NCBI RefSeq assembly: GCF_002305875.1
Contig: NZ_CP022098.1
Coordinates: 4,588,001-4,652,000 of the forward strand
Reading direction: 5' to 3'
DNA: 64,000 nucleotides
Origin: Cystobacter fuscus
GTDB taxonomy: Bacteria; Myxococcota; Myxococcia; Myxococcales; Myxococcaceae
How positions within the stretch are numbered: the first letter of the stretch is position 1; each line of letters opens with the position of its first letter. Shown here piece after piece: positions 1-64,000 of this stretch. The notes beneath the pieces were generated by a model, which worked only from the letters and a program-made list of their open reading frames with translations, searched no databases and was not told where the DNA came from. The translations under genes and the position numbers were made by a program.

Positions 1-1
1 T

Positions 2-412
2 GCTCGAGTGACCCGGGAGTACCTGCGGTTCTGCGAGGCCATCGGGAAGCCTGGAGATTGCCGGGGGGTGCTGATGAACAGCCCTCTCCTCAGCGGGGAT
101 AGCCGCTACGCCCTCGCCATGTCCTTCGCCATCGATGCCGTCATTCCCGAGATGATGGAGGCGTTCAAGGACATGGCCGATCCCGAGGCGATCAAGGCCT
201 CCATCCTCTGGACGATGACCCTCTACGCTTCGATGTGGATGGCACCCGAACCCGTGTTCTCCAAGGGGATCGCGACGGTCGTGACGGCCAGTTTCATTTG
301 TTACATCGGAGTGGATACGTTCTGGACGCTCATCCAGGGCTGGAGACGTTTGGCGAAGCTTCTCTCGACCGAGGGCACCTCACTCAACAAGTTGGTGACC
401 CGGAGCCAGTGA
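2..412 (+). CDS. Truncated SitA-like polymorphic toxin (5' end outside window)
   Basis: The frame is open to the window edge, so the N-terminus (expected lipoprotein signal) is missing. What remains resembles the conserved middle part of myxobacterial SitA swarm-inhibition toxins: a YLRFC segment, a GDCRG segment, an ALAMSFAIDAV helix, KDMADPEAIKAS, the hydrophobic LPEP/APEPVFSKG stretch and GVDTFW. SitA proteins are lipoproteins passed between kin cells by outer-membrane exchange and carry a variable C-terminal toxin. Here the protein ends about 30 residues after GVDTFW. The AHH nuclease or other toxin domain that normally follows is absent, and the last 20 or so residues (ending LNKLVTRSQ) look like the extreme tail of such toxins, suggesting an internal deletion. 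The stop codon overlaps the start of the Imm11 gene (TGATG). Family assignment is from recalled similarity; the deletion is inference. Confidence 0.6.
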   Translation, partial: ARVTREYLRFCEAIGKPGDCRGVLMNSPLLSGDSRYALAMSFAIDAVIPEMMEAFKDMADPEAIKASILWTMTLYASMWMAPEPVFSKGIATVVTASFICYIGVDTFWTLIQGWRRLAKLLSTEGTSLNKLVTRSQ

Positions 413-996
413 TGGAGACGACTCGCATTCCGAAGAAGTATTTCAAGCTGTCTCAGGAGGTTGATGGCTCTGGAGGCTGGGATCTTGGCAATCCCACGGA
501 TCCACAGGGCCGAGAGGTGGATAACCCATGGAGCTTCAGAGAAGGCCTGCCGGTCGCGGACCCGGGACGATTGACGCTTCCCGTTGGTCGCCCGGGCAGG
601 GCTCTCGACTTCACCCTCGCGGGCTTCAGCATCCCGGTCGTTCACGCCAGGGTGGCAGCCCTGTTCAGGGAATTGGCTCCCCGTGATGTTCAGCTTCTTC
701 CGGTGGACATCCCAGGGCAGCCAGACCCGTTCTGCATCCTCGTTGCCACACGGCTCATCCAGTGCATCGATGACCAGGCCTCCGAGGAGGTGGAGTATTG
801 GATGCCGGAGGATGGGCGGCCCGAGAAGGTCGGACAGTATCGGGACGTGTCCGGCATGCGCATCGATCCCTCGAAGATTGGTGACGCCCAGGTGTTTCGC
901 ACCTGGGGGTGGACCATCGCGCTCATCGTCTCCGAGGAACTCAAGGAGGCCTTGGAGCGGATGGGCGCCACGGGGGCGAAGTTCAAGGAGGTTTGA
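412..996 (+). CDS. Imm11 family immunity protein
   Basis: A 194-residue cytosolic protein whose sequence matches the myxobacterial Imm11 (formerly DUF1629) immunity family. Recognisable segments are the N-terminal YFKLSQEV, a PTDPQGREVDNPW segment, GRALDFTLAGFSIPVVHARV, DVQLLPVDI, CIDD, EDGRPEKVGQYR and the closing RIDPSKIGDAQVFRTWGW. Imm11 proteins neutralise the toxin encoded immediately upstream in polymorphic toxin systems, often AHH or restriction-endonuclease-like nucleases. The ATG at 412 overlaps the TGA of the upstream SitA-like frame, indicating translational coupling. A longer frame opens at 235, but it lies inside the toxin frame and the family similarity begins at this ATG. Because the toxin domain upstream is missing, this looks like an orphan immunity gene that may still protect against incoming toxin from relatives. 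Confidence 0.75.
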   Translation: METTRIPKKYFKLSQEVDGSGGWDLGNPTDPQGREVDNPWSFREGLPVADPGRLTLPVGRPGRALDFTLAGFSIPVVHARVAALFRELAPRDVQLLPVDIPGQPDPFCILVATRLIQCIDDQASEEVEYWMPEDGRPEKVGQYRDVSGMRIDPSKIGDAQVFRTWGWTIALIVSEELKEALERMGATGAKFKEV

Positions 997-1043
997 CCCG
1001 CGGTCATTGGACTCCTTGCCTTCGCCCTCCGTTCACCCACGGC

Positions 1044-1739
1044 TCAGCCCAGATCGAACAGCAGGGCCTCGAGCGGCTCGGTGGCGGAGAGTTCCAGCCG
1101 AGACTCCTCGGACACGGCCACGCCGTCACCGGCCTTGAGCGTCACGCCGTTGAGCGTGCCCGCGCCGCGCGCCACCTGCAGCCACGCGTGCCTCCCCGGC
1201 GCCAGGGTGTACTCCGTCTTCTCTCCCCGGCCCAGCACGGTGCTGTACAGCCGCAGATCCTGGTGCACCTTCAACGAGCTGTCCTGTCCCTCGGGGGATA
1301 CCACCAGCCGGAAGCGGCCCTGGCGCTCCGTGAGTGGGAACTCCTTCTGCTCGTAGCCGGGCGTCAGCCCCTTGCGCTCCGGGAGGATCCAGATCTGCAG
1401 GAGGTGCACCTCCTCGTCCGAGTTGTTCATCTCGCTGTGCAGCACGCCCGTGCCCGCCGTCATCCGTTGCATCTCTCCCGCGCGCAGCACGCCCACCGAG
1501 CCCAGGCTGTCACGGTGCTCCAACTGCCCGCTGAGCACGTAGGTAATGATTTCCATGTCCCGGTGGGGGTGCGCGCCGAAGCCGCTGTGCGCGGCCACCC
1601 GGTCCTCGTTGATGACGCGCAGGGAGCGAAAGCCCATGGCGGACGGGTCGAAGTAGTCCCCGAACGAGAAGGTGTGGTGGGAGTCCAACCATCCGTGGTT
1701 CGCATGGCCGCGCGCTTCTGAATTCCGAACGATGATCAT
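1044..1739 (-). CDS. Pirin family protein (bicupin)
   Basis: A 231-residue protein with the pirin N-terminal cupin: HTFSFGDYFDP, a GFGAHPHRDMEIITYVLSG metal-binding segment with the conserved His-x-His, and MTAGTGVLHSEMN containing the further His and Glu ligands. A second cupin-like C-terminal half begins around residue 130. Pirins bind one metal, and some family members oxidise quercetin; the substrate here is unknown. The ATG at 1739 was chosen because GAAGGAG lies 10 bases upstream and because the MIIVRNSEARG start is typical of the family; a frame-extending start at 1811 adds 24 atypical residues. A LysR gene lies 78 bp upstream in the same direction and probably controls it. Confidence 0.9.
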   Translation of the reverse strand: MIIVRNSEARGHANHGWLDSHHTFSFGDYFDPSAMGFRSLRVINEDRVAAHSGFGAHPHRDMEIITYVLSGQLEHRDSLGSVGVLRAGEMQRMTAGTGVLHSEMNNSDEEVHLLQIWILPERKGLTPGYEQKEFPLTERQGRFRLVVSPEGQDSSLKVHQDLRLYSTVLGRGEKTEYTLAPGRHAWLQVARGAGTLNGVTLKAGDGVAVSEESRLELSATEPLEALLFDLG

Positions 1740-1817
1740 GATGCCGTGTCTCCTTCGCCAGACATCATGCGAGTGGGACCCGGCCCGCGCCAGACGTGCT
1801 CCCCGGGACACACTGTC

Positions 1818-2717
1818 CTATCCACGGGACATCGGATTCCAGGTCGCGGCCCAGCGCTCGCGCGCGAGCTCCACGAAGGCCATCACCTTGGGCGCATGGT
1901 GGCGGCTGCTGGGATAGACGGCATGCACGGGTGTCTCGGCGGCGGTCCAGTCGGGCAGCAGGTGTTGCAGACGTCCGCTCGTTACGTCCTCGGCGCAGGA
2001 GATGTTGGGCAGCAGGGCGATGCCCGCGCCCGCCAGGGCCATGCCGCGCAACATGTCCGGCTCGTTCACCGCGAGCCGCGTGGACACCTGCACCTCGACG
2101 GATTTGCTCTCGGAGTGCAGCGTCCAGCGGTTGGCCTCCCGGGACGAGCCGAAGAGCAGGCAGTCATGCTTCTCGAGGTCTCGAGGCGTCTTGGGGGCGC
2201 CTCTCGCCCGGACGTAGTCCGGAGATGCCACCACCACGCGCTCGAGCTTGCCGATCCGGCGGGCCATGAGCGAGGAGTCGGCCAGCTTGCCCGCGCGCAC
2301 GGCCAGATCGAACCCCTCGTCCACCAGGTCCACCGTGCGATCCGTGCACACCATCTCCACCTGCACGTCGGGATAGCGCCGGAGGAACTCCGTGACAATC
2401 GGCCCGAGGATGCTGAAGGTGAGTGGGGCCGTCACGCGCAGCAGTCCATGGGGAGCGGCCTGCATGCGCGTGACCGCCAGCTCGGCCTGCTCCGCCTCGG
2501 CCACGATGCGCGCGCAGTGCTCGTAGTAGGCCTGTCCCACGTCCGTGAGACGCAGCTGGCGCGTGGTGCGTTGCAGCAGTTGCGCGCCCACGCGCTCCTC
2601 CAGCTCGGACACCTTCCGGCTTACCGTGGACTTGGGCATGTGCAGCCCACGCGCCGCCGCCGTGAAGCTGCCCGCCTGGACGACCTTGGCGAAGACGAGG
2701 AGTTCGTTGAGATCCAT
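1818..2717 (-). CDS. LysR family transcriptional regulator
   Basis: A 299-residue DNA-binding regulator. The first 60 residues form the LysR winged helix-turn-helix (MDLNELLVFAKVVQAGSF, then a segment with MPKSTVSRKVSELE), followed by a periplasmic-binding-protein-like effector domain with GLLRVTAPLTF and GLPNISC-type segments. The DLNELLVFAKVV start and PKSTVSRKVSELEERVG helix resemble the CrgA/AaeR-like subgroup. Starts further upstream (to 2894) add 59 non-conserved residues and were rejected. It is transcribed in the same direction as the pirin gene, 78 bp downstream, so co-transcription or autoregulated control of the pair is likely. The inducer cannot be deduced. Confidence 0.92.
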   Translation of the reverse strand: MDLNELLVFAKVVQAGSFTAAARGLHMPKSTVSRKVSELEERVGAQLLQRTTRQLRLTDVGQAYYEHCARIVAEAEQAELAVTRMQAAPHGLLRVTAPLTFSILGPIVTEFLRRYPDVQVEMVCTDRTVDLVDEGFDLAVRAGKLADSSLMARRIGKLERVVVASPDYVRARGAPKTPRDLEKHDCLLFGSSREANRWTLHSESKSVEVQVSTRLAVNEPDMLRGMALAGAGIALLPNISCAEDVTSGRLQHLLPDWTAAETPVHAVYPSSRHHAPKVMAFVELARERWAATWNPMSRG

Positions 2718-2925
2718 GCCGCTCCCGAGGCCGGACCCCGTCCCAGGAGTGGAACGGTCTGCCCGGACCGTCCCATCTAGTCCGGAGCGCGGCCCACCGC
2801 CAGCCACCGGGTCCAACGGGTTCCAGACCGCCCGAGCCGTTCCCCGGGTGAAGTGTTGGCGGGTGGTTATGGGGCCGGGCCCGCGTTGTTTCAATTTTCA
2901 GCAATGCGTTACATAGGTGTTCCTC

Positions 2926-4080
2926 ATGGCGGAAACCTTGTTCGAGGAACTCAAGCGCTACGTGGGTTTCGAGCCGGCCGATGGCCTGCTTCTCCGGGAA
3001 CTGCACGAGGTGGCGCGGCCGCGGTTTCCCGCCATCGCGGACGTCTTCTATGCGCGCATCCTGGAGCACGAGGGCGCGCGCAAGGCGCTCGCGGGCGAGA
3101 GCCAGGTGGGCCATCTCAAGGTGTCGCTGCGCGCCTGGATGGAGCAGCTGCTCAGCGGCCCCTGGGACGAGGACTACTACCGGGCGCGCTGCCGGATCGG
3201 CCGCATGCATGTGCGCGTCGCGCTCCCCCAGCATTACATGCTCGGCGCGATGAACGTGCTGAGGCAGGAGTTCAACCTCCTCATCGCCGAGCACCACGCG
3301 GACCAGCCCGAGCGGTTCCGGGCCATGAGCTTCGCGTTGGGGAAGATCCTCGATCTGGATCTGGCCATCATGCTGCACACCTTTCGCGAGGATCTGCTCG
3401 CGCAGCAGGCGCGCCACGAGCGACTGTCCACCTTCGGCCAGCTCGTGGGCTCCATCGGCCACGAGCTGCGCAATCCGCTGGGTGTCATCGAGACGTCGCT
3501 CTTCATCCTCAAGGGCCGGCCCCTGGCCAGCGAGGAGCGCGCCGCCAAGCACCTGGCGCGCATCGGCGAGCAGGTGGCGCTCGCCAACCGCATCGTCTCG
3601 GACCTGCTGGACATGATCCGGGACCGGCCGCTCAAGCGCGAGTCGCTGCGGCTGGAGGCCGTGTGGAAGGATGCCCTCTCCTCGGTGCACGCGCCCGCGG
3701 GCGTGTCCCTGCTCGCCGAGGGGCTCGAGTCGCTGCCCACGTTGGAGGGAGATCCGGGGCAGATCCGTCAGGTCTTCGTCAACCTGATGGAGAACGCCGT
3801 GCAGGCGGTGGGAGACACGGGCTCGGTGCGCTTGTCGGGCCTGGCGGAGCCGGACGCGGTGGTGCTCGTCCTGGAGGACTCGGGGCCGGGGGTGAGCGAG
3901 ACCATCCGGCGCCGGATGTTCGAGCCCCTGATGACCACCAAGTCCGGGGGCATCGGCCTGGGCCTGCCCCTGGTCAAGCGCATCCTCGAGCGCCATGGGG
4001 GCTCCATCCTCTACGACCCCCAGGGCGGGGGAGGGGCGCGCTTCGTCCTCCGGCTCGCCCTTCCCCCGCACTCCGCGTGA
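2926..4080 (+). CDS. Globin-coupled sensor histidine kinase
   Basis: A 384-residue cytosolic kinase without membrane segments. Residues 1-165 form a protoglobin/globin-coupled-sensor domain: the [18 protein letters not shown] helix carries the likely haem-ligating proximal His95. Residues 165-235 are the dimerisation/phosphoacceptor domain with the H-box [12 protein letters not shown] (His179). Residues 260-384 are the ATPase domain, with the N-box [16 protein letters not shown], and [13 protein letters not shown]. The predicted role is oxygen or other diatomic-gas sensing with autophosphorylation. The ATG at 2926 is preferred over the in-frame GTG at 2917 because it starts the conserved part; an AGG lies 8 bases upstream. 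The receiver gene follows after 9 bp, so the pair is likely co-transcribed. Confidence 0.88.
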
Positions 4081-4089
4081 GAGTCCGCC

Positions 4090-4734
4090 ATGAGGAGCTA
4101 CCTGCTGCTCGATGACAATCTGGCCTTCGCGGAGAACCTCGCGGAGATCCTCCGGGATGGGGGGGACGAGGCCACGGTGGTGACGGAGGGGCCGCGGGCC
4201 CTGTCGCTCGCGGGCACCCGGCGCTTCGACGCGCTGCTCACGGACATGAAGATGCCGGGCATGAACGGGGCACAGGCGGTGCGCCACATCCGCCAGGTGG
4301 ATCCCGGTCTCGCTGTCGTGGTCATCACCGCCTACCCGGGAGAGGAAGAGCTGGAAGCGGTACGCCGGGAGGGACTGCTCGCGGTGCTGCCCAAGCCCGT
4401 GCCGCTCGCCCCGCTCGTCTCGTTGTTGACCCACGCGCGCCGGGATGGACTGGTGGCGCTCATCGAGGGGGAGCCGGCGCGGGACGAGACCCTCGCCGAG
4501 CAACTGCGCTCGCGCGGCTTCTCGTGTGTCACCGCGCGCTCGGTGGAGGACGCCGAGCACCTCGCGGGGGCGCGGCTCTTCGCGGCGCTGGTGCCTCCGC
4601 GGCGGCTCGGGGAGTCGGAGTGTGAGGCGTTGCGCTGGCTGCGGGCACGCTTCCCCACACTGCCGGTGTTCTCCGAACCTGTCGACCTCCAGACACTGTT
4701 GGACACACTGGAGCGAGCCCACGACTCGCGCTAA
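4090..4734 (+). CDS. Response regulator with receiver plus pseudo-receiver
   Basis: A 214-residue protein. Residues 1-115 form a complete CheY-like receiver: acidic pair Asp8/Asp9, phosphoacceptor Asp52 in LLTDMKMPGMNG, Thr80 and Lys102 in LPKPV. Residues 120-205 have a second receiver-like pattern (VALIEGEPARDETLAEQLRSRG, then LVPPRRLGESE) without the acidic pocket, so it looks like a non-phosphorylatable pseudo-receiver. No DNA-binding or enzymatic output domain is present. It sits 9 bp after the globin kinase and 12 bp before a receiver-kinase, so it probably relays phosphate or acts through protein-protein contacts within this operon. Confidence 0.82.
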   Translation: MRSYLLLDDNLAFAENLAEILRDGGDEATVVTEGPRALSLAGTRRFDALLTDMKMPGMNGAQAVRHIRQVDPGLAVVVITAYPGEEELEAVRREGLLAVLPKPVPLAPLVSLLTHARRDGLVALIEGEPARDETLAEQLRSRGFSCVTARSVEDAEHLAGARLFAALVPPRRLGESECEALRWLRARFPTLPVFSEPVDLQTLLDTLERAHDSR

Positions 4735-4746
4735 CAGCAGGGCCCC

Positions 4747-5847
4747 ATGAGCCTCTCCTCCTTCAATCCCCCTCGTGTGCTCGTCGTCGAGGACAACGCG
4801 GCCTTCCTCGACAATCTCCGGGAGTTGCTCGGCGACGCGGGCTACCTGGTGTCCGGTGCGAGCAGTTGCCGCGAGGCGCGCGAGCGGGTGCAGGACGGCT
4901 TCGACGTGGCGCTGGTGGACTTGCGTCTGCCGGACGGGGATGGGACGGAGCTCGCGCGGGACTTGAAGGAGAAGGTGCCCGAGTGCGAGGTGGTGTTGCT
5001 CACCGGCTTCGCCACGCTGGAGACGGCGGTGGCGGCGGTGCGCGCGGGCGCGTGCGCCTACCTGATGAAGCCCTGCGCGCCCAACGAGTTGTTGCTGACG
5101 CTGGAGCAGACCATGCGTCAGGTGCGCTTGCAGGCGGAGAAGCGCGAGCTGGCGCGCCGGGCGCAGGTGACGGAGAAGCTCGCGGCGGTGGGCACGCTCA
5201 CGGCGAGCCTGTCGCACGTGATTCGCAATCCCCTCAACGCCGCGGCCCTGCAGCTCGCCGTGCTGGAGCGGCGGGTGCGGCGGCTGTCCACCGAGCAGCA
5301 ACCGGCCTTGTTGGATCCCCTGCTGTTGGTTCGCGATGAGATCCGCCGGTTGGATCATGCGCTGGAGGACTTCCTCCAGTTCGCGCGGCCGCGGAGCTTC
5401 CGCCCGGAGCCGGTGGACGTGCTGGCGCTGCTGCGGCGCGTGGTGGATTTCCTGGGCAGCAAGGCCGAGGCGCGGCGGGTGCGTCTGGAGTTGGAGGGCG
5501 AGGAGTCGCTTCCGCCGCTCAAGGGCGAGGAGGAGCGCTTGCGCCAGGTGCTCATCAACCTGACCCTCAACGCCCTGGAGGCCACGCCCGAGGAGGGTGT
5601 CGTGCGCCTGTCGGCGCAACGCGAGGAGGACATGGTGCGCCTGTGCGTGGACGACACGGGCGCGGGTGTGCCTCCGGAGCTGCGCACCCGCGTCTTCGAG
5701 CCGTTCTTCACCACGAAGGAGGAGGGCTCGGGGTTGGGGTTGTCCATCGTCCACTCCGTCGTGTCGCAGCACGGGGGCTCGCTGGAGGTGACCAGCTCCC
5801 CGTCCGGAGGGGCGCGCTTCCTGCTGCGGCTGCCCCTGGTGGCTTGA
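4747..5847 (+). CDS. Receiver-histidine kinase hybrid (N-terminal receiver)
   Basis: A 366-residue soluble protein. Residues 8-125 are a receiver (Glu15/Asp16, phosphoacceptor Asp58 in ALVDLRLPDGDG, Thr86, Lys108). A helix leads into a HisKA domain with the H-box TASLSHVIRNPLN (His157), then an ATPase domain with NLTLNALEA, DDTGAGVP, FEPFFTTKEEGSGLGLSIVHS. The receiver-before-kinase order means phosphorylation by another kinase, possibly the globin sensor two genes upstream, could switch its kinase activity. It is the last gene of the three-gene signalling operon; the TPP riboswitch of thiC begins 44 bp downstream. Confidence 0.9.
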   Translation: MSLSSFNPPRVLVVEDNAAFLDNLRELLGDAGYLVSGASSCREARERVQDGFDVALVDLRLPDGDGTELARDLKEKVPECEVVLLTGFATLETAVAAVRAGACAYLMKPCAPNELLLTLEQTMRQVRLQAEKRELARRAQVTEKLAAVGTLTASLSHVIRNPLNAAALQLAVLERRVRRLSTEQQPALLDPLLLVRDEIRRLDHALEDFLQFARPRSFRPEPVDVLALLRRVVDFLGSKAEARRVRLELEGEESLPPLKGEEERLRQVLINLTLNALEATPEEGVVRLSAQREEDMVRLCVDDTGAGVPPELRTRVFEPFFTTKEEGSGLGLSIVHSVVSQHGGSLEVTSSPSGGARFLLRLPLVA

Positions 5848-5890
5848 GGCGGTTGCCACCGCACGTCCTCGCGGGTTACATGGGCCATGT

Positions 5891-7913
<2,023 letters not shown>

Positions 7914-7997
7914 GTCCTCCCGACCTTTGAAGTCGCGTCGCCCCAGGAGACGCCAACCTCGTGACTTTTGTCCCGAAAATGACAGAATGAGAGGGTT

Positions 7998-8022
7998 GAC
8001 GGGCGCGCTGACCGCGCCCGTC
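7998..8022. repeat. Perfect 10-bp inverted repeat
   Basis: GACGGGCGCG (7998-8007) and CGCGCCCGTC (8013-8022) are perfect inverted copies around a 5-nt centre. It lies between thiC and the DUF4870 gene, 22 bp upstream of that gene's ATG, and has no T-tract. It could be a transcript hairpin, a U-less terminator for thiC, or an operator. Confidence 0.55.
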
Positions 8023-8044
8023 CGAACTTCAGAGGGAAGCTCAA

Positions 8045-8425
8045 ATGGAAACGCAGCATCGCGGGGGTTTCATCACCGGATCACCGTCGCCGACGGCGGA
8101 CGAGAAGACGTGGGGAATGCTCGCGCACCTGAGCGCGCTGATCGCGGGCCTGTTTGGCTTCCCGTTCCTCGGGCCGCTCATCGTGATGCTCACCAAGGGC
8201 AAGGAGTCCGCCTGGGTGGAGCAGCACGCGAAGGAGGCGCTCAACTTCCAGATCACCGTCACGGTGGTCCTGTGGATCGCCGCGTTGAGCATGTTCTGCC
8301 TGGTCGGGTTCGTGCTGGCGCCGCTGGTCGCACTGGTCGCGCTGGTGCTGACGATCCTCGCGGGCATCAAGGCCAACAATGGCGAGATGTACCGCTACCC
8401 GGCCACCGTCCGGCTGGTGAAGTAG
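8045..8425 (+). CDS. DUF4870 domain membrane protein
   Basis: A 126-residue inner-membrane protein. After a polar N-terminus, residues 18-30 hold the KTWGMLAHLSAL motif typical of DUF4870/Tic20-like proteins. Hydrophobic segments follow at about 28-48, 70-90 and 92-108, separated by the polar loop with KESAWVEQHAKEALNFQ. The family's function is not known. AGAGGGAAG precedes the ATG and supports this start. Its nearest neighbour, moaA, is convergent, 3 bp away, so it appears to be a single-gene unit. Confidence 0.85.
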   Translation: METQHRGGFITGSPSPTADEKTWGMLAHLSALIAGLFGFPFLGPLIVMLTKGKESAWVEQHAKEALNFQITVTVVLWIAALSMFCLVGFVLAPLVALVALVLTILAGIKANNGEMYRYPATVRLVK

Positions 8426-8428
8426 CGC

Positions 8429-9427
8429 TCAGCCGCCAATGCCCATCATGGGCAGCAGGCTGGCCGCCGCGCCGGGCTCGGTGAAGCGGTGGCCCTCGGG
8501 CTTGTCCCCGAGCGCCCGGCGGATGGCCAGGGCGAGCTCCTCGTCGGTGGCCCCGCCGCGGATGAGGGCGTGCAGCGGCGCCTGGGCACGTCCCCCGAGG
8601 CAGCTGCGCAGGTCTCCATTGGAGGCCACGCGCACGCGGTTGCAGCCGCCGCAGAAGTTCTGGGTGAGGGGAGAGATGAAGCCCACGAGCCCTCCGGGCG
8701 CGCGCCAGTAGCGCGCCGGACCCGCGGCCAGGCCCTGGGGCCCCTCGTCCTCCACGAGCGGCAGGCCCCCGGTCCGGAGCTTCTCCACCAGCTCCGCCGT
8801 GGGCACCGGGGTGCCCTGACCAAAGGGCATCAGCTCGATGAACCGGGGCGTCATGCCGCGCGCATGCGCGTGGGCGATGAGCTGGGGCACCTCGTCGTCA
8901 TTCACTCCGCGCATGACGACGACGTTGAGCTTGAGCGAGGCGTAGCCCGCCGCCGCCGCCGCGTCGATGCCCGCGAGCACGGACGCCAGGTCTCCCTGCT
9001 TGGAGATGCGCCGGAAGGTGGCCTCGGACAGGGTGTCCAGGCTGATGTTGAGCTGGCTCACCCCCGCCTCGCGCAGCGGCCCGGCGAGCCGCGCCAGGTG
9101 GCTCGCGTTGGTGGTGATGGCCACGTGGCCGATGCCGGGCACCGCGGCGATGCGCTGGGCCACCTCGAGGATGTCCGGGCGGATGAGCGGCTCGCCGCCC
9201 GTGAGCCGCACCCGGCGGATGCCCATGGCCGCGAACACGGAGACGATGCGCTCGAACTCCTCGGGCGAGAGCAGATCCTTCTTCCCACCCCAGCTCGCCG
9301 GCGAGCAGTACGTGCAGCGGAAGTTGCACCGGTCGGTCACCGACAGGCGCAGGTACGTCATGGTCCGCCCCTGGGCGTCCTTCAGGGGGGGCGACAAGGG
9401 GGCCTGGGTGGGGGCGAGACTGCTCAT
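8429..9427 (-). CDS. moaA: GTP 3',8-cyclase MoaA
   Basis: A 332-residue radical SAM enzyme for the first step of molybdenum cofactor synthesis, converting GTP to 3',8-cyclo-dihydro-GTP. The N-terminal cluster site is Cys34-x3-Cys38-x2-Cys41 (DRCNFRCTYC). RRVRLTGGEPLIR is the SAM-binding GGEP motif. The C-terminal cluster site has the CGGCNRVRVASNGDLRSC pattern, and the protein ends with the functionally important Gly-Gly. It is transcribed after the HD-GYP gene with a 74-bp gap. The later pathway gene moeA is found elsewhere in the window (30418-31644), so Moco genes are scattered. Confidence 0.96.
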   Translation of the reverse strand: MSSLAPTQAPLSPPLKDAQGRTMTYLRLSVTDRCNFRCTYCSPASWGGKKDLLSPEEFERIVSVFAAMGIRRVRLTGGEPLIRPDILEVAQRIAAVPGIGHVAITTNASHLARLAGPLREAGVSQLNISLDTLSEATFRRISKQGDLASVLAGIDAAAAAGYASLKLNVVVMRGVNDDEVPQLIAHAHARGMTPRFIELMPFGQGTPVPTAELVEKLRTGGLPLVEDEGPQGLAAGPARYWRAPGGLVGFISPLTQNFCGGCNRVRVASNGDLRSCLGGRAQAPLHALIRGGATDEELALAIRRALGDKPEGHRFTEPGAAASLLPMMGIGG

Positions 9428-9501
9428 GGGTGCTCTCTATAAACCGGAGCCTCCCCTCCGGGCACTCCCTTGTGGAGGCCCGGGCCTCCGTGCGAGGCGC
9501 G

Positions 9502-10800
9502 TCAGTCGCGCGGGTTGCCCTGGCGTCCCCCGGCGAGCACCGAGAGGACGACTCCCTGGTTGAGCGTGTTGGCGCCCGTGGTGCTGCTGGACGCCGGCGG
9601 AGCCGGAGGCGGCCGCACCGTGGGTCCCACCGGGCCGGGGATGGTCTGATCCAACTCGTCCATGTCCTCGGTCAGGCGGGCGAGCGTGGCCTCGGCCTCC
9701 TGGGCGTGGGCCTCGGCCTGCACCAGCGTCAGCTTCCGGTTCTGCATGTCCTCCTTGATCTTCACGAGCGCCTGCTCGCCGATATCGAGGAAGGCCCGGA
9801 CGACCTCGCGGTCGAACTGGGTGCCGGCGCAGCGGTGGATCTCCGCGATGGCGTTGGCGAAGGTGGTCCCCTTGCGGTAGGGCCGGTCGCTCGTCATCGC
9901 GTCCAGGGTGTCCGCCACGGCGAAGATGCGCGCGCCGATGTGGATCTCCTGGCCGCGGAGGTTGCGCGGATAGCCCTGGCCGTCCCAACGCTCCTGGTGC
10001 GACAGGACGATCTGCGCGGGCGTGGCGAGGAAGGGGATGTTCTGGATCATCTGGAAGCCGATGTCCGGATGCTTGCGCATCTCCTGCCACTCCTCGGGCG
10101 TGAGCTTGCCCGGCTTGAGCAGCACGGCGTCCGGCACGCCAATCTTCCCGATGTCATGCAGGAGCGCGCCGCGGCCGATCTCCTCCAGCTCCGGGCCCTT
10201 GATGCCCATGCGCTCGGCCACGGCGCTCGTGTAGCGCACCACGCGCTGCGAGTGGTCCGACGTCTCGTGCTCGCGCGCGTCCAGCGCCGCCACCAGGGCG
10301 AGCAGGGTGGACTGGTAGGTGTGGGCGATGTCGCGCAGGGCGTTGCGCAGCTCGGTGGTGCGGTCGCGCACCTTGCGCTCGAGCTTCTTCTGGTAGCGCT
10401 TGCGGGCCAGCTCGATGCGGCGCTTGGCCAGGGCGCGCTCGATGGCGCGGATGAGATCCGTCAGCTTCGGTGGCTTGAGCAGGTAGTCCACCGCGCCCCG
10501 GCGCAGGCAGTCCACCGCCGACTCGGTGTCCCCGTAGCCGGTGAGCATGATGACGGAGGTGTCCGGGTAGCGCTCGCGCAACTGCTCGAGCAGCCACAGG
10601 CCGTCCTTGCCCGGCATCTTCATGTCGCTGATGACCAGGGGCGTCTCTTCCTGGCCGGCGAGGTCCAGGGCCATTTCGGAGCCACTGGCCACAACGCAGT
10701 TGTAACCCTCCTCCCGAAGAAGGACGGAGATGACGTCGCGGACGGAGTCATCGTCATCGACGATGAGGATCCGGGGAGGTATGGGAGGAATGGCTTCCAC
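9502..10800 (-). CDS. HD-GYP domain response regulator
   Basis: A protein of about 432 residues. Residues 9-125 are a receiver domain with the acidic cluster DDDD around 15-18, phosphoacceptor Asp59 in VISDMKMPGKDG and a conserved LLKPPK lysine. A coiled linker leads to an HD-GYP domain containing LLHDIGKIGVPD, HQERWDGQGYP and ADTLDAMTSDRPYRK. HD-GYP domains are cyclic-di-GMP phosphodiesterases. The C-terminus is a proline-rich tail. The GTG at 10800 was chosen; an in-frame TTG at 10839 adds 13 residues. Neither has a clear ribosome-binding site, so the start is uncertain. The HHE motif of the domain reads SHQE here, a mild variation. Confidence 0.9.
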   Translation of the reverse strand: MEAIPPIPPRILIVDDDDSVRDVISVLLREEGYNCVVASGSEMALDLAGQEETPLVISDMKMPGKDGLWLLEQLRERYPDTSVIMLTGYGDTESAVDCLRRGAVDYLLKPPKLTDLIRAIERALAKRRIELARKRYQKKLERKVRDRTTELRNALRDIAHTYQSTLLALVAALDAREHETSDHSQRVVRYTSAVAERMGIKGPELEEIGRGALLHDIGKIGVPDAVLLKPGKLTPEEWQEMRKHPDIGFQMIQNIPFLATPAQIVLSHQERWDGQGYPRNLRGQEIHIGARIFAVADTLDAMTSDRPYRKGTTFANAIAEIHRCAGTQFDREVVRAFLDIGEQALVKIKEDMQNRKLTLVQAEAHAQEAEATLARLTEDMDELDQTIPGPVGPTVRPPPAPPASSSTTGANTLNQGVVLSVLAGGRQGNPRD

Positions 10801-11082
10801 GGGGTGTGATTCTAGGAGGAACGGGCAACAGAAGGCCAACCCGTCTCTGATTTTCAGCTCTCCTGGCTGTTCGATGGCCCGGAGATGTTCGCTCGCCGCC
10901 CCGTTCCCTCAGCATACGAGAAACGCTCGAAGCGGAAAGCTTCCAGGGTCATGAACCGTTGAGCGGGCGGTAGGAGCGCGAGCGGAGGTGAGCAGGCAGG
11001 CGAGCGTGACCCGGGAGGGGCGGATGAAGGCAATCTGGTGCCACCGGTTGACGGGGGAAGGGCTTTCCATTAGCAAGGAGCC

Positions 11083-11178
11083 GTGCACCTCGTGTCTGTC
11101 CACCATCATCCGGCGCATCATCATCGGTTCGGCCCCGACGGGTCCGATCACCGTGTGCATGCCTGGGTCGATGTCTAG
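11083..11178 (+). CDS. hisL: his operon leader peptide (HHHPAHHH)
   Basis: A 31-codon reading frame beginning GTG at 11083 (or 28 codons from the GTG at 11092) and ending TAG at 11176-11178. Codons 7-14 read His-His-His-Pro-Ala-His-His-His (11101-11124); up to nine His codons occur in total. AAGGAG at 11075-11080 is 11 bases before the second GTG, a usable ribosome-binding site. It lies directly upstream of a perfect terminator and hisG, the arrangement of a ribosome-stalling attenuator. Ribosomes would stall at His codons when charged tRNA-His is scarce. The frame and histidine run are directly visible; function is inferred from the enteric his and trp leader paradigm. Confidence 0.8.
   Translation: MHLVSVHHHPAHHHRFGPDGSDHRVHAWVDV
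11130..11146 (+). promoter_or_regulatory. his leader pause/anti-antiterminator hairpin
   Basis: Just after the histidine codons, CGG-C-CCC (11130-11136) pairs with GGG-T-CCG (11140-11146) around a GAC loop, with a single C/T mismatch. A ribosome held at the His codons would cover its 5' arm. This would free GACGGGT (11137-11143), which can pair with GCCCGTC (11213-11219), the 5' arm of the terminator, giving an antiterminator of 7 bp including one G-U. Confidence 0.55.
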
Positions 11179-11211
11179 AGACTGCCCACCGCACCTGCCG
11201 CAGTGAACGAA

Positions 11212-11240
11212 AGCCCGTCCCACCCCGGACGGGCTTTTTT
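11212..11240 (+). terminator. his attenuator (intrinsic terminator)
   Basis: AGCCCGTCC (11212-11220) and GGACGGGCT (11227-11235) form a perfect 9-bp GC-rich stem with a 6-nt loop, followed by six T residues (11235-11240). It ends 37 bp before the hisG ATG, after the His-rich leader, so it is positioned to terminate transcription ahead of the operon rather than after a gene. Its 5' arm is also the predicted partner of the antiterminator strand. Confidence 0.88.
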
Positions 11241-11277
11241 CGTTTCCGAGCCCGTCCCCACCCCAGGTCTCTCTCCG

Positions 11278-12128
11278 ATGCTGAAGATCGCCCTTCCCAA
11301 CAAAGGCCGCCTCTCCGACGAGGTTCGTGAACTATTCAACGATGCAGGGCTCGAGGTCCGCGTCCGAGGGGAGCGGGCCCTCACCGCGTCGCTCGGTGGC
11401 GAGTTCGAGGCCATCTTCGTGCGCGCCCAGGACATCCCCGAGTTCGTCGCCGATGGCGCGGCGGACGCGGGCGTCACCGGGTGGGATCTCGTGTGCGAGT
11501 CCGGCCGCGAGCTGGAGATGCTGATGGACCTGGAGTTCGGCCGATGCCGGCTCGTGGTGGCCGCGCGCGAGGAGAGCGGCATCCAGAAGCTGGAGGACAT
11601 CCAGGATGGCGTGCGGGTGGCGTCCTCCTTCACGCGCCTCACCCAGGAGTTCTTCGCCAAGAGGGGCCAGTCGGTGAAGGTGGTGCCGGTGTCGGGCGCC
11701 ACGGAGATCGCCCCCCACCTGGGCATCGCGGACATCATCGTGGACCTGACGTCCACGGGCTCGACGCTGAAGATGAACGGGCTGCGCGAGGTGGGCACCG
11801 TCGTCCAGTCGAGCGCACGGCTCATCGCGCGCAAGGGCCACTTGCCCGACGCGGCGGCCCAGTTGGAAGAGCTGCGGCAGGCGCTGGGCTCGGTGCTCGC
11901 GGCCCGGGGCAAGCGCTACCTCATGGCCAACGTGCCGCGCCGCGTGCTGCCGAACGTGCACGAGGTGCTGCCGGGCCTCAACGGGCCCACCGTGGTGGAG
12001 GTGCAGGGCGGTGACTTCGTGGCCGTGCACGCCGTGGTGCCCGCCCGCAACATCTACCGCACCATCAACGCCCTGAAGAACCTGGGCTGTCAGGGCATCC
12101 TCGTCACCCGCATCGAGAGGCTGATGCC

Positions 12129-12132
<4 letters not shown>
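11278..12132 (+). CDS. hisG: ATP phosphoribosyltransferase HisG (long form)
   Basis: A 284-residue cytosolic enzyme that joins ATP and PRPP in the first committed step of histidine synthesis. MLKIALPNKGRL is the typical start. The catalytic part contains the DVGITGWD-like DAGVTGWDL segment and the PRPP-binding DLTSTGSTL motif near residue 160. Residues about 200-284 form the C-terminal ACT-like domain that binds histidine for feedback inhibition, so this is the long, HisZ-independent form. An upstream in-frame ATG-less extension from 11203 runs through the terminator and was rejected. The stop overlaps the hisD start by 4 bp (ATGA). Expression is expected to be controlled by the upstream attenuator. 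Confidence 0.97.
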
Positions 12133-13426
<1,294 letters not shown>

Positions 13427-13430
<4 letters not shown>

Positions 13431-14464
13431 GCCTGCCCTCGCGTGCGTCGTACCGGGACATTCCGCTCTACTCGCCCTCCAAGGCGCGCTGCCGGGTGGA
13501 CTTGAGCGACAACACCAACCTCTTCGGCATGCCGCCCGCCGCCGAGCGCGTGCTGCGCGAGGTGGCCGTCCCCCTGGTGACGCGCTACCCCGTGGGCTAC
13601 TCGCCCGATCTGCGTGAGGCCGTGGCCCACTACACCGGCGTGGACACCGCCTGCGTCACCACCGGGTGCGGCTCGGACGACGTCATCGACAGCACCCTGC
13701 GCGCCTTCCTCGAGCCGGGCGAGCTCATCGCCTTTCCCTCGCCCACCTTCGTGATGATGTCCTACTTCGCCAAGGTCAACGGCCTGCGCTACGCCCCGGT
13801 GAACCTGCGGCCGGACTTCGACATCGACGTGGAGGGGCTGCTCGCCACCCAGGCGAAGCTCATCTACGTATGTTCGCCCAACAACCCCACGGGCACGGTG
13901 GCTTCGCGCGCCGCCCTGGAACGGCTGATCGAGCGCGCGCCCGGACTCGTCCTGCTCGACGAGGCCTATGCCGAGTTCGCCCGGGAGAGCCACCTGGACC
14001 TGGCGCGCCGGCCGAACGTGCTCGTGTCGCGCACGATGTCCAAGGCCTTCGGGCTCGCCTCCATGCGCGTGGGCTACGCGGTGGGCGCGCCGTCGCTCGT
14101 GGCCGAGGTGGAGAAGGCCCGCGGGCCCTACAAGGTGACGGCCCTGTCCGAGCGCATGGCCGTGGCGGCGCTGCGCGAGGACGTGCCGTGGATGCGGGCG
14201 AAGGTGGCCGAGTCCCTCGCCGTGCGCGAGCGGCTGGTGGCCGAGCTCCAGGGAATGGGGCTCACCTGCCTGCCCACCGAGGCCAACTTCGTGATGGTGA
14301 AGCTGCGCGGGGCGCTCGAGGTGGCGGAGCGGATGCGCGCGCGGGACGTGAACGTACGGGCTTTCGCGGGCCTGCCCGGCATCGGGGATGCGTTGCGCAT
14401 CGGATGCGGGCCCTGGGATGTGATTCAGACGGCGCTCGATGCGCTGCGGGAGGAGCGACGGTGA
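13427..14464 (+). CDS. hisC: Histidinol-phosphate aminotransferase
   Basis: A 345-residue fold-type I PLP enzyme that converts imidazole acetol phosphate to histidinol phosphate. Key features are LSDNTNLFG at the start, TTGCGSDDVID, CSPNNPTG (Asn near 152), LLDEAYAEF with Asp178, and the PLP-binding Lys206 in SRTMSKAFGLASMRVGY. The ATG at 13427 overlaps the hisD stop (ATGA); the frame extends further upstream to 13304, but that part lies inside hisD. The stop overlaps the GTG of hisH by 4 bp. The N-terminus is slightly shorter than that of many HisC proteins. Confidence 0.95.
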
Positions 14465-15054
14465 GAGTGACCCTGTTCGACTATGGCGCCGGCAACCTGC
14501 ACTCCCTCGCCAAGGCGCTCGCGCTGGCGCCGGGAGTCAAGGTGCACGTGGAGGAAGACCCCCTGCGTGCCCTGGACACGGACCTGCTGGTGCTGCCGGG
14601 TGTGGGGGCGTTCGGCGCCGCGATGGCGCGGCTGGCCCCGGGCGCCGAGAAGATGCGGCGCGCGTTGGACGACGGCCTGCCGTGTCTGGGCATCTGCCTG
14701 GGCATGCAGTTGCTCTTCGACGGCAGCGACGAGGGCGAGGGCCAGGGCCTGGGCTTCTTCCGGGGCCGGGTGACGCGGCTGACGTCCAAGCACGTGCCCC
14801 ACATCGGGTGGAACTCGGTGGAGGAGGACACCGCGCTGCGCGAGGAGAAGCCGGGAACCGTCTACTACGCGCACAGCTTCGCCTGCCGCGCCGAGGACCC
14901 CGACGTGGTGGTGGGTTGGACGACGCACGAGGGGGATCGCTTCCCGGCCTCGGTGCGGCGCGGCAAGGTGCTCGGCGTGCAGTTCCATCCGGAGAAGAGC
15001 TCGGCCGCGGGTGTGCGCTTCGTGCACGCCTTCCTGAAGGAGGTGGGCTCATGA
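14461..15054 (+). CDS. hisH: Imidazole glycerol phosphate synthase, glutamine amidotransferase subunit
   Basis: A 197-residue class I glutamine amidotransferase. It hydrolyses glutamine and channels ammonia to HisF. The catalytic triad is Cys79 (CLGICLGMQLLF), His176 and Glu178 (GVQFHPEKSS). The oxyanion-strand PGVGAF and the PHIGWNSV and YYAHSFA segments are typical. The GTG start at 14461 overlaps the hisC stop (GTGA); a second GTG two codons later is possible. The stop overlaps hisA (ATGA). The partner HisF is encoded three genes downstream. Confidence 0.95.
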   Translation: MRVTLFDYGAGNLHSLAKALALAPGVKVHVEEDPLRALDTDLLVLPGVGAFGAAMARLAPGAEKMRRALDDGLPCLGICLGMQLLFDGSDEGEGQGLGFFRGRVTRLTSKHVPHIGWNSVEEDTALREEKPGTVYYAHSFACRAEDPDVVVGWTTHEGDRFPASVRRGKVLGVQFHPEKSSAAGVRFVHAFLKEVGS

Positions 15055-15764
15055 TCGCCATTCCCGCCATCGACCTGCGCGAGGGCGCGTGCGTGCAACT
15101 CGTGGGCGGCTCCTATGCCGACGAGCGCGTACGGGTGAAGGATCCCCTGGAGGCCCTCAAGCGCTGGCGCTCGCACGGCTTCAAGACCTTCCATGTGGTG
15201 GACCTGGACGCCGCCCTGGGCAAGGGCTCCAACGAGGACGCCATCCGCGCGCTGCTCACGCACGAGCCGGGCCTCACCTTCTCGGTGGGAGGCGGCGTGC
15301 GCAGCACCGTCAAGGTGGAGTCGTTGCTCATGCTGGGCGCCACCTCCGTGGTGGTGGGCACGCGGGCCATCGAGGACGCGGACTGGCTGCGCGAGGTGGC
15401 CGAGCGCTTTCCGGGCCAGATCGTGGTCGCCGCGGACGTGAAGGGCCGCGAGGTGGTGACGCGCGGATGGACGTCTGGCAGCTCGCGCGACATCGGGAGC
15501 GTGCTGGAGTCGCTGGAGCGCCTGCCCCTGGCGGGCCTGCTCGTCACGGCTGTCCACAAGGAAGGGCAGATGGAGGGAGTGGACCTGCCACTGGTGGAGT
15601 CGGTGGTGCGCACGAGCCGCCATCCGCTGTCGGCCTCGGGAGGTGTGACGACGCTGGAGGACCTGCGGGCGCTCGGGCGCGTGGGGGCCAGCGGGGCCGT
15701 CATCGGCATGGCGCTGTACACGGGCAGATTGGACGCGGCCGAAGTGGCGCGGGAGTTCGCATGA
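15051..15764 (+). CDS. hisA: ProFAR isomerase HisA
   Basis: A 237-residue TIM barrel that performs the Amadori rearrangement of ProFAR to PRFAR. Catalytic aspartates are Asp8 (IPAIDL) and Asp129 (VVAADVKG). Phosphate-binding motifs are FSVGGGVR near residue 80 and the ASGGVTTLEDL segment near 190. Length is marginally short of the usual 240-250 residues but no motif is missing. The start overlaps the hisH stop and the stop overlaps hisB, both by ATGA. Confidence 0.95.
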   Translation: MIAIPAIDLREGACVQLVGGSYADERVRVKDPLEALKRWRSHGFKTFHVVDLDAALGKGSNEDAIRALLTHEPGLTFSVGGGVRSTVKVESLLMLGATSVVVGTRAIEDADWLREVAERFPGQIVVAADVKGREVVTRGWTSGSSRDIGSVLESLERLPLAGLLVTAVHKEGQMEGVDLPLVESVVRTSRHPLSASGGVTTLEDLRALGRVGASGAVIGMALYTGRLDAAEVAREFA

Positions 15765-16297
15765 CAACCATCGTTCGGGAAACGAAGGAAACGAAGGTCA
15801 CGGTGCAGATCGCCCTGGGCAAGGGCATCGCCCAGGTGGACACCGGCCAGCCCTTCTTCGATCACATGCTCGGCACCTTCGCGCGCTACGCGGGGTTGGA
15901 CCTCACGCTGCACGCCCGAGGAGATCTGCGCCATCACCTCATGGAGGACGTGGCCATCACCCTGGGCACCGCCGTGCAGAAGGTCGTCCCCGCCACGGCC
16001 GCGCGCTACGGCGAGCGCACCGTGCCCATGGATGACGCGCTCGTGCAGGCGTGCATCGACGTGGGCGGGCGCTTCTATTACCGCGGCCCCCTGCGCAACA
16101 AACTCTACGAGCACGTGATGCGCTCGTTCTGCGAGCACGCCCGGGTGACGCTGCACCTGCGCATCCTCCGCGGCAAGGACAGCCACCATGTGACGGAGGC
16201 GGCCTTCAAGGCGCTCGGCATGGCGCTGCGCGATGCGATGGTGGATTCGGGCGTGGTGTTCAGCACGAAGGGCGCCGTCGCCCTGGAGGTGAAGTGA
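15761..16297 (+). CDS. hisB: Imidazoleglycerol-phosphate dehydratase (monofunctional)
   Basis: A 178-residue manganese enzyme that dehydrates IGP to imidazole acetol phosphate. Two metal-binding histidine motifs are visible: HHLMED with His58, His59, Glu62 and Asp63, and SHHVTEAAFKALG. FFDHMLGTFARYAGLDL is conserved. There is no N-terminal phosphatase domain, unlike the enteric bifunctional protein; this role is filled by the IMP-family gene at 17060. Relative to the usual GD-x3-DDHHTVED the first motif is about three residues shorter. The hisF gene begins 1 bp after the stop. Confidence 0.95.
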   Translation: MTTIVRETKETKVTVQIALGKGIAQVDTGQPFFDHMLGTFARYAGLDLTLHARGDLRHHLMEDVAITLGTAVQKVVPATAARYGERTVPMDDALVQACIDVGGRFYYRGPLRNKLYEHVMRSFCEHARVTLHLRILRGKDSHHVTEAAFKALGMALRDAMVDSGVVFSTKGAVALEVK

Positions 16298-16298
16298 G

Positions 16299-17057
16299 AT
16301 GCTCACGCGACGACTCATCGTCTGTCTGGATGTGAAGGGCGGCCGCGTGGTCAAGGGCGTCCAGTTCGAGGGCCTGCGCGACGTGGGAGATCCCGTGGAG
16401 CTCGCCCTGCGCTACGAGGAGGCGGGCGCCGACGAGGTGACCTTCCTCGACATCTCCGCCACCCAGGAGGAGCGCGGCACGTTGTGGGAGCTGGTGCGGC
16501 GCACCGCCGAGCGGCTGTTCATCCCGCTCACGGTGGGGGGCGGCGTGCGCACGGCGGACGACGTGGGCCGGGCCCTGCGGGCGGGCGCGGACAAGGTGAG
16601 CATCAACTCGGCGGCGGTGGCCCGTCCCGAGGTGCTCACCGAGTGCGCCGAGCGCTTCGGTGCCCAGTGCGTGGTGGCGAGCATCGACGCCAAGCGCGAC
16701 GGGGCGAGCTGGCGCGTGTACACCCATGGCGGCAAGAAGCCCACGGACCTGGATGCCATCGCCTGGGCGCGCGAGTGTGTGAAACGCGGCGCGGGGGAGA
16801 TCCTGCTCACGAGCATCGATCGGGATGGTGCCCGTTCGGGGTATGACCTGGAGCTGACCCGGGCCGTCGCCGAGGGGGTGGCGGTTCCCGTCATCGCCTC
16901 GGGAGGCGCTGGCAACGCGGAGCATGTCCAGGCCGCGCTGAGGGAGGGTGGGGCGGACGCGGCGCTGGTGGCGGGCATCCTCCACGACGGCGTCACCACG
17001 GTGGGAGCCATCAAGACGCTGCTGCGAGGCAGTGGTCTGGAAATCAGGAGTCATTGA
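16299..17057 (+). CDS. hisF: Imidazole glycerol phosphate synthase, cyclase subunit
   Basis: A 252-residue TIM barrel that uses ammonia from HisH to cyclise PRFAR into IGP and AICAR. Catalytic residues are Asp11 (VCLDVKGGRVVKG) and Asp130 (VVASIDAKRDG). The phosphate-binding segments TVGGGVRTADD and ASGGAGNAEH and the KVSINSAAV strand are typical. Length is standard. It follows hisB with a single base between stop and start, and the next gene has its own AGGAG within the hisF 3' end. Confidence 0.97.
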   Translation: MLTRRLIVCLDVKGGRVVKGVQFEGLRDVGDPVELALRYEEAGADEVTFLDISATQEERGTLWELVRRTAERLFIPLTVGGGVRTADDVGRALRAGADKVSINSAAVARPEVLTECAERFGAQCVVASIDAKRDGASWRVYTHGGKKPTDLDAIAWARECVKRGAGEILLTSIDRDGARSGYDLELTRAVAEGVAVPVIASGGAGNAEHVQAALREGGADAALVAGILHDGVTTVGAIKTLLRGSGLEIRSH

Positions 17058-17059
17058 GC

Positions 17060-17833
17060 ATGGATGCGCGTTCGTTGATGCAGGCGGCGGAGGAAGTGGC
17101 CCGCAAGTCGGGCGACGTGGCACTGGGCTTCTTCCGCCAGGGCGTCACGGTGGACACCAAGGGAGACGGCACTCCGGTGACGGTGGCGGACCGGACGGCC
17201 GAGAAGACGGCGCGCGAGTGGATTGAATCGCGCTTCCCCGAGGACGGCATCCTCGGGGAGGAGTTCGGCGAGACGCGGCCCGGAGCGAAGCGCCGATGGA
17301 TCCTGGATCCCATCGACGGCACCAAGACGTTCATCCGCGGGGTGCCGCTGTGGGGCACGCTGGTGGCGGTGACCGAGGGCGAGACGATCCTCGCGGGCGC
17401 GGCGTACTTCCCGCCCGTGGGGGAGATGCTGGTGGCGGCGCCGGGGCAGGGCTGCTGGTGGAATGGAAAGCGGACGAAGGTGTCGGCCGAGGCCGATCTG
17501 TCGCGCGCCCTGGTGCTGACCACCGACGAGCGCTTCCTGACGTATCCCCAGCGCGGGGCGGCGTGGCGGGGCCTGGCGGCCAAGGCGTCCGTCTCCCGGA
17601 CCTGGGGGGATTGCTACGGCTACCTGATGTTGGCCACCGGCCGGGCCGAGGTGATGGTCGACGAGCTGATGTCCCCCTGGGACGCGGCCGCGCTGCAGCC
17701 CATCATCGAGGAGGCCGGCGGCGTCTTCACGGACTGGACGGGCAAGCGCACGGCGTTCGGCGGCAACTGCATCGCCACCAACGCGGTGCTCGCACAGCAG
17801 GTGCGCGAGCTGCTCGGGGCGAAGGGGACATGA
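17060..17833 (+). CDS. hisN: Histidinol-phosphatase, inositol monophosphatase family
   Basis: A 257-residue magnesium-dependent phosphatase of the IMP superfamily. Signature motifs are GEE at 66-68, the [12 protein letters not shown] segment with Asp83 and Asp86, and [18 protein letters not shown]. Operon position, together with the absence of a HisB phosphatase domain, supports histidinol-phosphate as substrate; inositol phosphatase activity cannot be excluded from sequence alone. The ATG at 17060 has AGGAG nine bases upstream. A TTG at 17054 overlapping the hisF stop is in frame but has poor spacing. The stop overlaps hisIE by ATGA. Confidence 0.88.
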
Positions 17834-18447
17834 TGTTGGACTTGTCGAAGCTGGATTTCACCAAGGGCAACGGGCTGGTGACGGTGGTGACGCAGGATGC
17901 CCACACGGGTGACCTGCTCATGGTCGCGCACGCGGACCGCGAGGCGCTCGAGAAGACGCTCGAGACGGGCGAGATGTACTACCGCTCGCGCTCGCGGGGC
18001 TTGTGGCACAAGGGCGGCACGAGCGGAAACGTGCAGCGCGTGGTGTCCCTCACGGCCGACTGCGACGCGGACGCGGTGCTCGCCCGGGTGGAAAAGGCGG
18101 GTCCGGCCTGTCACACCGGAGCGGAGACGTGCTTCGACATCGGTCCGGTGGATGCGCTCGTGGCGCTGGACAGGACCATCGCCGAGCGCGCCACGAAGGC
18201 CCCGGAGCCCGGTGAGAAGCCGAGCTACACGCGGCGGCTCCTGGACGACCGCAACCTGCGCTTGAAGAAGATCGGCGAGGAAGCGGTGGAACTGGTGACG
18301 GCCTGCGCCGATGGCGACAAGGAGCGCGCGGCCGAGGAGGCCGCCGACGTCCTCTACCATCTGCTCGTGGCGGTGCGGCCATTGGGCGTGACGCTGGAGG
18401 ACGTGAAGGCGGTGCTCGCGCGCCGCGCCAGCAAGCCGGCGAAGTGA
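17830..18447 (+). CDS. hisI: Bifunctional phosphoribosyl-AMP cyclohydrolase/phosphoribosyl-ATP pyrophosphatase
   Basis: A 205-residue fused HisIE protein performing steps 2 and 3 of the pathway. Residues 1-110 are the cyclohydrolase: the [17 protein letters not shown] segment, metal ligands in DCDADAVL (Asp77, Cys78, Asp79, Asp81) and zinc cysteines Cys94 and Cys101 in [10 protein letters not shown]. Residues 125-205 are the pyrophosphohydrolase with [13 protein letters not shown] and [12 protein letters not shown]. Two adjacent ATG codons (17830, 17833) are possible starts. It is the last gene of the operon; the next gene is convergent 10 bp away. Confidence 0.95.
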
Positions 18448-18457
18448 ACCTCCGCGC

Positions 18458-20350
18458 CTACTCGACGAGCGCCAGTCCGACGCGGCCCGGGTGTTCCTCC
18501 GTGAAGGCCACGCGCACCCGAAGCGGCATCCCGAGCGTGAAGTCACGCGTGGGCCCCACGAGCGAGGTCTCCCGGGCATCCGGGGCGTAGGGGCCTCCCG
18601 GAAGCGATTCCAGGGGAAGCAGTCCCTCCACGAGCGGCTGGTCGAGCTGGACGAGCAGCCCCGTGGAGCGCACCCGGGTGATGTGTCCGGTGAATTCCTG
18701 GCCCACGTGCGCGGCCATCACCCGTGCCTCCAGCAGCCGGTGTCGTTCCTTCTCCGCTCGCTGAGCGCGCCGGACGCGCTCGTTGAGGTGGAGCGAGAGC
18801 CGCTCGACGTCGGGATCCTCGTGCGGGAAGTCCCGCCGGCCGCGCAGGTAGTGCTTGAGGGCGCGGTGGACGGCGAGGTCCGCGTAGCGCCGCAGCGGCG
18901 AGGTGAAGTGCACATAGGCGCGTGCCGCGAGGCCGAAATGGGGGGCGGGCACCACGCTGTAGCGCGAGGAGGCGAGCGCCTTGAACATCACCGAGCGCAG
19001 CGCGGCCTCCTCGGGCACACCGGAGAGCTGCCGGGCGAACGCGGCGAGGGACAGCGGGGTGAGCGTGCGGCCCAGGCCCGCGGCGAAGCCCGAGTGGAGG
19101 GCGAAGGCATCCAGGTCCGCCACGGCCTGGGGCTCGGGCTCTCCCTGGACGCGGAAGGGGGCGGGAAGGCCCCGCTCGACGAGCCAGCCGGCGATGGCCT
19201 CGTTGGCGGCCACCATGAAGCGCTCGACGAGCGCATGCGCCGAAGTGGGTCGCTCGGTCTCGATGCCCGAGACCTCGCCCGTGACTTCATCGAAGGTGAA
19301 GTGGGCCTCGTCGCGCGTCTGGTCGATGCCCCCGCGTCCCGCCCGCGCCACCGCCAGCCGCGCCGCCGCCGCGCGCAACCACGGCATCGCCTCGCGCACC
19401 CGGGCCATCGGCTCGGACACCTCTCCCTGGTCGAGGTACGCCGTCACCTCGGTGTAGCTCAGCCTCGCCCAGGAGCGCAGCAGGCTCTCGTAGACATCCA
19501 CCGAGGTGACCCGTCCTTCCGGATCGATGCGCAGCTCCACCGTGACGCACAGCCGCTCCTCGCCCGGCACGAGGCTGAGCGAGCCCGCTGCCAGCGCCTC
19601 GGGGAGCATGGGCAGCAGGGTGTCCCCGAGGTACACGTTGGTGGCCCGCTCGCGAGCCTCGCGATCCAGGGCGGAGCCCTCGGGGATGAACTCGGCGGCG
19701 TCCGCGATGGAGACGAACAGCCGCAGCGCGCCATCCCCTCCCGCGGGGAGCACGGAGAGCGCGTCATCGATGATGCGGGTGATGGGCGCGTCCACGGTCA
19801 CCGTGGGCACCTCGCGCAGATCCCTCCGGCCCTCCCGCGTGAGCGGCCGGGCGAGGACCTGGGGGACCTCGGCGTGGGCCTCCGGACCGAACTCACGGCG
19901 CAGGCCATGGCGCAGCAGGAGGCGCTCCAGGGAGCGGTCCACTCCGGGCGCGAGCTTGCGCACCAACCGGACCTTGTCCTCGTCGATGCGGGCCACCACC
20001 GCGTCGCCGGGCTGGACCTCGATGCCCTCCGCTTCCAGGGGCCAGGCGCCCGCGCCCACGTCCCGGTCGGGTTGGAGCAGCACACGCTCCTCGCGCACCA
20101 CCACCTCGCCATAGAGCTCCTGGCGGGGCCGGTGCACGACCGACAAGCCGCTGGCGCGCCACCGGCCGTCCTCCGCGCGGGTGATTCTCGCGGAGACGAC
20201 GTCGTCGGCCAGGTGGTGCCTCAGCTCCGGGGGAGGGATGAAGGCGGAGAGACCCTCGGAGGTGTTGCTGGGCCGCACGATGAGGAAGCCATGACCCCGG
20301 TGGTGGACGTCGATGTGGCCGGTGACGGTGCGGGAAGTGGGCGAGTCCAT
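18458..20350 (-). CDS. RNB-domain ribonuclease (RNase II/R-like, variant active site)
   Basis: A 630-residue exoribonuclease-like protein, shorter than RNase R. It has a short N-terminal OB-like part, an RNB domain around 180-520 and a C-terminal S1-like domain (GQEFTGHITRVRSTGLLVQL). RNB motifs include EERLCVTVEL and HFTSPLRRYADLAVHR with the catalytic-arginine pair. The key metal site reads TVDAPITRIIDDAL: aligned with E. coli RNase II, Asp201, Asp209 and Asp210 are kept (Asp187, Asp195, Asp196) but Asp207 is Ile193. Activity may therefore be altered. The ATG at 20350 starts the conserved part; an upstream start (20428) would overlap the barrel gene. Likely transcribed with the two genes upstream. 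The canonical RNase R of this genome is at 33363. Confidence 0.85.
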   Translation of the reverse strand: MDSPTSRTVTGHIDVHHRGHGFLIVRPSNTSEGLSAFIPPPELRHHLADDVVSARITRAEDGRWRASGLSVVHRPRQELYGEVVVREERVLLQPDRDVGAGAWPLEAEGIEVQPGDAVVARIDEDKVRLVRKLAPGVDRSLERLLLRHGLRREFGPEAHAEVPQVLARPLTREGRRDLREVPTVTVDAPITRIIDDALSVLPAGGDGALRLFVSIADAAEFIPEGSALDREARERATNVYLGDTLLPMLPEALAAGSLSLVPGEERLCVTVELRIDPEGRVTSVDVYESLLRSWARLSYTEVTAYLDQGEVSEPMARVREAMPWLRAAAARLAVARAGRGGIDQTRDEAHFTFDEVTGEVSGIETERPTSAHALVERFMVAANEAIAGWLVERGLPAPFRVQGEPEPQAVADLDAFALHSGFAAGLGRTLTPLSLAAFARQLSGVPEEAALRSVMFKALASSRYSVVPAPHFGLAARAYVHFTSPLRRYADLAVHRALKHYLRGRRDFPHEDPDVERLSLHLNERVRRAQRAEKERHRLLEARVMAAHVGQEFTGHITRVRSTGLLVQLDQPLVEGLLPLESLPGGPYAPDARETSLVGPTRDFTLGMPLRVRVAFTEEHPGRVGLALVE

Positions 20351-20375
20351 GGCGCCGCACCATGTTCCCGCCGCG

Positions 20376-21185
20376 TCACGGTGTCGAGAGGCCCCTCTCC
20401 ACCAGGGACACGAGATCCGCCTGCACACCCAACACCGCGAAGCCGAAGTTGCCCCAGTTGTAGATGTCGCGGCGTGTCACGTCCGCTCCGCCCCCGAGCA
20501 GCCGCAGCCGCGCGTAGGCATTCACGTCGCCCCGCGTGTTCAGCGGAACACCCAACGTCAGGGCCACGTCGTAGATGCCGCCCGTGGTGTTGCCCACCAG
20601 ACCAAAGGTGGAGAGCGCGTCGGCCTCCAGCCCCGCCCACACGCGCGAGGGCAGCTCGTAGCGCAGCCGGGTCTTCAGCGCGCCCACCACGCCGATGTCG
20701 CTCTCCTGCGAGTAGCGCGAGCCATCCACCGCGCCCCATCCCACCAGGGCGTTGCGGATCTGCACGCTCGCGCCGATGTCCCACTTGAAGCGCTCCCCAT
20801 CGATGAGCCGGAAGAGGTAGCTGCCGCGGAACCCATCGAAGAGGTAGCGGCTGTCCACCACGGTGCCCGCGGGGAACACGGTTCCGCGGAAGTCGATGTC
20901 CCGCGACAGCGTCGCGCGCGTGGTCACGTCGAACGGGGCGTACAGCAGGATGAGGCCATGACGCGCGCCCAGGCGTGCCTCCACGGCGGCGCGCCAGGTG
21001 CGGTAGAGGGTGGCGTTCTGCTGGAGATCCTCGGCCGAATAGGACGTGCCCGAGGGACCATAGCGGCCATCGTTCTGGAAGATGGCGGCTGGGCCCGTCT
21101 CGTACTCGGCGAGCAGCCCCGTGAGGGGACTCGCGGCGAGGGCGGGCATGGAGAGCAGGGTCAGGACGAGCAGGGAAGTTCGCAT
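20376..21185 (-). CDS. Putative outer-membrane beta-barrel protein
   Basis: A 269-residue protein with a clear signal peptide (MRTSLLVLTLLSMPALAAS, cleavage near residue 18). The rest has alternating polar/hydrophobic strands rich in Tyr, Arg and Gly, such as WAGLEADALSTFGLVG and DVNAYARLRLLGGG, with aromatic turns, typical of small outer-membrane barrels. No family was recognised and no catalytic motif is evident. It lies 25 bp upstream of the RNB gene and 25 bp downstream of the next minus-strand gene, so the three are probably one operon. Confidence 0.65.
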   Translation of the reverse strand: MRTSLLVLTLLSMPALAASPLTGLLAEYETGPAAIFQNDGRYGPSGTSYSAEDLQQNATLYRTWRAAVEARLGARHGLILLYAPFDVTTRATLSRDIDFRGTVFPAGTVVDSRYLFDGFRGSYLFRLIDGERFKWDIGASVQIRNALVGWGAVDGSRYSQESDIGVVGALKTRLRYELPSRVWAGLEADALSTFGLVGNTTGGIYDVALTLGVPLNTRGDVNAYARLRLLGGGADVTRRDIYNWGNFGFAVLGVQADLVSLVERGLSTP

Positions 21186-21210
21186 GGTGCCCGCTCCAAC
21201 GCCTCGGCCC

Positions 21211-22326
21211 TCAGCGCGTTACACGGATTTCCACGTCGATCAACGAAAGTGAACTCTTCGTGGGAAAGACACTGAGCGCCTCGACGTTCAGGAGGGCGGC
21301 CGGTAGCGCGCAGGACTCCCACTGCCCGGTGCCCTGGAACTGGCAGACCCGGGGGCGCACGAAGTTCGTCCGCGTGTCCGGATCGCTCATCCCCACCTCT
21401 TCCTCCACCCGGACCACGGCCCGCAGCAGGCCCGGGCCGCGCGCACGCACGCGCAGGGCCGTCAGGGCTTGGACGGGAGGCGAGAACACCGCGCTCAGCG
21501 CGCCGTCCTTGCGCCACCGGGGGGACTGCTCCGCCGCCGTGAGGGAGACGGACGTGGACTCCTGCCCATCGAAGGCTCGCTCCGCCCCCTCGGGGCCCAC
21601 GACGCGGTCCGGCTCGAGCACGGCGGTCGTGGTGGCGGGCATCGCCGTCTGGACGAGCGAGGCCAGGGCAGGCACGTCACCTTGCACCACGACGGCCCGC
21701 AGCAGCGGGGAGGACACCCGTCCCTCGCGGGCACAGACCGGGGTGAGCTGCTCGAGCCAGGTCCTGCGCTCCCGCGTCGGGGGTTCCTCGTCCAGGGCGG
21801 CGGGCGCGAGTAGGGTGCGCACCACCTCGGCGCAGGCCCCCCGGGTTCCCGGGCCGGCGTGCTCCAGGTACCAGAGGGGAAGGGCGGGCGGGGGCGTTCC
21901 CCCCCGGCTCTCGGCCATGACCGCGCGGACGACGGCTTGTTCGCAGGGGTTGGCGCCGGAGGGGCAGCGCTGACACAGCAGGTCGAGCAGCTCGCGAGCG
22001 GGAGCCATTCCGGCCGTCAATGGGAAGCGGGCATCCAGGGCCGGGCCCAGCTCGCACGCCCGAACGGGCGGGGTGGGGCAGGCGTCCAGTTCCCGCCGAG
22101 CCGAGGCCAGGGCCGTGGCGTCCTCGGGCGCCTTGAGGACGTTCTCCAGGGACTTCTCGAGAGTCGGGCAGATCGGGGTACCGGGGGAGGGCGTGGACGG
22201 GATGCCGCGGGGCGGCACGGGGGCGGGCCCTCCTTCTGGCTCCCTGTGGGTGACGTAATAGAGGCGCGCGAAGGCCACCAGGGCGAGCGTCATCAGGAGG
22301 AGTGATCGGACGGGGAAGCGTCGCAA
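21211..22326 (-). CDS. Membrane-anchored protein with discoidin-like C-terminus, function unknown
   Basis: A 371-residue protein. An N-terminal membrane anchor (RSLLLMTLALVAFARLYYV, about residues 6-25) is followed by a proline-rich linker and a cysteine-containing helical middle part (for example CPTLEKSLENV and LLCQRCPSGANPCEQAV). The C-terminal 140 residues contain AFDGQESTSVSLT, SPRWRKDGALSAVFSPPVQ and repeated beta-strands, reminiscent of F5/8 type C (discoidin) sugar-binding domains. The start is a TTG at 22326, chosen because a perfect AAGGAG lies eight bases upstream. It is the first gene of the operon with the barrel protein and RNB ribonuclease. The lpdA gene diverges 75 bp away. 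Confidence 0.65.
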   Translation of the reverse strand: MRRFPVRSLLLMTLALVAFARLYYVTHREPEGGPAPVPPRGIPSTPSPGTPICPTLEKSLENVLKAPEDATALASARRELDACPTPPVRACELGPALDARFPLTAGMAPARELLDLLCQRCPSGANPCEQAVVRAVMAESRGGTPPPALPLWYLEHAGPGTRGACAEVVRTLLAPAALDEEPPTRERRTWLEQLTPVCAREGRVSSPLLRAVVVQGDVPALASLVQTAMPATTTAVLEPDRVVGPEGAERAFDGQESTSVSLTAAEQSPRWRKDGALSAVFSPPVQALTALRVRARGPGLLRAVVRVEEEVGMSDPDTRTNFVRPRVCQFQGTGQWESCALPAALLNVEALSVFPTKSSLSLIDVEIRVTR

Positions 22327-22401
22327 GGTGCAAACTCCTTGATTCCAGCCGGGAGGGGTGGTTATCAGCGCCGCGCGGTTACATCCACCCCGGAGGCATT
22401 C

Positions 22402-23799
22402 GTGGCTGAGACTTTCGACGTGGTGATCATCGGTTCGGGCCCGGGGGGTTATGTCGGTGCGATCCGGGCGGCGCAGCTCGGGTTGAAGACGGCCCTCATC
22501 GAGAAGGACAAGCGCCTGGGTGGCACGTGCCTCCACCGGGGCTGCATCCCCACCAAGTCGCTGCTGTGGAGCGCCTCGCTCCTGCATCACATCAAGGAAG
22601 CGGCGGACTTCGGCATCGAGGTGCCGGCGCCGGTGGTCAACTGGGCCAAGGTCCAGGAGCACAAGCAGAAGGTGGTCACCAAGGCCGCCAACGGCATCGA
22701 CTACCTGATGAAGAAGAACAAGATCTCGGTCTTCAAGGGCCATGGCCGCATCGCCGGCAAGGGCAAGGTCGAGGTCACCGCCGACGACGGCTCCAAGCAG
22801 ACGCTGGACACCAAGAACATCATCATCGCGACGGGCTCGGTGCCCAAGTCGCTGCCCAACGTGCAGGTGGATCACCAGCGCGTGCTCAACAGCGACTCCA
22901 TCCTCACGATTGATCGCATTCCCAAGAGCCTCATCGTCATCGGCGCGGGCGCGGTGGGCTGCGAGTTCGCCTCCGTCTTCAACCACATGGGCACCCAGGT
23001 CTCCGTGGTGGAGTACCTGCCCAACCTGCTGCCCATCGAGGACGTGGACGTCTCCAAGGAGTTCGAGAAGCACTTCAAGAAGCGCAAGATCGACGTGCAC
23101 ACCGGCGCCAAGGTGGAGAAGGTGGAGAGCAGCGCCAACGGCGTGAAGCTCACCATGACCGTGGGCACCGAGACGCGCACCATCGAGGCCGAGTACGTGC
23201 TGTCCGCCGTGGGCCGCGCCCCGGTGACCGAGGACATCGGTCTGAACTTCACGTCCATCAAGGCCGATCGTGGCTTCATCAAGACGGACGAGATGATGCG
23301 CACCACCGAGCCGAACGTGTACGCGATCGGTGACGTCATCCCCACGCCGATGCTCGCCCACGTGGCCAGCGCCGAGTCGGTGCTCGCGGTGGAGCACATC
23401 GCCGGCAAGAAGCCCACGCCCATCAACTACGACCTGACGCCGTCGGCCACCTACTGCTACCCCGAGGTGGCATCCGTGGGCCTCACGGAGAAGAAGGCCA
23501 AGGAGCGCGGCTACGACGTGAAGACGGGCATCTTCCCGTTCTCCGCCGTCACCAAGGCCTCCATCTCCAACGAGGCCATCGGTCTGGTGAAGGTGGTCTC
23601 GGACAAGAAGTACGACGAGGTGCTCGGCGTCCACCTGGTGGGCCCGCACGCCACCGAGCTGCTCGCCGAGGCCTGCGTGGCGCTCCGCCTGGAGATCACC
23701 ACCGAGGAGCTCGCGCACACGATGCACGCCCACCCCACGCTCTCGGAGATCATGAAGGAAGGCGCCGAGATGACCCTGGGTCACCCGATCCACATCTGA
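22402..23799 (+). CDS. lpdA: Dihydrolipoyl dehydrogenase (E3)
   Basis: A 465-residue FAD enzyme that reoxidises the lipoamide of 2-oxoacid dehydrogenase complexes with NAD. Features are the FAD-binding IIGSGPGGYVGAIRAAQLG, redox-active disulfide Cys43/Cys48 (GGTCLHRGCIPTKS), NAD-binding IGAGAVGCEFASVF, YAIGDV, and the C-terminal catalytic pair His444/Glu449 (HPTLSE) in the interface domain. The GTG at 22402 follows GGAGG with 5-base spacing; an in-frame start at 22339 gives 21 atypical extra residues. Downstream genes lipA, an E2 and lipB show a lipoate-centred cluster. Confidence 0.97.
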   Translation: MAETFDVVIIGSGPGGYVGAIRAAQLGLKTALIEKDKRLGGTCLHRGCIPTKSLLWSASLLHHIKEAADFGIEVPAPVVNWAKVQEHKQKVVTKAANGIDYLMKKNKISVFKGHGRIAGKGKVEVTADDGSKQTLDTKNIIIATGSVPKSLPNVQVDHQRVLNSDSILTIDRIPKSLIVIGAGAVGCEFASVFNHMGTQVSVVEYLPNLLPIEDVDVSKEFEKHFKKRKIDVHTGAKVEKVESSANGVKLTMTVGTETRTIEAEYVLSAVGRAPVTEDIGLNFTSIKADRGFIKTDEMMRTTEPNVYAIGDVIPTPMLAHVASAESVLAVEHIAGKKPTPINYDLTPSATYCYPEVASVGLTEKKAKERGYDVKTGIFPFSAVTKASISNEAIGLVKVVSDKKYDEVLGVHLVGPHATELLAEACVALRLEITTEELAHTMHAHPTLSEIMKEGAEMTLGHPIHI

Positions 23800-23827
23800 G
23801 CCGGGCGCTCCGCGCTCGCTTCACTCA

Positions 23828-23859
23828 GGCCGTCCGGGACGACTCCGTCTCGGGCGGCC
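23828..23859. terminator. Possible hairpin terminator of lpdA
   Basis: GGCCGTCCGGGAC (23828-23840) pairs with GTCTCGGGCGGCC (23847-23859) over 13 bp with two wobble pairs and a 6-nt loop, 28 bp after the lpdA stop. No T-tract follows, so function as an intrinsic terminator is uncertain. Confidence 0.45.
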
Positions 23860-24104
23860 GTTGCATGTCCGGGGGGCTGGTTGGTGGGGAGGGGGTGCTC
23901 GCCCGCCGGGTGGCCGAGCCTCTCATCACCCGGGCGGGTCGGGTGTGCGGGAGGCGCGAGTGTTCCGGGGCGGACGCGCGCTGCCTGGAATGGTGGGACG
24001 CGTTAGAAGGGAGATGCATTTGAATCCGCGCGAGAGCTGACATATCGCGTCAAGGCTTCCCGCTTGACCCTGCTTTCGCCCCAACCGTAGAAGGCCCGCG
24101 ACCC
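23860..24104. other. Noncoding gap between lpdA and lipA
   Basis: No convincing gene is present. A minus-strand frame (23825-24043) has no recognisable product. A weak sigma-70-like pair, TTGAAT at 24020-24025 and TATCGC at 24043-24048 (17-bp spacer), is a candidate lipA promoter. AAGG ten bases before the lipA ATG is its ribosome-binding site. Confidence 0.3.
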
Positions 24105-25040
24105 ATGGCGACTCCCGATCGTTTTCCCCTGCCGCAGGTAGCCGAATCCACTCGGAAGCCCGAGTGGTTGAAGGTGCGTCTTCCTCACGGGGAGGGGTAC
24201 GAGCGGGTGAAGTCCATCGTGCGCCGCACGAAGCTGGCCACGGTGTGCGAGGAAGCGCGCTGCCCGAACATCGCCGAGTGCTGGGGTGGTGGCACCGCCA
24301 CGGTGATGCTCATGGGCGAGGTGTGCACGCGCGCGTGCCGCTTCTGCCACGTGAAGGTGGGCGCGCCGCCGCCGTTGGATCCGATGGAGCCCATCCACCT
24401 GGCCCAGGCCGTCAAGGAGATGGACCTGGAGTACATCGTGGTCACCTCGGTGAACCGGGATGATCGGCCGGATGGGGGCGCGAGCCACTTCGCCTCGGCC
24501 ATCCGCGAGCTGCGCCAGCACTCGCCCAAGACGATCGTCGAGGTGCTCATCCCCGACTTCAAGGGCAAGGAGCAGGACCTGGACACCGTGGCCCAGGCCC
24601 GGCCGCACGTGGTGGCCCACAACGTGGAGACGGTGGAGCGCCTCACCCCCACCGTGCGCGATCGCCGCGCCACCTACCGCCAGTCGCTCCGGGTGCTCGA
24701 GTACCTCAAGAACCGCCCCGAGCGGCTCTACACCAAGAGCTCCGTCATGGTGGGCCTGGGCGAGACGGACGCCGAGCTGGAGCAGACCTTCCGCGACCTG
24801 CGCTCGGCGGGCGTGGACGTGCTGACGCTCGGCCAGTACCTCCAGCCCTCGCAGTACCACCTGCGCGTGGAGCGCTTCGTGAGCCCGCCCCAGTTCGAGG
24901 CCTACAAGCAGCTCGCCGAGTCCTTCGGCTTCCTCTACGTCGCCTCCGGCCCGCTCGTGCGCTCGAGCTACCGCGCCGCCGAGTTCTTCATGAAGGGCCT
25001 CATGGAGCGTGAGCGCCTGGGGCTCGCCAGCGGCACCTGA
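24105..25040 (+). CDS. lipA: Lipoyl synthase
   Basis: A 311-residue radical SAM enzyme inserting two sulfur atoms into protein-bound octanoyl groups. The auxiliary cluster uses Cys48, Cys53 and Cys59 (CEEARCPNIAEC). The radical SAM cluster uses Cys74, Cys78 and Cys81 (CTRACRFC). The C-terminal RSSYRAAEF segment supplies the conserved serine ligand of the auxiliary cluster. Other typical segments are VVTSVNRDD and GQYLQPS. It lies 35 bp upstream of an E2 gene whose lipoyl domain is a natural substrate, and lipB is also in the cluster. Confidence 0.97.
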   Translation: MATPDRFPLPQVAESTRKPEWLKVRLPHGEGYERVKSIVRRTKLATVCEEARCPNIAECWGGGTATVMLMGEVCTRACRFCHVKVGAPPPLDPMEPIHLAQAVKEMDLEYIVVTSVNRDDRPDGGASHFASAIRELRQHSPKTIVEVLIPDFKGKEQDLDTVAQARPHVVAHNVETVERLTPTVRDRRATYRQSLRVLEYLKNRPERLYTKSSVMVGLGETDAELEQTFRDLRSAGVDVLTLGQYLQPSQYHLRVERFVSPPQFEAYKQLAESFGFLYVASGPLVRSSYRAAEFFMKGLMERERLGLASGT

Positions 25041-25075
25041 CGCCTTTCCTCTCCTCATCCCGAAACGGAACCCGA

Positions 25076-26344
25076 ATGGCGATCTTCGAGTTGAAGCTTC
25101 CTGATCTTGGCGAAGGTGTTCAGGAGGGTGAACTGGTCAAGTGGCACGTCAAAGCGGGTGACCTGGTCAAGGAGGACCAGACCCTCGCCGAGGTGATGAC
25201 GGACAAGGCCACGGTGACCGTTCCCAGCCCCAAGGCCGGCCGGGTCGTGCAGACGCACGGCAAGGAAGGCGAGATGGCGAAGGTGCACCAGCTCCTCGTC
25301 ACGCTCGAGCTCGAGGGTTCCGCGCCCGCCCAGGCCTCGGCTGGCCATGGGGCTCCGGCGGCCGCTCCCGCTCCCTCCGCTCCCGTGGCCGCGGCGGCCA
25401 GCTCGGCTCCGGAGGCCGCGTCCGCGTCCAAGGTGCTCGCCACGCCGCTCACCCGCCGCATGGCGCGCGAGCACGGGTTGGATCTCTCGCAGATCGCCGG
25501 TTCCGGGCCGCAGGGCCGCGTGATGAAGGCGGACGTGAAGGCGGCCATCGCGGGCGCGTCCTCCTCGCGCAACGAGGTGTCACCGCCCCCCGCCGCCGCG
25601 CGTCCGGCCGCTCCCCCGGTGGTCTCGGGCCGGGCCGACGAGCGCATCCCGCTGCGTGGCCTGCGCAAGAAGATCGCCGAGAAGATGGTGCGCTCGAAGT
25701 TCACCGCGCCCCACTTCGGCTTCGTCGAGGAGACGGATGCCACGGAGCTCGTCGCCCTGCGCAAGCGGCTCAACGAGAGCCTGGCCGCCACGGGGGACAA
25801 GACGAAGCTGTCCTTCCTGCCCTTCATCGTGAAGGCCGTCATCGCGGCGATGAAGAAGTTCCCCCACCTCAACGCGCAGATGGACGAGGCCGCCCAGGAG
25901 CTCGTCGTCCGGGGCGAGTTCAACATCGGCATCGCGGTGGCCACCCCCGAGGGGCTCACCGTCCCGGTGATCAAGAACGCGGATCGACTCACCCTGCGCG
26001 AGCTGGCCGAGGAGATCCTCCGCCTGAGCACCGCGGCGCGCGAGCGCAAGCTGAAGATGGACGAGCTGACCGGAGGCTCCTTCACCATCACCTCGCTCGG
26101 GCAGTCGGGCGGTATCTTCGCCACGCCCATCATCAACCACCCCGAGGTGGCCATCCTGGGCATCCACCGCATGCGCAAGCGGCCCGTGGTGGACAAGAAC
26201 GACCAGGTGGTCGTGCGCGAGATGATGAACATCTCCATCTCCGCCGATCACCGTGTCATCGACGGCCAGATGGCCGCGGACTTCGTCTACGAGGTCATCA
26301 AGTACCTGGAGCATCCGGACATGCTGTTCCTGGCCATGGCCTGA
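25076..26344 (+). CDS. Dihydrolipoamide acyltransferase (E2) of a 2-oxoacid dehydrogenase
   Basis: A 422-residue core subunit. Residues 1-78 are one lipoyl domain with lipoyl-lysine Lys44 in MTDKATVTVPSP. An Ala/Pro linker is followed by a peripheral-subunit-binding domain near 120-162 (TPLTRRMAREHGLDLSQIAG) and a second Ala/Pro linker. Residues about 190-422 are the catalytic domain, with LRGLRKKIAEKM and the active-site SADHRVIDG. The single lipoyl domain and MTDKATV signature resemble branched-chain (bkdB) E2 proteins more than multi-lipoyl pyruvate E2. No E1 genes are adjacent, so the substrate is undecided. GGAACC precedes the ATG. Confidence 0.93.
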   Translation: MAIFELKLPDLGEGVQEGELVKWHVKAGDLVKEDQTLAEVMTDKATVTVPSPKAGRVVQTHGKEGEMAKVHQLLVTLELEGSAPAQASAGHGAPAAAPAPSAPVAAAASSAPEAASASKVLATPLTRRMAREHGLDLSQIAGSGPQGRVMKADVKAAIAGASSSRNEVSPPPAAARPAAPPVVSGRADERIPLRGLRKKIAEKMVRSKFTAPHFGFVEETDATELVALRKRLNESLAATGDKTKLSFLPFIVKAVIAAMKKFPHLNAQMDEAAQELVVRGEFNIGIAVATPEGLTVPVIKNADRLTLRELAEEILRLSTAARERKLKMDELTGGSFTITSLGQSGGIFATPIINHPEVAILGIHRMRKRPVVDKNDQVVVREMMNISISADHRVIDGQMAADFVYEVIKYLEHPDMLFLAMA

Positions 26345-26377
26345 CGGCCGTCGGCCTTCGCGAAGGAGTACGGGCCC

Positions 26378-27733
26378 ATGGCCGAGAACGTCCGCGACGT
26401 CATCCGTGCCGCCCAGGCGGCGGAACTCGGCGGCGACAAGCGCCGGGCCATCGAGTTGTTCCAACGCGCCGCCGAGCTGTGCCGGCGCGGGGGAAACCGG
26501 GCCCGGGCGGAACAGCTCCTGCGCTATGCCCTGCGGTTGGATCCCTCCCGCACCGACCTGGAAGCAGAACTGCGCCGGTTGGAGGCGGGGGAGAGCGAGC
26601 CCTCGCTCCCCGTCCCGGTCGTGTCCTCGGATGAGGACGATGACGAGGACGACGTGCACGAGGGGAGTACCTGGGTGCTCGAGGAGGACTCCTCGACGCT
26701 CCAGGATGCGTTGCGCGAGGCCTCGCTGGCCGTGGATCGCCGCGCCAACCCGGTGGGTCTGGCGGTGAAGGTGATGCGGTCGGCCGTCCTCACCGCGGAG
26801 AGCGTGGGGACGCGGCGGGAGGAACCGCCCGCGCCGTCCGCCGTGTCCTCCCCGCCGTCGCTGGAGCGGGAGGGCATGTTCATCGAGCGAGGGCCGACCC
26901 GGGCCGATCCCGCGCTCGAGGCGTGGTGCTCCTTCTGCTGCCGGCCCCGGACCGAGGTGGGGCCGCTGGTGGCGGGTCCCGCCGGCGCGTTCATCTGCGC
27001 GGCCTGCATCGGAGAGTCCAGCTCGCTGCTGGGGGGCGTGACGGCGCGTGCTCCGTCCGCGCGGCCCCGGGCGTCGCGGCCCGTCACCCAGGAACTGCTG
27101 GGACAAGCGGAGGCCCGGGCGCGGCTCGAGAGCGGGCTGGCGGCGGGGGGACGTCGGGTGCTGGTGCTCGGTCCCGAGGGCTCGGGGAAGAGCACCTGGC
27201 TGCGGGCTCTCGCGGAGGCGGGGCGGGGTGAGGTCGTCACTCCGGAGTCGATCGATCGGGCCTCGGTGGAGGCCACGCTGCTCGTGGAGGACGTGGATCG
27301 GCTGCCCTCCGCCGGGCAGGCCGCGCTCGGGGCCTTCCTGAGTCGTCACCCCCAGCGCACGGTGGTGATGTCCGCCCGGGGGGGCGCGGTGGTTCCCGGA
27401 CCCGAGCTCGTGTCGGACACGGGCCGCCTCTTCGTGCCCACCACGGCCTCGCTCTCCGAGGCCACTCGCGGCGCGCTCTCCCTGTCGTTGTTGGAGCAGG
27501 TGCAGCTGCTCGTCGTGCTCGAGACGCCCGGCGTCGAGCTGCTGCGGGAGATCGCCCGGCGACAGCTCTCCGCCCGGGAGGAGCTCCACCTGTCCGAAGA
27601 GGCGCTCACCGCGCTCGCCGAGGAGGCCGCCCGTTCACCTCGGACCGGACATGAATTGAAGGCGCTCCTGGCGCGGATTCCCCCCGGCTCCTGGCGGCGG
27701 GCGACTCCGGGGCCGGGCAAGGGAGACACGTGA
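26378..27733 (+). CDS. Hybrid protein: TPR-like, ClpX-type zinc finger, NtrC-like ATPase remnant
   Basis: A 451-residue protein of unknown role. Residues 5-70 are TPR-like helices (AIELFQRAAELCRRGGNRARAEQLLRYAL). An acidic patch follows near 84-95. Residues 184-210 form a zinc finger of the ClpX type, Cys184-x2-Cys187-x19-Cys207-x2-Cys210, with the telltale EVGPLVAGP spacing segment. Residues about 237-335 carry a Walker A (GPEGSGKS, 265-272) and a Walker B-like LLVEDVDRLPSAGQAALGAFL that resembles the AAA+ module of NtrC regulators, but the GAFTGA loop and arginine fingers were not seen. The stop overlaps the GTG of lipB, so the two are translationally coupled. Possible adaptor or regulator; no function assigned. 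Confidence 0.7.
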   Translation: MAENVRDVIRAAQAAELGGDKRRAIELFQRAAELCRRGGNRARAEQLLRYALRLDPSRTDLEAELRRLEAGESEPSLPVPVVSSDEDDDEDDVHEGSTWVLEEDSSTLQDALREASLAVDRRANPVGLAVKVMRSAVLTAESVGTRREEPPAPSAVSSPPSLEREGMFIERGPTRADPALEAWCSFCCRPRTEVGPLVAGPAGAFICAACIGESSSLLGGVTARAPSARPRASRPVTQELLGQAEARARLESGLAAGGRRVLVLGPEGSGKSTWLRALAEAGRGEVVTPESIDRASVEATLLVEDVDRLPSAGQAALGAFLSRHPQRTVVMSARGGAVVPGPELVSDTGRLFVPTTASLSEATRGALSLSLLEQVQLLVVLETPGVELLREIARRQLSAREELHLSEEALTALAEEAARSPRTGHELKALLARIPPGSWRRATPGPGKGDT

Positions 27734-28827
27734 ACACTCTGACGGTGTATCGGCTCGGTCAGGTCGAGTACGAGGATGGCTTGCAGCTCATGAAGCTCTT
27801 CGGCGAGACCCGGCGCCAGGGCCTCTGCGGGGACGTGTTGCTGCTGCTCGAGCACCCGCCGGTGCTTACCCTGGGCCGGGCCGCCAAACGCGAGAACGTC
27901 GTCGCGGACGATGCGCGGCTGGCCGAGGAGCACATCGGCCTGTTCCAGACGGATCGGGGCGGCGACGTCACCTACCACGGCCCCGGGCAGCTCGTGGGCT
28001 ACCCCATCTTCCTGCTGCCCGAGCACCGCCAGGACGTGCGCCGCTACGTGCGGGATGTCGAGCAGTGCATGCATCGCACGCTCGCCGAGTATGGCCTGTC
28101 CTCGGTGACGATCCCCAAGTGGCCCGGGGTGTGGCTCGGCGGCGAGGCGACGCACGATGCCCGGAAGATCGCCGCCATCGGGGTGCACCTGGCGCGCTGG
28201 CTCACCACGCATGGCTTCGCGCTCAACGTGAACACGCACCTGGATCACTTCCAGCTCATCGTGCCCTGTGGCATCCGCGAGGCGGGCGTCACGTCGCTGC
28301 AGCGCGAGCTGGGCCACCGCGTGCCCATGGCCGAGGTGGAGGACAAGGTGACGCGGCACTTCGCCGAGGTCTTCGAGCTCCAGCGCGCCGAGGGTCCGCC
28401 GCCCACGCGCACCGTGAGCGTCACGCTCCTCAAGGGCGAGGGCGCCGACACCCGCGTGCTGCTGCTGCGTCGGCGTCCCCATCGGGGAGGTTTCTGGCAG
28501 ATCGTCACCGGACGGCTGGAGCCGGGCGAGTCTCCCCGCGAGGCCGCCGCGCGTGAGCTGTTCGAGGAGACCGGACTGCGCGCCGACGTGGTGGATCTGG
28601 ACTACCGCCACGCCTTCGCGGTGGGCAACACGGTGCCGCCCCGGCTCGTCGAGGAGAACGCCTTCGCCGCGCGGTGCGGTGGCGGCTTCGAGGTGCGTCT
28701 GGGGGACGAGCACGATGCCGCCGAGTGGGTGGACGTTCCCACGGCACTCGAGCGGCTGCCCTTCCGGGGGCTGCGCGAGGGCGTGGAGCGCGCCCTCCGG
28801 CGTGGCGCGCACGACGTCAGAGGGTGA
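27730..28827 (+). CDS. lipB: Octanoyltransferase LipB fused to a Nudix hydrolase domain
   Basis: A 365-residue fusion. Residues 1-220 are LipB, which moves octanoyl groups from acyl carrier protein to lipoyl domains: HPPVLTLGR, RGGDVTYHGPGQ (76-87), active-site Lys146 (RKIAAIGV) and Cys180 (VPCGIREAGVTSL). Residues 226-365 are a Nudix domain with a complete Nudix box spanning Gly261 to Leu283 (catalytic Arg275, Glu276, Glu279, Glu280). A usual LipB ends near 220-230 residues, so the second domain is a true extension in the same frame. The Nudix substrate is unknown. The GTG start overlaps the upstream stop. The 3' end overlaps the convergent MBL gene by 11 bp. Confidence 0.93.
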   Translation: MNTLTVYRLGQVEYEDGLQLMKLFGETRRQGLCGDVLLLLEHPPVLTLGRAAKRENVVADDARLAEEHIGLFQTDRGGDVTYHGPGQLVGYPIFLLPEHRQDVRRYVRDVEQCMHRTLAEYGLSSVTIPKWPGVWLGGEATHDARKIAAIGVHLARWLTTHGFALNVNTHLDHFQLIVPCGIREAGVTSLQRELGHRVPMAEVEDKVTRHFAEVFELQRAEGPPPTRTVSVTLLKGEGADTRVLLLRRRPHRGGFWQIVTGRLEPGESPREAAARELFEETGLRADVVDLDYRHAFAVGNTVPPRLVEENAFAARCGGGFEVRLGDEHDAAEWVDVPTALERLPFRGLREGVERALRRGAHDVRG

Positions 28828-29728
28828 TCGTCTCCAGCTCCCGCGCGGCGAGCACCTCGGGGCGGTGCTCGCGCACCCGGGCGACGAAGGCATCCATCTC
28901 CTCGTCATCGCGCGTGGGCTCGTGGTGGAAGAGCACCAGTTGCTTCACCTGGGCGGAGTTGGCCACGTGCACCGCCGCCTCCCAGGTCGAGTGGCCCCAG
29001 CCCACCTTCGAGGCGCCCTTGCGGCCCCGGTACTCGTCCTCGGTGTACATCGCGTCGATGATGAGCACGTCCGCGTTCCGCGCGAACTCCACCAGCTCGC
29101 GGTCCATGTCGCAGCCGTGCTCCACGTCCGTCGCGTACACCACCGAGCGGCCATCGCAGTCCACGCGATAGCCCAGGTTGCCGCCCGGATGGTTCAGATC
29201 CAGGGCGCGCACGGTGGCCGGTCCCAGCTCCAGCAGTTGTCCGGGCACCATGTCCCGGTAGGCCAGCGCGGCCTTGGTGACCTGCGTCATCGTCACCGGG
29301 AAGTAGGGCTGCACCATCTGCCCGGTCAGTACGTCCTTCACCGAGCGCCCCTCACGGGTGGCTCCATACACCGTGAAGGAGAAGCGGGGGCTGGAGAGCG
29401 GGGTGAAGAATGGCACCCCCTGCAGGTGATCGTAGTGGTAGTGGGACAGGAAGATGGACGCGCGCAGCGGTCCACTCCCCGCGCTCAGCGCCTCGCCCAA
29501 CGCGCGAGCCCCCGTGCCCATGTCGAAGATGAGCAACTCGTCCCCGCATCGCACCTCGACGCAAGGCGTGTTGCCCCCATAGCGCTGGGTTGTCGGTCCC
29601 GGGGAGGGAACCGAGCCTCGCACCCCCCAGAACCGGACGTGAAAGGGGACTCGCGACCCGGCGGGCTCCTGGCCCGGCGCGTCCTCAGCCCACCTTGGCT
29701 TCTGTGTCGTCCTCGGCGAAGAGCTCAA
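28817..29728 (-). CDS. MBL-fold metallo-hydrolase
   Basis: A 303-residue soluble protein of the metallo-beta-lactamase fold, close to the PhnP/cyclic-nucleotide phosphodiesterase-like branch. Features are VRFWGVRGSVPSPG at the start of the fold, the metal site His96-x-His98-x-Asp100-His101 (SHYHYDHLQG), LNHPGGNLGYR, the bridging Asp in YATDVEHG and a late His pair (LFHHEPTRDD). The substrate is unknown. The only start before the fold is a TTG at 29728 directly after an in-frame stop. It overlaps the end of ribA by 44 bp, so coupling to ribA is likely. The first 28 residues are polar and not conserved. Confidence 0.85.
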   Translation of the reverse strand: MSSSPRTTQKPRWAEDAPGQEPAGSRVPFHVRFWGVRGSVPSPGPTTQRYGGNTPCVEVRCGDELLIFDMGTGARALGEALSAGSGPLRASIFLSHYHYDHLQGVPFFTPLSSPRFSFTVYGATREGRSVKDVLTGQMVQPYFPVTMTQVTKAALAYRDMVPGQLLELGPATVRALDLNHPGGNLGYRVDCDGRSVVYATDVEHGCDMDRELVEFARNADVLIIDAMYTEDEYRGRKGASKVGWGHSTWEAAVHVANSAQVKQLVLFHHEPTRDDEEMDAFVARVREHRPEVLAARELETITL

Positions 29729-30350
29729 TCAGGTGTCCCGTTCGCTCGCGCTTTGTCCTCAGGTAGTCCACATTATGTGGATTATGCGCCGTACGCGAGG
29801 GAATGCGTCGACGCACGGGAATACCCTCTTCCACCAATCCTGCAATTTTCAGGGGGTTGTTCGTGATGAGGTCCACGGACCGCACTCCCAGTGAGCGCAG
29901 CATCTCCGCGGCGACGTCGTAGCTGCGCAGGTCGTCGGCGAACCCCAGCTTCCGGTTGGACTCGTACGTGTCCAGCCCCTGGGCCTGCAGTGCGTAGGCC
30001 TTGATCTTGTTGCCCAGGCCGATGCCCCGGCCCTCCTGGCGCAGGTAGAGCACCACGCCACAGCCATTCTGGGTGACGAAGTCCAGCGCCCGGTCCAACT
30101 GCTGCCGGCAGTCGCACTTGAGGCTGCCGAACACCTCGCTGGTCAGGCACTCGGAGTGCACGCGCACCGGCACCCCCTCCTTGTCGTGGATGTCTCCCAC
30201 GAAGAGGGCCACGTGCTCCCGGCCATTGCGCTTCTCCCGGAAGACGACCGTGCGCAGCACGCCTCGCTCCGTCGGGACGTCCGCTTCGGAGAACCTCTCC
30301 AGGAGCGAAGAGCTTTTTCGGGTGGGGAGGACCTGAGGCGTGTCGGACAT
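29685..30350 (-). CDS. ribA: GTP cyclohydrolase II
   Basis: A 221-residue zinc enzyme that opens GTP in the first step of riboflavin synthesis. Zinc ligands are Cys68, Cys79 and Cys81 (SECLTSEVFGSLKCDC). LRQEGRGIGLGNKIKAY holds the catalytic region, and ITNNPLKI and the closing NVDYLRTK are typical. It is monofunctional, without a RibB domain. The ATG at 30350 has AAAGG seven bases upstream and is preferred over the extended start at 30425. No FMN riboswitch was seen. It is followed by the MBL gene and preceded by moeA (67-bp gap), all minus strand. Confidence 0.95.
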   Translation of the reverse strand: MSDTPQVLPTRKSSSLLERFSEADVPTERGVLRTVVFREKRNGREHVALFVGDIHDKEGVPVRVHSECLTSEVFGSLKCDCRQQLDRALDFVTQNGCGVVLYLRQEGRGIGLGNKIKAYALQAQGLDTYESNRKLGFADDLRSYDVAAEMLRSLGVRSVDLITNNPLKIAGLVEEGIPVRRRIPSRTAHNPHNVDYLRTKRERTGHLIELFAEDDTEAKVG

Positions 30351-30417
30351 GAGAAGACCTTTCTCCCTTACAACAGTTTGGGACACAAGATGGATGCTCG
30401 CCGGCTGCCGTTGTTCC

Positions 30418-31644
30418 TCAGGCACTCCAGGACAGGGGCAACAGCTCGACCTTGTCCCCAGTAGCCAACCTACTGGAAGAACGAGGGAAATGAAGCAGAT
30501 GAGTGGCCGAGGCCGCGGAGCGCAGTGCCCCCGAGGTCTGGGTGGCCAGGGGCCTGGCCCACAGCTCGCCCTCCTGCCAGGTGGCGGTCACCCGGATGTA
30601 GTGGTCCAGCCCCGGGGCCTTCTTCAGCTCCCCCTCGAGCCGACCCGGCACCCGCGGTGGCTCCACCTCGACGTGTCCCAGCATGCGGCGCAGGGCGGGG
30701 CGCACGAAGAGCTCGAAGGTCACCAGGGACGAGGTGGGGTTGCCGGGCAGCCCACAGTAGAGGGTCCCCCCCTTGCGGCCCACGGCCAGGGGCTTGCCCG
30801 GCTTGATGGCCACGCGCCAGAAGTCCTGCGCCACGCCCAGGTGCGCCAGCGCCTCGCGCACGAAGTCGTGCTCGCCCACCGACATGCCGGCGCTCGTGAG
30901 CACCAGATCATGGCCCTCGGCGGCCGAGAGCAGGCGGGACACGTCCTCCCGGGTGTCCCGGGCGATGCCGAGCACCGAGGGCACCCCTCCGGCGCGCAGC
31001 ACCGCGAGGCTGAGCGCGGGCGCGTTGGCGTCCACGATGCGGCCCTCGGCGGGGGCGTCCGCCGGGCACAGCTCGTCCCCCGTGGAGAGGATGGCCACCC
31101 GAGGCCGGCGGGGCACCGGCACGCTCGTGCGCCCCTGGCCCAGGAGCAGGCCCAGCTCGGGGATTCCCAGGGGCGTTCCCCGGGGCAGCAGCACCTCGCC
31201 CTCGCGCGCGTCCTCTCCCCGGGGTCGCACGAAGTGGCCGGGACCTACCCCCTCGAGGATGTCCACCGCGTCCCCCTCGGGCGTCAGCCGCGTCCGCTCG
31301 CGCATCACCACCGCGTCGGCGCCCGCGGGCAGGGGAGCCCCCGTCATGATGCGCGCGCACGTCCCGGGACGCACCTGCTCGCGCGGCGACTGCCCCGCGT
31401 AGATGGTTTCCCCCACCCGCAGCCGCACGGGCGGGGGGGCCGTCAGATCCGCGCTGCGCACGGCGAAGCCATCCATGGCCGAGTTGTCCCAGGGCGGCAG
31501 GGTGCGTTGGGCCCGCACGTCCTCGGCCAGGGTGCGCCCGAGCGCGTCCTCCCAGCGCACCCATTCGGTGGGCAACGGTTGGACCAGGGCGAGGGTGCGG
31601 GCTCGCGCTTCCTCCACGGCGAGCAGCTCGGTGTCATCCTTCAT
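30418..31644 (-). CDS. moeA: Molybdopterin molybdenumtransferase MoeA
   Basis: A 408-residue enzyme that inserts molybdate into adenylated molybdopterin. Recognisable parts are the N-terminal EDALGRTLAEDVRA, PPWDNSAMDGFAVRS, the domain with IMTGAPLPAGADAVV, the MogA-like domain with RVAILSTGDEL, LVLTSAGMSVGEHDF, KPGKPLAVG and LPGNPTSSLVTFE. The ATG at 31644 begins the conserved part; a longer frame to 31842 crosses the promoter of the divergent neighbour and was rejected. It probably forms an operon with ribA, joining two pterin-related pathways that both start from GTP. Confidence 0.95.
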   Translation of the reverse strand: MKDDTELLAVEEARARTLALVQPLPTEWVRWEDALGRTLAEDVRAQRTLPPWDNSAMDGFAVRSADLTAPPPVRLRVGETIYAGQSPREQVRPGTCARIMTGAPLPAGADAVVMRERTRLTPEGDAVDILEGVGPGHFVRPRGEDAREGEVLLPRGTPLGIPELGLLLGQGRTSVPVPRRPRVAILSTGDELCPADAPAEGRIVDANAPALSLAVLRAGGVPSVLGIARDTREDVSRLLSAAEGHDLVLTSAGMSVGEHDFVREALAHLGVAQDFWRVAIKPGKPLAVGRKGGTLYCGLPGNPTSSLVTFELFVRPALRRMLGHVEVEPPRVPGRLEGELKKAPGLDHYIRVTATWQEGELWARPLATQTSGALRSAASATHLLHFPRSSSRLATGDKVELLPLSWSA

Positions 31645-31750
31645 TCGGGGGCGACCTCGGAGAGAGGGTGGGGGGCGGAACAACCCGTTACAGACGTGTA
31701 GCGAGGGGCCCCTTTTGGCATCAAAGTCCCCAGGAAATTCAAGACTTTGT

Positions 31751-31779
31751 TTGACAGGTCTGCTGATCACCGTTACAAG
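31751..31779 (+). promoter_or_regulatory. Sigma-70-type promoter
   Basis: A perfect TTGACA (-35, 31751-31756) is followed after 17 bp by TACAAG (31774-31779, 4 of 6 matches to the -10 consensus). It lies 86 bp upstream of the histone-tail gene at 31866, in a noncoding gap between divergent genes. It is the best consensus match noticed in this GC-rich window. Confidence 0.7.
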
Positions 31780-31865
31780 CCGTGATGATCGCGAGGACCT
31801 GATCTGGTCGTGGTCAGGTGTGCCAACCCGTTGAGATGACACGGGAATTCAAGGAGACAGCGTCG

Positions 31866-33236
31866 ATGGCCAAGCCCAGGTCCGGGGCCAAGAAGGCGAC
31901 TCCCGCCGCGAAGAAGGTCAAGTCGGCGAAGGGGGGTGTCCTCAAGAGCGCGTCCAAACGAGTGGCGAAGGCGGCCGCGAAGTTGGTGGCGAAAGCGACC
32001 GAGGCGTCCAAGGCGGGAAAGAAGGCCCCCGCGAAGAAGAAGTCCGCGGCCCCCGTCGCGAAGAAGGCCGCCGCCAAGGTGAAGCAGGTGGCCAAGGCGG
32101 CCACGAAGGTCGTGACCAAAGCGGCGGCGAAGGTGAAGGAGGCCGCCAAGGGTAAGCAGACGGTCAAGCCCAAGGAAGCGACCAAGGTCAAGGAGTCCTC
32201 GGCCAAGGCGGGCGCTCGCGCCGAACCAACCGCGCCTCCGGTCGAGAAGCCCCGTCCCCGCGCCACCAAGCTGCCCCCGCCGGGCGAGCCCCTCAACAAG
32301 CGAGACATGGAGCAGTTGCTCACCGCCGGCCAGGGCCGGGGCGTGGTGGGCGAGGGCAGCCTCAAGGGCCGCCTGACGCTCGTGGAGGGCCTGCCGGGCC
32401 TCGTGGTGATTGGCCGCGACAAGCGCGAGCTGGTCTTCATCCTCCAGGGACCGGATCAGGAAGTGCTGCCGGCCTACGTGGACCACAAGGTGTCCGTCAG
32501 TGGTCTCATCAAGAAGACCACCAACTACGGCGGCACGGTGGACGTGCGGAAGTTCTCCGCGAAGAAGCCGGAGGCCGAGGAGCCCGTCCCCGAGCCGGTG
32601 GAGTCGGAGACCCGCCTGCGCTACCTGTCGCCCGGCGAGGTGTCGCAGGTCATCTCGGCGGGCATGGGCGCGGGCATGAAGGGCTTCGCCGCGCTGCGCG
32701 GCAACCTGGAGATGACCGGCGAGGAGTTCGTGCTGGTGGTCTCCAACGCCGGCACCCGGCAGCAGGTGTCCTTCATCCTCGAGGGCAAGGGCTCCAAGGG
32801 CCTGCGCCGCTACCTCGGGCAGACGCTGTCCGTCACCGGCGTGGTGGACAAGTCCTCGGGCTGGGGCGGACGCATCGACGTGGAGAACGTGGAAGTGCGC
32901 CCCGCGGAAGTCCGCCCCATGTCCCGCGAGGGCCTGGAGACGGTACACGTGGAAGGCGAGCAGTCGACCAGCATCGACGTGCGGCTCAACCACGCCTTCA
33001 CCGTGCGGCTCCAGGAGCAGCCGGGCTTCTCGTGGACCATCGAGCCCACGGCGGCCAAGCGGCTGGGCCTGCGCGAGGCCAACTTCGAGGTCAGCTCCGA
33101 GGGGCCCGCCTCGCGCGAGTTCTTCTTCACGCCCCGCAATCCGGGCGTCTCGGAGATCGAGTTCTTCCTCGCCAAGGCCTTCAACCCCGGTCAGGTGGAG
33201 CGCTCGTTCAAGCTCAACGTGACCGTCAAGGCCTGA
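31866..33236 (+). CDS. Histone H1-like tail protein with tandem repeat domain and chagasin-like C-terminus
   Basis: A 456-residue cytosolic protein. Residues 1-135 are a lysine/alanine/proline-rich tail with AKK and KAA repeats, like eukaryotic H1 and bacterial H1 mimics, suggesting nucleic-acid binding. Two similar domains follow: residues 167-230 and 277-344, each with an FIL(Q/E)G strand, a V(S/T)G turn and (Y/W)GG-(T/R)-(V/I)DV near the end. They look like OB-type or small beta-barrel repeats. Residues 365-456 show an N-x-AF-x-V-x-L strand and an EQPGFSW segment reminiscent of the I42 (chagasin) protease-inhibitor fold. AAGGAG lies shortly before the ATG. A strong promoter and a strong terminator bracket the gene, so it is a single-gene unit. 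Confidence 0.75.
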   Translation: MAKPRSGAKKATPAAKKVKSAKGGVLKSASKRVAKAAAKLVAKATEASKAGKKAPAKKKSAAPVAKKAAAKVKQVAKAATKVVTKAAAKVKEAAKGKQTVKPKEATKVKESSAKAGARAEPTAPPVEKPRPRATKLPPPGEPLNKRDMEQLLTAGQGRGVVGEGSLKGRLTLVEGLPGLVVIGRDKRELVFILQGPDQEVLPAYVDHKVSVSGLIKKTTNYGGTVDVRKFSAKKPEAEEPVPEPVESETRLRYLSPGEVSQVISAGMGAGMKGFAALRGNLEMTGEEFVLVVSNAGTRQQVSFILEGKGSKGLRRYLGQTLSVTGVVDKSSGWGGRIDVENVEVRPAEVRPMSREGLETVHVEGEQSTSIDVRLNHAFTVRLQEQPGFSWTIEPTAAKRLGLREANFEVSSEGPASREFFFTPRNPGVSEIEFFLAKAFNPGQVERSFKLNVTVKA

Positions 33237-33286
33237 GAGGGTCCCGCTGACCATCCTCCGTCCCCATTTTTCTCTCTTCAAGTCAT

Positions 33287-33327
33287 GCCCGGGGGTCCCC
33301 AGTGGGATCCACCGGGCTTATTTTTTT
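33287..33327 (+). terminator. Intrinsic terminator after the histone-tail gene
   Basis: GCCCGG-GGGTCCC (33287-33299) pairs with GGGATCC (33304-33310) and CCGGGC (33312-33317), a 13-bp stem with one bulged A and one wobble, loop CAGT. It is followed by TTATTTTTTT. It begins 51 bp after the stop codon at 33236. Its position also argues that the RNase R coding region starts downstream of it. Confidence 0.88.
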
Positions 33328-33362
33328 CAGGGCCCGTTGGGCTCCCTTCCGTGGGATCTCTC

Positions 33363-36300
33363 GTGACGGATCTTCCTCAAGACGTGAAGCGACACCTGGC
33401 CGAGTCCAAACATCCCCTCGGCGTCAAGGAACTGCTCAAGCTCACCCAGCTTCACCCCGGACAGCAGACCCAACTCAAGCGGACGCTCCGGGACATGGTG
33501 CGCGCGGGCGACCTGCTCAAGGAGGGCAAGCGCTTCCGCCTCCGGGGCGCGCAGCCGCCTTCGTCCGGTGGTGACGGCCCGCAGCCTCCCTTCCGGCGCG
33601 AACGGGACACGAGGCCCCCCGAGGCCTCGCGGGCCGGCCCCCGGGAAGAGCGCGGCGAATCCGGCCCGGGGACGCGAGCCCCGTCCGAGCTCGACTCGCG
33701 CTTCGCTCCCCGGGGCCGCTTCGACAAGGAGCGCCGCCCCGAGCCGCGCGGCCGCTTCGTGCGCGAGGGCCGCGCCGAGCAGCCCCGAGGCCGTTTCGAG
33801 GACCGTGGCGCCGGAGCTCGTGGCCGCTTCGCCCGTCCCGAGCGTCCAGGGGACGGGGGCCGTTCCGCTCCTCCGGGCCGGTTCGCCCGGGATGAGCGCC
33901 GGCCAGCTCCGGCGGGCCGCTTCGACAAGGATCGCCGTCCCCCGGCCGGTGGGCGCTCCTTTGGTGGGGAGCGCTTCGCGTCTCGCGACCGGGGTGGGGG
34001 CGACGGTGGCCGGGAGACCCTCTCCGTCGAAGGCGTGCTCCACGTGCACCGGGATGGCTACGGCTTCGTCCACCCGAGCTCGGGACAGGGGGACAACATC
34101 TTCCTGCCGCCCCAGGAGGCCGCGCGCGCGCTCGACAACGATCGCGTGCTCGTGGAGGCATGGGGCCGTCCCGGACGCATGGAGGGACGCCTCGTGCGCG
34201 TGGTGGGCCGCCTGCGCCAGCTCGTCGTGGGCTCCTACGAGACGCGCGGCCGGCACGGCGCCCAGGTGTTGCCCTCCGACAAGAACCTGCAGATGCAGGG
34301 CCCCATCCGCGTGCCTCCTACCCAGATGGCGCGCGACGGAGACCTGGTGAAGGTGCGGCTGGGCGTCGGCGCCGGCCTGCTGGAGCCGGGCGAGGGCCTC
34401 TATGGCGAGGTCGCTGGCTCTCTCGGCAAGCCCGGGGATCCGAGCGCGGAGGTGCTCTCCATCGCCTACTCGCAGGGCTTCTCCGACGAGTTCCCTCCCG
34501 AGGTCATGGACGAGGCGGACCGCATCCACACCGTCGTCACCGAGGAGGAGGCCCGGGGCGAGGAGCGCCGCGACCTGCGCTCGCTGCCGCTCGTCACCAT
34601 CGACGGAGAGGACGCGCGCGACTTCGACGACGCCGTCTACGCCGAGGATCGGAGCGACGGCTGGCGGCTCGTGGTGGCCATCGCCGACGTGACGCACTAC
34701 GTGCGCGAGGGCACCGCGCTCAACGCCGAGGCCCTGCGCCGCGCCACCTCCGTCTACCTGCCCGACCGCGTGCTGCCCATGCTCCCCGAGCGCCTGAGCA
34801 ACGGCATCTGCTCGCTGCGTCCCGACGAGGACCGGTTGTGCATGGTGGCCGACATGGTGATCGACCGGAAGGGTCTGCTCGTCTCCAGCGAGATGTACCC
34901 GGCCGTCATGCGCAGCCACGCGCGCTGCACCTACAACGAGGTGCAGGACGTGCTCGATGGCAAGGACGTGCCGCACCGCAACGCCTTCAAGCCCCACTTC
35001 GAGCGGCTCCAGGCCCTGGCGCGCACGCTCACCCAGATGCGCAAGGAGCGCGGCGCCATCGACTTCAACCTCTCCGAGCACAAGGTGGTGATGGGCGAGG
35101 ACGGCCTGCCCGCCCGCATGGAGAAGCGCGAGCGCAAGGACAGCCACCGGCTCATCGAGGAGTGCATGCTCGCCGCCAACGAGGCGGTGGCGAAGTTCTT
35201 CGCGGACCGGGAGCTGCCCAGCGTCTACCGCTACCACGGTGAGCCGGACGAGGAGAAGCTCGCCATCTTCGCCCAGATGGCCCAGGCCTACGGCTTCCAG
35301 CTCAACGCCGAGGACATCTCTCCCAAGGCGCTCAACACCTTCATGACGCAGCTGCAGGGCCACCCCGAGGAGCGCGCCCTCAACCAGCTCCTGCTGCGCT
35401 CCATGATGCAGGCCGTCTACACCTCGGGCGATCGGGGCCACTACGGCCTGGCCGCCGAGTACTACCTGCACTTCACCTCGCCCATCCGCCGCTACCCGGA
35501 CCTGCTCGTGCACCGGCTGCTCAAGGCGCACTGGAACCGCAAGGGCCAGAAGCGGCTGGAGGCCCACATCGAGCGCGAGGAGCGCGCGCTGGAGGACATG
35601 GCCGCCCAGAGCTCGGATCGCGAGCGCGCCGCCATGCAGGCCGAGCGCGAAGTGGTCTCCTACTACGCGGCCCTCATGGTGAAGGACCGCGTGGGCGAGG
35701 AGTTCGCCGCCACCGTCGCCGGCATCGCCGAGTTCGGCTTCTTCGTGGAACTCGATGACTTGCACATCGAGGGGCTCGTGCGCGCCGACTCGCTCGGCTT
35801 CGGGACCCGCTTCGACAAGGCGCTGCTCGCCCTGCTGCTGCCGGGAGGCTTCCGCGTGCGCGTGGGTCAGAAGGCCCGCGTGCGGCTGACCGGTGTGAAC
35901 CTGGGACTGCGGCGGATCGACTTCGAGGCCCTCGAGGTGGGCGGCCACACGGTGAAGGCCATGCAGGCCGTGGATCGCCAGGAACACGAAGAGCGGCGTC
36001 GCCAGACGAAGGAGGAGCGCAAGAAGGCGGCCCGTATCGGGCGTGAGCGCGAGCGCCAGGAGAAGTGGGGCAAGCCCCGGGTGGACACCGGTTCCGAGCG
36101 CTCGCTCGCCGAGGCCGAGGAGGCCCAGCGGCGCCAGGCCTCCGATGCCCCCGAGACGATGGAGATTCCCTCGGAGACCATCGACGCCGTGGCCGCGGCG
36201 GCTCCTCCGGAGGTTTCCGCCGAGGTCGTTCCCGTGCCGTCCGCGGGCTTCGAGCGCATCCGTGCCCTCGCGGCCCTGGATCAGCCCTCCGAGCAGCCAG

Positions 36301-36728
36301 CTCCCGAGAAGGTGAAGGCCGTGCCGCCCACGCGGCGCAAGCGGGCCGCCGTCGCGGCCGAGGAGAAGCCGACACGGGCGAAGCAGCCCGCGAAGAAGGT
36401 CGCCGCGAAGAAGCCCACGGCCAAGAAGGCCACGGTGGCCAAGAAGGCTCCCGCGAAGAAGGCCGCCGACAAGAAAGCTCCCGCGAAGAAGGCCCCGGCC
36501 AAGAAGGCCGCGGTGACCAAGAAGGCTCCCGCGAAGAAGGTCACGGCGAAGAAGGCCACGGCGGTCAAGAAGGCCCCCGTGAAGAAGGTCGCCGCCAAGA
36601 AGGCTCCCGCGAAGAAGGCCCCGGCCAGGAAGGCCGCCGCCAAGAAGTCCACGGCGGCGACCAAGGCGCGTCCCGCCAAGGGCGGCGCGAAGAAGACGGC
36701 CGCCTCGCGCCGGGGAAGGAAGTCGTAG
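33363..36728 (+). CDS. rnr: Ribonuclease R with low-complexity extensions at both ends
   Basis: About 1121 residues, versus roughly 800 in E. coli. Residues 1-70 form a winged-helix domain ([21 protein letters not shown]). Residues 110-215 are an Arg/Gly-rich stretch with repeated GRF units. Cold-shock domains follow from about 218. The RNB domain has a complete metal site (Asp414, Asp420, Asp422, Asp423 in [14 protein letters not shown]) and [16 protein letters not shown]. An S1 domain lies near 800-880. Residues about 985-1121 are a histone H1-like tail of AKKAPAKKA repeats. The enzyme degrades structured RNA 3' to 5'. GTG at 33363 is preferred; the ATG at 33285 precedes the terminator hairpin. 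A GTG at 33351 is also possible. Confidence 0.93.
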
Positions 36729-36756
36729 CGGCGGGCGACGACCCTCTCAGACGGAG

Positions 36757-36800
36757 CCACGCGGGGGGCCCCACCAGCCGTGGTGCTGGGGGGCCCTCGT
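36757..36800 (+). terminator. GC-rich hairpin after rnr
   Basis: GGGCCCCACCAGC and GCTGGGGGGCCC around 36766-36797 form a long stem with one bulged base between rnr and the dbpA start. There is no T-tract, so intrinsic termination is uncertain. Confidence 0.4.
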
Positions 36801-36848
36801 GGTGGCGCTCCGGCGTCGCCTCCTCACCTCTGCCGCTCGAGACCCTCG

Positions 36849-38234
36849 ATGGACTTTTCCGCACTCGCCCTGTCCCCACCGTTGTTGCAGGTTCTCGCGG
36901 AGCTGAAGTTCCAGACCGCCACGCCCATTCAGGCCCAGAGCATTCCGGTGCTCCTCCAGGGCCGCGATCTCGTTGGTCAGGCGAAGACGGGCAGCGGGAA
37001 GACCGCCGCCTTCGCGCTGCCGCTCCTGCAGAAAATCCAGCTCCCACCCCGGCGACTCCAGGCGCTCGTGCTCTGCCCGACGCGGGAGCTCTGTGCCCAG
37101 GTGGCCGGAGAGATCCGCCGCCTCGGCCGGAGGTTGCCCGGCCTCCAGGTGCTCGTGCTCGCGGGGGGCCAGCCCATCCGGCCCCAGATCGACGCGCTCG
37201 AGAAGGGTGCCCATCTCGCGGTGGGCACACCCGGCCGCGTGTTGGATCTCCTCCAACGCGAGGTGCTCGACACCCGCCACCTCGCCACCGTGGTGCTCGA
37301 CGAGGCCGACCGGATGCTCGACATGGGCTTTCGCGAGGACATGGAGCGCATCCTCGGCGCCACCCCGAAGACGCGTCAGACCGTGCTCTTCTCGGCCACG
37401 TTCCCTGACTCCATCGAGGCGATGAGCCGCGCCTTCCAGAAGGAGCCCGCGCGCGTCACCGTCGAGTCGACCGACACGGCTCCCGACATCCAGCAGCTCG
37501 CCTACCTCTGCGCGCCCGAGGAGAAGACCGCCGTGTTGTTGCGGCTGCTCCGGCACTATCAGCCCACGTCCGCCATCGTGTTCTGCAACCTCAAGGCGAC
37601 GGTGGTCGAGGTGACCCGCGCGCTGAACGAGGCCGGGGTGAGCGCGGATGGTCTCCAGGGTGACCTGGAGCAGTTCGAGCGAGACCGCGTCATGGCGAAG
37701 TTCCGCAACCACAGCACCCGGGTGCTCGTCGCCACGGACGTGGCGGGCCGGGGCATCGACGTCGAGGCGCTCGACGCCGTCTTCAACTTCGATCTGCCCT
37801 CACAGCCCGAGCCCTATGTCCACCGCATCGGCCGCACGGGACGCGCGGGACGCCAGGGCCTCGCCATTGCGCTCGTCACCCCGAAGGATGACCGCAAGGT
37901 CGAGGAGATCGAGCACGCCACCAAGTCCAAGCTGGAGCATGCGCGCGTGGACTCACTGCCCCCCGAGGACCCGGCGGGCAAGGGCTCCCTGGGCTCCGCC
38001 TGGGAGACGCTGTGCATCTCCGCCGGGCGCAAGGACAAGATGCGGCCAGGTGACATCCTCGGAGCCCTGACCGGTGAGGCCGGTGGGCTCAAGGCCACGG
38101 ACATCGGGAAGATCGAGATCCAGGATCGGCTGTCGTACGTCGCCGTGGCCAGGAGCGTCGCGCGCGTGGCACTCCAGAGCCTGAGCCAGGGCCGCATCAA
38201 GGGGCGCAAGCACCACATTGAGCGGTTGCGCTGA
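36849..38234 (+). CDS. dbpA: ATP-dependent RNA helicase DbpA
   Basis: A 461-residue DEAD-box helicase that acts on 23S rRNA in large-subunit assembly. Motifs in order are the Q motif (FQTATPIQAQSIP), Walker A AKTGSGKT at 45-52, PTRELCAQV, TPGRVLD, DEAD (LDEADRMLDMGF), SAT, TDVAGRGID and HRIGRTGRAGR. The last 75 residues (SAGRKDKMRPGDILGALTGEAG to the C-terminal KGRKHHIERL) match the DbpA RNA-binding RRM that recognises hairpin 92, which separates it from general RhlE-type helicases. Length agrees with E. coli DbpA (457). The ATG at 36849 was chosen because the domain starts at MDFSAL. It follows rnr by 120 bp. Confidence 0.93.
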   Translation: MDFSALALSPPLLQVLAELKFQTATPIQAQSIPVLLQGRDLVGQAKTGSGKTAAFALPLLQKIQLPPRRLQALVLCPTRELCAQVAGEIRRLGRRLPGLQVLVLAGGQPIRPQIDALEKGAHLAVGTPGRVLDLLQREVLDTRHLATVVLDEADRMLDMGFREDMERILGATPKTRQTVLFSATFPDSIEAMSRAFQKEPARVTVESTDTAPDIQQLAYLCAPEEKTAVLLRLLRHYQPTSAIVFCNLKATVVEVTRALNEAGVSADGLQGDLEQFERDRVMAKFRNHSTRVLVATDVAGRGIDVEALDAVFNFDLPSQPEPYVHRIGRTGRAGRQGLAIALVTPKDDRKVEEIEHATKSKLEHARVDSLPPEDPAGKGSLGSAWETLCISAGRKDKMRPGDILGALTGEAGGLKATDIGKIEIQDRLSYVAVARSVARVALQSLSQGRIKGRKHHIERLR

Positions 38235-38244
38235 CTCCGTGCCT

Positions 38245-38283
38245 CCCTGTCACCGCCGGGAACGAGTCCGAGCGGTGACAGGG
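38245..38283. terminator. Bidirectional terminator between dbpA and mutS2
   Basis: CCCTGTCACCGC (38245-38256) and GCGGTGACAGGG (38272-38283) are perfect 12-bp inverted copies, with one further flanking T-A pair, in the 63-bp gap between two convergent genes. The loop can fold further. No long T-tract is present on either strand. Confidence 0.7.
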
Positions 38284-38297
38284 AAGGGGAGGGCACT

Positions 38298-40709
38298 TCA
38301 CGCCCTCAATGCCACCACCGTCACGCCGTCACCGCCCTCGTGGTTCTCTCCGGGGCGGAACATGCGGATGTACGGCGAGGCCGCCAGGTAGTCCCGGATG
38401 GCCTGCCGCAGCGCCCCCGTGCCATGCCCGTGGATGATGATCGCCGCTTCCTCTCCACTGCGCATGCCCCGGTCCAGGAAGGACTCCAGCTCGCCCAGCG
38501 CGTCCTCGGCCCGCATGCCACGCACGTCGCAGCGGTAGTTCGTCGACGGCACCGCCTCGGGCGCCGCCGCCTTGGCGCGCTGCAACTGCTGCGCCTGCTT
38601 GTTGCGCTCGGGGAACTTCGACTCCTTGGGTTTGCCCGCGCGCGTCCCCGACAGCTCCGACACCGGTACGCGCATCTTCATGATGCCCGCCGCCACCAGC
38701 GCCTGATCTCCGTGCAGCTCCAGGATCTCCACGTCCTTGTTCAGCCCCGAGTGCCGTGCCCACGCGCCCACGCGCAAGTCCGCCGGCCCCGGCGCCTCCA
38801 CCTGGAACAGCTCCGCCCGCGCCGCCTTCGCCCGCTGGTTGGCCTCCTCCATGCGCTGCAACAACTGCGCGCGCGCCTCGCTCGCCGCCTTCTCGTTGGA
38901 CTGTGCCCGGAGCACCTTGAGCAGCTCCTGCACCTCCGCCGCCGCCTGCTCGCTCGCCGCCGCCACTTCCTCGTTGAAGCGCATCAGCCGTGCCTTGCGC
39001 TCGCGCTCGAACTGCACCTTCTGCTCCTCGAGCTCCTTGCGCAGCCGCTCGCTCTCCTCCGCCGCCACCTTGGCCCGCTCCAGCTCGTCCTGTAGCCGGC
39101 GCCGCTCCTCCTCCGCCGCCGTCAGCGCCTTGGCCAGCGCGCCACCCGCGTTCATCGACAAGTCGCGCGCCCGCTCGCAGATGTGCGCCGGCAGTCCCAT
39201 GCGCGCGGCCACCTCGATCGCCGAGGACGCACCCGCCGCGCCCAGTTGCAGCTTGTACGTGGGCGCCATGCGCTTGGAATCGAAGCCCACGCGCGCGTTG
39301 AGGAAGCGCGGATCCAGGTGCGCGAGCGCCTTGAGTTCCTCCAGGTGCGTCGTCACCAGCACCACCGCCCCCTTGCCGAGCAGCTCCTCCAGCACGGCGA
39401 TGGCGATGGCCGCTCCCTCGCGTGGATCCGTGTCCGCGGCGATCTCGTCGATGAGCACCAGCGAGTTCTTCGCCACCGCGAGGGTGATGTCCCGCAGGCG
39501 CGCCACGTGCGCGCTGAACGTGGACAGGCCCTGCGACAGATCCTGCGCGTCGCCCACCGTGGAGTGCACCGTGTGGTACAGCGGCATCCGCGAGCCCTCG
39601 CCCGCGGGGATGGGCAGACCCGCGCGCAGCATCAACGCGCACAGGCCCACCGCCGTCAGCGTCACCGTCTTGCCGCCCGCGTTGGGGCCGGACACCACCA
39701 GCGCCCGCGCCTGGCCCTTCATCTCCACGTCGTTGGGCACCACCTCGGTGTCACGCAGCACCAGCCGTGGATGCCGCAGCCGCACCAGCGACAGGTCCTC
39801 CACTCCCTGGAACTCCGGCGTGTAGGCGCGCAGGTCTCCGGCCAGCACCGCTGCTGCCTCCGCCTCGTCCAGCTCCGCCACCGCCTCGAGCCCCTCGAGC
39901 GCCTTGGCCGCCTCGCGCCCGAGCTGGTTCGTCAGCTCCTGGAGGATGCGCCGCTCCTCCTCCGCCACCAGCGACTGGGCGATGGCCAGGTCGTTGCCCA
40001 GGCCCACCAGTCCCTCGGGTTCGACGAACAGCGTCTGTCCCGTCTGGCTCGCGTTGTGGACGATGCCCGGCACCTCGCCCCGGTAGTTGGAGACGACGGG
40101 CACCACGTACCGGCCATTGCGGATGGTGTAGTAGTTCTCGCGCAGCTTGGGCAGGAAGCCCTCGTCGTGGAGCATCTCCTCGAGCTGCCCCTTGATGCGC
40201 CGGTGCAGGCCCCGCACCCGGTCGCGCGCCTCGCGCAGCTCCGGACTCGCCCGGTCGGAAATCTCCCCGTCCGCCTCGAAACTCCGGTCGATGCGCACCG
40301 CGAGCGGCTCGAGCAGCGGCAGCCGCCGCGAGATGGCCGCCAGCCGGGGCACCACGTGTTGCCGCTCCTCCAGCGCCTCGCGCGTGCGCACGAAGGCGAA
40401 CAGCAGTTGCGCCGCGGCGATGAGCTGCCGGGGCTCGAGCAGGCCGTTCTTCGACGCCAGCTCCAGCGCCCCCCGCAGGTCCGTCACCCCGCCGAGCGGC
40501 AGGGAGAACTGCTCATGGGCCAACCGCCGCGTCTCGGCAACGAGGGCCAGGGCCTCGGCGACCTCTTCCTCCGTCCCGAGGAACGGCCGGGCGAGCGCGC
40601 GCTCCCTCCCAGGTTCGGTCCGACAGCGGTGGGCCAGCGCACGAAGCACTTCCGCGTAGCCAAGGTCCTCTAATGTTCTCTGAGCGATCTGCACGGTCAT
40701 GGGTTTCAT
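38298..40709 (-). CDS. mutS2: Endonuclease MutS2
   Basis: An 803-residue ATPase of the MutS2 family, involved in suppressing recombination and, in some bacteria, rescuing collided ribosomes. The core/lever region occupies the first 320 residues, with RENYYTIRNGRYVVPV and a clamp-like insertion. The ATPase has Walker A GPNAGGKT at 341-348, STFSAHV, and Walker B LVLIDEIAADTDP. A long coiled-coil spans about 510-660. A C-terminal Smr domain starts near 725 (CDVRGMRAEDAL, IIHGHGTGALR). The mismatch-recognition domain of MutS is absent, as expected. Start options are ATG 40709 and ATG 40700; neither has a clear ribosome-binding site. Confidence 0.95.
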   Translation of the reverse strand: MKPMTVQIAQRTLEDLGYAEVLRALAHRCRTEPGRERALARPFLGTEEEVAEALALVAETRRLAHEQFSLPLGGVTDLRGALELASKNGLLEPRQLIAAAQLLFAFVRTREALEERQHVVPRLAAISRRLPLLEPLAVRIDRSFEADGEISDRASPELREARDRVRGLHRRIKGQLEEMLHDEGFLPKLRENYYTIRNGRYVVPVVSNYRGEVPGIVHNASQTGQTLFVEPEGLVGLGNDLAIAQSLVAEEERRILQELTNQLGREAAKALEGLEAVAELDEAEAAAVLAGDLRAYTPEFQGVEDLSLVRLRHPRLVLRDTEVVPNDVEMKGQARALVVSGPNAGGKTVTLTAVGLCALMLRAGLPIPAGEGSRMPLYHTVHSTVGDAQDLSQGLSTFSAHVARLRDITLAVAKNSLVLIDEIAADTDPREGAAIAIAVLEELLGKGAVVLVTTHLEELKALAHLDPRFLNARVGFDSKRMAPTYKLQLGAAGASSAIEVAARMGLPAHICERARDLSMNAGGALAKALTAAEEERRRLQDELERAKVAAEESERLRKELEEQKVQFERERKARLMRFNEEVAAASEQAAAEVQELLKVLRAQSNEKAASEARAQLLQRMEEANQRAKAARAELFQVEAPGPADLRVGAWARHSGLNKDVEILELHGDQALVAAGIMKMRVPVSELSGTRAGKPKESKFPERNKQAQQLQRAKAAAPEAVPSTNYRCDVRGMRAEDALGELESFLDRGMRSGEEAAIIIHGHGTGALRQAIRDYLAASPYIRMFRPGENHEGGDGVTVVALRA

Positions 40710-40777
40710 GCGCGGCCGGGCGGCCGTCAAGAGGAAGTGCGGTTGGACTGCGCGTGCCGCTCTGCTATCAGCCAGCC

Positions 40778-41476
40778 ATGCTCTGGCTCCTGGTAGCGGG
40801 CGCCCTCGCGGCCGCCACGGACGTCCCCGTCTCAGGGGACCTGACACCCGCCCTCACCCAGGAGGCCGCCGGCGACACCGAGGGGGCGCTCGCGGCCGTC
40901 CAGGAGATCATCCAGTTCTGGCCCACCGAGGCCCTTCCCCGCCTGGAGGCCGCTCGCATGAGGCTCAAGCTGGGAGGGGACCTGGAGCTGGTGGAGAAGG
41001 ACCTGGAGGTGGCCTCCGCTGCGGCGCCCAACAACCCCCGGCTGCACTTCCTGCGCGGGCTGCTGTGGGAGGAGCGCGGCCAGTTGTCCCGGGCGGCGAG
41101 TGCCTACGAGCGCTCCGTCTTCCTGCGCTCCTCGTACGACGACGCCCGCTTCCGGCTCGGCGGCGTCTGGGCCTCCCTCGGCGACTGGCTCAAGGCGGAG
41201 ATGCACTACCGGCTGCTCGCCCGCGCCCGCCCGGAGTGGATCCAGGTCCGTCTCCAGCTCATCCACGTCATCGAGCAGCAGGGCCGGCTGGAGGACGCCG
41301 AGAAGGAGTGGCGTCAGTTGCACGCTGAACAGCCAGGCAACGTGCTCGTCGTCGAACAGTTCGCCCGGTTCTACGAGCGCACGGGCCGCCCTCGCCAGGC
41401 GGCCCAGCTCCGGGAGAAACTGGGGCCCGCCTCACCTCCCAAGAAAATGCGTCCGCTGCGCCCGTCGCGTCGCTAG
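40778..41476 (+). CDS. Secreted/periplasmic TPR protein
   Basis: A 232-residue protein with a short signal peptide (MLWLLVAGALAAATDVPVSG). The mature part consists of tetratricopeptide-like helices: ALAAVQEIIQFWPTEALPRLEAARM, LHFLRGLLWEERGQLSRAASAYERSV, and the later repeat ending in PGNVLVVEQFARFYERTGRPRQAAQL. No catalytic motif is visible, so a scaffolding role is likely. The C-terminus is basic (KKMRPLRPSRR). It diverges from mutS2 with a 68-bp gap and is followed after 27 bp by the cyclase gene, with which it may be co-transcribed. Confidence 0.75.
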   Translation: MLWLLVAGALAAATDVPVSGDLTPALTQEAAGDTEGALAAVQEIIQFWPTEALPRLEAARMRLKLGGDLELVEKDLEVASAAAPNNPRLHFLRGLLWEERGQLSRAASAYERSVFLRSSYDDARFRLGGVWASLGDWLKAEMHYRLLARARPEWIQVRLQLIHVIEQQGRLEDAEKEWRQLHAEQPGNVLVVEQFARFYERTGRPRQAAQLREKLGPASPPKKMRPLRPSRR

Positions 41477-41503
41477 GAGGACAGGGCGCGCTTCCGCGAT
41501 TGC

Positions 41504-42778
41504 GTGGATCGTGTCACTGCATACACTGCGCCCGCCTTGAAGACCGCCAACCTCGCCATCGTGTTCACCGACATCCAGGGCTTCTCCGAGCGAACCAGCC
41601 GGCAGACGCTCGAGGAGAACGAGCGTCTGCTCCGGGTACACAGCGAGCTGCTCGTGCCCCTGTTCAAGGCGTTTGGCGGGCGCATCCTCAAGTCCATTGG
41701 GGATGCGTTCATGGTCACCTTCGTGTCCCCCACCCAGGCCGTCCTGAGCGGCATGGCCATCCAGGACCGGCTCTGGCAGTACAACCAGACGGCCTCGGAG
41801 GCCGAGCGGCTCGACGTGCGCGTGGCCATCAACGTGGGCGAGGTGCGGCTGGAGGAGCAGGACGTCTTCGGCGAGCCCGTCAACATCGCCGCCCGCGTGG
41901 AGTCCATCACCGAGGCGGGCGAGGTCTTCTTCACCGAGGCCGTCTACCTCGCGATGAACAAGGCCGAGGTGCCCTCGCGCGAGGTGGGCCTCTTCGAGCT
42001 CAAGGGCATCCCCAGCAAGATTCGCGTCTTTCGCGTCCCCCGAGGGCCGTACCGCATGGGCGCCCCCGCGCAGGATGCGCCGCCCGAGCCCTCGCCGGAG
42101 CGCCCCCCATTCGGCAACCTGGCCCTCTCGCGTGTCCCCGAGTCGATGCTGTCGGTCCCGGACCTCGCCGCCACCGCGGCCCAGGTGGGCGAGCGAATCG
42201 TCCAGCGCACCCGCACGGCCTTCCTCGCCGTGAAGACCCACCGACAGCAGCGCTGGCCCCCGTCGCCTCGGGCGCTGAAGGTGGGCGGCGCGATGGCCCT
42301 GGTGTTGCTCGTCGTGGGCGGCTTCTTCCTCCTGCACGACTCGCCCGTCGAGGCCGCCATCAAGGCCGCCGGCAACAAGGAGTTGCCGGCCGCCGAGCGG
42401 GCCGAGTGGGGGAAAAAGGCCCGTGGGCTCATCACCGAGGACAAGGAGCTCCCCGCGGGCGAACGGTCGTGGCTGCTCGGACGGCTCGAGGAGGCGCTGC
42501 AGCGGCCCGCGATCGCGGTGGTGCAGTACCGCTCCGCGGTGAAGGCCGGCGAGGAGCGGGCTGGCGAGCAGCTCATCGAGATGCTCGAGAACCCGGACTG
42601 TCAGCTGCGCGTCAAGGTCGCTGATACGTTGGGAGAGCTCCGGTTGACGTCCGCCCGCGAGGGGCTGGAGACGCTCGCGAAGAAGGGCGGGGCCGGAGAG
42701 AAGAAGTCGAGCCTGTTCGATGCCGGGTGCAATTCGCGCGAGGCCGCGGAACGGGCGCTGGCGCAGCTCGGCCGCTGA
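41504..42778 (+). CDS. Class III adenylate/guanylate cyclase, membrane-anchored
   Basis: A 424-residue protein with an N-terminal cyclase domain (15-180). All catalytic positions are present: metal-binding Asp23 (FTDIQGFS) and Asp67 (SIGDAF), base-selecting Lys63 and Asp120, transition-state Asn127 and Arg131 (PVNIAARVESI). The Lys/Asp pair predicts ATP as substrate, giving cAMP. A proline-rich linker leads to one transmembrane helix at about 258-277 and a C-terminal domain of about 145 residues with helical HEAT-like character, predicted outside the cytoplasm. The order cyclase-membrane-sensor is the reverse of the common sensor-membrane-cyclase layout. The start is a GTG at 41504. A cyclic-nucleotide-binding transporter is encoded 7 kb downstream. 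Confidence 0.87.
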   Translation: MDRVTAYTAPALKTANLAIVFTDIQGFSERTSRQTLEENERLLRVHSELLVPLFKAFGGRILKSIGDAFMVTFVSPTQAVLSGMAIQDRLWQYNQTASEAERLDVRVAINVGEVRLEEQDVFGEPVNIAARVESITEAGEVFFTEAVYLAMNKAEVPSREVGLFELKGIPSKIRVFRVPRGPYRMGAPAQDAPPEPSPERPPFGNLALSRVPESMLSVPDLAATAAQVGERIVQRTRTAFLAVKTHRQQRWPPSPRALKVGGAMALVLLVVGGFFLLHDSPVEAAIKAAGNKELPAAERAEWGKKARGLITEDKELPAGERSWLLGRLEEALQRPAIAVVQYRSAVKAGEERAGEQLIEMLENPDCQLRVKVADTLGELRLTSAREGLETLAKKGGAGEKKSSLFDAGCNSREAAERALAQLGR

Positions 42779-42792
42779 AGAGGGAGCACGAG

Positions 42793-43986
42793 ATGAGACG
42801 GGTGAAGACGGGACTGGATGTGTGGGTGGAGCAGGGCTTCGCGCCGCTCAAGGGCAAGCGCGTGGGGGCCATCGTCAACCCGACCAGCGTGGACTCGAAC
42901 TTCCAGCACCTGGCGGACCTGCTGGCGCGCACGCCGGGCGTGCACCTGGCGGCCCTCTTCGGCCCCGAGCACGGCGTGCGCGGCGAGGCCCAGTACATGG
43001 TCGCCGTGGACGCGGACAAGGACCGGCGCACGGGTGTCCCCGTGCACAGCCTCTACGGCTCCACCTTCGAGTCGCTCTCCCCACGCCCCGAGTGGCTCGA
43101 GGGCCTGGACGCGCTCGTCTTCGACATCCAGGACGTGGGCAGCCGCTACTACACCTACGTCTACACCATGGCGCTGGCCATGAAGGCGGCGGGCGCGGCG
43201 AAGATCCCCTTCTACGTGTTGGATCGGCCCAACCCCCTCAACGGCGTCACCATCGAGGGCAACCTCGTGGGCGAGCGCTACCGCTCCTTCGTGGGGCTCT
43301 ACCCCATCCCCAACCGCCACGGCATGACGGCGGGCGAGCTGGCGCGTCTCTTCAACGACGAGCAGGGCTTTGGCTGCGAGCTGACCGTGGTGCCCATGCA
43401 GGGCTGGCGCCGCGAGGACTTCTGGAGCGACACCGGGCTGCCCTTCATGCCGCCCTCGCCCAACATGCCCACGGCCGACACGGCGCTCGTCTACCCTGGC
43501 ATGTGCCAGGGCGAGGGCACCAACGTCTCCGAGGGCCGGGGCACCTGCCGCCCCTTCGAGCAGTTCGGCGCCCCGTGGGTGGACTCGGACGCGCTCATCG
43601 CCCGGCTCGAGCGCGAGCAGCTACCCGGAGTGCGTTTCCGGGTGGTGGGATTCACCCCCACCTTCGACAAGTACCGGGGCGTGTCGTGCAACGGTGCCTT
43701 CATCCACGTCACGGACCGCACCGCCTTCCTCCCCCTGCGCACGGGCATCGCCATCTGGCAGGCGCTCCATGAGCTGGGGCAGGGCAAGGGATTCGCCTGG
43801 CGCGAGGACGCCTACGAGTTCGTGGACGACGTGCCCGCCTTCGACCTGCTGTGTGGGACGGACCAGGTGCGTCGGGGCATCGAGGCGGGTTGGCCCCTGA
43901 ATCGTTTGCTGGAAGGCTTCGACGCCCAGGCCCAGGAGTTCGCCCGGCGCAGGGAGCGCCACCTGCTGTACGCTCGCGGTTCGTGA
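42793..43986 (+). CDS. DUF1343 / NamZ-like exo-beta-N-acetylmuramidase
   Basis: A 397-residue protein of the DUF1343 family. Bacillus subtilis NamZ of this family (GH171) removes terminal N-acetylmuramic acid from peptidoglycan fragments. Typical segments are VGAIVNPTSVD, LFGPEHGVRGEAQ, the YGSTFESLSP segment, LVFDIQDVGSRYYTYVYTM, VLDRPNPLNG, MPPSPNMPT and GEGTNVSEGRGT. No signal peptide is seen, although many members are exported, so it may act on muropeptides in the cytoplasm. ATG 42793 follows AGGGAG. The stop overlaps the next gene's GTG by 4 bp, giving an operon with a phosphoesterase-like gene and nadD. Confidence 0.88.
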   Translation: MRRVKTGLDVWVEQGFAPLKGKRVGAIVNPTSVDSNFQHLADLLARTPGVHLAALFGPEHGVRGEAQYMVAVDADKDRRTGVPVHSLYGSTFESLSPRPEWLEGLDALVFDIQDVGSRYYTYVYTMALAMKAAGAAKIPFYVLDRPNPLNGVTIEGNLVGERYRSFVGLYPIPNRHGMTAGELARLFNDEQGFGCELTVVPMQGWRREDFWSDTGLPFMPPSPNMPTADTALVYPGMCQGEGTNVSEGRGTCRPFEQFGAPWVDSDALIARLEREQLPGVRFRVVGFTPTFDKYRGVSCNGAFIHVTDRTAFLPLRTGIAIWQALHELGQGKGFAWREDAYEFVDDVPAFDLLCGTDQVRRGIEAGWPLNRLLEGFDAQAQEFARRRERHLLYARGS

Positions 43987-44666
43987 GCCACGACGTCATC
44001 GGGATTGTCTCCGACAGCCATGGGGATCTGGCCGCCTTCGATGCGGCCTATGAGCTGTTGCGCGCCAAGGGCGCCCAGCGCTTCGTCTTTCTCGGCGGCC
44101 GCTACACCGACCTGGACGAGTGGATCCTCGATCGGCGCGAGCGCAGCCGGGGCGGGCGGGAGTACTCGGGCACGGACTTCCTCGAGGACGTGGAGCGCTG
44201 GCTGTCCGTCTCCGACAAGAAGCCCCGTCCGCGCTCGCTGTCGGTGAGTCGCGAGGAACTCGAGAAGGAGGCGGCGGATCCCTTGCGCGTGCGCGAGAAC
44301 TTCCTGCGCACCCCCGAGCGCGACTGCCTCCAGTACCGCGACCCGTCCATCCCCCGGAAGGTGCTGGACATGGTGGGCGACACGCTGTGCTGCCTCGTCT
44401 ACGACAAGAACGACCTGGAGCGTGACGATCTCATCAACGCCAGCCTCTTCCTCCACGGCCGCGAGTCCGAGCCGAAGCTCGTGCAGATCGGCCCGCGCTT
44501 CTTCCTGTCGCCCGGGCGGCTCGCGGGCGCCGCGGAACAGACGTGCGCCCTCCTGGAGCGCGTGGACCGCGACCTGCGCTTCTCCGCCTGGCGATTGGAT
44601 GGAAGGGCCGTGCTGGAGCCCCGGGTGCTGCCCCTCGAGCGGCGCACGAAGATGTCCGTCAAGTGA
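43983..44666 (+). CDS. Metallophosphoesterase-like protein with incomplete metal site
   Basis: A 227-residue cytosolic protein. The N-terminus (IGIVSDSHGDLAAFDAAYELL) is the first calcineurin-like motif with Asp-x-His, and the fold can be followed to a C-terminal LHGRESEPKLVQIGPRFFLSPG, which corresponds to the usual GHTH-P-x-NPGS region. However, the GD-x2-D motif reads LGGRYTDLDEW, no GNH motif was found, and GHTH reads HGRES. Metal binding is therefore probably incomplete and catalysis doubtful. The GTG start overlaps the upstream stop (GTGA). It is followed by nadD with little or no gap. Confidence 0.7.
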   Translation: MSHDVIGIVSDSHGDLAAFDAAYELLRAKGAQRFVFLGGRYTDLDEWILDRRERSRGGREYSGTDFLEDVERWLSVSDKKPRPRSLSVSREELEKEAADPLRVRENFLRTPERDCLQYRDPSIPRKVLDMVGDTLCCLVYDKNDLERDDLINASLFLHGRESEPKLVQIGPRFFLSPGRLAGAAEQTCALLERVDRDLRFSAWRLDGRAVLEPRVLPLERRTKMSVK

Positions 44667-44674
44667 AGCGACCC

Positions 44675-45223
44675 ATGCGCATCGCCCTGCTCGGAGGCTC
44701 CTTCAATCCGCCCCACGTGGGCCACCTGATGGCCGCCCACTACGTCCGCGCCACCCAGGGCGTGGACGAGGTGTGGTTCATGCCCACCTTCCGCCATCCC
44801 TTCGGCAAGGCGTCCGTCCCGTTCGAGCACCGGGTGCGGATGTGTGAGCTGCTCGGAGAGGACACCTCGGGCTGGCTGAAGACGTCCCGGGTGGAGAGCG
44901 AGGTGGGCAAGGACGGGCGCACGGTGGACACGCTGGACTTCCTCCGGGCGCGCCACCCCGAGCACCACTTCTCGCTCGTCATCGGCTCGGACATCCTCAA
45001 GGATCTGCCGTACTGGAAGGACTTCGAGCGCATCCAGCGGCTCGCGCGCGTGGTGGTGCTCTACCGCGCGGGCTACCCGGCCGAGGGCACCGTGGGGCCG
45101 CCGCTCGCCGAGGTCTCCTCCACGGAGATCCGCGAGCGCCTGGTCCGGGGTGAGCCTCCCGCGGACCTCGTGCCGGCCCCGGTGCTCGCCTACGCGCGCG
45201 AACACCACCTGTACGCCCCCTGA
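44675..45223 (+). CDS. nadD: Nicotinate-nucleotide adenylyltransferase
   Basis: A 182-residue nucleotidyltransferase that forms deamido-NAD from nicotinate mononucleotide and ATP. The GGSFNPPHVGHL motif (7-18) with the HxGH nucleotide site, FMPTFRHPFGK, SLVIGSDILKDLPYWKDFERI and the C-terminal SSTEIRERL are all characteristic. The ATG at 44675 is used; a GTG at 44663 overlapping the upstream stop would add four residues and cannot be excluded. It is the last gene of the cluster with the NamZ-like and phosphoesterase-like genes. Confidence 0.93.
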   Translation: MRIALLGGSFNPPHVGHLMAAHYVRATQGVDEVWFMPTFRHPFGKASVPFEHRVRMCELLGEDTSGWLKTSRVESEVGKDGRTVDTLDFLRARHPEHHFSLVIGSDILKDLPYWKDFERIQRLARVVVLYRAGYPAEGTVGPPLAEVSSTEIRERLVRGEPPADLVPAPVLAYAREHHLYAP

Positions 45224-45306
45224 GCCCGCGGGCCCCCCATCCCTGGTGGCCGCAGGTGAAAACGCACTCCGGGTCTTCCCGGACCGGAACGGGGTGCACA
45301 ATCTTT

Positions 45307-45335
45307 CGTCACGAACATGTAACGAACGCGAAACG
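45307..45335 (+). promoter_or_regulatory. Candidate Pho box
   Basis: Three 7-bp units at exact 11-bp spacing, CGTCACG (45307), TGTAACG (45318) and CGAAACG (45329), are joined by AACA and AACG spacers. This is the layout of PhoB/PhoP boxes (CTGTCAT-type units every 11 bp). A possible -10, CTTTAT at 45345-45350, follows about 10 bp later. It precedes a PhoU-like gene at 45403. Confidence 0.5.
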
Positions 45336-45402
45336 GGCCCAGGGCTTTATGGGCCCCGCGTTCCCCTGAGCCATTCATCGGGAGAGGCGAACCGGAGGTT
45401 GC

Positions 45403-46029
45403 ATGCTCGAGAGATTGATGCCGACGGCGGATGGGTTCCACGACGACTTCGATGCCCAGTGCGCCACGACCCTGGCCGGAGCGCGCCTGTTCCATGAGTT
45501 GTTGAGCGACTATCGCGACGTGTCCTCCCGGGTCGAGGCCCTCCAGCGGGTGGAGCACCAGGGCAACTCGGTGAACCACCTCGCGCTCGAGCGGTTGCAC
45601 TCGGCCTTCATCGCCCCGTTCGAGCGCACGCACATCCACGCGCTGCTGTCGCGGATCGACGAGGTGCTCGACTTCACCCTCGCGGCGGCGCTCCGGTTGC
45701 AGTTCTACGAAATCCCCGCGAGCCTGCCGGAAGCCACCCACCTGTCGCGCCTGCTCGTGGCGCTCACCGAGAAGCTGCGCGAGGTGGTGCGGGCGCTGCG
45801 CTCGCTGCGCAACCCCGAGCCCATCCTCGCGGGCTGCAAGGAACTCAAGCTGCTGGCACGCGAGGCGAAGGAAGTGCTGCGCGCCGGCAAGGGCCAGCTC
45901 TTCAAGAGCGGGATGGATCACCTCTCCGTGCTCAAGTGGAAGGAGATCTACGACGCCCTCACGAGCGCGCTCTTCAAGTGCCGGGATGCCGCGGATGTCA
46001 TCGAGGGGATCGTCCTGACGTACGCCTGA
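45403..46029 (+). CDS. DUF47 / PhoU-related protein
   Basis: A 208-residue all-helical cytosolic protein of the DUF47 family, related to PhoU and usually paired with low-affinity phosphate transporters (Pit). Typical features are an early FHDDFDAQC segment, the metal-binding-type helix with ALQRVEHQGNSVNHLALERLH, FIAPFERTHIHALLSRIDEVLDF and the final LKWKEIYDALTSALFKCRDAADVIEGI. The usual neighbour pit is absent here; the gene stands alone. A candidate Pho box lies 68 bp upstream, consistent with phosphate-dependent expression. GGAGG precedes the ATG closely. Confidence 0.88.
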   Translation: MLERLMPTADGFHDDFDAQCATTLAGARLFHELLSDYRDVSSRVEALQRVEHQGNSVNHLALERLHSAFIAPFERTHIHALLSRIDEVLDFTLAAALRLQFYEIPASLPEATHLSRLLVALTEKLREVVRALRSLRNPEPILAGCKELKLLAREAKEVLRAGKGQLFKSGMDHLSVLKWKEIYDALTSALFKCRDAADVIEGIVLTYA

Positions 46030-46038
46030 AGCACGGGC

Positions 46039-46473
46039 TCACCCGGGCAGCCGCGCCACCAGTTGCCGGCAGGAGAGGATGCCGAAGGGCAGTCCCACGC
46101 GATCGGCCATGGACAACACCCGCTTGTCCTTGCTCACGAGCCACCGGGCTCCCGAGCGGGCGGCGAGCTCGAGGAACTTCTGATCATCCCGGTCGCGGCA
46201 GCGGGGCAGGGGCGGCAGGGGCGCGCCCGGCTCCACCGGGACTTCCCGCACGAGGCTCCGGTAGCGCTCGAGCACCGAGCGCTGGGCGGCCTCGTCCAGG
46301 TGGAAGGTGGGGTAGGCGAGCACGTACTTCAGCTCCCGGAGCGTGTGCTCATCCGCCCACGCGGTGGCCGCGCCCGAGGCCAGCGCGCGCGCGAGGGGCC
46401 CCAGGGCGGGGTCGTCGAACACCAGCAGATCCAGCACCACGTTGGTGTCGAGCACCAGGGGCAACGGGCTCAT
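46039..46473 (-). CDS. PIN-domain protein (putative RNase)
   Basis: A 144-residue protein matching the PIN-family putative toxin group. The acidic catalytic residues are Asp9 (LVLDTNVVLDLL), Glu47 (LRELKYVL), the Asp94/96/97 cluster (RDRDDQKFLELA) and Asp116 (LVSKDKRVL). PIN domains are Mg-dependent ribonucleases, often toxins. No small antitoxin gene is adjacent: upstream on the minus strand comes a terminator and then the lipoprotein gene. It may be an orphan or act outside a toxin-antitoxin pair. Confidence 0.85.
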   Translation of the reverse strand: MSPLPLVLDTNVVLDLLVFDDPALGPLARALASGAATAWADEHTLRELKYVLAYPTFHLDEAAQRSVLERYRSLVREVPVEPGAPLPPLPRCRDRDDQKFLELAARSGARWLVSKDKRVLSMADRVGLPFGILSCRQLVARLPG

Positions 46474-46487
46474 TCGGGGACGCTCCC

Positions 46488-46536
46488 AAAAGCGGGGGGC
46501 CCGGCACTCCTCCCTGGGGAGGAGCCACCGGGCCCC
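46488..46536 (-). terminator. Intrinsic terminator of the phosphatase-like lipoprotein gene
   Basis: GGGGCCCGG (46496-46504) and CCGGGCCCC (46528-46536) form the outer stem, and CTCCTCC/GGAGGAG an inner stem with a CTGG loop. Read on the minus strand, the hairpin follows the gene ending at 46561 and is followed by GCTTTTG. Confidence 0.7.
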
Positions 46537-46560
46537 GGAGTCGAGCCGCGGACGGGCGGC

Positions 46561-48120
46561 CTACTTGATGACCTTGTCCAGCGGCTTGGCCTCGGTGCTG
46601 GCCTGGGCCTTGGTCCAGTCGATGACGGGCGTCTGCCAGGACATACCCGTCTCACCCGGCTCCGGATCCAGCTTCTCGAACTCGAAGCCGTCCCCGCCGA
46701 AGTAGAGGTACTCGACGGTGGCGATCTTGTACTCCTTCTTCGGATCCACCGGCTTGCCCTTGGCGTCCTTGAACTTGCCCTTGCCGGCCGGGGTGAAGCC
46801 GGAGAACACCGCCTCCGGGTTGGCGAGCTGGCGCGCCAGATCCTCGCCCTTGAGCTCCACCACCAGCAGCGAGTTCTCGAAGGGCAGCACCGAGTACACG
46901 CTGCCCTTGGTCACCTTGCCCGCGGGCAGCCCCGCGCGGAAGCCCTTGCGGTTGAGCACCACGCCGTCCGTGTCGAGCTGCTTCTGGATGGCGCCCGCCA
47001 CCCAGGCCCCGAGCTGCTTGGAGTCCGCGGGCAGCGCCTTCTTCACGAAGCCGATCTCCTCGCCGAGCACCTTGTCCAGGCGCTGCTGGAAGTCGGCGAG
47101 CTGCTGGGTGATGTCCGCGTTGGCCGCCGGCGCGCCCTCGCCGCCCGTCACGTCCACGAGCGTGGCCTCCACCGCCGTCACCTGCTCGCCCTCGGGCTTG
47201 GAGGGATCGAAGGTGTAGGAAGCACGCAGGTACTTGCCGAAGCCCTTGCCGAGCGACACGTACGTGGTGTCGCCGTCCTTGCTCGTCTCCGTGGGCTGCG
47301 GGCACCGCCCGCCCGCCACCAGCGACACCTTCCACTCCTTGTGCGCGCCCACCACGGTCTTCAGGTCGCTCGGGCACTCGTCCGCGAGCACCACCACGGT
47401 GTCCGCTCCGGCCTTCTGCGCCTCGGCCACCGCCTGCGTCAGCGCCTGCTCGTCGGGGATGATCTCCAGGCCCTCGGCGCGGCCGGCCATGGCCGTGGAC
47501 ACCGTCTTGGGCGAGGTGAGGCCCACCACGCCCACCTTCAGGCCCTGGCGCTCGAACACCTTGAAGCCCGGCAGCTCCCAGCCCTTGGCCAGCGCCGCGT
47601 CCTTCACCTTCAGGTTGGCCGCGAGGAAGGGGAAGCCACCGAGCTGCTGGTTCTTCTGGAACTGCTCCCGCCCGAAGTCCAGCTCGTGGTTGCCCAGCGC
47701 GGACGCGGCATAGCCCATGCGGCCCATCACCGTGGCGGTGGACTCGCCATAGAGGAAGGAGGAGAGGGCGGGGCCATTCCACGCATCGCCGATGGTCAGC
47801 GCCAGCGTGGAGGCGTTCTCACAGGGGGCCTGCCCGTCCTTGAGCGGGCCGGGACAGTGCTTCTCCTTGGCCTCCCACCAGCCGAGCAGCTGCGCCGCGC
47901 CCGGCGGCGTCGTGCCCTCCTCGGTGGGCGCGGGGGCGAGCTGTCCATTGACACTGCCGGTGACGAGCACCGTCACCGTCGTCGGCTGGGGCGCGGGGGC
48001 GGGCGCCGGAGCCGAGGGAGCCGGGGCCGGCTCCGGGTTGGGCTTCTTGTCGTCGCAGCCGGTGAGCGCGCCCACGAGCGAGAGGGCCAGGACACCGGAA
48101 GCGCGGCGCCACGGCTTCAT
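46561..48120 (-). CDS. 5'-nucleotidase-like lipoprotein with degenerate metal site
   Basis: A 519-residue lipoprotein. Signal peptide and lipobox LTGC place the lipidated Cys at 22, followed by a Pro/Ala-rich linker. Two domains match the bifunctional UshA/2',3'-cyclic phosphodiesterase family: an N-terminal metallophosphatase-type domain (GYAASALGNHELDFG) and a C-terminal 5'-nucleotidase domain (about 330-519) with NRKGFRAGLPAGKVT, SVLPFENSLLVVELKG and YLYFGGDGFEF. The first metal motif reads TGSVNGQL instead of DLHGRL, the SH motif reads ADECPS and the GGHTH motif reads GGRCPQ; only GD and GNHE persist. Hydrolase activity is therefore doubtful. ATG 48120 gives an ideal lipoprotein signal; an ATG at 48159 adds 13 residues. 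Confidence 0.83.
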   Translation of the reverse strand: MKPWRRASGVLALSLVGALTGCDDKKPNPEPAPAPSAPAPAPAPQPTTVTVLVTGSVNGQLAPAPTEEGTTPPGAAQLLGWWEAKEKHCPGPLKDGQAPCENASTLALTIGDAWNGPALSSFLYGESTATVMGRMGYAASALGNHELDFGREQFQKNQQLGGFPFLAANLKVKDAALAKGWELPGFKVFERQGLKVGVVGLTSPKTVSTAMAGRAEGLEIIPDEQALTQAVAEAQKAGADTVVVLADECPSDLKTVVGAHKEWKVSLVAGGRCPQPTETSKDGDTTYVSLGKGFGKYLRASYTFDPSKPEGEQVTAVEATLVDVTGGEGAPAANADITQQLADFQQRLDKVLGEEIGFVKKALPADSKQLGAWVAGAIQKQLDTDGVVLNRKGFRAGLPAGKVTKGSVYSVLPFENSLLVVELKGEDLARQLANPEAVFSGFTPAGKGKFKDAKGKPVDPKKEYKIATVEYLYFGGDGFEFEKLDPEPGETGMSWQTPVIDWTKAQASTEAKPLDKVIK

Positions 48121-48272
48121 CGCGCGAAACACCGGCTTGGAATCGAACTCTGGAGGCATGCGGTCTCCGAAGGGGTTGACGCTGCGATCGCGCGAATAGC
48201 ACACCTCCCGCATCGGAGCCTCAGAAAGGGGGCCTCCCTGGCCTCCGGACTCCACGTGCTATCGTCGGCCCT

Positions 48273-49376
48273 GTGAGCGTTCATCACCAAAAGGCTCCTG
48301 CTTCACCGGCGCGGGGCGGACCGGAGCAGGACTCCTCCCACGAACAGATGCTGTGGAGCGTGTGGGACAACGTAAGACGTCACGCGGATCATCTGCCCTG
48401 GCGGGTGGCCTCCCCGCCCGCGAGTCGTTGGGGCCAATTCGTTCAGGGGTTTTGTCTGCCTTTCCAGTTGGTCCGGGTTCTGCTCGCGGATCCAACGACG
48501 CGGCGGCACTACCTGACGGTGGGCATCGCCCAGGCGGTCGTCATCGTCGCGCTGGTGGTGATGTTCTCGAGGTGGAAGAACGACGTCGCGCACGAGCTGG
48601 GCAAGCGCACGGGGGTCGAGCTGTGGCTCGTGTACTCGGCGGCGATCCTGTCCTCGTTGCAGCTCTTCCAGTGGATCGTCATCGCCCTGTCGAGGGATCA
48701 CCACACGGTGCTCTCGCGCGAGGCGAGTGTGCGCACGGGGTTGGAGCCGGAGGATGAGCCGCTCACGCCCCGGGTCTGGCTCAACATTCCCTGGCTGAAG
48801 AAGAAGCTGAAGCAGCGCTGGCGGGCGCTGTGGCTGTTCGCCTGGGGCGTGCCGGTGCTCTGGGTGGCCGATCGGCTCGGCCGCATCATGTACGGCAATG
48901 CGCTCGGGGAGACGGGCTTGATGCCGCTCCTGGCCTCGCTGTGGGGCGCGTGGTGGTTCGTGGTCTTCACCGCCGGCAAGAGCGAGCGGGCCTGGACCCA
49001 GGAGAACGCGCGCGCGCCCTGGTTCCTGCGCGCCTGGGACTGGCTCGGCTCGCGCATCGCGCCGCTGGGTGCCTATGGCAGGCGCTGGGCGCGCGTCACC
49101 CACCCGGTGTTCTCCCCCGCGGCGTGCGTGGAGCAGCGGCCCTGGGGGTTGATGGGGCTCGCGCTGGCGCGGGCCGTGTCGGCGCTGCCGCTGGTGAGGT
49201 GCTTCCTGCGCCCCACCATTCCCGTGGCCGCCGCGCACCTGCTCGCGGCGGAGGATCATCCCGCGCGGAGCGCTAACCCGCCTGCTTCCGCTCTGGCGGC
49301 GGTGGGGGCTCTTGCGCCGGATGCTGCTCCAGCGTCACCACCTCGCCCGGCTGCCGGGGCTCGGCCGCCTGGATGA
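48273..49376 (+). CDS. Polytopic membrane protein of unknown function
   Basis: A 367-residue protein with about four predicted membrane helices: near 80-98 (VGIAQAVVIVALVVMF), 118-138 (AAILSSLQLFQWIVIAL), 186-204 (LWLFAWGVPVLWVADRL) and 215-235 (LLASLWGAWWFVVFTAGK). The N-terminal 50 residues are polar. No family was recognised. The start is a GTG at 48273; an in-frame ATG at 48348 starts at a more conserved-looking MLWSVWDNVRRH and is an alternative. The last 35 residues are Ala/Pro-rich and run 104 bp into the 3' end of the convergent transporter gene, suggesting loss of an earlier stop. Confidence 0.65.
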   Translation: MSVHHQKAPASPARGGPEQDSSHEQMLWSVWDNVRRHADHLPWRVASPPASRWGQFVQGFCLPFQLVRVLLADPTTRRHYLTVGIAQAVVIVALVVMFSRWKNDVAHELGKRTGVELWLVYSAAILSSLQLFQWIVIALSRDHHTVLSREASVRTGLEPEDEPLTPRVWLNIPWLKKKLKQRWRALWLFAWGVPVLWVADRLGRIMYGNALGETGLMPLLASLWGAWWFVVFTAGKSERAWTQENARAPWFLRAWDWLGSRIAPLGAYGRRWARVTHPVFSPAACVEQRPWGLMGLALARAVSALPLVRCFLRPTIPVAAAHLLAAEDHPARSANPPASALAAVGALAPDAAPASPPRPAAGARPPG

Positions 49377-52350
49377 CGGCGCGCAGTTGCTGGCTCACCG
49401 CGCGGAAGAAGCCCGTGAGCAGCTCCGGCCGGTCCGCCAGCAGATCGAGGAAGTCGCGCCGGTCGATGACGAGCGCCCGCGTGTCCTCCATCGCGACGGC
49501 GTCGGTGGGGCGGGGCGCGCCGTCCAGCAGGCTCATGTCGCCAAAGGTCTCCTTGGCGCGAATGCGCATCACGTGCTCGCCGTTGCTGACGGCGTCCACG
49601 GAGCCCTCGATGATGACGTAGAGCGCGTCGCCCGGATCTCCCTCGCTGTAGACGCGCTCGCCCGCGCGGAAGCGCGTCTCGCGGGCGATGGCCGCCACCG
49701 CCGCCACGTCGTCCACGTCGTTCTGCGAGAAGACGTGCACCCCTTCCAGCAGGAAGAGCTTCTGCACCGTTGCCTGACTCATGTCCGACTCCTGGGCCGC
49801 TGGCAGATCCAAGCCAATCCGGCCCGCCACCTGGCGCGCGCACGCGCGCAGCACCACGTCCTCGCTCCGGCACAACCACGCGAGGTGTGCCTCCAACTGT
49901 CCCGTCTCTCCCGGCGGCAGATCCCGGTGGTGCGTCTCCACCTGCTCGCGCACGAGCGACCGGTCGTCGTCGTCCGTGAGCGCCTCGAGCAGCTCCAGCG
50001 CGTAGGCCCGGCGCCTCGCGTCCTGTCCCGCCACGTGCTGGTGCACGCGCCGCATCACCTGGGGCGGGTGCAACAGGCCGAGCAGGAAGAAGGACAGCTC
50101 CAGCGCCTGATCCAACCGGTCGCACATCACCCGCGTGAGCAGCGCCTGGTCTCCCAGCTCCGCGCGCACGTCGCGGTAGGGCCCCACGAGCGCCCGGTAC
50201 ACGTCGCGCCGGCGGATGAGCGCCTCGCGCACGCGATCCAGATCCACCGGGTGCTCGGGGTGCTCGTCGCGCAGACGCGACAGCTCCGCGCCGATGCGGA
50301 AGTGCAGGCGGGCGTCATCGCGCACGTTGGAGAAGAGCAGGGCGTGCAGCGCCGCCGGCGTGCCGATGAGGCGCAGCACGCGCGGCACCTGTAGCCGCAT
50401 GGGCAGCGGCGCCGAGAGATCGTTGAGCGTCGTCTCCAAGAGGGGCGTCACCGCGTCACCCAGCTCGGCGAGCGCCTCGCGCGCCTCGCGCCGCTCCTCG
50501 CGCCAGGTGAGGAAGGTGAGCAGCCGGGGCGCCAGCTTCACGTAGCCACCCTGGCCCACGGAGCGCACCGCCACGCGCCGCACGGAGCTGTCCGGATCGC
50601 CCAGGAAGGGCGTGAGCATGGGCAGGTAGGTGGTGTCCCGGAGCCGGCCGAAGAGCCCCGCCACCTCGCGGCGGTCCGCCACCGGGGCCTGCGAGCCCCG
50701 TGCCGCCAGCGCCCCCAGGGACACGCGCGCCGCCGCGTTCCACCGGGTGCTCAAGAGCGCGCCGATCGCCGCGCAGCGCAGCCCCACGTCCGGGCTCTGC
50801 AGAAGCGGAGGCAGCAGCACCTCGGCCCGCTCCGGCGCGAGCTTGGAGAGCGCCCACACCGCGCTGTCGCGGGGCCGGCGCGTGCCCTGCGTCACCAGTT
50901 GCTCCAGCAGGGGCGCCGTCTCCGTGGCCCCCAGCTCCAGGGCGAGCTCCACGGCGCGCTCCTGCACCCGCTCGTGCGAGTGGAGCAGCAGCGCGGGCAG
51001 GTGCGGCCGCAGGGGCAGCCCCTCCTGCGCGAGCAGCTCCACCGAGTTGAGCACCCGCTCCGGCGCGCTCGAGGCGAGCGCCTCCACCAGCAGCCGGCGA
51101 TCCTCGCGGCCCAGCGCCTCGTCCTCCTCGGAGGAGGCCCCCACCTGCTCGCCCAGCGCCTCCACGTACGCGGGCCGCAGGCGCATGAGCAGCACGCCGA
51201 GCAGGCCGCACAGGGCCACCACGGCGAGCGCCATGGAGACGCCGTCGGCCGAGCGGCCCGCGCCGATGAGCAGCACGCCCGCGAGCACCGTGCCGCCCTT
51301 GCGCAACAGCCCCTCCACCGCGGCGCGCAGGGACTCGCGCTCGCTGTCGGGCACCGCCGCGTAGAGCAGCTGCACGCCCACCGGCAGCAGCGAGTAGTTG
51401 ACGGCGTTCTCCAGCAGCCGCAACAGGTGCACCGGCCAGAGCTGCTGCGTCACCAGCGAGGCCACCGCCAGGGGCGCCATGATGCCCGGCAGCAGCGCCA
51501 GGTAGGCCATCAGCCCCAGCCGCTTGAGCAGCCGCTCGGCCAGGACGAGCTGGAAGACGACGCACACCAGGCCAATCCACAGCTGCAGCGAGCCGAAGAG
51601 CGCCGCCAGCCCGTCCTCGCTCAGCGTGTGCTCCACGCGCAGGCGGAAGAGGTAGTCGACGAAGGCGGAGAGCACCGCGAAGCTCACCCCCAGGGCCGCC
51701 AGCACCCGGGCGTAGCTGCTGGTGGCCAGGTACTCCCACGCCGCCACGGGCGGGGCGAGGTGGCGCGAGCGCACCGGGGCGGGCGCCTCTTCCGGCTGGA
51801 AGTGGAAGGCCAGGCCCGCGACGAGCAGCGACAGCGCCCCGCCCACGACGATGGCCACGGTGCCCAGCCGCTCGGCGAGCCCCTGCACCAGGAGTCCTCC
51901 GAGCATGCCTCCCGCCATGCCCACCCCGTTGAGCGCGGTGAAGGCCCGCCGCGCCTCGCGCGCGTCGAAGGCCGCCGCCATCTGCCCCCAGAAGCGCAGG
52001 GAGATGAAGGTCGTGAACACGTCCACGAACAGGTAGAGCACCAGCGCCGGCAGCCGGTGGCCGAGCGACACCCCCACCGCGAGCGCCCCCACCACCAGCG
52101 CCCCCAGGCCCATGAGCAGCCGCAGCGACGCGGCCGGCTCCCCGGGCTTGGGACGCGGCAGGAGCGCGATCGTCGCCACCAGCAGCGCGCCCGCCAGGTA
52201 CAGGTAGGGCAGCACGTGCGACTCGAAGCGCGACAACACGAGGGCGTTCACAGCCGTCTTCAGCTGCGTCACACCGGCGATGAGGGCGAACTGGAAGGTC
52301 GCCGCGGGCCACAGACGCTGGCCCCAGGACTGCGGCTCTGGAGATGCCAC
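49273..52350 (-). CDS. Npt1/Npt2-like MFS transporter fused to HEAT repeats and a cyclic-nucleotide-binding domain
   Basis: A 1025-residue membrane protein. Residues 1-400 contain about twelve membrane helices arranged like the nucleotide-transporter (Npt) branch of the major facilitator superfamily. Residues about 410-860 are helical HEAT-type repeats (RRPRDSAVWALSKLAPERAEVLL, DPDSSVRRVAVRSVGQGG). Residues about 885-1000 form a cyclic-nucleotide-binding domain with FRAGERVYSEGDPGDALYVI and a phosphate-binding cassette FGDMSLLDGAPRPTDA, in which the usual FGE Glu is Asp and the Arg is kept. The C-terminus is Pro-rich. This suggests transport gated or regulated by cAMP; a cyclase is encoded 7 kb away. 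Substrate is unknown. The start is GTG at 52350 with AGGA 10 bases upstream. Confidence 0.85.
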   Translation of the reverse strand: MASPEPQSWGQRLWPAATFQFALIAGVTQLKTAVNALVLSRFESHVLPYLYLAGALLVATIALLPRPKPGEPAASLRLLMGLGALVVGALAVGVSLGHRLPALVLYLFVDVFTTFISLRFWGQMAAAFDAREARRAFTALNGVGMAGGMLGGLLVQGLAERLGTVAIVVGGALSLLVAGLAFHFQPEEAPAPVRSRHLAPPVAAWEYLATSSYARVLAALGVSFAVLSAFVDYLFRLRVEHTLSEDGLAALFGSLQLWIGLVCVVFQLVLAERLLKRLGLMAYLALLPGIMAPLAVASLVTQQLWPVHLLRLLENAVNYSLLPVGVQLLYAAVPDSERESLRAAVEGLLRKGGTVLAGVLLIGAGRSADGVSMALAVVALCGLLGVLLMRLRPAYVEALGEQVGASSEEDEALGREDRRLLVEALASSAPERVLNSVELLAQEGLPLRPHLPALLLHSHERVQERAVELALELGATETAPLLEQLVTQGTRRPRDSAVWALSKLAPERAEVLLPPLLQSPDVGLRCAAIGALLSTRWNAAARVSLGALAARGSQAPVADRREVAGLFGRLRDTTYLPMLTPFLGDPDSSVRRVAVRSVGQGGYVKLAPRLLTFLTWREERREAREALAELGDAVTPLLETTLNDLSAPLPMRLQVPRVLRLIGTPAALHALLFSNVRDDARLHFRIGAELSRLRDEHPEHPVDLDRVREALIRRRDVYRALVGPYRDVRAELGDQALLTRVMCDRLDQALELSFFLLGLLHPPQVMRRVHQHVAGQDARRRAYALELLEALTDDDDRSLVREQVETHHRDLPPGETGQLEAHLAWLCRSEDVVLRACARQVAGRIGLDLPAAQESDMSQATVQKLFLLEGVHVFSQNDVDDVAAVAAIARETRFRAGERVYSEGDPGDALYVIIEGSVDAVSNGEHVMRIRAKETFGDMSLLDGAPRPTDAVAMEDTRALVIDRRDFLDLLADRPELLTGFFRAVSQQLRAVIQAAEPRQPGEVVTLEQHPAQEPPPPPERKQAG

Positions 52351-52566
52351 GGGTCGGGTATCCTAACCGTCCAATACCGGAATTTCCAGAAGCCAGCACC
52401 CGGGGGCGAGGCGATCGGAAGGGGAGCGGCCGAGCGTCGTGGCCTCCCGGGACGGCTCGCTGGCGCCTCGCCATTGATGACCAGCGAGCACGAGGTGGGT
52501 AGCTGGTTGCTGGAGGACCCCTGCTCGATTGAGTATGGGGCGCAGTGGTTCTACGCTGGGGGATAC

Positions 52567-53256
52567 ATGATCGCCGCAGTCCTGCTCGCCCTCGTTTGTT
52601 CGACTCCCGAGGCCTCCGGCGGCGCCCTGCCGCCCGAAGCCCTGGGGGCTCCCCCCCAAGCCAATGCCCTGCCCACCGCCTGGGCCTGCACCGTGGACAC
52701 GCTGCGAGCGGGTCGCGAATGCATCTTCGAGTCCGAGGTGTCCTCCTCCTCCAACGTGAAGGAGCAGGCGTCGGGCAACGTGCGCACGCTCACGGACATC
52801 GGCCATGCGCTGTGCACCCAGGCGGCCCGGCCGTCCTCGGGGCTCGCGCCGGACAAGGAGCTGGTGGCGCAGTGCGAGCGTCGCTACTCCGAGGCCGCGC
52901 AGGACTTCTGTGGCCTGGAGGGCAAGGTGCCCGTCATCGACGCCAAGGGCCGCTTCGCCCCACAGGCGCGTGCCTGCTACCGCCAGTTGTCGCTGGTGCT
53001 GCAGGACATCTCCACCATGGCCACCGTGGCCAGCGCCTGCTGCCAGTGCGCCCAGAAGCGGGGCTGCCCCGGGGCGGGCGATCACTGCCATGAGAACGTG
53101 TCCCAGCAGAAGCTGGGCGCCACCGCGCTCGCGTGCCTGTCCAACCAGTGCGGCTCGGCGTGTGAGCTGACGATGCCGGCGGGCCCGGCCTCGTCCGGGG
53201 AACTCCGGCCCACGGAACAGGCCCGGCGGCCCTCCCGGACCGGGGGCTCGCTGTAG
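52567..53256 (+). CDS. Secreted cysteine-rich protein, function unknown
   Basis: A 229-residue protein with an N-terminal signal sequence (IAAVLLALVCSTPEAS). The mature part has about 14 cysteines, including ACCQCAQKRGCPGAGDHC and the CLSNQCGSAC cluster, suggesting several disulfides in the periplasm or outside the cell. Helical segments (TLTDIGHALCTQAAR, SLVLQDISTMATVAS) lie between them. The C-terminal 30 residues are polar and Pro/Arg-rich. No family was recognised. It is 32 bp upstream of a lipoprotein gene on the same strand, so the two may be co-transcribed. Confidence 0.65.
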   Translation: MIAAVLLALVCSTPEASGGALPPEALGAPPQANALPTAWACTVDTLRAGRECIFESEVSSSSNVKEQASGNVRTLTDIGHALCTQAARPSSGLAPDKELVAQCERRYSEAAQDFCGLEGKVPVIDAKGRFAPQARACYRQLSLVLQDISTMATVASACCQCAQKRGCPGAGDHCHENVSQQKLGATALACLSNQCGSACELTMPAGPASSGELRPTEQARRPSRTGGSL

Positions 53257-53287
53257 GTTGGCAACCGGTTCAACGGAGCAAGCAATC

Positions 53288-54265
53288 ATGTCTGCCTTCC
53301 AGAAGATGACGAAGGGCCTGGCGCGCTCGGGCGCGGCCCTGGTGTGCGCGGCGGCCCTCGTGGGCTGTGGCGGGCACTCGCACGCGGTGTCGCGCGAGAA
53401 CTCCCGCTCGTTCATCCCCCCGGAGCCGGGCCCCCTCCCGGAGCGCTCCTCGTCCGTTCCCGAGCCCGTGCGTCCGGAGGAGAAGTCCTTCGGGGCACGC
53501 TACGCGACGCCCTCCCAGTGCGAGGCGGCGGCACGGGCGCTCCAGGCCTCGTCCCGCGATTCGGCCTGGACGGCGCTCAAGTCCTGCGTGGAGCGCACCC
53601 ACTTCACCCTCCTGGGCGCGCTCCTGTCGGACGCGTGGGAAGAGGATCTGCGGGTGCGGCCGGACGCGGCGCGGATCATCGCCCGCGTGGTGGCCCTGCG
53701 CGGCGGCAGCGTGCCGGGGGAGCTGTCGCTCCTGCACGAGCACAAGGTGCCCATCTTCGGGTTGTCGGACGCCATCGCCCAGCCGGACATCTACAAGGGC
53801 CGCTACCTGCTGCTGCGCGCCCAGGTGGCCGACGTGCGCAGCGACGAGGACAGGCCCACGGTGTGGCTCGTCGAGCAGGCGGTGGGCTCGGTGGTTCGCG
53901 AGCAGCCCGTGGGCTACACCACCCGCCGCGAGTCGGTGAAGGTGCGCTCGGGCGCGCTCGGTGGAGACGTGGGCACGTTCGGTCGCGCCAACCTGGGCGG
54001 TCAGCTCGTCACCCGGGAGAGCGAGCAGACGGCTTCCAGCCTGCCGCGCTACGACAACCTCTCCGACGAGACGGGGCGCGAGGCGCTCGGTCGCCTGACG
54101 AGCGCGGATCCCTTCTTCGCTCCCGGCAAGGACTTCGTCGTGCTCGCCCGCTTCGATGGGTTGCGCACCACCTCGAGCGGCGATGACGAGGAAGAGGACG
54201 CGCCCAAGCTGCCCGTGCTCACCATCGTCAGCTACCACGCGCCCCATCCGCTCGTCGTCTACTGA
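53288..54265 (+). CDS. Lipoprotein, function unknown
   Basis: A 325-residue protein with a signal peptide and lipobox LVGC (Cys about residue 27), so it is predicted to be lipid-anchored in the envelope. After a Pro/Ser/Arg-rich linker there is a helical section (TPSQCEAAARALQ, LKSCVERTHFTLLGALL) and then a beta-rich section (YLLLRAQVADVRS, TVWLVEQAVGSVV, FVVLARFDG) that could be an OB-like fold. No known domain was identified with confidence. ATG 53288 follows GGAG and starts a proper signal peptide; an in-frame ATG at 53258 would add ten residues before it. Confidence 0.7.
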   Translation: MSAFQKMTKGLARSGAALVCAAALVGCGGHSHAVSRENSRSFIPPEPGPLPERSSSVPEPVRPEEKSFGARYATPSQCEAAARALQASSRDSAWTALKSCVERTHFTLLGALLSDAWEEDLRVRPDAARIIARVVALRGGSVPGELSLLHEHKVPIFGLSDAIAQPDIYKGRYLLLRAQVADVRSDEDRPTVWLVEQAVGSVVREQPVGYTTRRESVKVRSGALGGDVGTFGRANLGGQLVTRESEQTASSLPRYDNLSDETGREALGRLTSADPFFAPGKDFVVLARFDGLRTTSSGDDEEEDAPKLPVLTIVSYHAPHPLVVY

Positions 54266-54422
54266 CGCCCGTCGAGCCCTCCTCCCCTGGCGTTGTCCAC
54301 CGCACAACGTCGGGAGCGCGCGCACGTTCACGGTGTGACGTCGATCCTGCCCTGGAGTCTCCCTTCCCGGGGCGGCCCTGTGGTGCAATCCCCCCCCTGT
54401 CTCGCAGGACCGGGGTGCCCGC

Positions 54423-56270
54423 GTGCCCGTGCGTTTCGCTTCACGATTGATGCTCGTGCTCTGCCTGGTGGGCGTGGTGCCCGTGCTGCTGTTCGGCGCG
54501 CTGTCCTTCCACGCCAACCGGCGCGAGCTGCACCGCGTGGTGGGCGGGCTCCAGACGCAGGCCGCCATGGACTTCGCGCGCTCGTGCCACCACCTCGTCC
54601 TGTCCGGCGTGGACAACCTGCGCCTGGCCTCCAGGTACCTCCCCCTCGAGGGGCTTTCACCCGAGCAGCTCTCCCAGGTGCTGGACATCCCCATGCGCCA
54701 GCTGTCGGCCTTCAACCTGCTCGTGCTGGTGGATGAGCGCGGCCATGCGCTCGCCCCGGCCGTGTACTCGCCGGACGAGGACGAGCGCCCGCAGCGCGTC
54801 ACCGAGGCGAGCCTCGCGCTCTTCTCGAGCCAGGCGCCCGTGCGGGCCGCGCTCGCCACGGGCGCGGCCATCGGCCCGCCGTACCAGTCCCCCGAGTCTC
54901 CCGGCGGCCGCGTGGCGCTCGCGGTGCGCGTGGGCACGGACGCCTCGCGCGTGCTGCTCGCGGAGCTGTCGCTCGCCGAGCTGGGCCAGCGCGTGGAGGA
55001 GATCTCCGAGGGGGGCGGATGCGCCTTCGTCGTGGACGCCGACGGCCAGCCGGTGATCGCCACACCCGGCCACCACGAGCTGAGCGAGGCGGAGCTCCAG
55101 CTCGTGCGCGAGGGCCTGTCCCGGGGCACGTCCATGGTGCGCACCGTATCTGGCGTGGAGGGGGTGGAGTACCTCGCCGCCTTCGCGCCCGTGCCGGAGC
55201 TGGGCTGGGGCGTGGTGGTGGAACGCGAGGCCCACGCCGCCCTCGCGCCCGCCGAGCAGGTGCGGCGCTCCACGGTGCTGGGGGCCCTGGTGGCGCTGGG
55301 GGCCACGGCCGGACTCGGCTTCGTGCTCGCCCGGGGCGTGAGCCAGCCCGTCGCCCGGCTGTCCGAGGGCGTGGCCGCGCTCGCCTCCGGCCGCTACGAG
55401 CAGCGCGTCGTCGAGCAGGGCCGCGATGAGCTCGGACAGCTCGCCCGCTCCTTCAACCACATGGCCGGCGAGCTGCAGCGGCGCGACGCCGAGCTGCGGC
55501 GCTGGAGCGAGGAGTTGCAGCAGCGCGTGGACGAGCGCACCCGGCAGTTGCGCGAGGCGCAGGATCAGATCGCCCGCACCCGGCGGATGGCGGCGCTCGG
55601 CTCGTTCAGCGCGGGGCTGGCCCACGAGCTCAACAACCCGCTCACCGGCGTCCTCGGGCTGCTGTCCCTGGCGTGCGAGGAGGTGCCCGAGGGCACGCCC
55701 CTGCGTCAGAGCCTGGAGATGTCGCTCGAGCAGTCGCGCCGCATGTGCACCATCATCCGGCAGATGCGGCAGATCACGGAGCAGGAGCGCAGCGGGGTGG
55801 GGCGGCCGTTGAATCCGGTGCAGCCCGTGCGCGCCGCGCTCCATGAGGTGGACTCGGAGCTGCGCTCGCGGGGCATCACCCTCACGTGCGCGTTGAACGA
55901 GCCCATCCCCCAGGTGCTGGGACACGCGGAGCAGTTGCAGAGCGTGGTGTCCCACCTGTTGCGCAACGCCGTCACCGCCATGCCGGCCGGTGGCACGTTG
56001 TCGGTGGGGCTCGGCACCGTGGAGGGCGACGCGGTGTGCCTGTCGGTGAAGGACACCGGCAAGGGCATTCCCGAGTCCCTGCGCGAGCGCATCTTCGATC
56101 CCTTCTTCACGACGAAGGACGAGCCCGGGCGGATCGGGCTAGGTTTGTCGGTGGCGCACGGCATCGTCGAGGCGCACCACGGCCGCATCCGGGTGGAGAG
56201 CGCCGAGGGGCGAGGCACCACCATCACCGTCATCCTTCCCGCGGTGGGCGCCGAGGCCCACCTGGTGTAG
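54423..56270 (+). CDS. Cache-type sensor histidine kinase
   Basis: A 615-residue inner-membrane kinase. TM1 is at about 8-28, followed by a periplasmic Cache-like sensor domain to about 280 (with LLVLVDERGHALAPAVYSP and AAFAPVPELGWGVVVER). TM2 is at about 283-304 and a HAMP linker at 300-352 (QPVARLSEGVAALASGRYEQRV), then a coiled coil and HisKA with His401 (AGLAHELNNPLTG). The ATPase domain has LLRNAVTAM, DTGKGIP and IGLGLSVAHGIV. The start is a GTG at 54423. It heads a run of envelope genes on the same strand (FecR-like, Ig/barrel, CARDB-like). No response regulator gene follows directly; the nearest receiver protein is at 60688 on the opposite strand. Confidence 0.9.
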   Translation: MPVRFASRLMLVLCLVGVVPVLLFGALSFHANRRELHRVVGGLQTQAAMDFARSCHHLVLSGVDNLRLASRYLPLEGLSPEQLSQVLDIPMRQLSAFNLLVLVDERGHALAPAVYSPDEDERPQRVTEASLALFSSQAPVRAALATGAAIGPPYQSPESPGGRVALAVRVGTDASRVLLAELSLAELGQRVEEISEGGGCAFVVDADGQPVIATPGHHELSEAELQLVREGLSRGTSMVRTVSGVEGVEYLAAFAPVPELGWGVVVEREAHAALAPAEQVRRSTVLGALVALGATAGLGFVLARGVSQPVARLSEGVAALASGRYEQRVVEQGRDELGQLARSFNHMAGELQRRDAELRRWSEELQQRVDERTRQLREAQDQIARTRRMAALGSFSAGLAHELNNPLTGVLGLLSLACEEVPEGTPLRQSLEMSLEQSRRMCTIIRQMRQITEQERSGVGRPLNPVQPVRAALHEVDSELRSRGITLTCALNEPIPQVLGHAEQLQSVVSHLLRNAVTAMPAGGTLSVGLGTVEGDAVCLSVKDTGKGIPESLRERIFDPFFTTKDEPGRIGLGLSVAHGIVEAHHGRIRVESAEGRGTTITVILPAVGAEAHLV

Positions 56271-56347
56271 GCCGGCGGACGGGAGCGAGGAGGCGTGATG
56301 CGGACAGGGCCGAGGGTGCAGTCCACGAGACTCCGGGGAGCGCGGAC

Positions 56348-57307
56348 GTGAGCCAGCGCCAGGAGCCGTTCGGACGTGCCCGCGGGTGGAGTCTGGTCCT
56401 GCTGCTGGTGCTGTTGCTGGCCCTGGGCGCCGGGGGGTTCTTCCTCGGCCGTTCCGCGCCGGACGCGCCAGAGCCCGGGGGGGTCGTGCCCACGGCTCCC
56501 GCTCCCGCTCCGGCTCCAGTCGTGGAGGTGGCGCCGCGCGCCCGGGTGATCGAGGTGGTGGGCGCGGTGGAGCGCACCCGGGGCGAGGCCTGGATGGAGC
56601 TGCGGGTGGGCGACTCGCTCGCTTCGGACGAAGCGGTGCGCACCGGCCCCGGGGCCCGGGTGGATCTCGAGGTGGGAGATGAGGCGTCGCGGCTGTCCAT
56701 CCCCGAGCGCTCCGAGGTTCGGGTGGGCGAGTTCACGCGCGACGTGCACACCCTGAGCCTGGAGCGGGGTCGCATCGACGTGGACTACCGCGAGAGCCAG
56801 GAGCGCGTGCTGCGGGTGCGGAGCCAGGGCGGCACGGTGGCCGAGACGCGCGGGGCGCGCTTCACCATGCTCCGCCGCGGCACCCTGGTGGCGGTGGTGA
56901 CGCGGGGCGGGGCGGTGGACCTGTCGTCCGCGGGCGCCCACATCCAGGTGGGCGCGGGGCAGCAGGGCATCGTGTTCGACGGCGCGAGGCCAGTCGACCC
57001 CGAGCCCATTCCCCTGGACGTGCTGCTGAAGGTGGCCAGGGCTCCCACCGCGAACACGCTGTGCCTGTCGCTCTCGGGCAAGGTGCGCGTGGGCACGGAG
57101 GTCTGGGTGGAGGACGAGCCCGCGGAGGTGTCCGCGGATGGGAGCTTCCGCGCGGACGTGCCCCAGGCCCCGGGCCGCTCGCGGGTGAAGGTGTTCGCGC
57201 GGGAGCCGGGTGGTGCCACGCGGGAGGTCTCCCTGACCTGCCGTTTCCGGAACCCGGCGAGCCCCCCGGCGGAGTCGGTGAAGTTCCGCTGGAACGAGGC
57301 CCCCTGA
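56348..57307 (+). CDS. FecR-domain protein, membrane anchored
   Basis: A 319-residue protein with one N-terminal membrane helix (SLVLLLVLLLALGAGGFFLG, about 15-34), a Pro/Ala linker and a FecR-type beta-rich domain from about 65 to 215 (ELRVGDSLASDEAVRTGPGARVDLE, GTVAETRGARFTM, VVTRGGAVDLSS, VGAGQQGIV). In classical systems FecR relays outer-membrane signals to sigma factors; in myxobacteria such proteins often stand without one, as here. The C-terminal 100 residues resemble an Ig-like strand set. The GTG at 56348 starts the coding region. It lies 77 bp after the histidine kinase and 4 bp before the next gene. Confidence 0.8.
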   Translation: MSQRQEPFGRARGWSLVLLLVLLLALGAGGFFLGRSAPDAPEPGGVVPTAPAPAPAPVVEVAPRARVIEVVGAVERTRGEAWMELRVGDSLASDEAVRTGPGARVDLEVGDEASRLSIPERSEVRVGEFTRDVHTLSLERGRIDVDYRESQERVLRVRSQGGTVAETRGARFTMLRRGTLVAVVTRGGAVDLSSAGAHIQVGAGQQGIVFDGARPVDPEPIPLDVLLKVARAPTANTLCLSLSGKVRVGTEVWVEDEPAEVSADGSFRADVPQAPGRSRVKVFAREPGGATREVSLTCRFRNPASPPAESVKFRWNEAP

Positions 57308-57311
57308 CGTG

Positions 57312-59249
57312 ATGAGGGCATACCGGGTGCCATGCGTGCTGCTCCTCGTGGGGGTGATGGCGGGGCTGGCCCCCGTGCATGCCGCCCGGGCGGACGCCGC
57401 GAGCCTCCCTTCCCAGGGCATCCGTCTCGTGTGCCAGCCCGCGCACGTGGTGCTCGGCGGGGGAGGCGAGGTGGAGGTGCGGGTGGAGCTGCCACCGGAG
57501 GCCACTCGGCTCGAGCTGTTCGCGAGCGCGGGGCAGGTGGGCTCGCCGACGTCCGTGGCACCGGGCGTCTTTCGCGCCACCTACGTCCCGCCCCGGCAGA
57601 GCCGCCCCGGAGAGGTCATCCTCGTCGCGCGGGCTCGGGGGCCCCGGGGCGATCTGGAGGGGTGGACCGTCCTGCCGCTCTGGGGCCAGGGCGAGGCCGA
57701 GGTGCGCACCCGGGCCCGTGCTCCCGTTTCCCTCCGGGTGGGTGAGCAGACCTTCGGGCCGATTCCCGCGGATGAGAAGGGGCTGGCGCGTGTTCCCATC
57801 ACCGTGCCTCCCGGGGTGCGGGCGGCCGTCTTCGGCTCCCGACGCATCGAGCTCGGGCTGCCTCCCTGGCCCTACGTGCATGCCGTCCCCAACCGACGGG
57901 AGGTGTGGGCCGATCGCGAGGAGACGGTGGAGGTGTGGCTCCATCTGTCGCGCCTCTCGGGCACGCCCCGGCGGCCGCCCCGTGCCTTCTCCTTCTCCGT
58001 GTCGCGCGGCCGCGTGAGCGCGCCCGTCGAGCGGGAGCCCGGGGTCTTCCTCGTGAGCTGGACCGTGCCGCCGGGGCCCATGGGCCCGCTGGAGCTGCGA
58101 GGCGTGGTGGGCCGCGAGCCGCGCTGGTCCCTGCTCGTCCAGGTGGAGGCGCGGCCCGGTCCGGCCCAGCACTTCGAGATGCGGTTGGATCGCGACGAGT
58201 TCGTGGCGTCCGAGGAGGCCCGTGTGCTCGTGGAGGTCTCCGCCCGCGACGCGGTGGGCAATCCCACGCGCGCTGGACTGCGGCTCGCGTCGGAGCTCTC
58301 GGAGGAGCTGACGCTCGTCGAGCAGCGGGTGGGGGAGTACGCCACGCGGCTGACGCTTCCCGCGCGCTTCGCGGGACGCGAGTCCGTGGAGCTGCGGCTG
58401 TTGCGCGAGGGGAGTGGAGAGCCGGTGGCGACACGCCGCCTGAAGCTGTGCGCGGGGGAGCTCGCCCGGGTGCGGATGGCGCCGCTGCGGCCCGTGCTGG
58501 TGGCGGACGGGCTGTCGGAGGCGGCCTGGCACATCTCCCTGGAGGACCGGTTCGGCAACCCCGTCGTGGGCTCCCGGCCCGAGGCCTCGCTCACCGGGGG
58601 CCTGGAGGGCACGCTCCAGGCGAAGGCGCCGGGCCAGTACGAGCTGCGCTACGTGCCGCCCGAGTCCCGCATGGATCAGCTGTCCGAGGTGGTGGTGCGC
58701 GCGGGGGGGTTGATCGAACACGGCACGCTGCCGCTGTTGCGCCGCAGCGTGCTGTCCCTGGCGCCGCGCGTGGGCGTGATGACGAACCTCGCGGACGTGC
58801 GGGCGGGGTCCGTGGGGCTGCGCGTGGAGGCGTGGCCGGTGCGCGCGTGGCCCTCCGTGGGGGTGTGGCTCGATACCGGTTACCTGTGGTTCTCGCGCAC
58901 GGGCGGAACGGTGGTGCCCGGCTTCTCCGGGGAGAATGGGATCCTCGACACCTCGCTGGCGGTGGCGTTGCGCACGCCGCGCGAGTACGGGATTCAGGCA
59001 TGGGCCGGGGCGGGCGTGGGCGTGGCGTGGGTGCGGGGTCGCGCGCGCTGGGGCGAGGGACTCGAGCTGGAGCAGAGCACCCTGGTGCTCGGAGGGCAGG
59101 TGACCTTGGGCGCGGGGGCGAGGGTGGGGCCGGGGCAGCCGTTCGCCGAAGTGCGTTTCTTCCGTTTCAATGATCCGGCCCTGCCCGTGTTGAGGGGCGT
59201 GCTCCAGGGGGCCGGGTTCCACGTGGGGTACCGGCTTGAGCTCTTCTGA
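57312..59249 (+). CDS. Secreted protein with Ig-like domains and C-terminal outer-membrane barrel
   Basis: A 645-residue protein. A signal peptide (VLLLVGVMAGLAPVHAARA) is followed by about four beta-sandwich, Ig-like modules, several with G-x-Y/F-x-x-x-Y/W-x-P-P endings (PGVFRATYVPP, PGVFLVSWTVPP, PGQYELRYVPP). From about residue 480 the sequence becomes a run of amphipathic strands (VGLRVEAWPVRAWPSVGVWL, YGIQAWAGAGVGVAWVRG) ending in ELF with a terminal aromatic, typical of outer-membrane barrels. Function is unknown; a surface-exposed adhesin or anchor is possible. Start GTG 57309 is directly followed by the ATG used here. The end overlaps the next gene by 14 bp. Confidence 0.72.
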   Translation: MRAYRVPCVLLLVGVMAGLAPVHAARADAASLPSQGIRLVCQPAHVVLGGGGEVEVRVELPPEATRLELFASAGQVGSPTSVAPGVFRATYVPPRQSRPGEVILVARARGPRGDLEGWTVLPLWGQGEAEVRTRARAPVSLRVGEQTFGPIPADEKGLARVPITVPPGVRAAVFGSRRIELGLPPWPYVHAVPNRREVWADREETVEVWLHLSRLSGTPRRPPRAFSFSVSRGRVSAPVEREPGVFLVSWTVPPGPMGPLELRGVVGREPRWSLLVQVEARPGPAQHFEMRLDRDEFVASEEARVLVEVSARDAVGNPTRAGLRLASELSEELTLVEQRVGEYATRLTLPARFAGRESVELRLLREGSGEPVATRRLKLCAGELARVRMAPLRPVLVADGLSEAAWHISLEDRFGNPVVGSRPEASLTGGLEGTLQAKAPGQYELRYVPPESRMDQLSEVVVRAGGLIEHGTLPLLRRSVLSLAPRVGVMTNLADVRAGSVGLRVEAWPVRAWPSVGVWLDTGYLWFSRTGGTVVPGFSGENGILDTSLAVALRTPREYGIQAWAGAGVGVAWVRGRARWGEGLELEQSTLVLGGQVTLGAGARVGPGQPFAEVRFFRFNDPALPVLRGVLQGAGFHVGYRLELF

Positions 59250-60666
59250 TCGGATCCGCTGGGCAGGGGTGTTGCTGCTGGGGCTGCTCGGGCTCTCCTG
59301 CTCCCAGGGCGGCGGGTACGAGCCCCGGGTGCACCGTCTGGTGCCCGGCTGGGGGCTGACCACGGCGCCGGTGTCCGGCGTCATCGAGGGCGAGAACTTC
59401 CTGAGCCTCCCCACCCAGCACCTGGGGAGTGAGGAGGCGGTGACCCTGGACTCCGACTTCGAGGTCTACCTGGGCGCGCGCTCTCTCGACGACGTCTCGT
59501 GGACGGACACGCACACGTTGAGGGTCCAGATTCCCGAGGGACTCGCTCCCGGCTGGTACCCGCTGACGGTGGTGACGCCCCTGGGGGGCCGCGTGGAGCT
59601 GCCGCGGGCGTACTACGCCTCGGAGCAGCCGCTCGCGTCGTTGACCGCCCAGGCCTTCGTGGAGCGGCCGCGGCTGTGGCCGGACGAGCAGACCCACCTG
59701 GTGTTGACGGTGCACAACTCGGGAAGCACGCGTGCGCTCGGTGTCCGGGCGCTGCTGCGTCCGGTGGAAGCGGGAGGCGTGGAGCTGCTCTCCGCGCTCG
59801 AGCCGGAGCCCCTGGACGTGGAACCGGGGGGAGACGCCTCCTTCTCGTGGAAGCTCGCGGCCCGCGCGGAGGGGACGGTCCACTTCGCGCTGGAACTCGA
59901 GGGCCGCGAGGAGATCACCGGGCAGGCGCTCCAGGCGGCTCCCCTCCAGCAACTCCAGGTGGACGTCCGCGCCCGGCCCTCCAGCACGCTCCTCGTCTCG
60001 TCCCAGGTGGTGAACGTGAACCAGCCCTTCACCCTCACCCTGCGCGTGACGAACGACAGCGACGTGCGGTTGAGTGACGTGAAGCCCTCCATTCCCTCCG
60101 TGGAGGGGGTGAGCGTGGCCCTGCCTTCCAATCCCGTTCCCAATCAAGTGGACCTCGAGCCCCAGGAGAGCCGGGACTTCGTCTGGAGCGTTCTCGCCAC
60201 CACCGCCGGCGAAGGGTTCTTCAAGGTCCAGGCGGCCGGCGCCGATGCGCTCACCGGCAACGCGGTGCCCTTCGCGGAGGTCACCTCGTCCCCCTTCACC
60301 GTCCTGAAGCGAGGGGTTCTGGCGGTGCGCTTCACCCAGTTGCCCCCGAGTGTCCGGGTGAACGAGGTGTTCGGCGTCGAGGCCACGGTGGAGAACATCG
60401 GCCAGTCCGAGGTGCGGGGCGTGGCGCTCGATGGCGCGGGCCTCGCGCAAGGCAGCCAGGGATGCCTGGTGTGGATCGTCTCGGGGCCCACGCCGAGCGC
60501 GGTGGATCTGCCCGGGGGGAAGAGCACGGTGTTCTCCGCCTACCTGCGAGTCTCACAGCCGGGCTCGTGCTCCTTCCGCGTGGGCGCCCAGGGCAGGGAT
60601 GCGACGGATGACCAGCCCGTGGTGGCCACCCCCGTCACCTCCTCGGCCGTGCCCGTCACCTGGTAG
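59236..60666 (+). CDS. Lipoprotein with TIG/IPT- and CARDB-like beta domains
   Basis: A 476-residue protein with a signal peptide and lipobox LGLSC (lipidated Cys about residue 22). Residues 40-130 look like an IPT/TIG domain (SGVIEGENFLSL, GLAPGWYPLTVVTPLGG). Three CARDB-like segments follow, each about 110 residues (TLTVHNSGSTRALGV, TLRVTNDSDVRLSDV, ATVENIGQSEVRGV), typical of cell-surface beta-sandwich repeats. The start is a TTG at 59236 inside the end of the previous gene, so the two are coupled. No enzymatic motif is present; a structural or adhesive surface role is likely. Confidence 0.72.
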   Translation: MSSSDRIRWAGVLLLGLLGLSCSQGGGYEPRVHRLVPGWGLTTAPVSGVIEGENFLSLPTQHLGSEEAVTLDSDFEVYLGARSLDDVSWTDTHTLRVQIPEGLAPGWYPLTVVTPLGGRVELPRAYYASEQPLASLTAQAFVERPRLWPDEQTHLVLTVHNSGSTRALGVRALLRPVEAGGVELLSALEPEPLDVEPGGDASFSWKLAARAEGTVHFALELEGREEITGQALQAAPLQQLQVDVRARPSSTLLVSSQVVNVNQPFTLTLRVTNDSDVRLSDVKPSIPSVEGVSVALPSNPVPNQVDLEPQESRDFVWSVLATTAGEGFFKVQAAGADALTGNAVPFAEVTSSPFTVLKRGVLAVRFTQLPPSVRVNEVFGVEATVENIGQSEVRGVALDGAGLAQGSQGCLVWIVSGPTPSAVDLPGGKSTVFSAYLRVSQPGSCSFRVGAQGRDATDDQPVVATPVTSSAVPVTW

Positions 60667-60687
60667 GCGCCTGGGCGCCCACGCGCC

Positions 60688-61905
60688 TCACGAGGCCGCG
60701 ATGGACATCGGCCCCAGGGCGTCGGTGGTGTTGGCGCTGCGCAGGTGGGGCGGCAGCGAGATGCGGAACGTGGTGCCCTGTCCCGGACGGCTGTTCACGG
60801 TGATGGTGCCGTCGAAGGACTCGATGATGGACTTGCAGATGAAGAGGCCCAGGCCCGTGCCCTCGCCCCGGGGCTTGGTGGTGAAGAAGGGCTGGAAGAG
60901 GTTCGCCATGTTCTCCGCGAGGATGCCCGTGCCGGTGTCCTCCACCTCCGCGCACGCCTCGCCCTTGGCGCCCGTCCACAGCCGCACGCTGATCTGATGC
61001 GAGCCCCCGTCCTCGGGGATGGCCTGGGCGGCGTTCACCACGAGGTTGAGGAACACCTGGGCCAGCCGCGCCTCGTTGGCCATCACCAGGGGCACCTCCT
61101 GGTAGTCGCGCACCACGCGGGCCCGGTAGCGGATGTGCACCAGCGCCAGCTTCAGCGCCGCGTCGAGCACCTCGCGCAGATCCACGAGCATGCTCGCGTC
61201 GTCCGAGTCCCGCGCGAACGCCTTCACGTCCCGGGCGATGTCGCGCACGCGCTCGGCGCCCTCGCGGATGTCGCGCAGGGTGCTCTCCACCATCTCCAGT
61301 CGCTGCGCGAGCGAGCCCGGCTCCCCGCTCGTGGTCGGCGGGCCGCGCAGCGCCTGGCGCAGCAGGGGGAGCTCCTCGTCCAGCCAGTCCAGGTTGGACA
61401 GGATGTAGGCCAGGGGCGTGTTCACCTCGTGCACCACGCCGGCGGCCAACAGCCCCAGCGAGGCCAGGCGATCGGACTGCACCAGCATGGCCTGCATCCG
61501 CTCGCGCTCCTGCCGCATCTGGTACTGCTGCAGGGCGAGCTTGAGGCGGTGCTCCAGGGCATCCACCTCGAAGGGCTTGAGCAGGTAGTCGAAGGCCCCC
61601 AGCCGCAGCGCCTCCACGGCGCTGTCCACGTTGCCGTAGGCCGTGACGATGAGCGCGTTGCAGCCGGGCTGGGCCGAGCGCAGCCACTTGAGGAACTCCA
61701 GGCCGCTCTCCCCGGGCATGTTCTTGTCGATGAGCGCGCAGGCGAAGGACTGCTCCGTGGCGAGCTTGCGCGCGGTGGCCGCGTCCGGCGCCAGCACCGG
61801 GTGGGCTCCCGCGCGCTGCACCACGAAGGACAGGAGGGTGCGCAGGGTCGGCTCGTCATCGACCACCAGCACGGACTCGGCCGCGGGATTGGGAGTCGTT
61901 CTCAT
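60688..61905 (-). CDS. Receiver-histidine kinase hybrid (N-terminal receiver)
   Basis: A 405-residue soluble protein. Residues 10-128 are a receiver (VLVVDDEPT, phosphoacceptor Asp60 in ALIDKNMPGESG, Lys110 in LLKPFE). A short coiled coil leads to a HisKA with His159 (GLLAAGVVHEVNTPLAYI) and an ATPase domain with NLVVNAAQAI, DTGTGI, FFTTKPRGEGTGLGLFICKSII. The layout matches the receiver-kinase at 4747. The ATG at 61905 has GGAGG eight bases upstream; a longer frame to 62058 is not conserved. It is convergent with the lipoprotein gene (22-bp gap). Confidence 0.92.
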   Translation of the reverse strand: MRTTPNPAAESVLVVDDEPTLRTLLSFVVQRAGAHPVLAPDAATARKLATEQSFACALIDKNMPGESGLEFLKWLRSAQPGCNALIVTAYGNVDSAVEALRLGAFDYLLKPFEVDALEHRLKLALQQYQMRQERERMQAMLVQSDRLASLGLLAAGVVHEVNTPLAYILSNLDWLDEELPLLRQALRGPPTTSGEPGSLAQRLEMVESTLRDIREGAERVRDIARDVKAFARDSDDASMLVDLREVLDAALKLALVHIRYRARVVRDYQEVPLVMANEARLAQVFLNLVVNAAQAIPEDGGSHQISVRLWTGAKGEACAEVEDTGTGILAENMANLFQPFFTTKPRGEGTGLGLFICKSIIESFDGTITVNSRPGQGTTFRISLPPHLRSANTTDALGPMSIAAS

Positions 61906-62118
61906 CTGCGGGACCTCCGGTGGCGAGGGTTCCTGGATCACATTCCCCCACCCGGGTGGAGGGGAGGTCCCCGTCCCGGATTGGAGATCCAGAAGGTAGG
62001 GCAAGCTGCGGCTCTTCCGCCGTGATTGCAAGGGAGCAGGCGCGGTCCGGCCTGTCATGTCATCAAGGAATTACATGAGATATCCCCTGCTGGAAGGGGA
62101 ATCACCCCGGCGTCCGGC

Positions 62119-64000
62119 CTAAAGCGCGATACCCACCAAATGGAGGTGACCGAGCCCGTCATCGAAGCGCCGGGCGTATTGGTAGAAAAGCGACACTGGG
62201 ATGGACTGCCCGAAGCGGGTGCGCAGGAAGAGAGCGCCTCCCGCCGCCCGATGATCCGCGCGTCCGTCCGTGCGCGCCCAGGTGCCGAAGGCCTCCGCCT
62301 CCAACTGGCTGATGAAGAAGGACGGCGCCAGCCAGAGGAAGGACGTCCAGCCGTGGTCGATGATGATGCGGTAGCGGTAGCGCGCGGTGGCGATGAGGAC
62401 CTGCCGCGCACTGAGCGCGAAGTCCTCATAGCCGCGCAGGGTCTCCACGAAGCTCAGTCCGGGCTGCAGGCGCAGGGGCACGCTGCGGGTGTCTTCGGGG
62501 CCCTGGCGCCGCTGGAGGGCGAAGGAGCTCAGGGGCACGCCCCCCACCTGGAGCAGCCCCTCGGGGGCCTGGGGCAGGACGCGGCCCACGAGTGACAGTT
62601 GCAGGTTGTCGCGCCGCACGAAGGGCAGTCCGGGCAGGTAGGCGCTCAGCTCGGCGCGCACGTCCGCGAAGGGCCGGGTCTCGTCGAAGGCCAGGGGGTA
62701 CACGCCCGCGCCCAGCGCCAGGCCGATTCCCCGCTGCGTGCCGCCGTAGGAGGTGCTCTCCCCGGCGAAGTAGGACACGCTGGCCGAGGGGCCGATGAGC
62801 GAGGTGCGCACGCCCGGGCGCTTGGAGGTGGCGTACCAGTCGCGGCGCAGCCCGAGCAGGCTGAAGCTCACGGGCGTGGTCCAGAACGTGCGCGACAGGG
62901 ACAGCGAGGCCTGGAGATCCCTGCGGCCCTCCTGGACGACGCGCGCTCCGGACAGCCGCAGGTACCAGGGGGCGGGCAGGGCGTTGCCGTAGTCGAACGT
63001 GATGCTGGGATCCCTCAGCCGCGTGTCGGCCTCCACCCCGAGCGCGTACTGGTGGAAGCCCAGCCTGTCCTGCCCCGCGAGCAACAGGCCCCCGTAGCCG
63101 ATGAACCGGCCGGGGGTGCTCGCGTCGGGCAGCACGTAGACATAGGGCGCGCGCAGCTCCGGCAGGAAGAATCGCTCCAGGGGGGAGTAGGGCTCGTCGG
63201 TGAGGATGTCGAGTGGGTGCTCCAAGGGAGGCGTGGAGGAGGGCACGGACTCGGGGGGCGGGGCCTCCTGGGCGGGCTCCAGGGCGGGCGCGGGCGCCTG
63301 GGCGAGGGCCTCGGGCGGGGCGGGCGCGACGAGGGGCGCGGCATCCAGCGAGAAGTCGAAGCCGTGGCGGTTGAGGAAGACCACCTCCGAGCCGCCGAGC
63401 GGCGCCACGTCCATGACGAGGTGGGGCGCATCGGTGATGCGCAGGGGCTCGCCGCCCGCGAGCTCGAGCACGTGCGCCTGCCACCTTCCCGCGTGCTCGC
63501 GCAGGAAGACGATCCGGCCCGCGTCCAGCCAGCGGGGCGAGTAGTTGAAGTGCGCGTCGTCGGTGAGCGGGCGCACGGAGCCATCGGCCTCGAGCAGCGC
63601 GAGGTTCCATCCCCGCGGGGTGAGGCGGGGGAAGACGACGCGCCCGTCGGCGGACACGGCCGGAGGCCCGAGCGACACCTGGCCCTCGAAGTGGGTGAGG
63701 GGGGAGCGCGCGCCGGTGGCGAGCTCCAGCCGGACGAGGTTGGCGGTGTCGCCCTGGACGTGGACGAAGACATACGCCTGGCCATCCGGCGTGACGCCGC
63801 CGCCCATGCCTTCGATTCCCTCCCACGTGCGCACCACCTCGCCGGTGCGCGCGTCCACCCGCCACACCCGCGACAGGTAGCTGCCCAGGGCGTCGACGTC
63901 CGCGGCCACGAGGAAGAGCGACTGGCCATCGGCGGAGAAGGACAGGCCGCTCATGTTGAGCGGGTGGGTGGAGATCCACCGGCGCCCGGGGAGGAACTGG
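62119..64000 (-). CDS. Beta-propeller (TolB-like) plus outer-membrane barrel protein, 5' end outside window
   Basis: At least 627 residues; the frame is open to 64000. The N-terminal 220 visible residues contain PD40/TolB-type repeats (GLSFSADGQSLFLV, GGVTPDGQAYVFV, PAVSADGRVVFPRL, YSPRWLDAGRIVFLR). A Pro/Ala linker leads to a C-terminal half of amphipathic strands ending in the aromatic-poor HLVGIAL, with YALGVEADTRLR, LQASLSLSRTFWTTPVSFSLLGLRRDW and GLSFVETLRGYEDFALSARQVLI, resembling an Omp85/TamA-like barrel. The RGYEDF segment is close to the conserved RGY/RGF motif of that superfamily. A secretion or surface-display role is possible. Confidence 0.7.
   Translation of the reverse strand, partial: QFLPGRRWISTHPLNMSGLSFSADGQSLFLVAADVDALGSYLSRVWRVDARTGEVVRTWEGIEGMGGGVTPDGQAYVFVHVQGDTANLVRLELATGARSPLTHFEGQVSLGPPAVSADGRVVFPRLTPRGWNLALLEADGSVRPLTDDAHFNYSPRWLDAGRIVFLREHAGRWQAHVLELAGGEPLRITDAPHLVMDVAPLGGSEVVFLNRHGFDFSLDAAPLVAPAPPEALAQAPAPALEPAQEAPPPESVPSSTPPLEHPLDILTDEPYSPLERFFLPELRAPYVYVLPDASTPGRFIGYGGLLLAGQDRLGFHQYALGVEADTRLRDPSITFDYGNALPAPWYLRLSGARVVQEGRRDLQASLSLSRTFWTTPVSFSLLGLRRDWYATSKRPGVRTSLIGPSASVSYFAGESTSYGGTQRGIGLALGAGVYPLAFDETRPFADVRAELSAYLPGLPFVRRDNLQLSLVGRVLPQAPEGLLQVGGVPLSSFALQRRQGPEDTRSVPLRLQPGLSFVETLRGYEDFALSARQVLIATARYRYRIIIDHGWTSFLWLAPSFFISQLEAEAFGTWARTDGRADHRAAGGALFLRTRFGQSIPVSLFYQYARRFDDGLGHLHLVGIAL

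Follow-up and report, generated by a model that had tools for sequence, protein, structure and literature searches.

A probable ribosome-mediated attenuator, predicted to be translated from a leaderless mRNA, upstream of the his operon of Cystobacter fuscus

The short histidine-rich leader that precedes hisG in Cystobacter fuscus very probably controls the entire his operon by ribosome-mediated transcription attenuation, in the manner of enteric hisL. It was analysed within a window of 64,000 nucleotides of contig NZ_CP022098.1, and all coordinates given here are those of the window. The attenuator reading is based on the anatomy of the leader, its conservation, its covariation and the position dependence of its pairing in a folding model; from these we infer its start point, its kinetics and its response to histidine.

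The leader ORF (11083..11178, + strand) starts with a GTG at the predicted +1 and runs for 31 codons to a TAG stop codon at 11176-11178; translation from GTG 11083 gives the peptide MHLVSVHHHPAHHHRFGPDGSDHRVHAWVDV. Its control codons, CAC CAT CAT CCG GCG CAT CAT CAT (HHHPAHHH), lie at 11101..11124 and place six His in eight positions, as the first-pass annotation of this DNA had described for a short GTG frame. Past them lies a sequestering (anti-antiterminator) hairpin, GGCCC-CGAC-GGGTC (11131..11144, arms 11131-11135/11140-11144), which covers the antiterminator strand, or strand 2 (11137..11151, with the core GACGGGT at 11137-11143). Strand 2 can form a duplex with the 5' side of the terminator, and its 3' partner (11206..11219) extends upstream of the terminator 5' arm. 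The intrinsic terminator itself (11209..11240) has its stem at 11209-11238, its loop at 11221-11226 and a T6 run at 11235-11240 that ends 37 nt upstream of the hisG ATG; the core GCCCGTCC/GGACGGGC corresponds to 11213-11220/11227-11234, and the terminator scan counts 12 pairs in the stem, A-U ends included. All of these elements are on the + strand, and both GACGGGT and the T6 terminator were found where they had first been placed. The pause-type hairpin noted at the same time is also present, but it is a long structure in which bases of the His codons pair with the tail of the ORF and which encloses the small conserved hairpin GGCCC/GGGTC. The region contains two terminator-like sites against 0.3 in shuffled sequences, the second being the same hairpin read on the reverse strand, and the predicted fold of the 168-nt leader is better than that of 197 of 200 shuffled versions (z -2.93). 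Directly past the T-run, at 11250-11257, the terminator 5' arm GCCCGTCC occurs a second time, with similar copies in several Archangium-group leaders; this copy is possibly a spare partner for GGACGGGC. As regards codon use, the his operon has 33 CAC and 10 CAT, while the control codons of the Myxococcaceae set are mostly CAT (316/415).

The leader is followed by hisG (11278..12132, + strand), the first gene of the operon, which encodes the long form of the enzyme with a C-terminal domain (TIGR00070, 217.5 bits; TIGR03455, 96.6 bits). Next come hisD, hisC, hisH, hisA, hisB, hisF, hisN and hisIE (12129..18447, + strand), assigned with NCBIfam models, the best model for hisC, hisA and hisB scoring below its curated cut-off. 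The nine-gene operon hisGDCHABF-hisN-hisIE is a complete his set, in which hisN encodes an inositol-monophosphatase-like histidinol phosphatase. Upstream, the closest gene (9502-10839) encodes a response regulator with an HD domain and runs on the - strand; no Pfam family matched the + frame that faces it. With no + strand gene upstream, the terminator therefore has no other gene to serve in the gap of ~440 bp. Elsewhere in the window, a TPP riboswitch (RF00059, 70.6 bits; 5885-5993, + strand) lies ahead of thiC (PF01964, 616.6 bits; frame 5943-7913).

Relatives of the leader were gathered via hisG, which was found at E 1e-40 or better in 72 of the 145 genomes of the order (71 at an identity of at least 65%); of 122 named loci from a species-level collection, the best 80 were added. 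This gave 151 loci with hisG, 121 of them non-redundant, that is, differing in the last 150 nt. The named loci belong to Archangium, Hyalangium, Myxococcus, Corallococcus and Pyxidicoccus, to many Gemmatimonadota, to three Eisenbacteria and to MAGs under other labels; alignable leaders upstream of hisG are thus also present in Gemmatimonadota and Eisenbacteria records. The first-pass annotation had proposed to look upstream of hisG across relatives for conserved His codons and covarying hairpins, and both have been kept: 119 of the 121 non-redundant loci carry 4 to 7 His per 9 codons, and the hairpins covary. The two loci without a His run have just 77 and 20 nt of contig upstream. A terminator is found by a simple rule in 115 of the 119 leaders, and inspection by eye showed longer or interrupted hairpins in the other four. 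The pattern HHH-2 codons-HH occurs in 33 places in the 12.35-Mb genome, against 9 for a reversed control, so that simple arithmetic gives a chance of ~3e-4 of its falling within 200 nt before hisG. Eight of 18 genomes checked (G085, G087, G091, G128, G131, G049, G037 and G144), six of them in this family, had no HisG match and are perhaps incomplete assemblies or histidine auxotrophs.

What has been conserved downstream of the His run is RNA rather than peptide. The peptide there typically reads GPDGT in the Myxococcaceae set and HGPTGRG in the Gemmatimonadota set, and GGCCC(C)GACGGG encodes both, in different frames. Relative to the His codons, 70 of 71 Myxococcaceae-set leaders have CGGG in frame 2, and of 45 Gemmatimonadota-set leaders 41 have it in frame 1 and four in frame 0; since the two groups thus read the antiterminator strand in different frames, it is the RNA that is conserved. 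GACGGG can pair either back, with the GGCCC just upstream, or forward, with the CCCGTC of the terminator 5' arm. Over 39 leaders, 93.2% of the cells of the sequestering hairpin are paired, its outer pair being G-C, A-U, C-G or G-U, and the terminator plus sequestering hairpin reach 97.0%, with 23 double-change cells against 4.8 in shuffles (0/500). For the antiterminator in the same 39 leaders the corresponding values are 81.7% paired against 78.6% in shuffles (2/500; slid versions, 35-54%) and 18 double-change cells against 10.9 (5/500), with no excess in the number of pairs that show a double change (5 against 4.4). By these sequence counts, which like the swap counts below are inflated by the relatedness of the sequences, the antiterminator covaries more weakly than the terminator plus sequestering hairpin.

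Swapping partners between leaders was used as a further measure of antiterminator pairing. Outside the core, the native partner wins in 44 of 60 swaps (p 3e-5), with 25/37 in the Gemmatimonadota set (p 0.02) and 16/23 in the Myxococcaceae set (p 0.07). Swapping of the whole arm between species discriminates poorly, since the core hardly varies, and gave 16/33 (p 0.46) in the Myxococcaceae set and 26/43 (p 0.049) in the Gemmatimonadota set. In the window itself, 11 of 100 shuffles of the antiterminator strand pair as well as the native one; striking single cases of antiterminator pairing are L099 (CGGGCTTTCGTG against CACGAAAGCCCG) and L090. The mutually exclusive antiterminator claimed at first reading, GACGGGT against the terminator 5' arm, is accordingly conserved and favoured by the outside-core swaps, with covariation weaker than that of the terminator.

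The effect of ribosome position was followed in a folding model that masks all RNA as far as 11 nt beyond the A-site codon. It scores the upstream pairing of the terminator 5' arm before the 3' arm exists. In the window, the modelled antiterminator probability averages 0.85 across the His codons and 0.14 across later codons, and is 0.003 at the stop codon and 0.08 in ribosome-free RNA. Among 109 loci, the His codons beat the later codons in 63/63 of the Myxococcaceae set and 45/46 of the Gemmatimonadota set, with like results for front offsets of 8, 11 or 14 nt, although part of this effect is geometry, because strand 2 stands right past the His codons and is covered by the advancing ribosome. 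In equilibrium folding, the finished terminator reaches 1.00 in the window at every ribosome position, and in the 12 loci listed it wins except in L099, L090 and at one codon of L085. Antitermination must therefore be kinetic. If the RNA behind the ribosome is left free to pair, the antiterminator probability in the window is 0.84 at the stop codon versus 0.85 at the His codons; the Myxococcaceae set then gives 0.35 at the stop codon versus 0.91 at the His codons, and the Gemmatimonadota set 0.71 versus 0.77, with the His codons above the stop codon in 19 of 46 loci. In the window the stop-codon state thus looks antiterminated when the rear RNA pairs, and the Gemmatimonadota set shows no separation, so that termination under plentiful histidine requires the ribosome to leave quickly or to block this pairing sterically. 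For ribosome-free RNA, the antiterminator probability is 0.19 in the Myxococcaceae set and 0.63 in the Gemmatimonadota set, so that the untranslated state is not clearly off in the latter; an off state without translation is supported by the model in the Myxococcaceae set, not in the Gemmatimonadota set.

In the proposed mechanism, the transcript would begin at or near GTG 11083, and a ribosome would load onto its bare 5' end. When histidyl-tRNA is short, this ribosome would wait on the His codons and cover the 5' arm of the hairpin that hides GACGGGT; the freed GACGGGT could then pair with the terminator's 5' side while the 3' arm has yet to be transcribed, letting the polymerase continue into hisG. 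When histidine is plentiful, the ribosome would cover GACGGGT, or depart and let the hairpins reform, and transcription would stop at about 11240. A leader that is not translated would keep GACGGGT concealed in its hairpins, and transcription would be expected to stop as well.

The loading step depends on where the transcript starts. The predicted promoter consists of a -35 element TTGACG (11048..11053, + strand) and, 17 bp from it, a -10 element TAGCAA (11071..11076, + strand) that ends 6 bp before GTG 11083. A rule that requires a -35 of TTGA- or TTGCG-type, a spacer of 16-18 bp and an A in the -10 gave promoter pairs in 114 of the 119 leaders (two leaders are too short and three have no pair); TTGAC is present in 110 of the 114, and the -10 begins with TA in 68/70 Myxococcaceae-set and 43/44 Gemmatimonadota-set leaders. 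The call rests on conservation, because a strict consensus sigma-70 scan of the region found no promoter, and only the tight spacing between the -10 and the start codon counts as evidence, because the -35, the spacer and the A in the -10 were demanded by the rule itself. This spacing is 7 nt in 55 of the 70 Myxococcaceae-set leaders and 6-9 nt in 69; in the Gemmatimonadota set it is 8-10 nt in 30 of 44 and 2-11 nt in all 44. Measured from the predicted -10, a 5' UTR of roughly 0-5 nt is left. The start codon is GTG in 59 and ATG in 11 leaders of the Myxococcaceae set, and ATG in 44/44 of the Gemmatimonadota set. Judged by these comparisons, the first GTG (11083), six bases past the -10, is the conserved start, and the leader is therefore probably leaderless: its mRNA probably has neither a 5' UTR nor a Shine-Dalgarno sequence, and transcription would start no more than a base or two from GTG 11083. 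The earlier suggestion that TTGACG and TAGCAA place +1 at the first GTG, perhaps without a 5' UTR, thus agrees with the conserved, predicted spacing.

The same annotation had nevertheless favoured the second GTG (11092) because of AAGGAG at 11075, and an attenuator with a normal 5' UTR, whose transcript would start further upstream and whose ribosomes would load from AAGGAG, has to be weighed against the leaderless start. AAGGAG does lie 11 nt ahead of GTG 11092, and the negative strict promoter scan fits a start elsewhere. Moreover, a missing Shine-Dalgarno sequence is by itself a weak argument, because SD-like letters are rare ahead of the hisG start too (21/68 loci of the Myxococcaceae set and 6/44 of the Gemmatimonadota set), and for this reason the argument for a leaderless mRNA rests on the spacing. 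However, AAGGAG is present in 2 of 119 leaders and overlaps the -10, and a GTG 2-4 codons ahead of the first His has been kept in 4 of 118. Together with the spacing kept in the Myxococcaceae set, this goes against the preference for the second GTG and makes a normal 5' UTR unlikely.

The other readings appear less probable still. GC-rich-stem terminators are common, and three weak matches to our covariance model, together with its second-best match in the C. fuscus genome, are ordinary gene-end terminators by eye, so the structure before hisG might be imagined as nothing more than a premature terminator that acts constitutively, or as the place where another transcript ends, with a His-rich frame next to it by chance. 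Yet the His codons recur in almost every locus, accompanied by a terminator in 115 of them, the upstream region has no gene in the same direction, and GACGGG has been kept although its frame differs between the groups; by sequence conservation this explanation is largely refuted, and we give it very little credence. Scarcely any weight is given, likewise, to a nascent-peptide or histidine-binding arrest peptide, in which a conserved peptide and not uncharged tRNA would stall the ribosome: within Myxococcaceae there is conservation past the His run (for example, RLGPDGTVRHAHAW), but the groups have different residues there (PDGT versus PTGRG), since one and the same RNA is read in another frame. 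Least probable of all is a histidine T-box or another ligand-binding riboswitch. T-boxes are used by some his operons of other phyla, according to the cited part of PMC9413887, but at the gathering score no Rfam family, T-box included, matched the leader or 19 other loci. With E-values up to 10, the Rfam search gave no histidine leader, and the lowest E-value among the weak matches was 0.075; a weak match to Thr_leader rests on the terminator, and one to rnk_pseudo on the terminator plus spacer.

The attenuator reading was also examined for specificity with a covariance model built from 39 leaders. In the 12.35-Mb genome it scores 94.2 bits at the window leader, against 28.8 bits for the next best match. 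Within the order, strong matches (E 6.5e-7 or better) occur in exactly 71 of 145 genomes, those with a HisG at least 65% identical, and all 71 are on the same strand, 25-68 nt upstream of hisG; these counts speak to specificity and less to discovery, because the leaders used for model building match by construction. The next match in the order (E 1.1e-6) looks like an ordinary terminator, and a looser tally of 110/145 genomes at E 0.1 includes chance matches. Among 195 genomes of the phylum, matches at the 6.5e-7 level are confined to this family, and six genomes (Gemmatimonadota and others) that were reached via their loci have one strong match each. A search of a plasmid collection found no similar DNA. 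Weak secondary matches were inspected by eye at seven places elsewhere and one in the own genome: L213, L216, L217 and L204 are ordinary terminators, L214 and L219 are coding stretches, and L215 and L218 are the Thr leader of a thrS paralogue.

That paralogue deserves mention in its own right. A shorter threonyl-tRNA synthetase-like protein has 6-8 Thr per 10 codons within 300 nt upstream of its gene in 8/8 loci of the same family (L231-L238), and no such frame precedes the longer threonyl-tRNA synthetases (0/16). In the C. fuscus genome (L233, G000:C1:10000954) the frame lies about 170 nt upstream of the match, for example VSFVRATTTTTTTATSLGGSGLVRGVS; inspection by eye shows a long GC hairpin in these loci, but no T-run. 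The Thr-rich frame is a candidate Thr attenuator, and its occurrence in all eight loci suggests that myxobacteria may use codon-run leaders more widely.

Textbook attenuation was established in enterics with a Shine-Dalgarno-led leader. RF00514 (gathering cut-off 49 bits) matched nothing in the window or in the 20 loci, and its two weak matches in the own genome lie elsewhere. As far as the cited part of PMC9413887 describes it, hisL shares with the window leader a His-codon leader peptide, a competing antiterminator and an intrinsic terminator before hisG. Unlike hisL, the window leader is unmatched by RF00514, probably has neither a 5' UTR nor a Shine-Dalgarno sequence, and carries strand 2 inside the leader ORF, with a small hairpin there that hides it. 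It is predicted to work like hisL, but it is not a detected RF00514 member; the sequestering hairpin inside it and the probably leaderless start make it a variant. The first-pass annotation saw here the hisL logic outside the gamma-proteobacteria; conservation supports the attenuator part of that statement, but 'outside' is not new, because histidine leader peptides have been predicted from sequence in Firmicutes before his or hisS/hisZ genes, with a His run, a terminator and an antiterminator, in the cited parts of PMC9413887 and, for hisS/hisZ, PMC2965389. Those leaders belong to another phylum and were set beside the window leader by description; the cited part of the 2010 paper reports no sequence similarity between the Firmicutes and Proteobacteria leaders (PMC2965389). 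A leaderless leader ORF also has a precedent, since the trpL attenuator transcript of Sinorhizobium meliloti begins at the ATG of the leader ORF, although that system responds to tryptophan, belongs to an alphaproteobacterium and releases an RNA and a peptide that act in trans, as the cited part of PMC7298713 describes. No publication on a his attenuator in myxobacteria or Gemmatimonadota was found among those listed for the open-licence literature.

The leader and its operon appear to share their descent. The HisG proteins found in Gemmatimonadota and Eisenbacteria share about 65-73% identity with that of C. fuscus, and ten HisG from other lineages of the order, including two from its own family, share 33-41%. 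Nine of these ten distant loci have no run of 4 His per 9 codons within 700 nt upstream, and in the tenth (L224) the single run, of 5 His, is at -571, a long way from the usual position. In a 48-row HisG tree, the leader-bearing HisG lie to the same side of a branch with good support (98/93), to be read with caution because of long outgroup branches, and hisD is present on 48 of 50 Gemmatimonadota-set loci. From this pattern, the operon and its attenuator have probably been exchanged between phyla, in either direction. On balance we lean towards a lineage of histidine attenuators unmatched by the Rfam enteric model: a compact cassette with a leaderless mRNA, in which a three-way RNA switch is joined to promoter, start codon and control codons, and which would have moved among Gemmatimonadota, Eisenbacteria and Myxococcaceae together with a distinctive his operon.

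If this is true, regulation of the operon would hinge on both histidyl-tRNA and leaderless initiation, and the terminated RNA (about 160 nt) could serve as a small mRNA in trans, like rnTrpL. The covariance model is ready for use on leaders that no Rfam family matched and offers a route to annotating short ORFs that gene callers tend to overlook. The logic of attenuation is strongly conserved in these other bacterial groups, apparently on a leader without a 5' UTR, and such a leader makes it directly testable how leaderless initiation couples the first ribosome to RNA polymerase.
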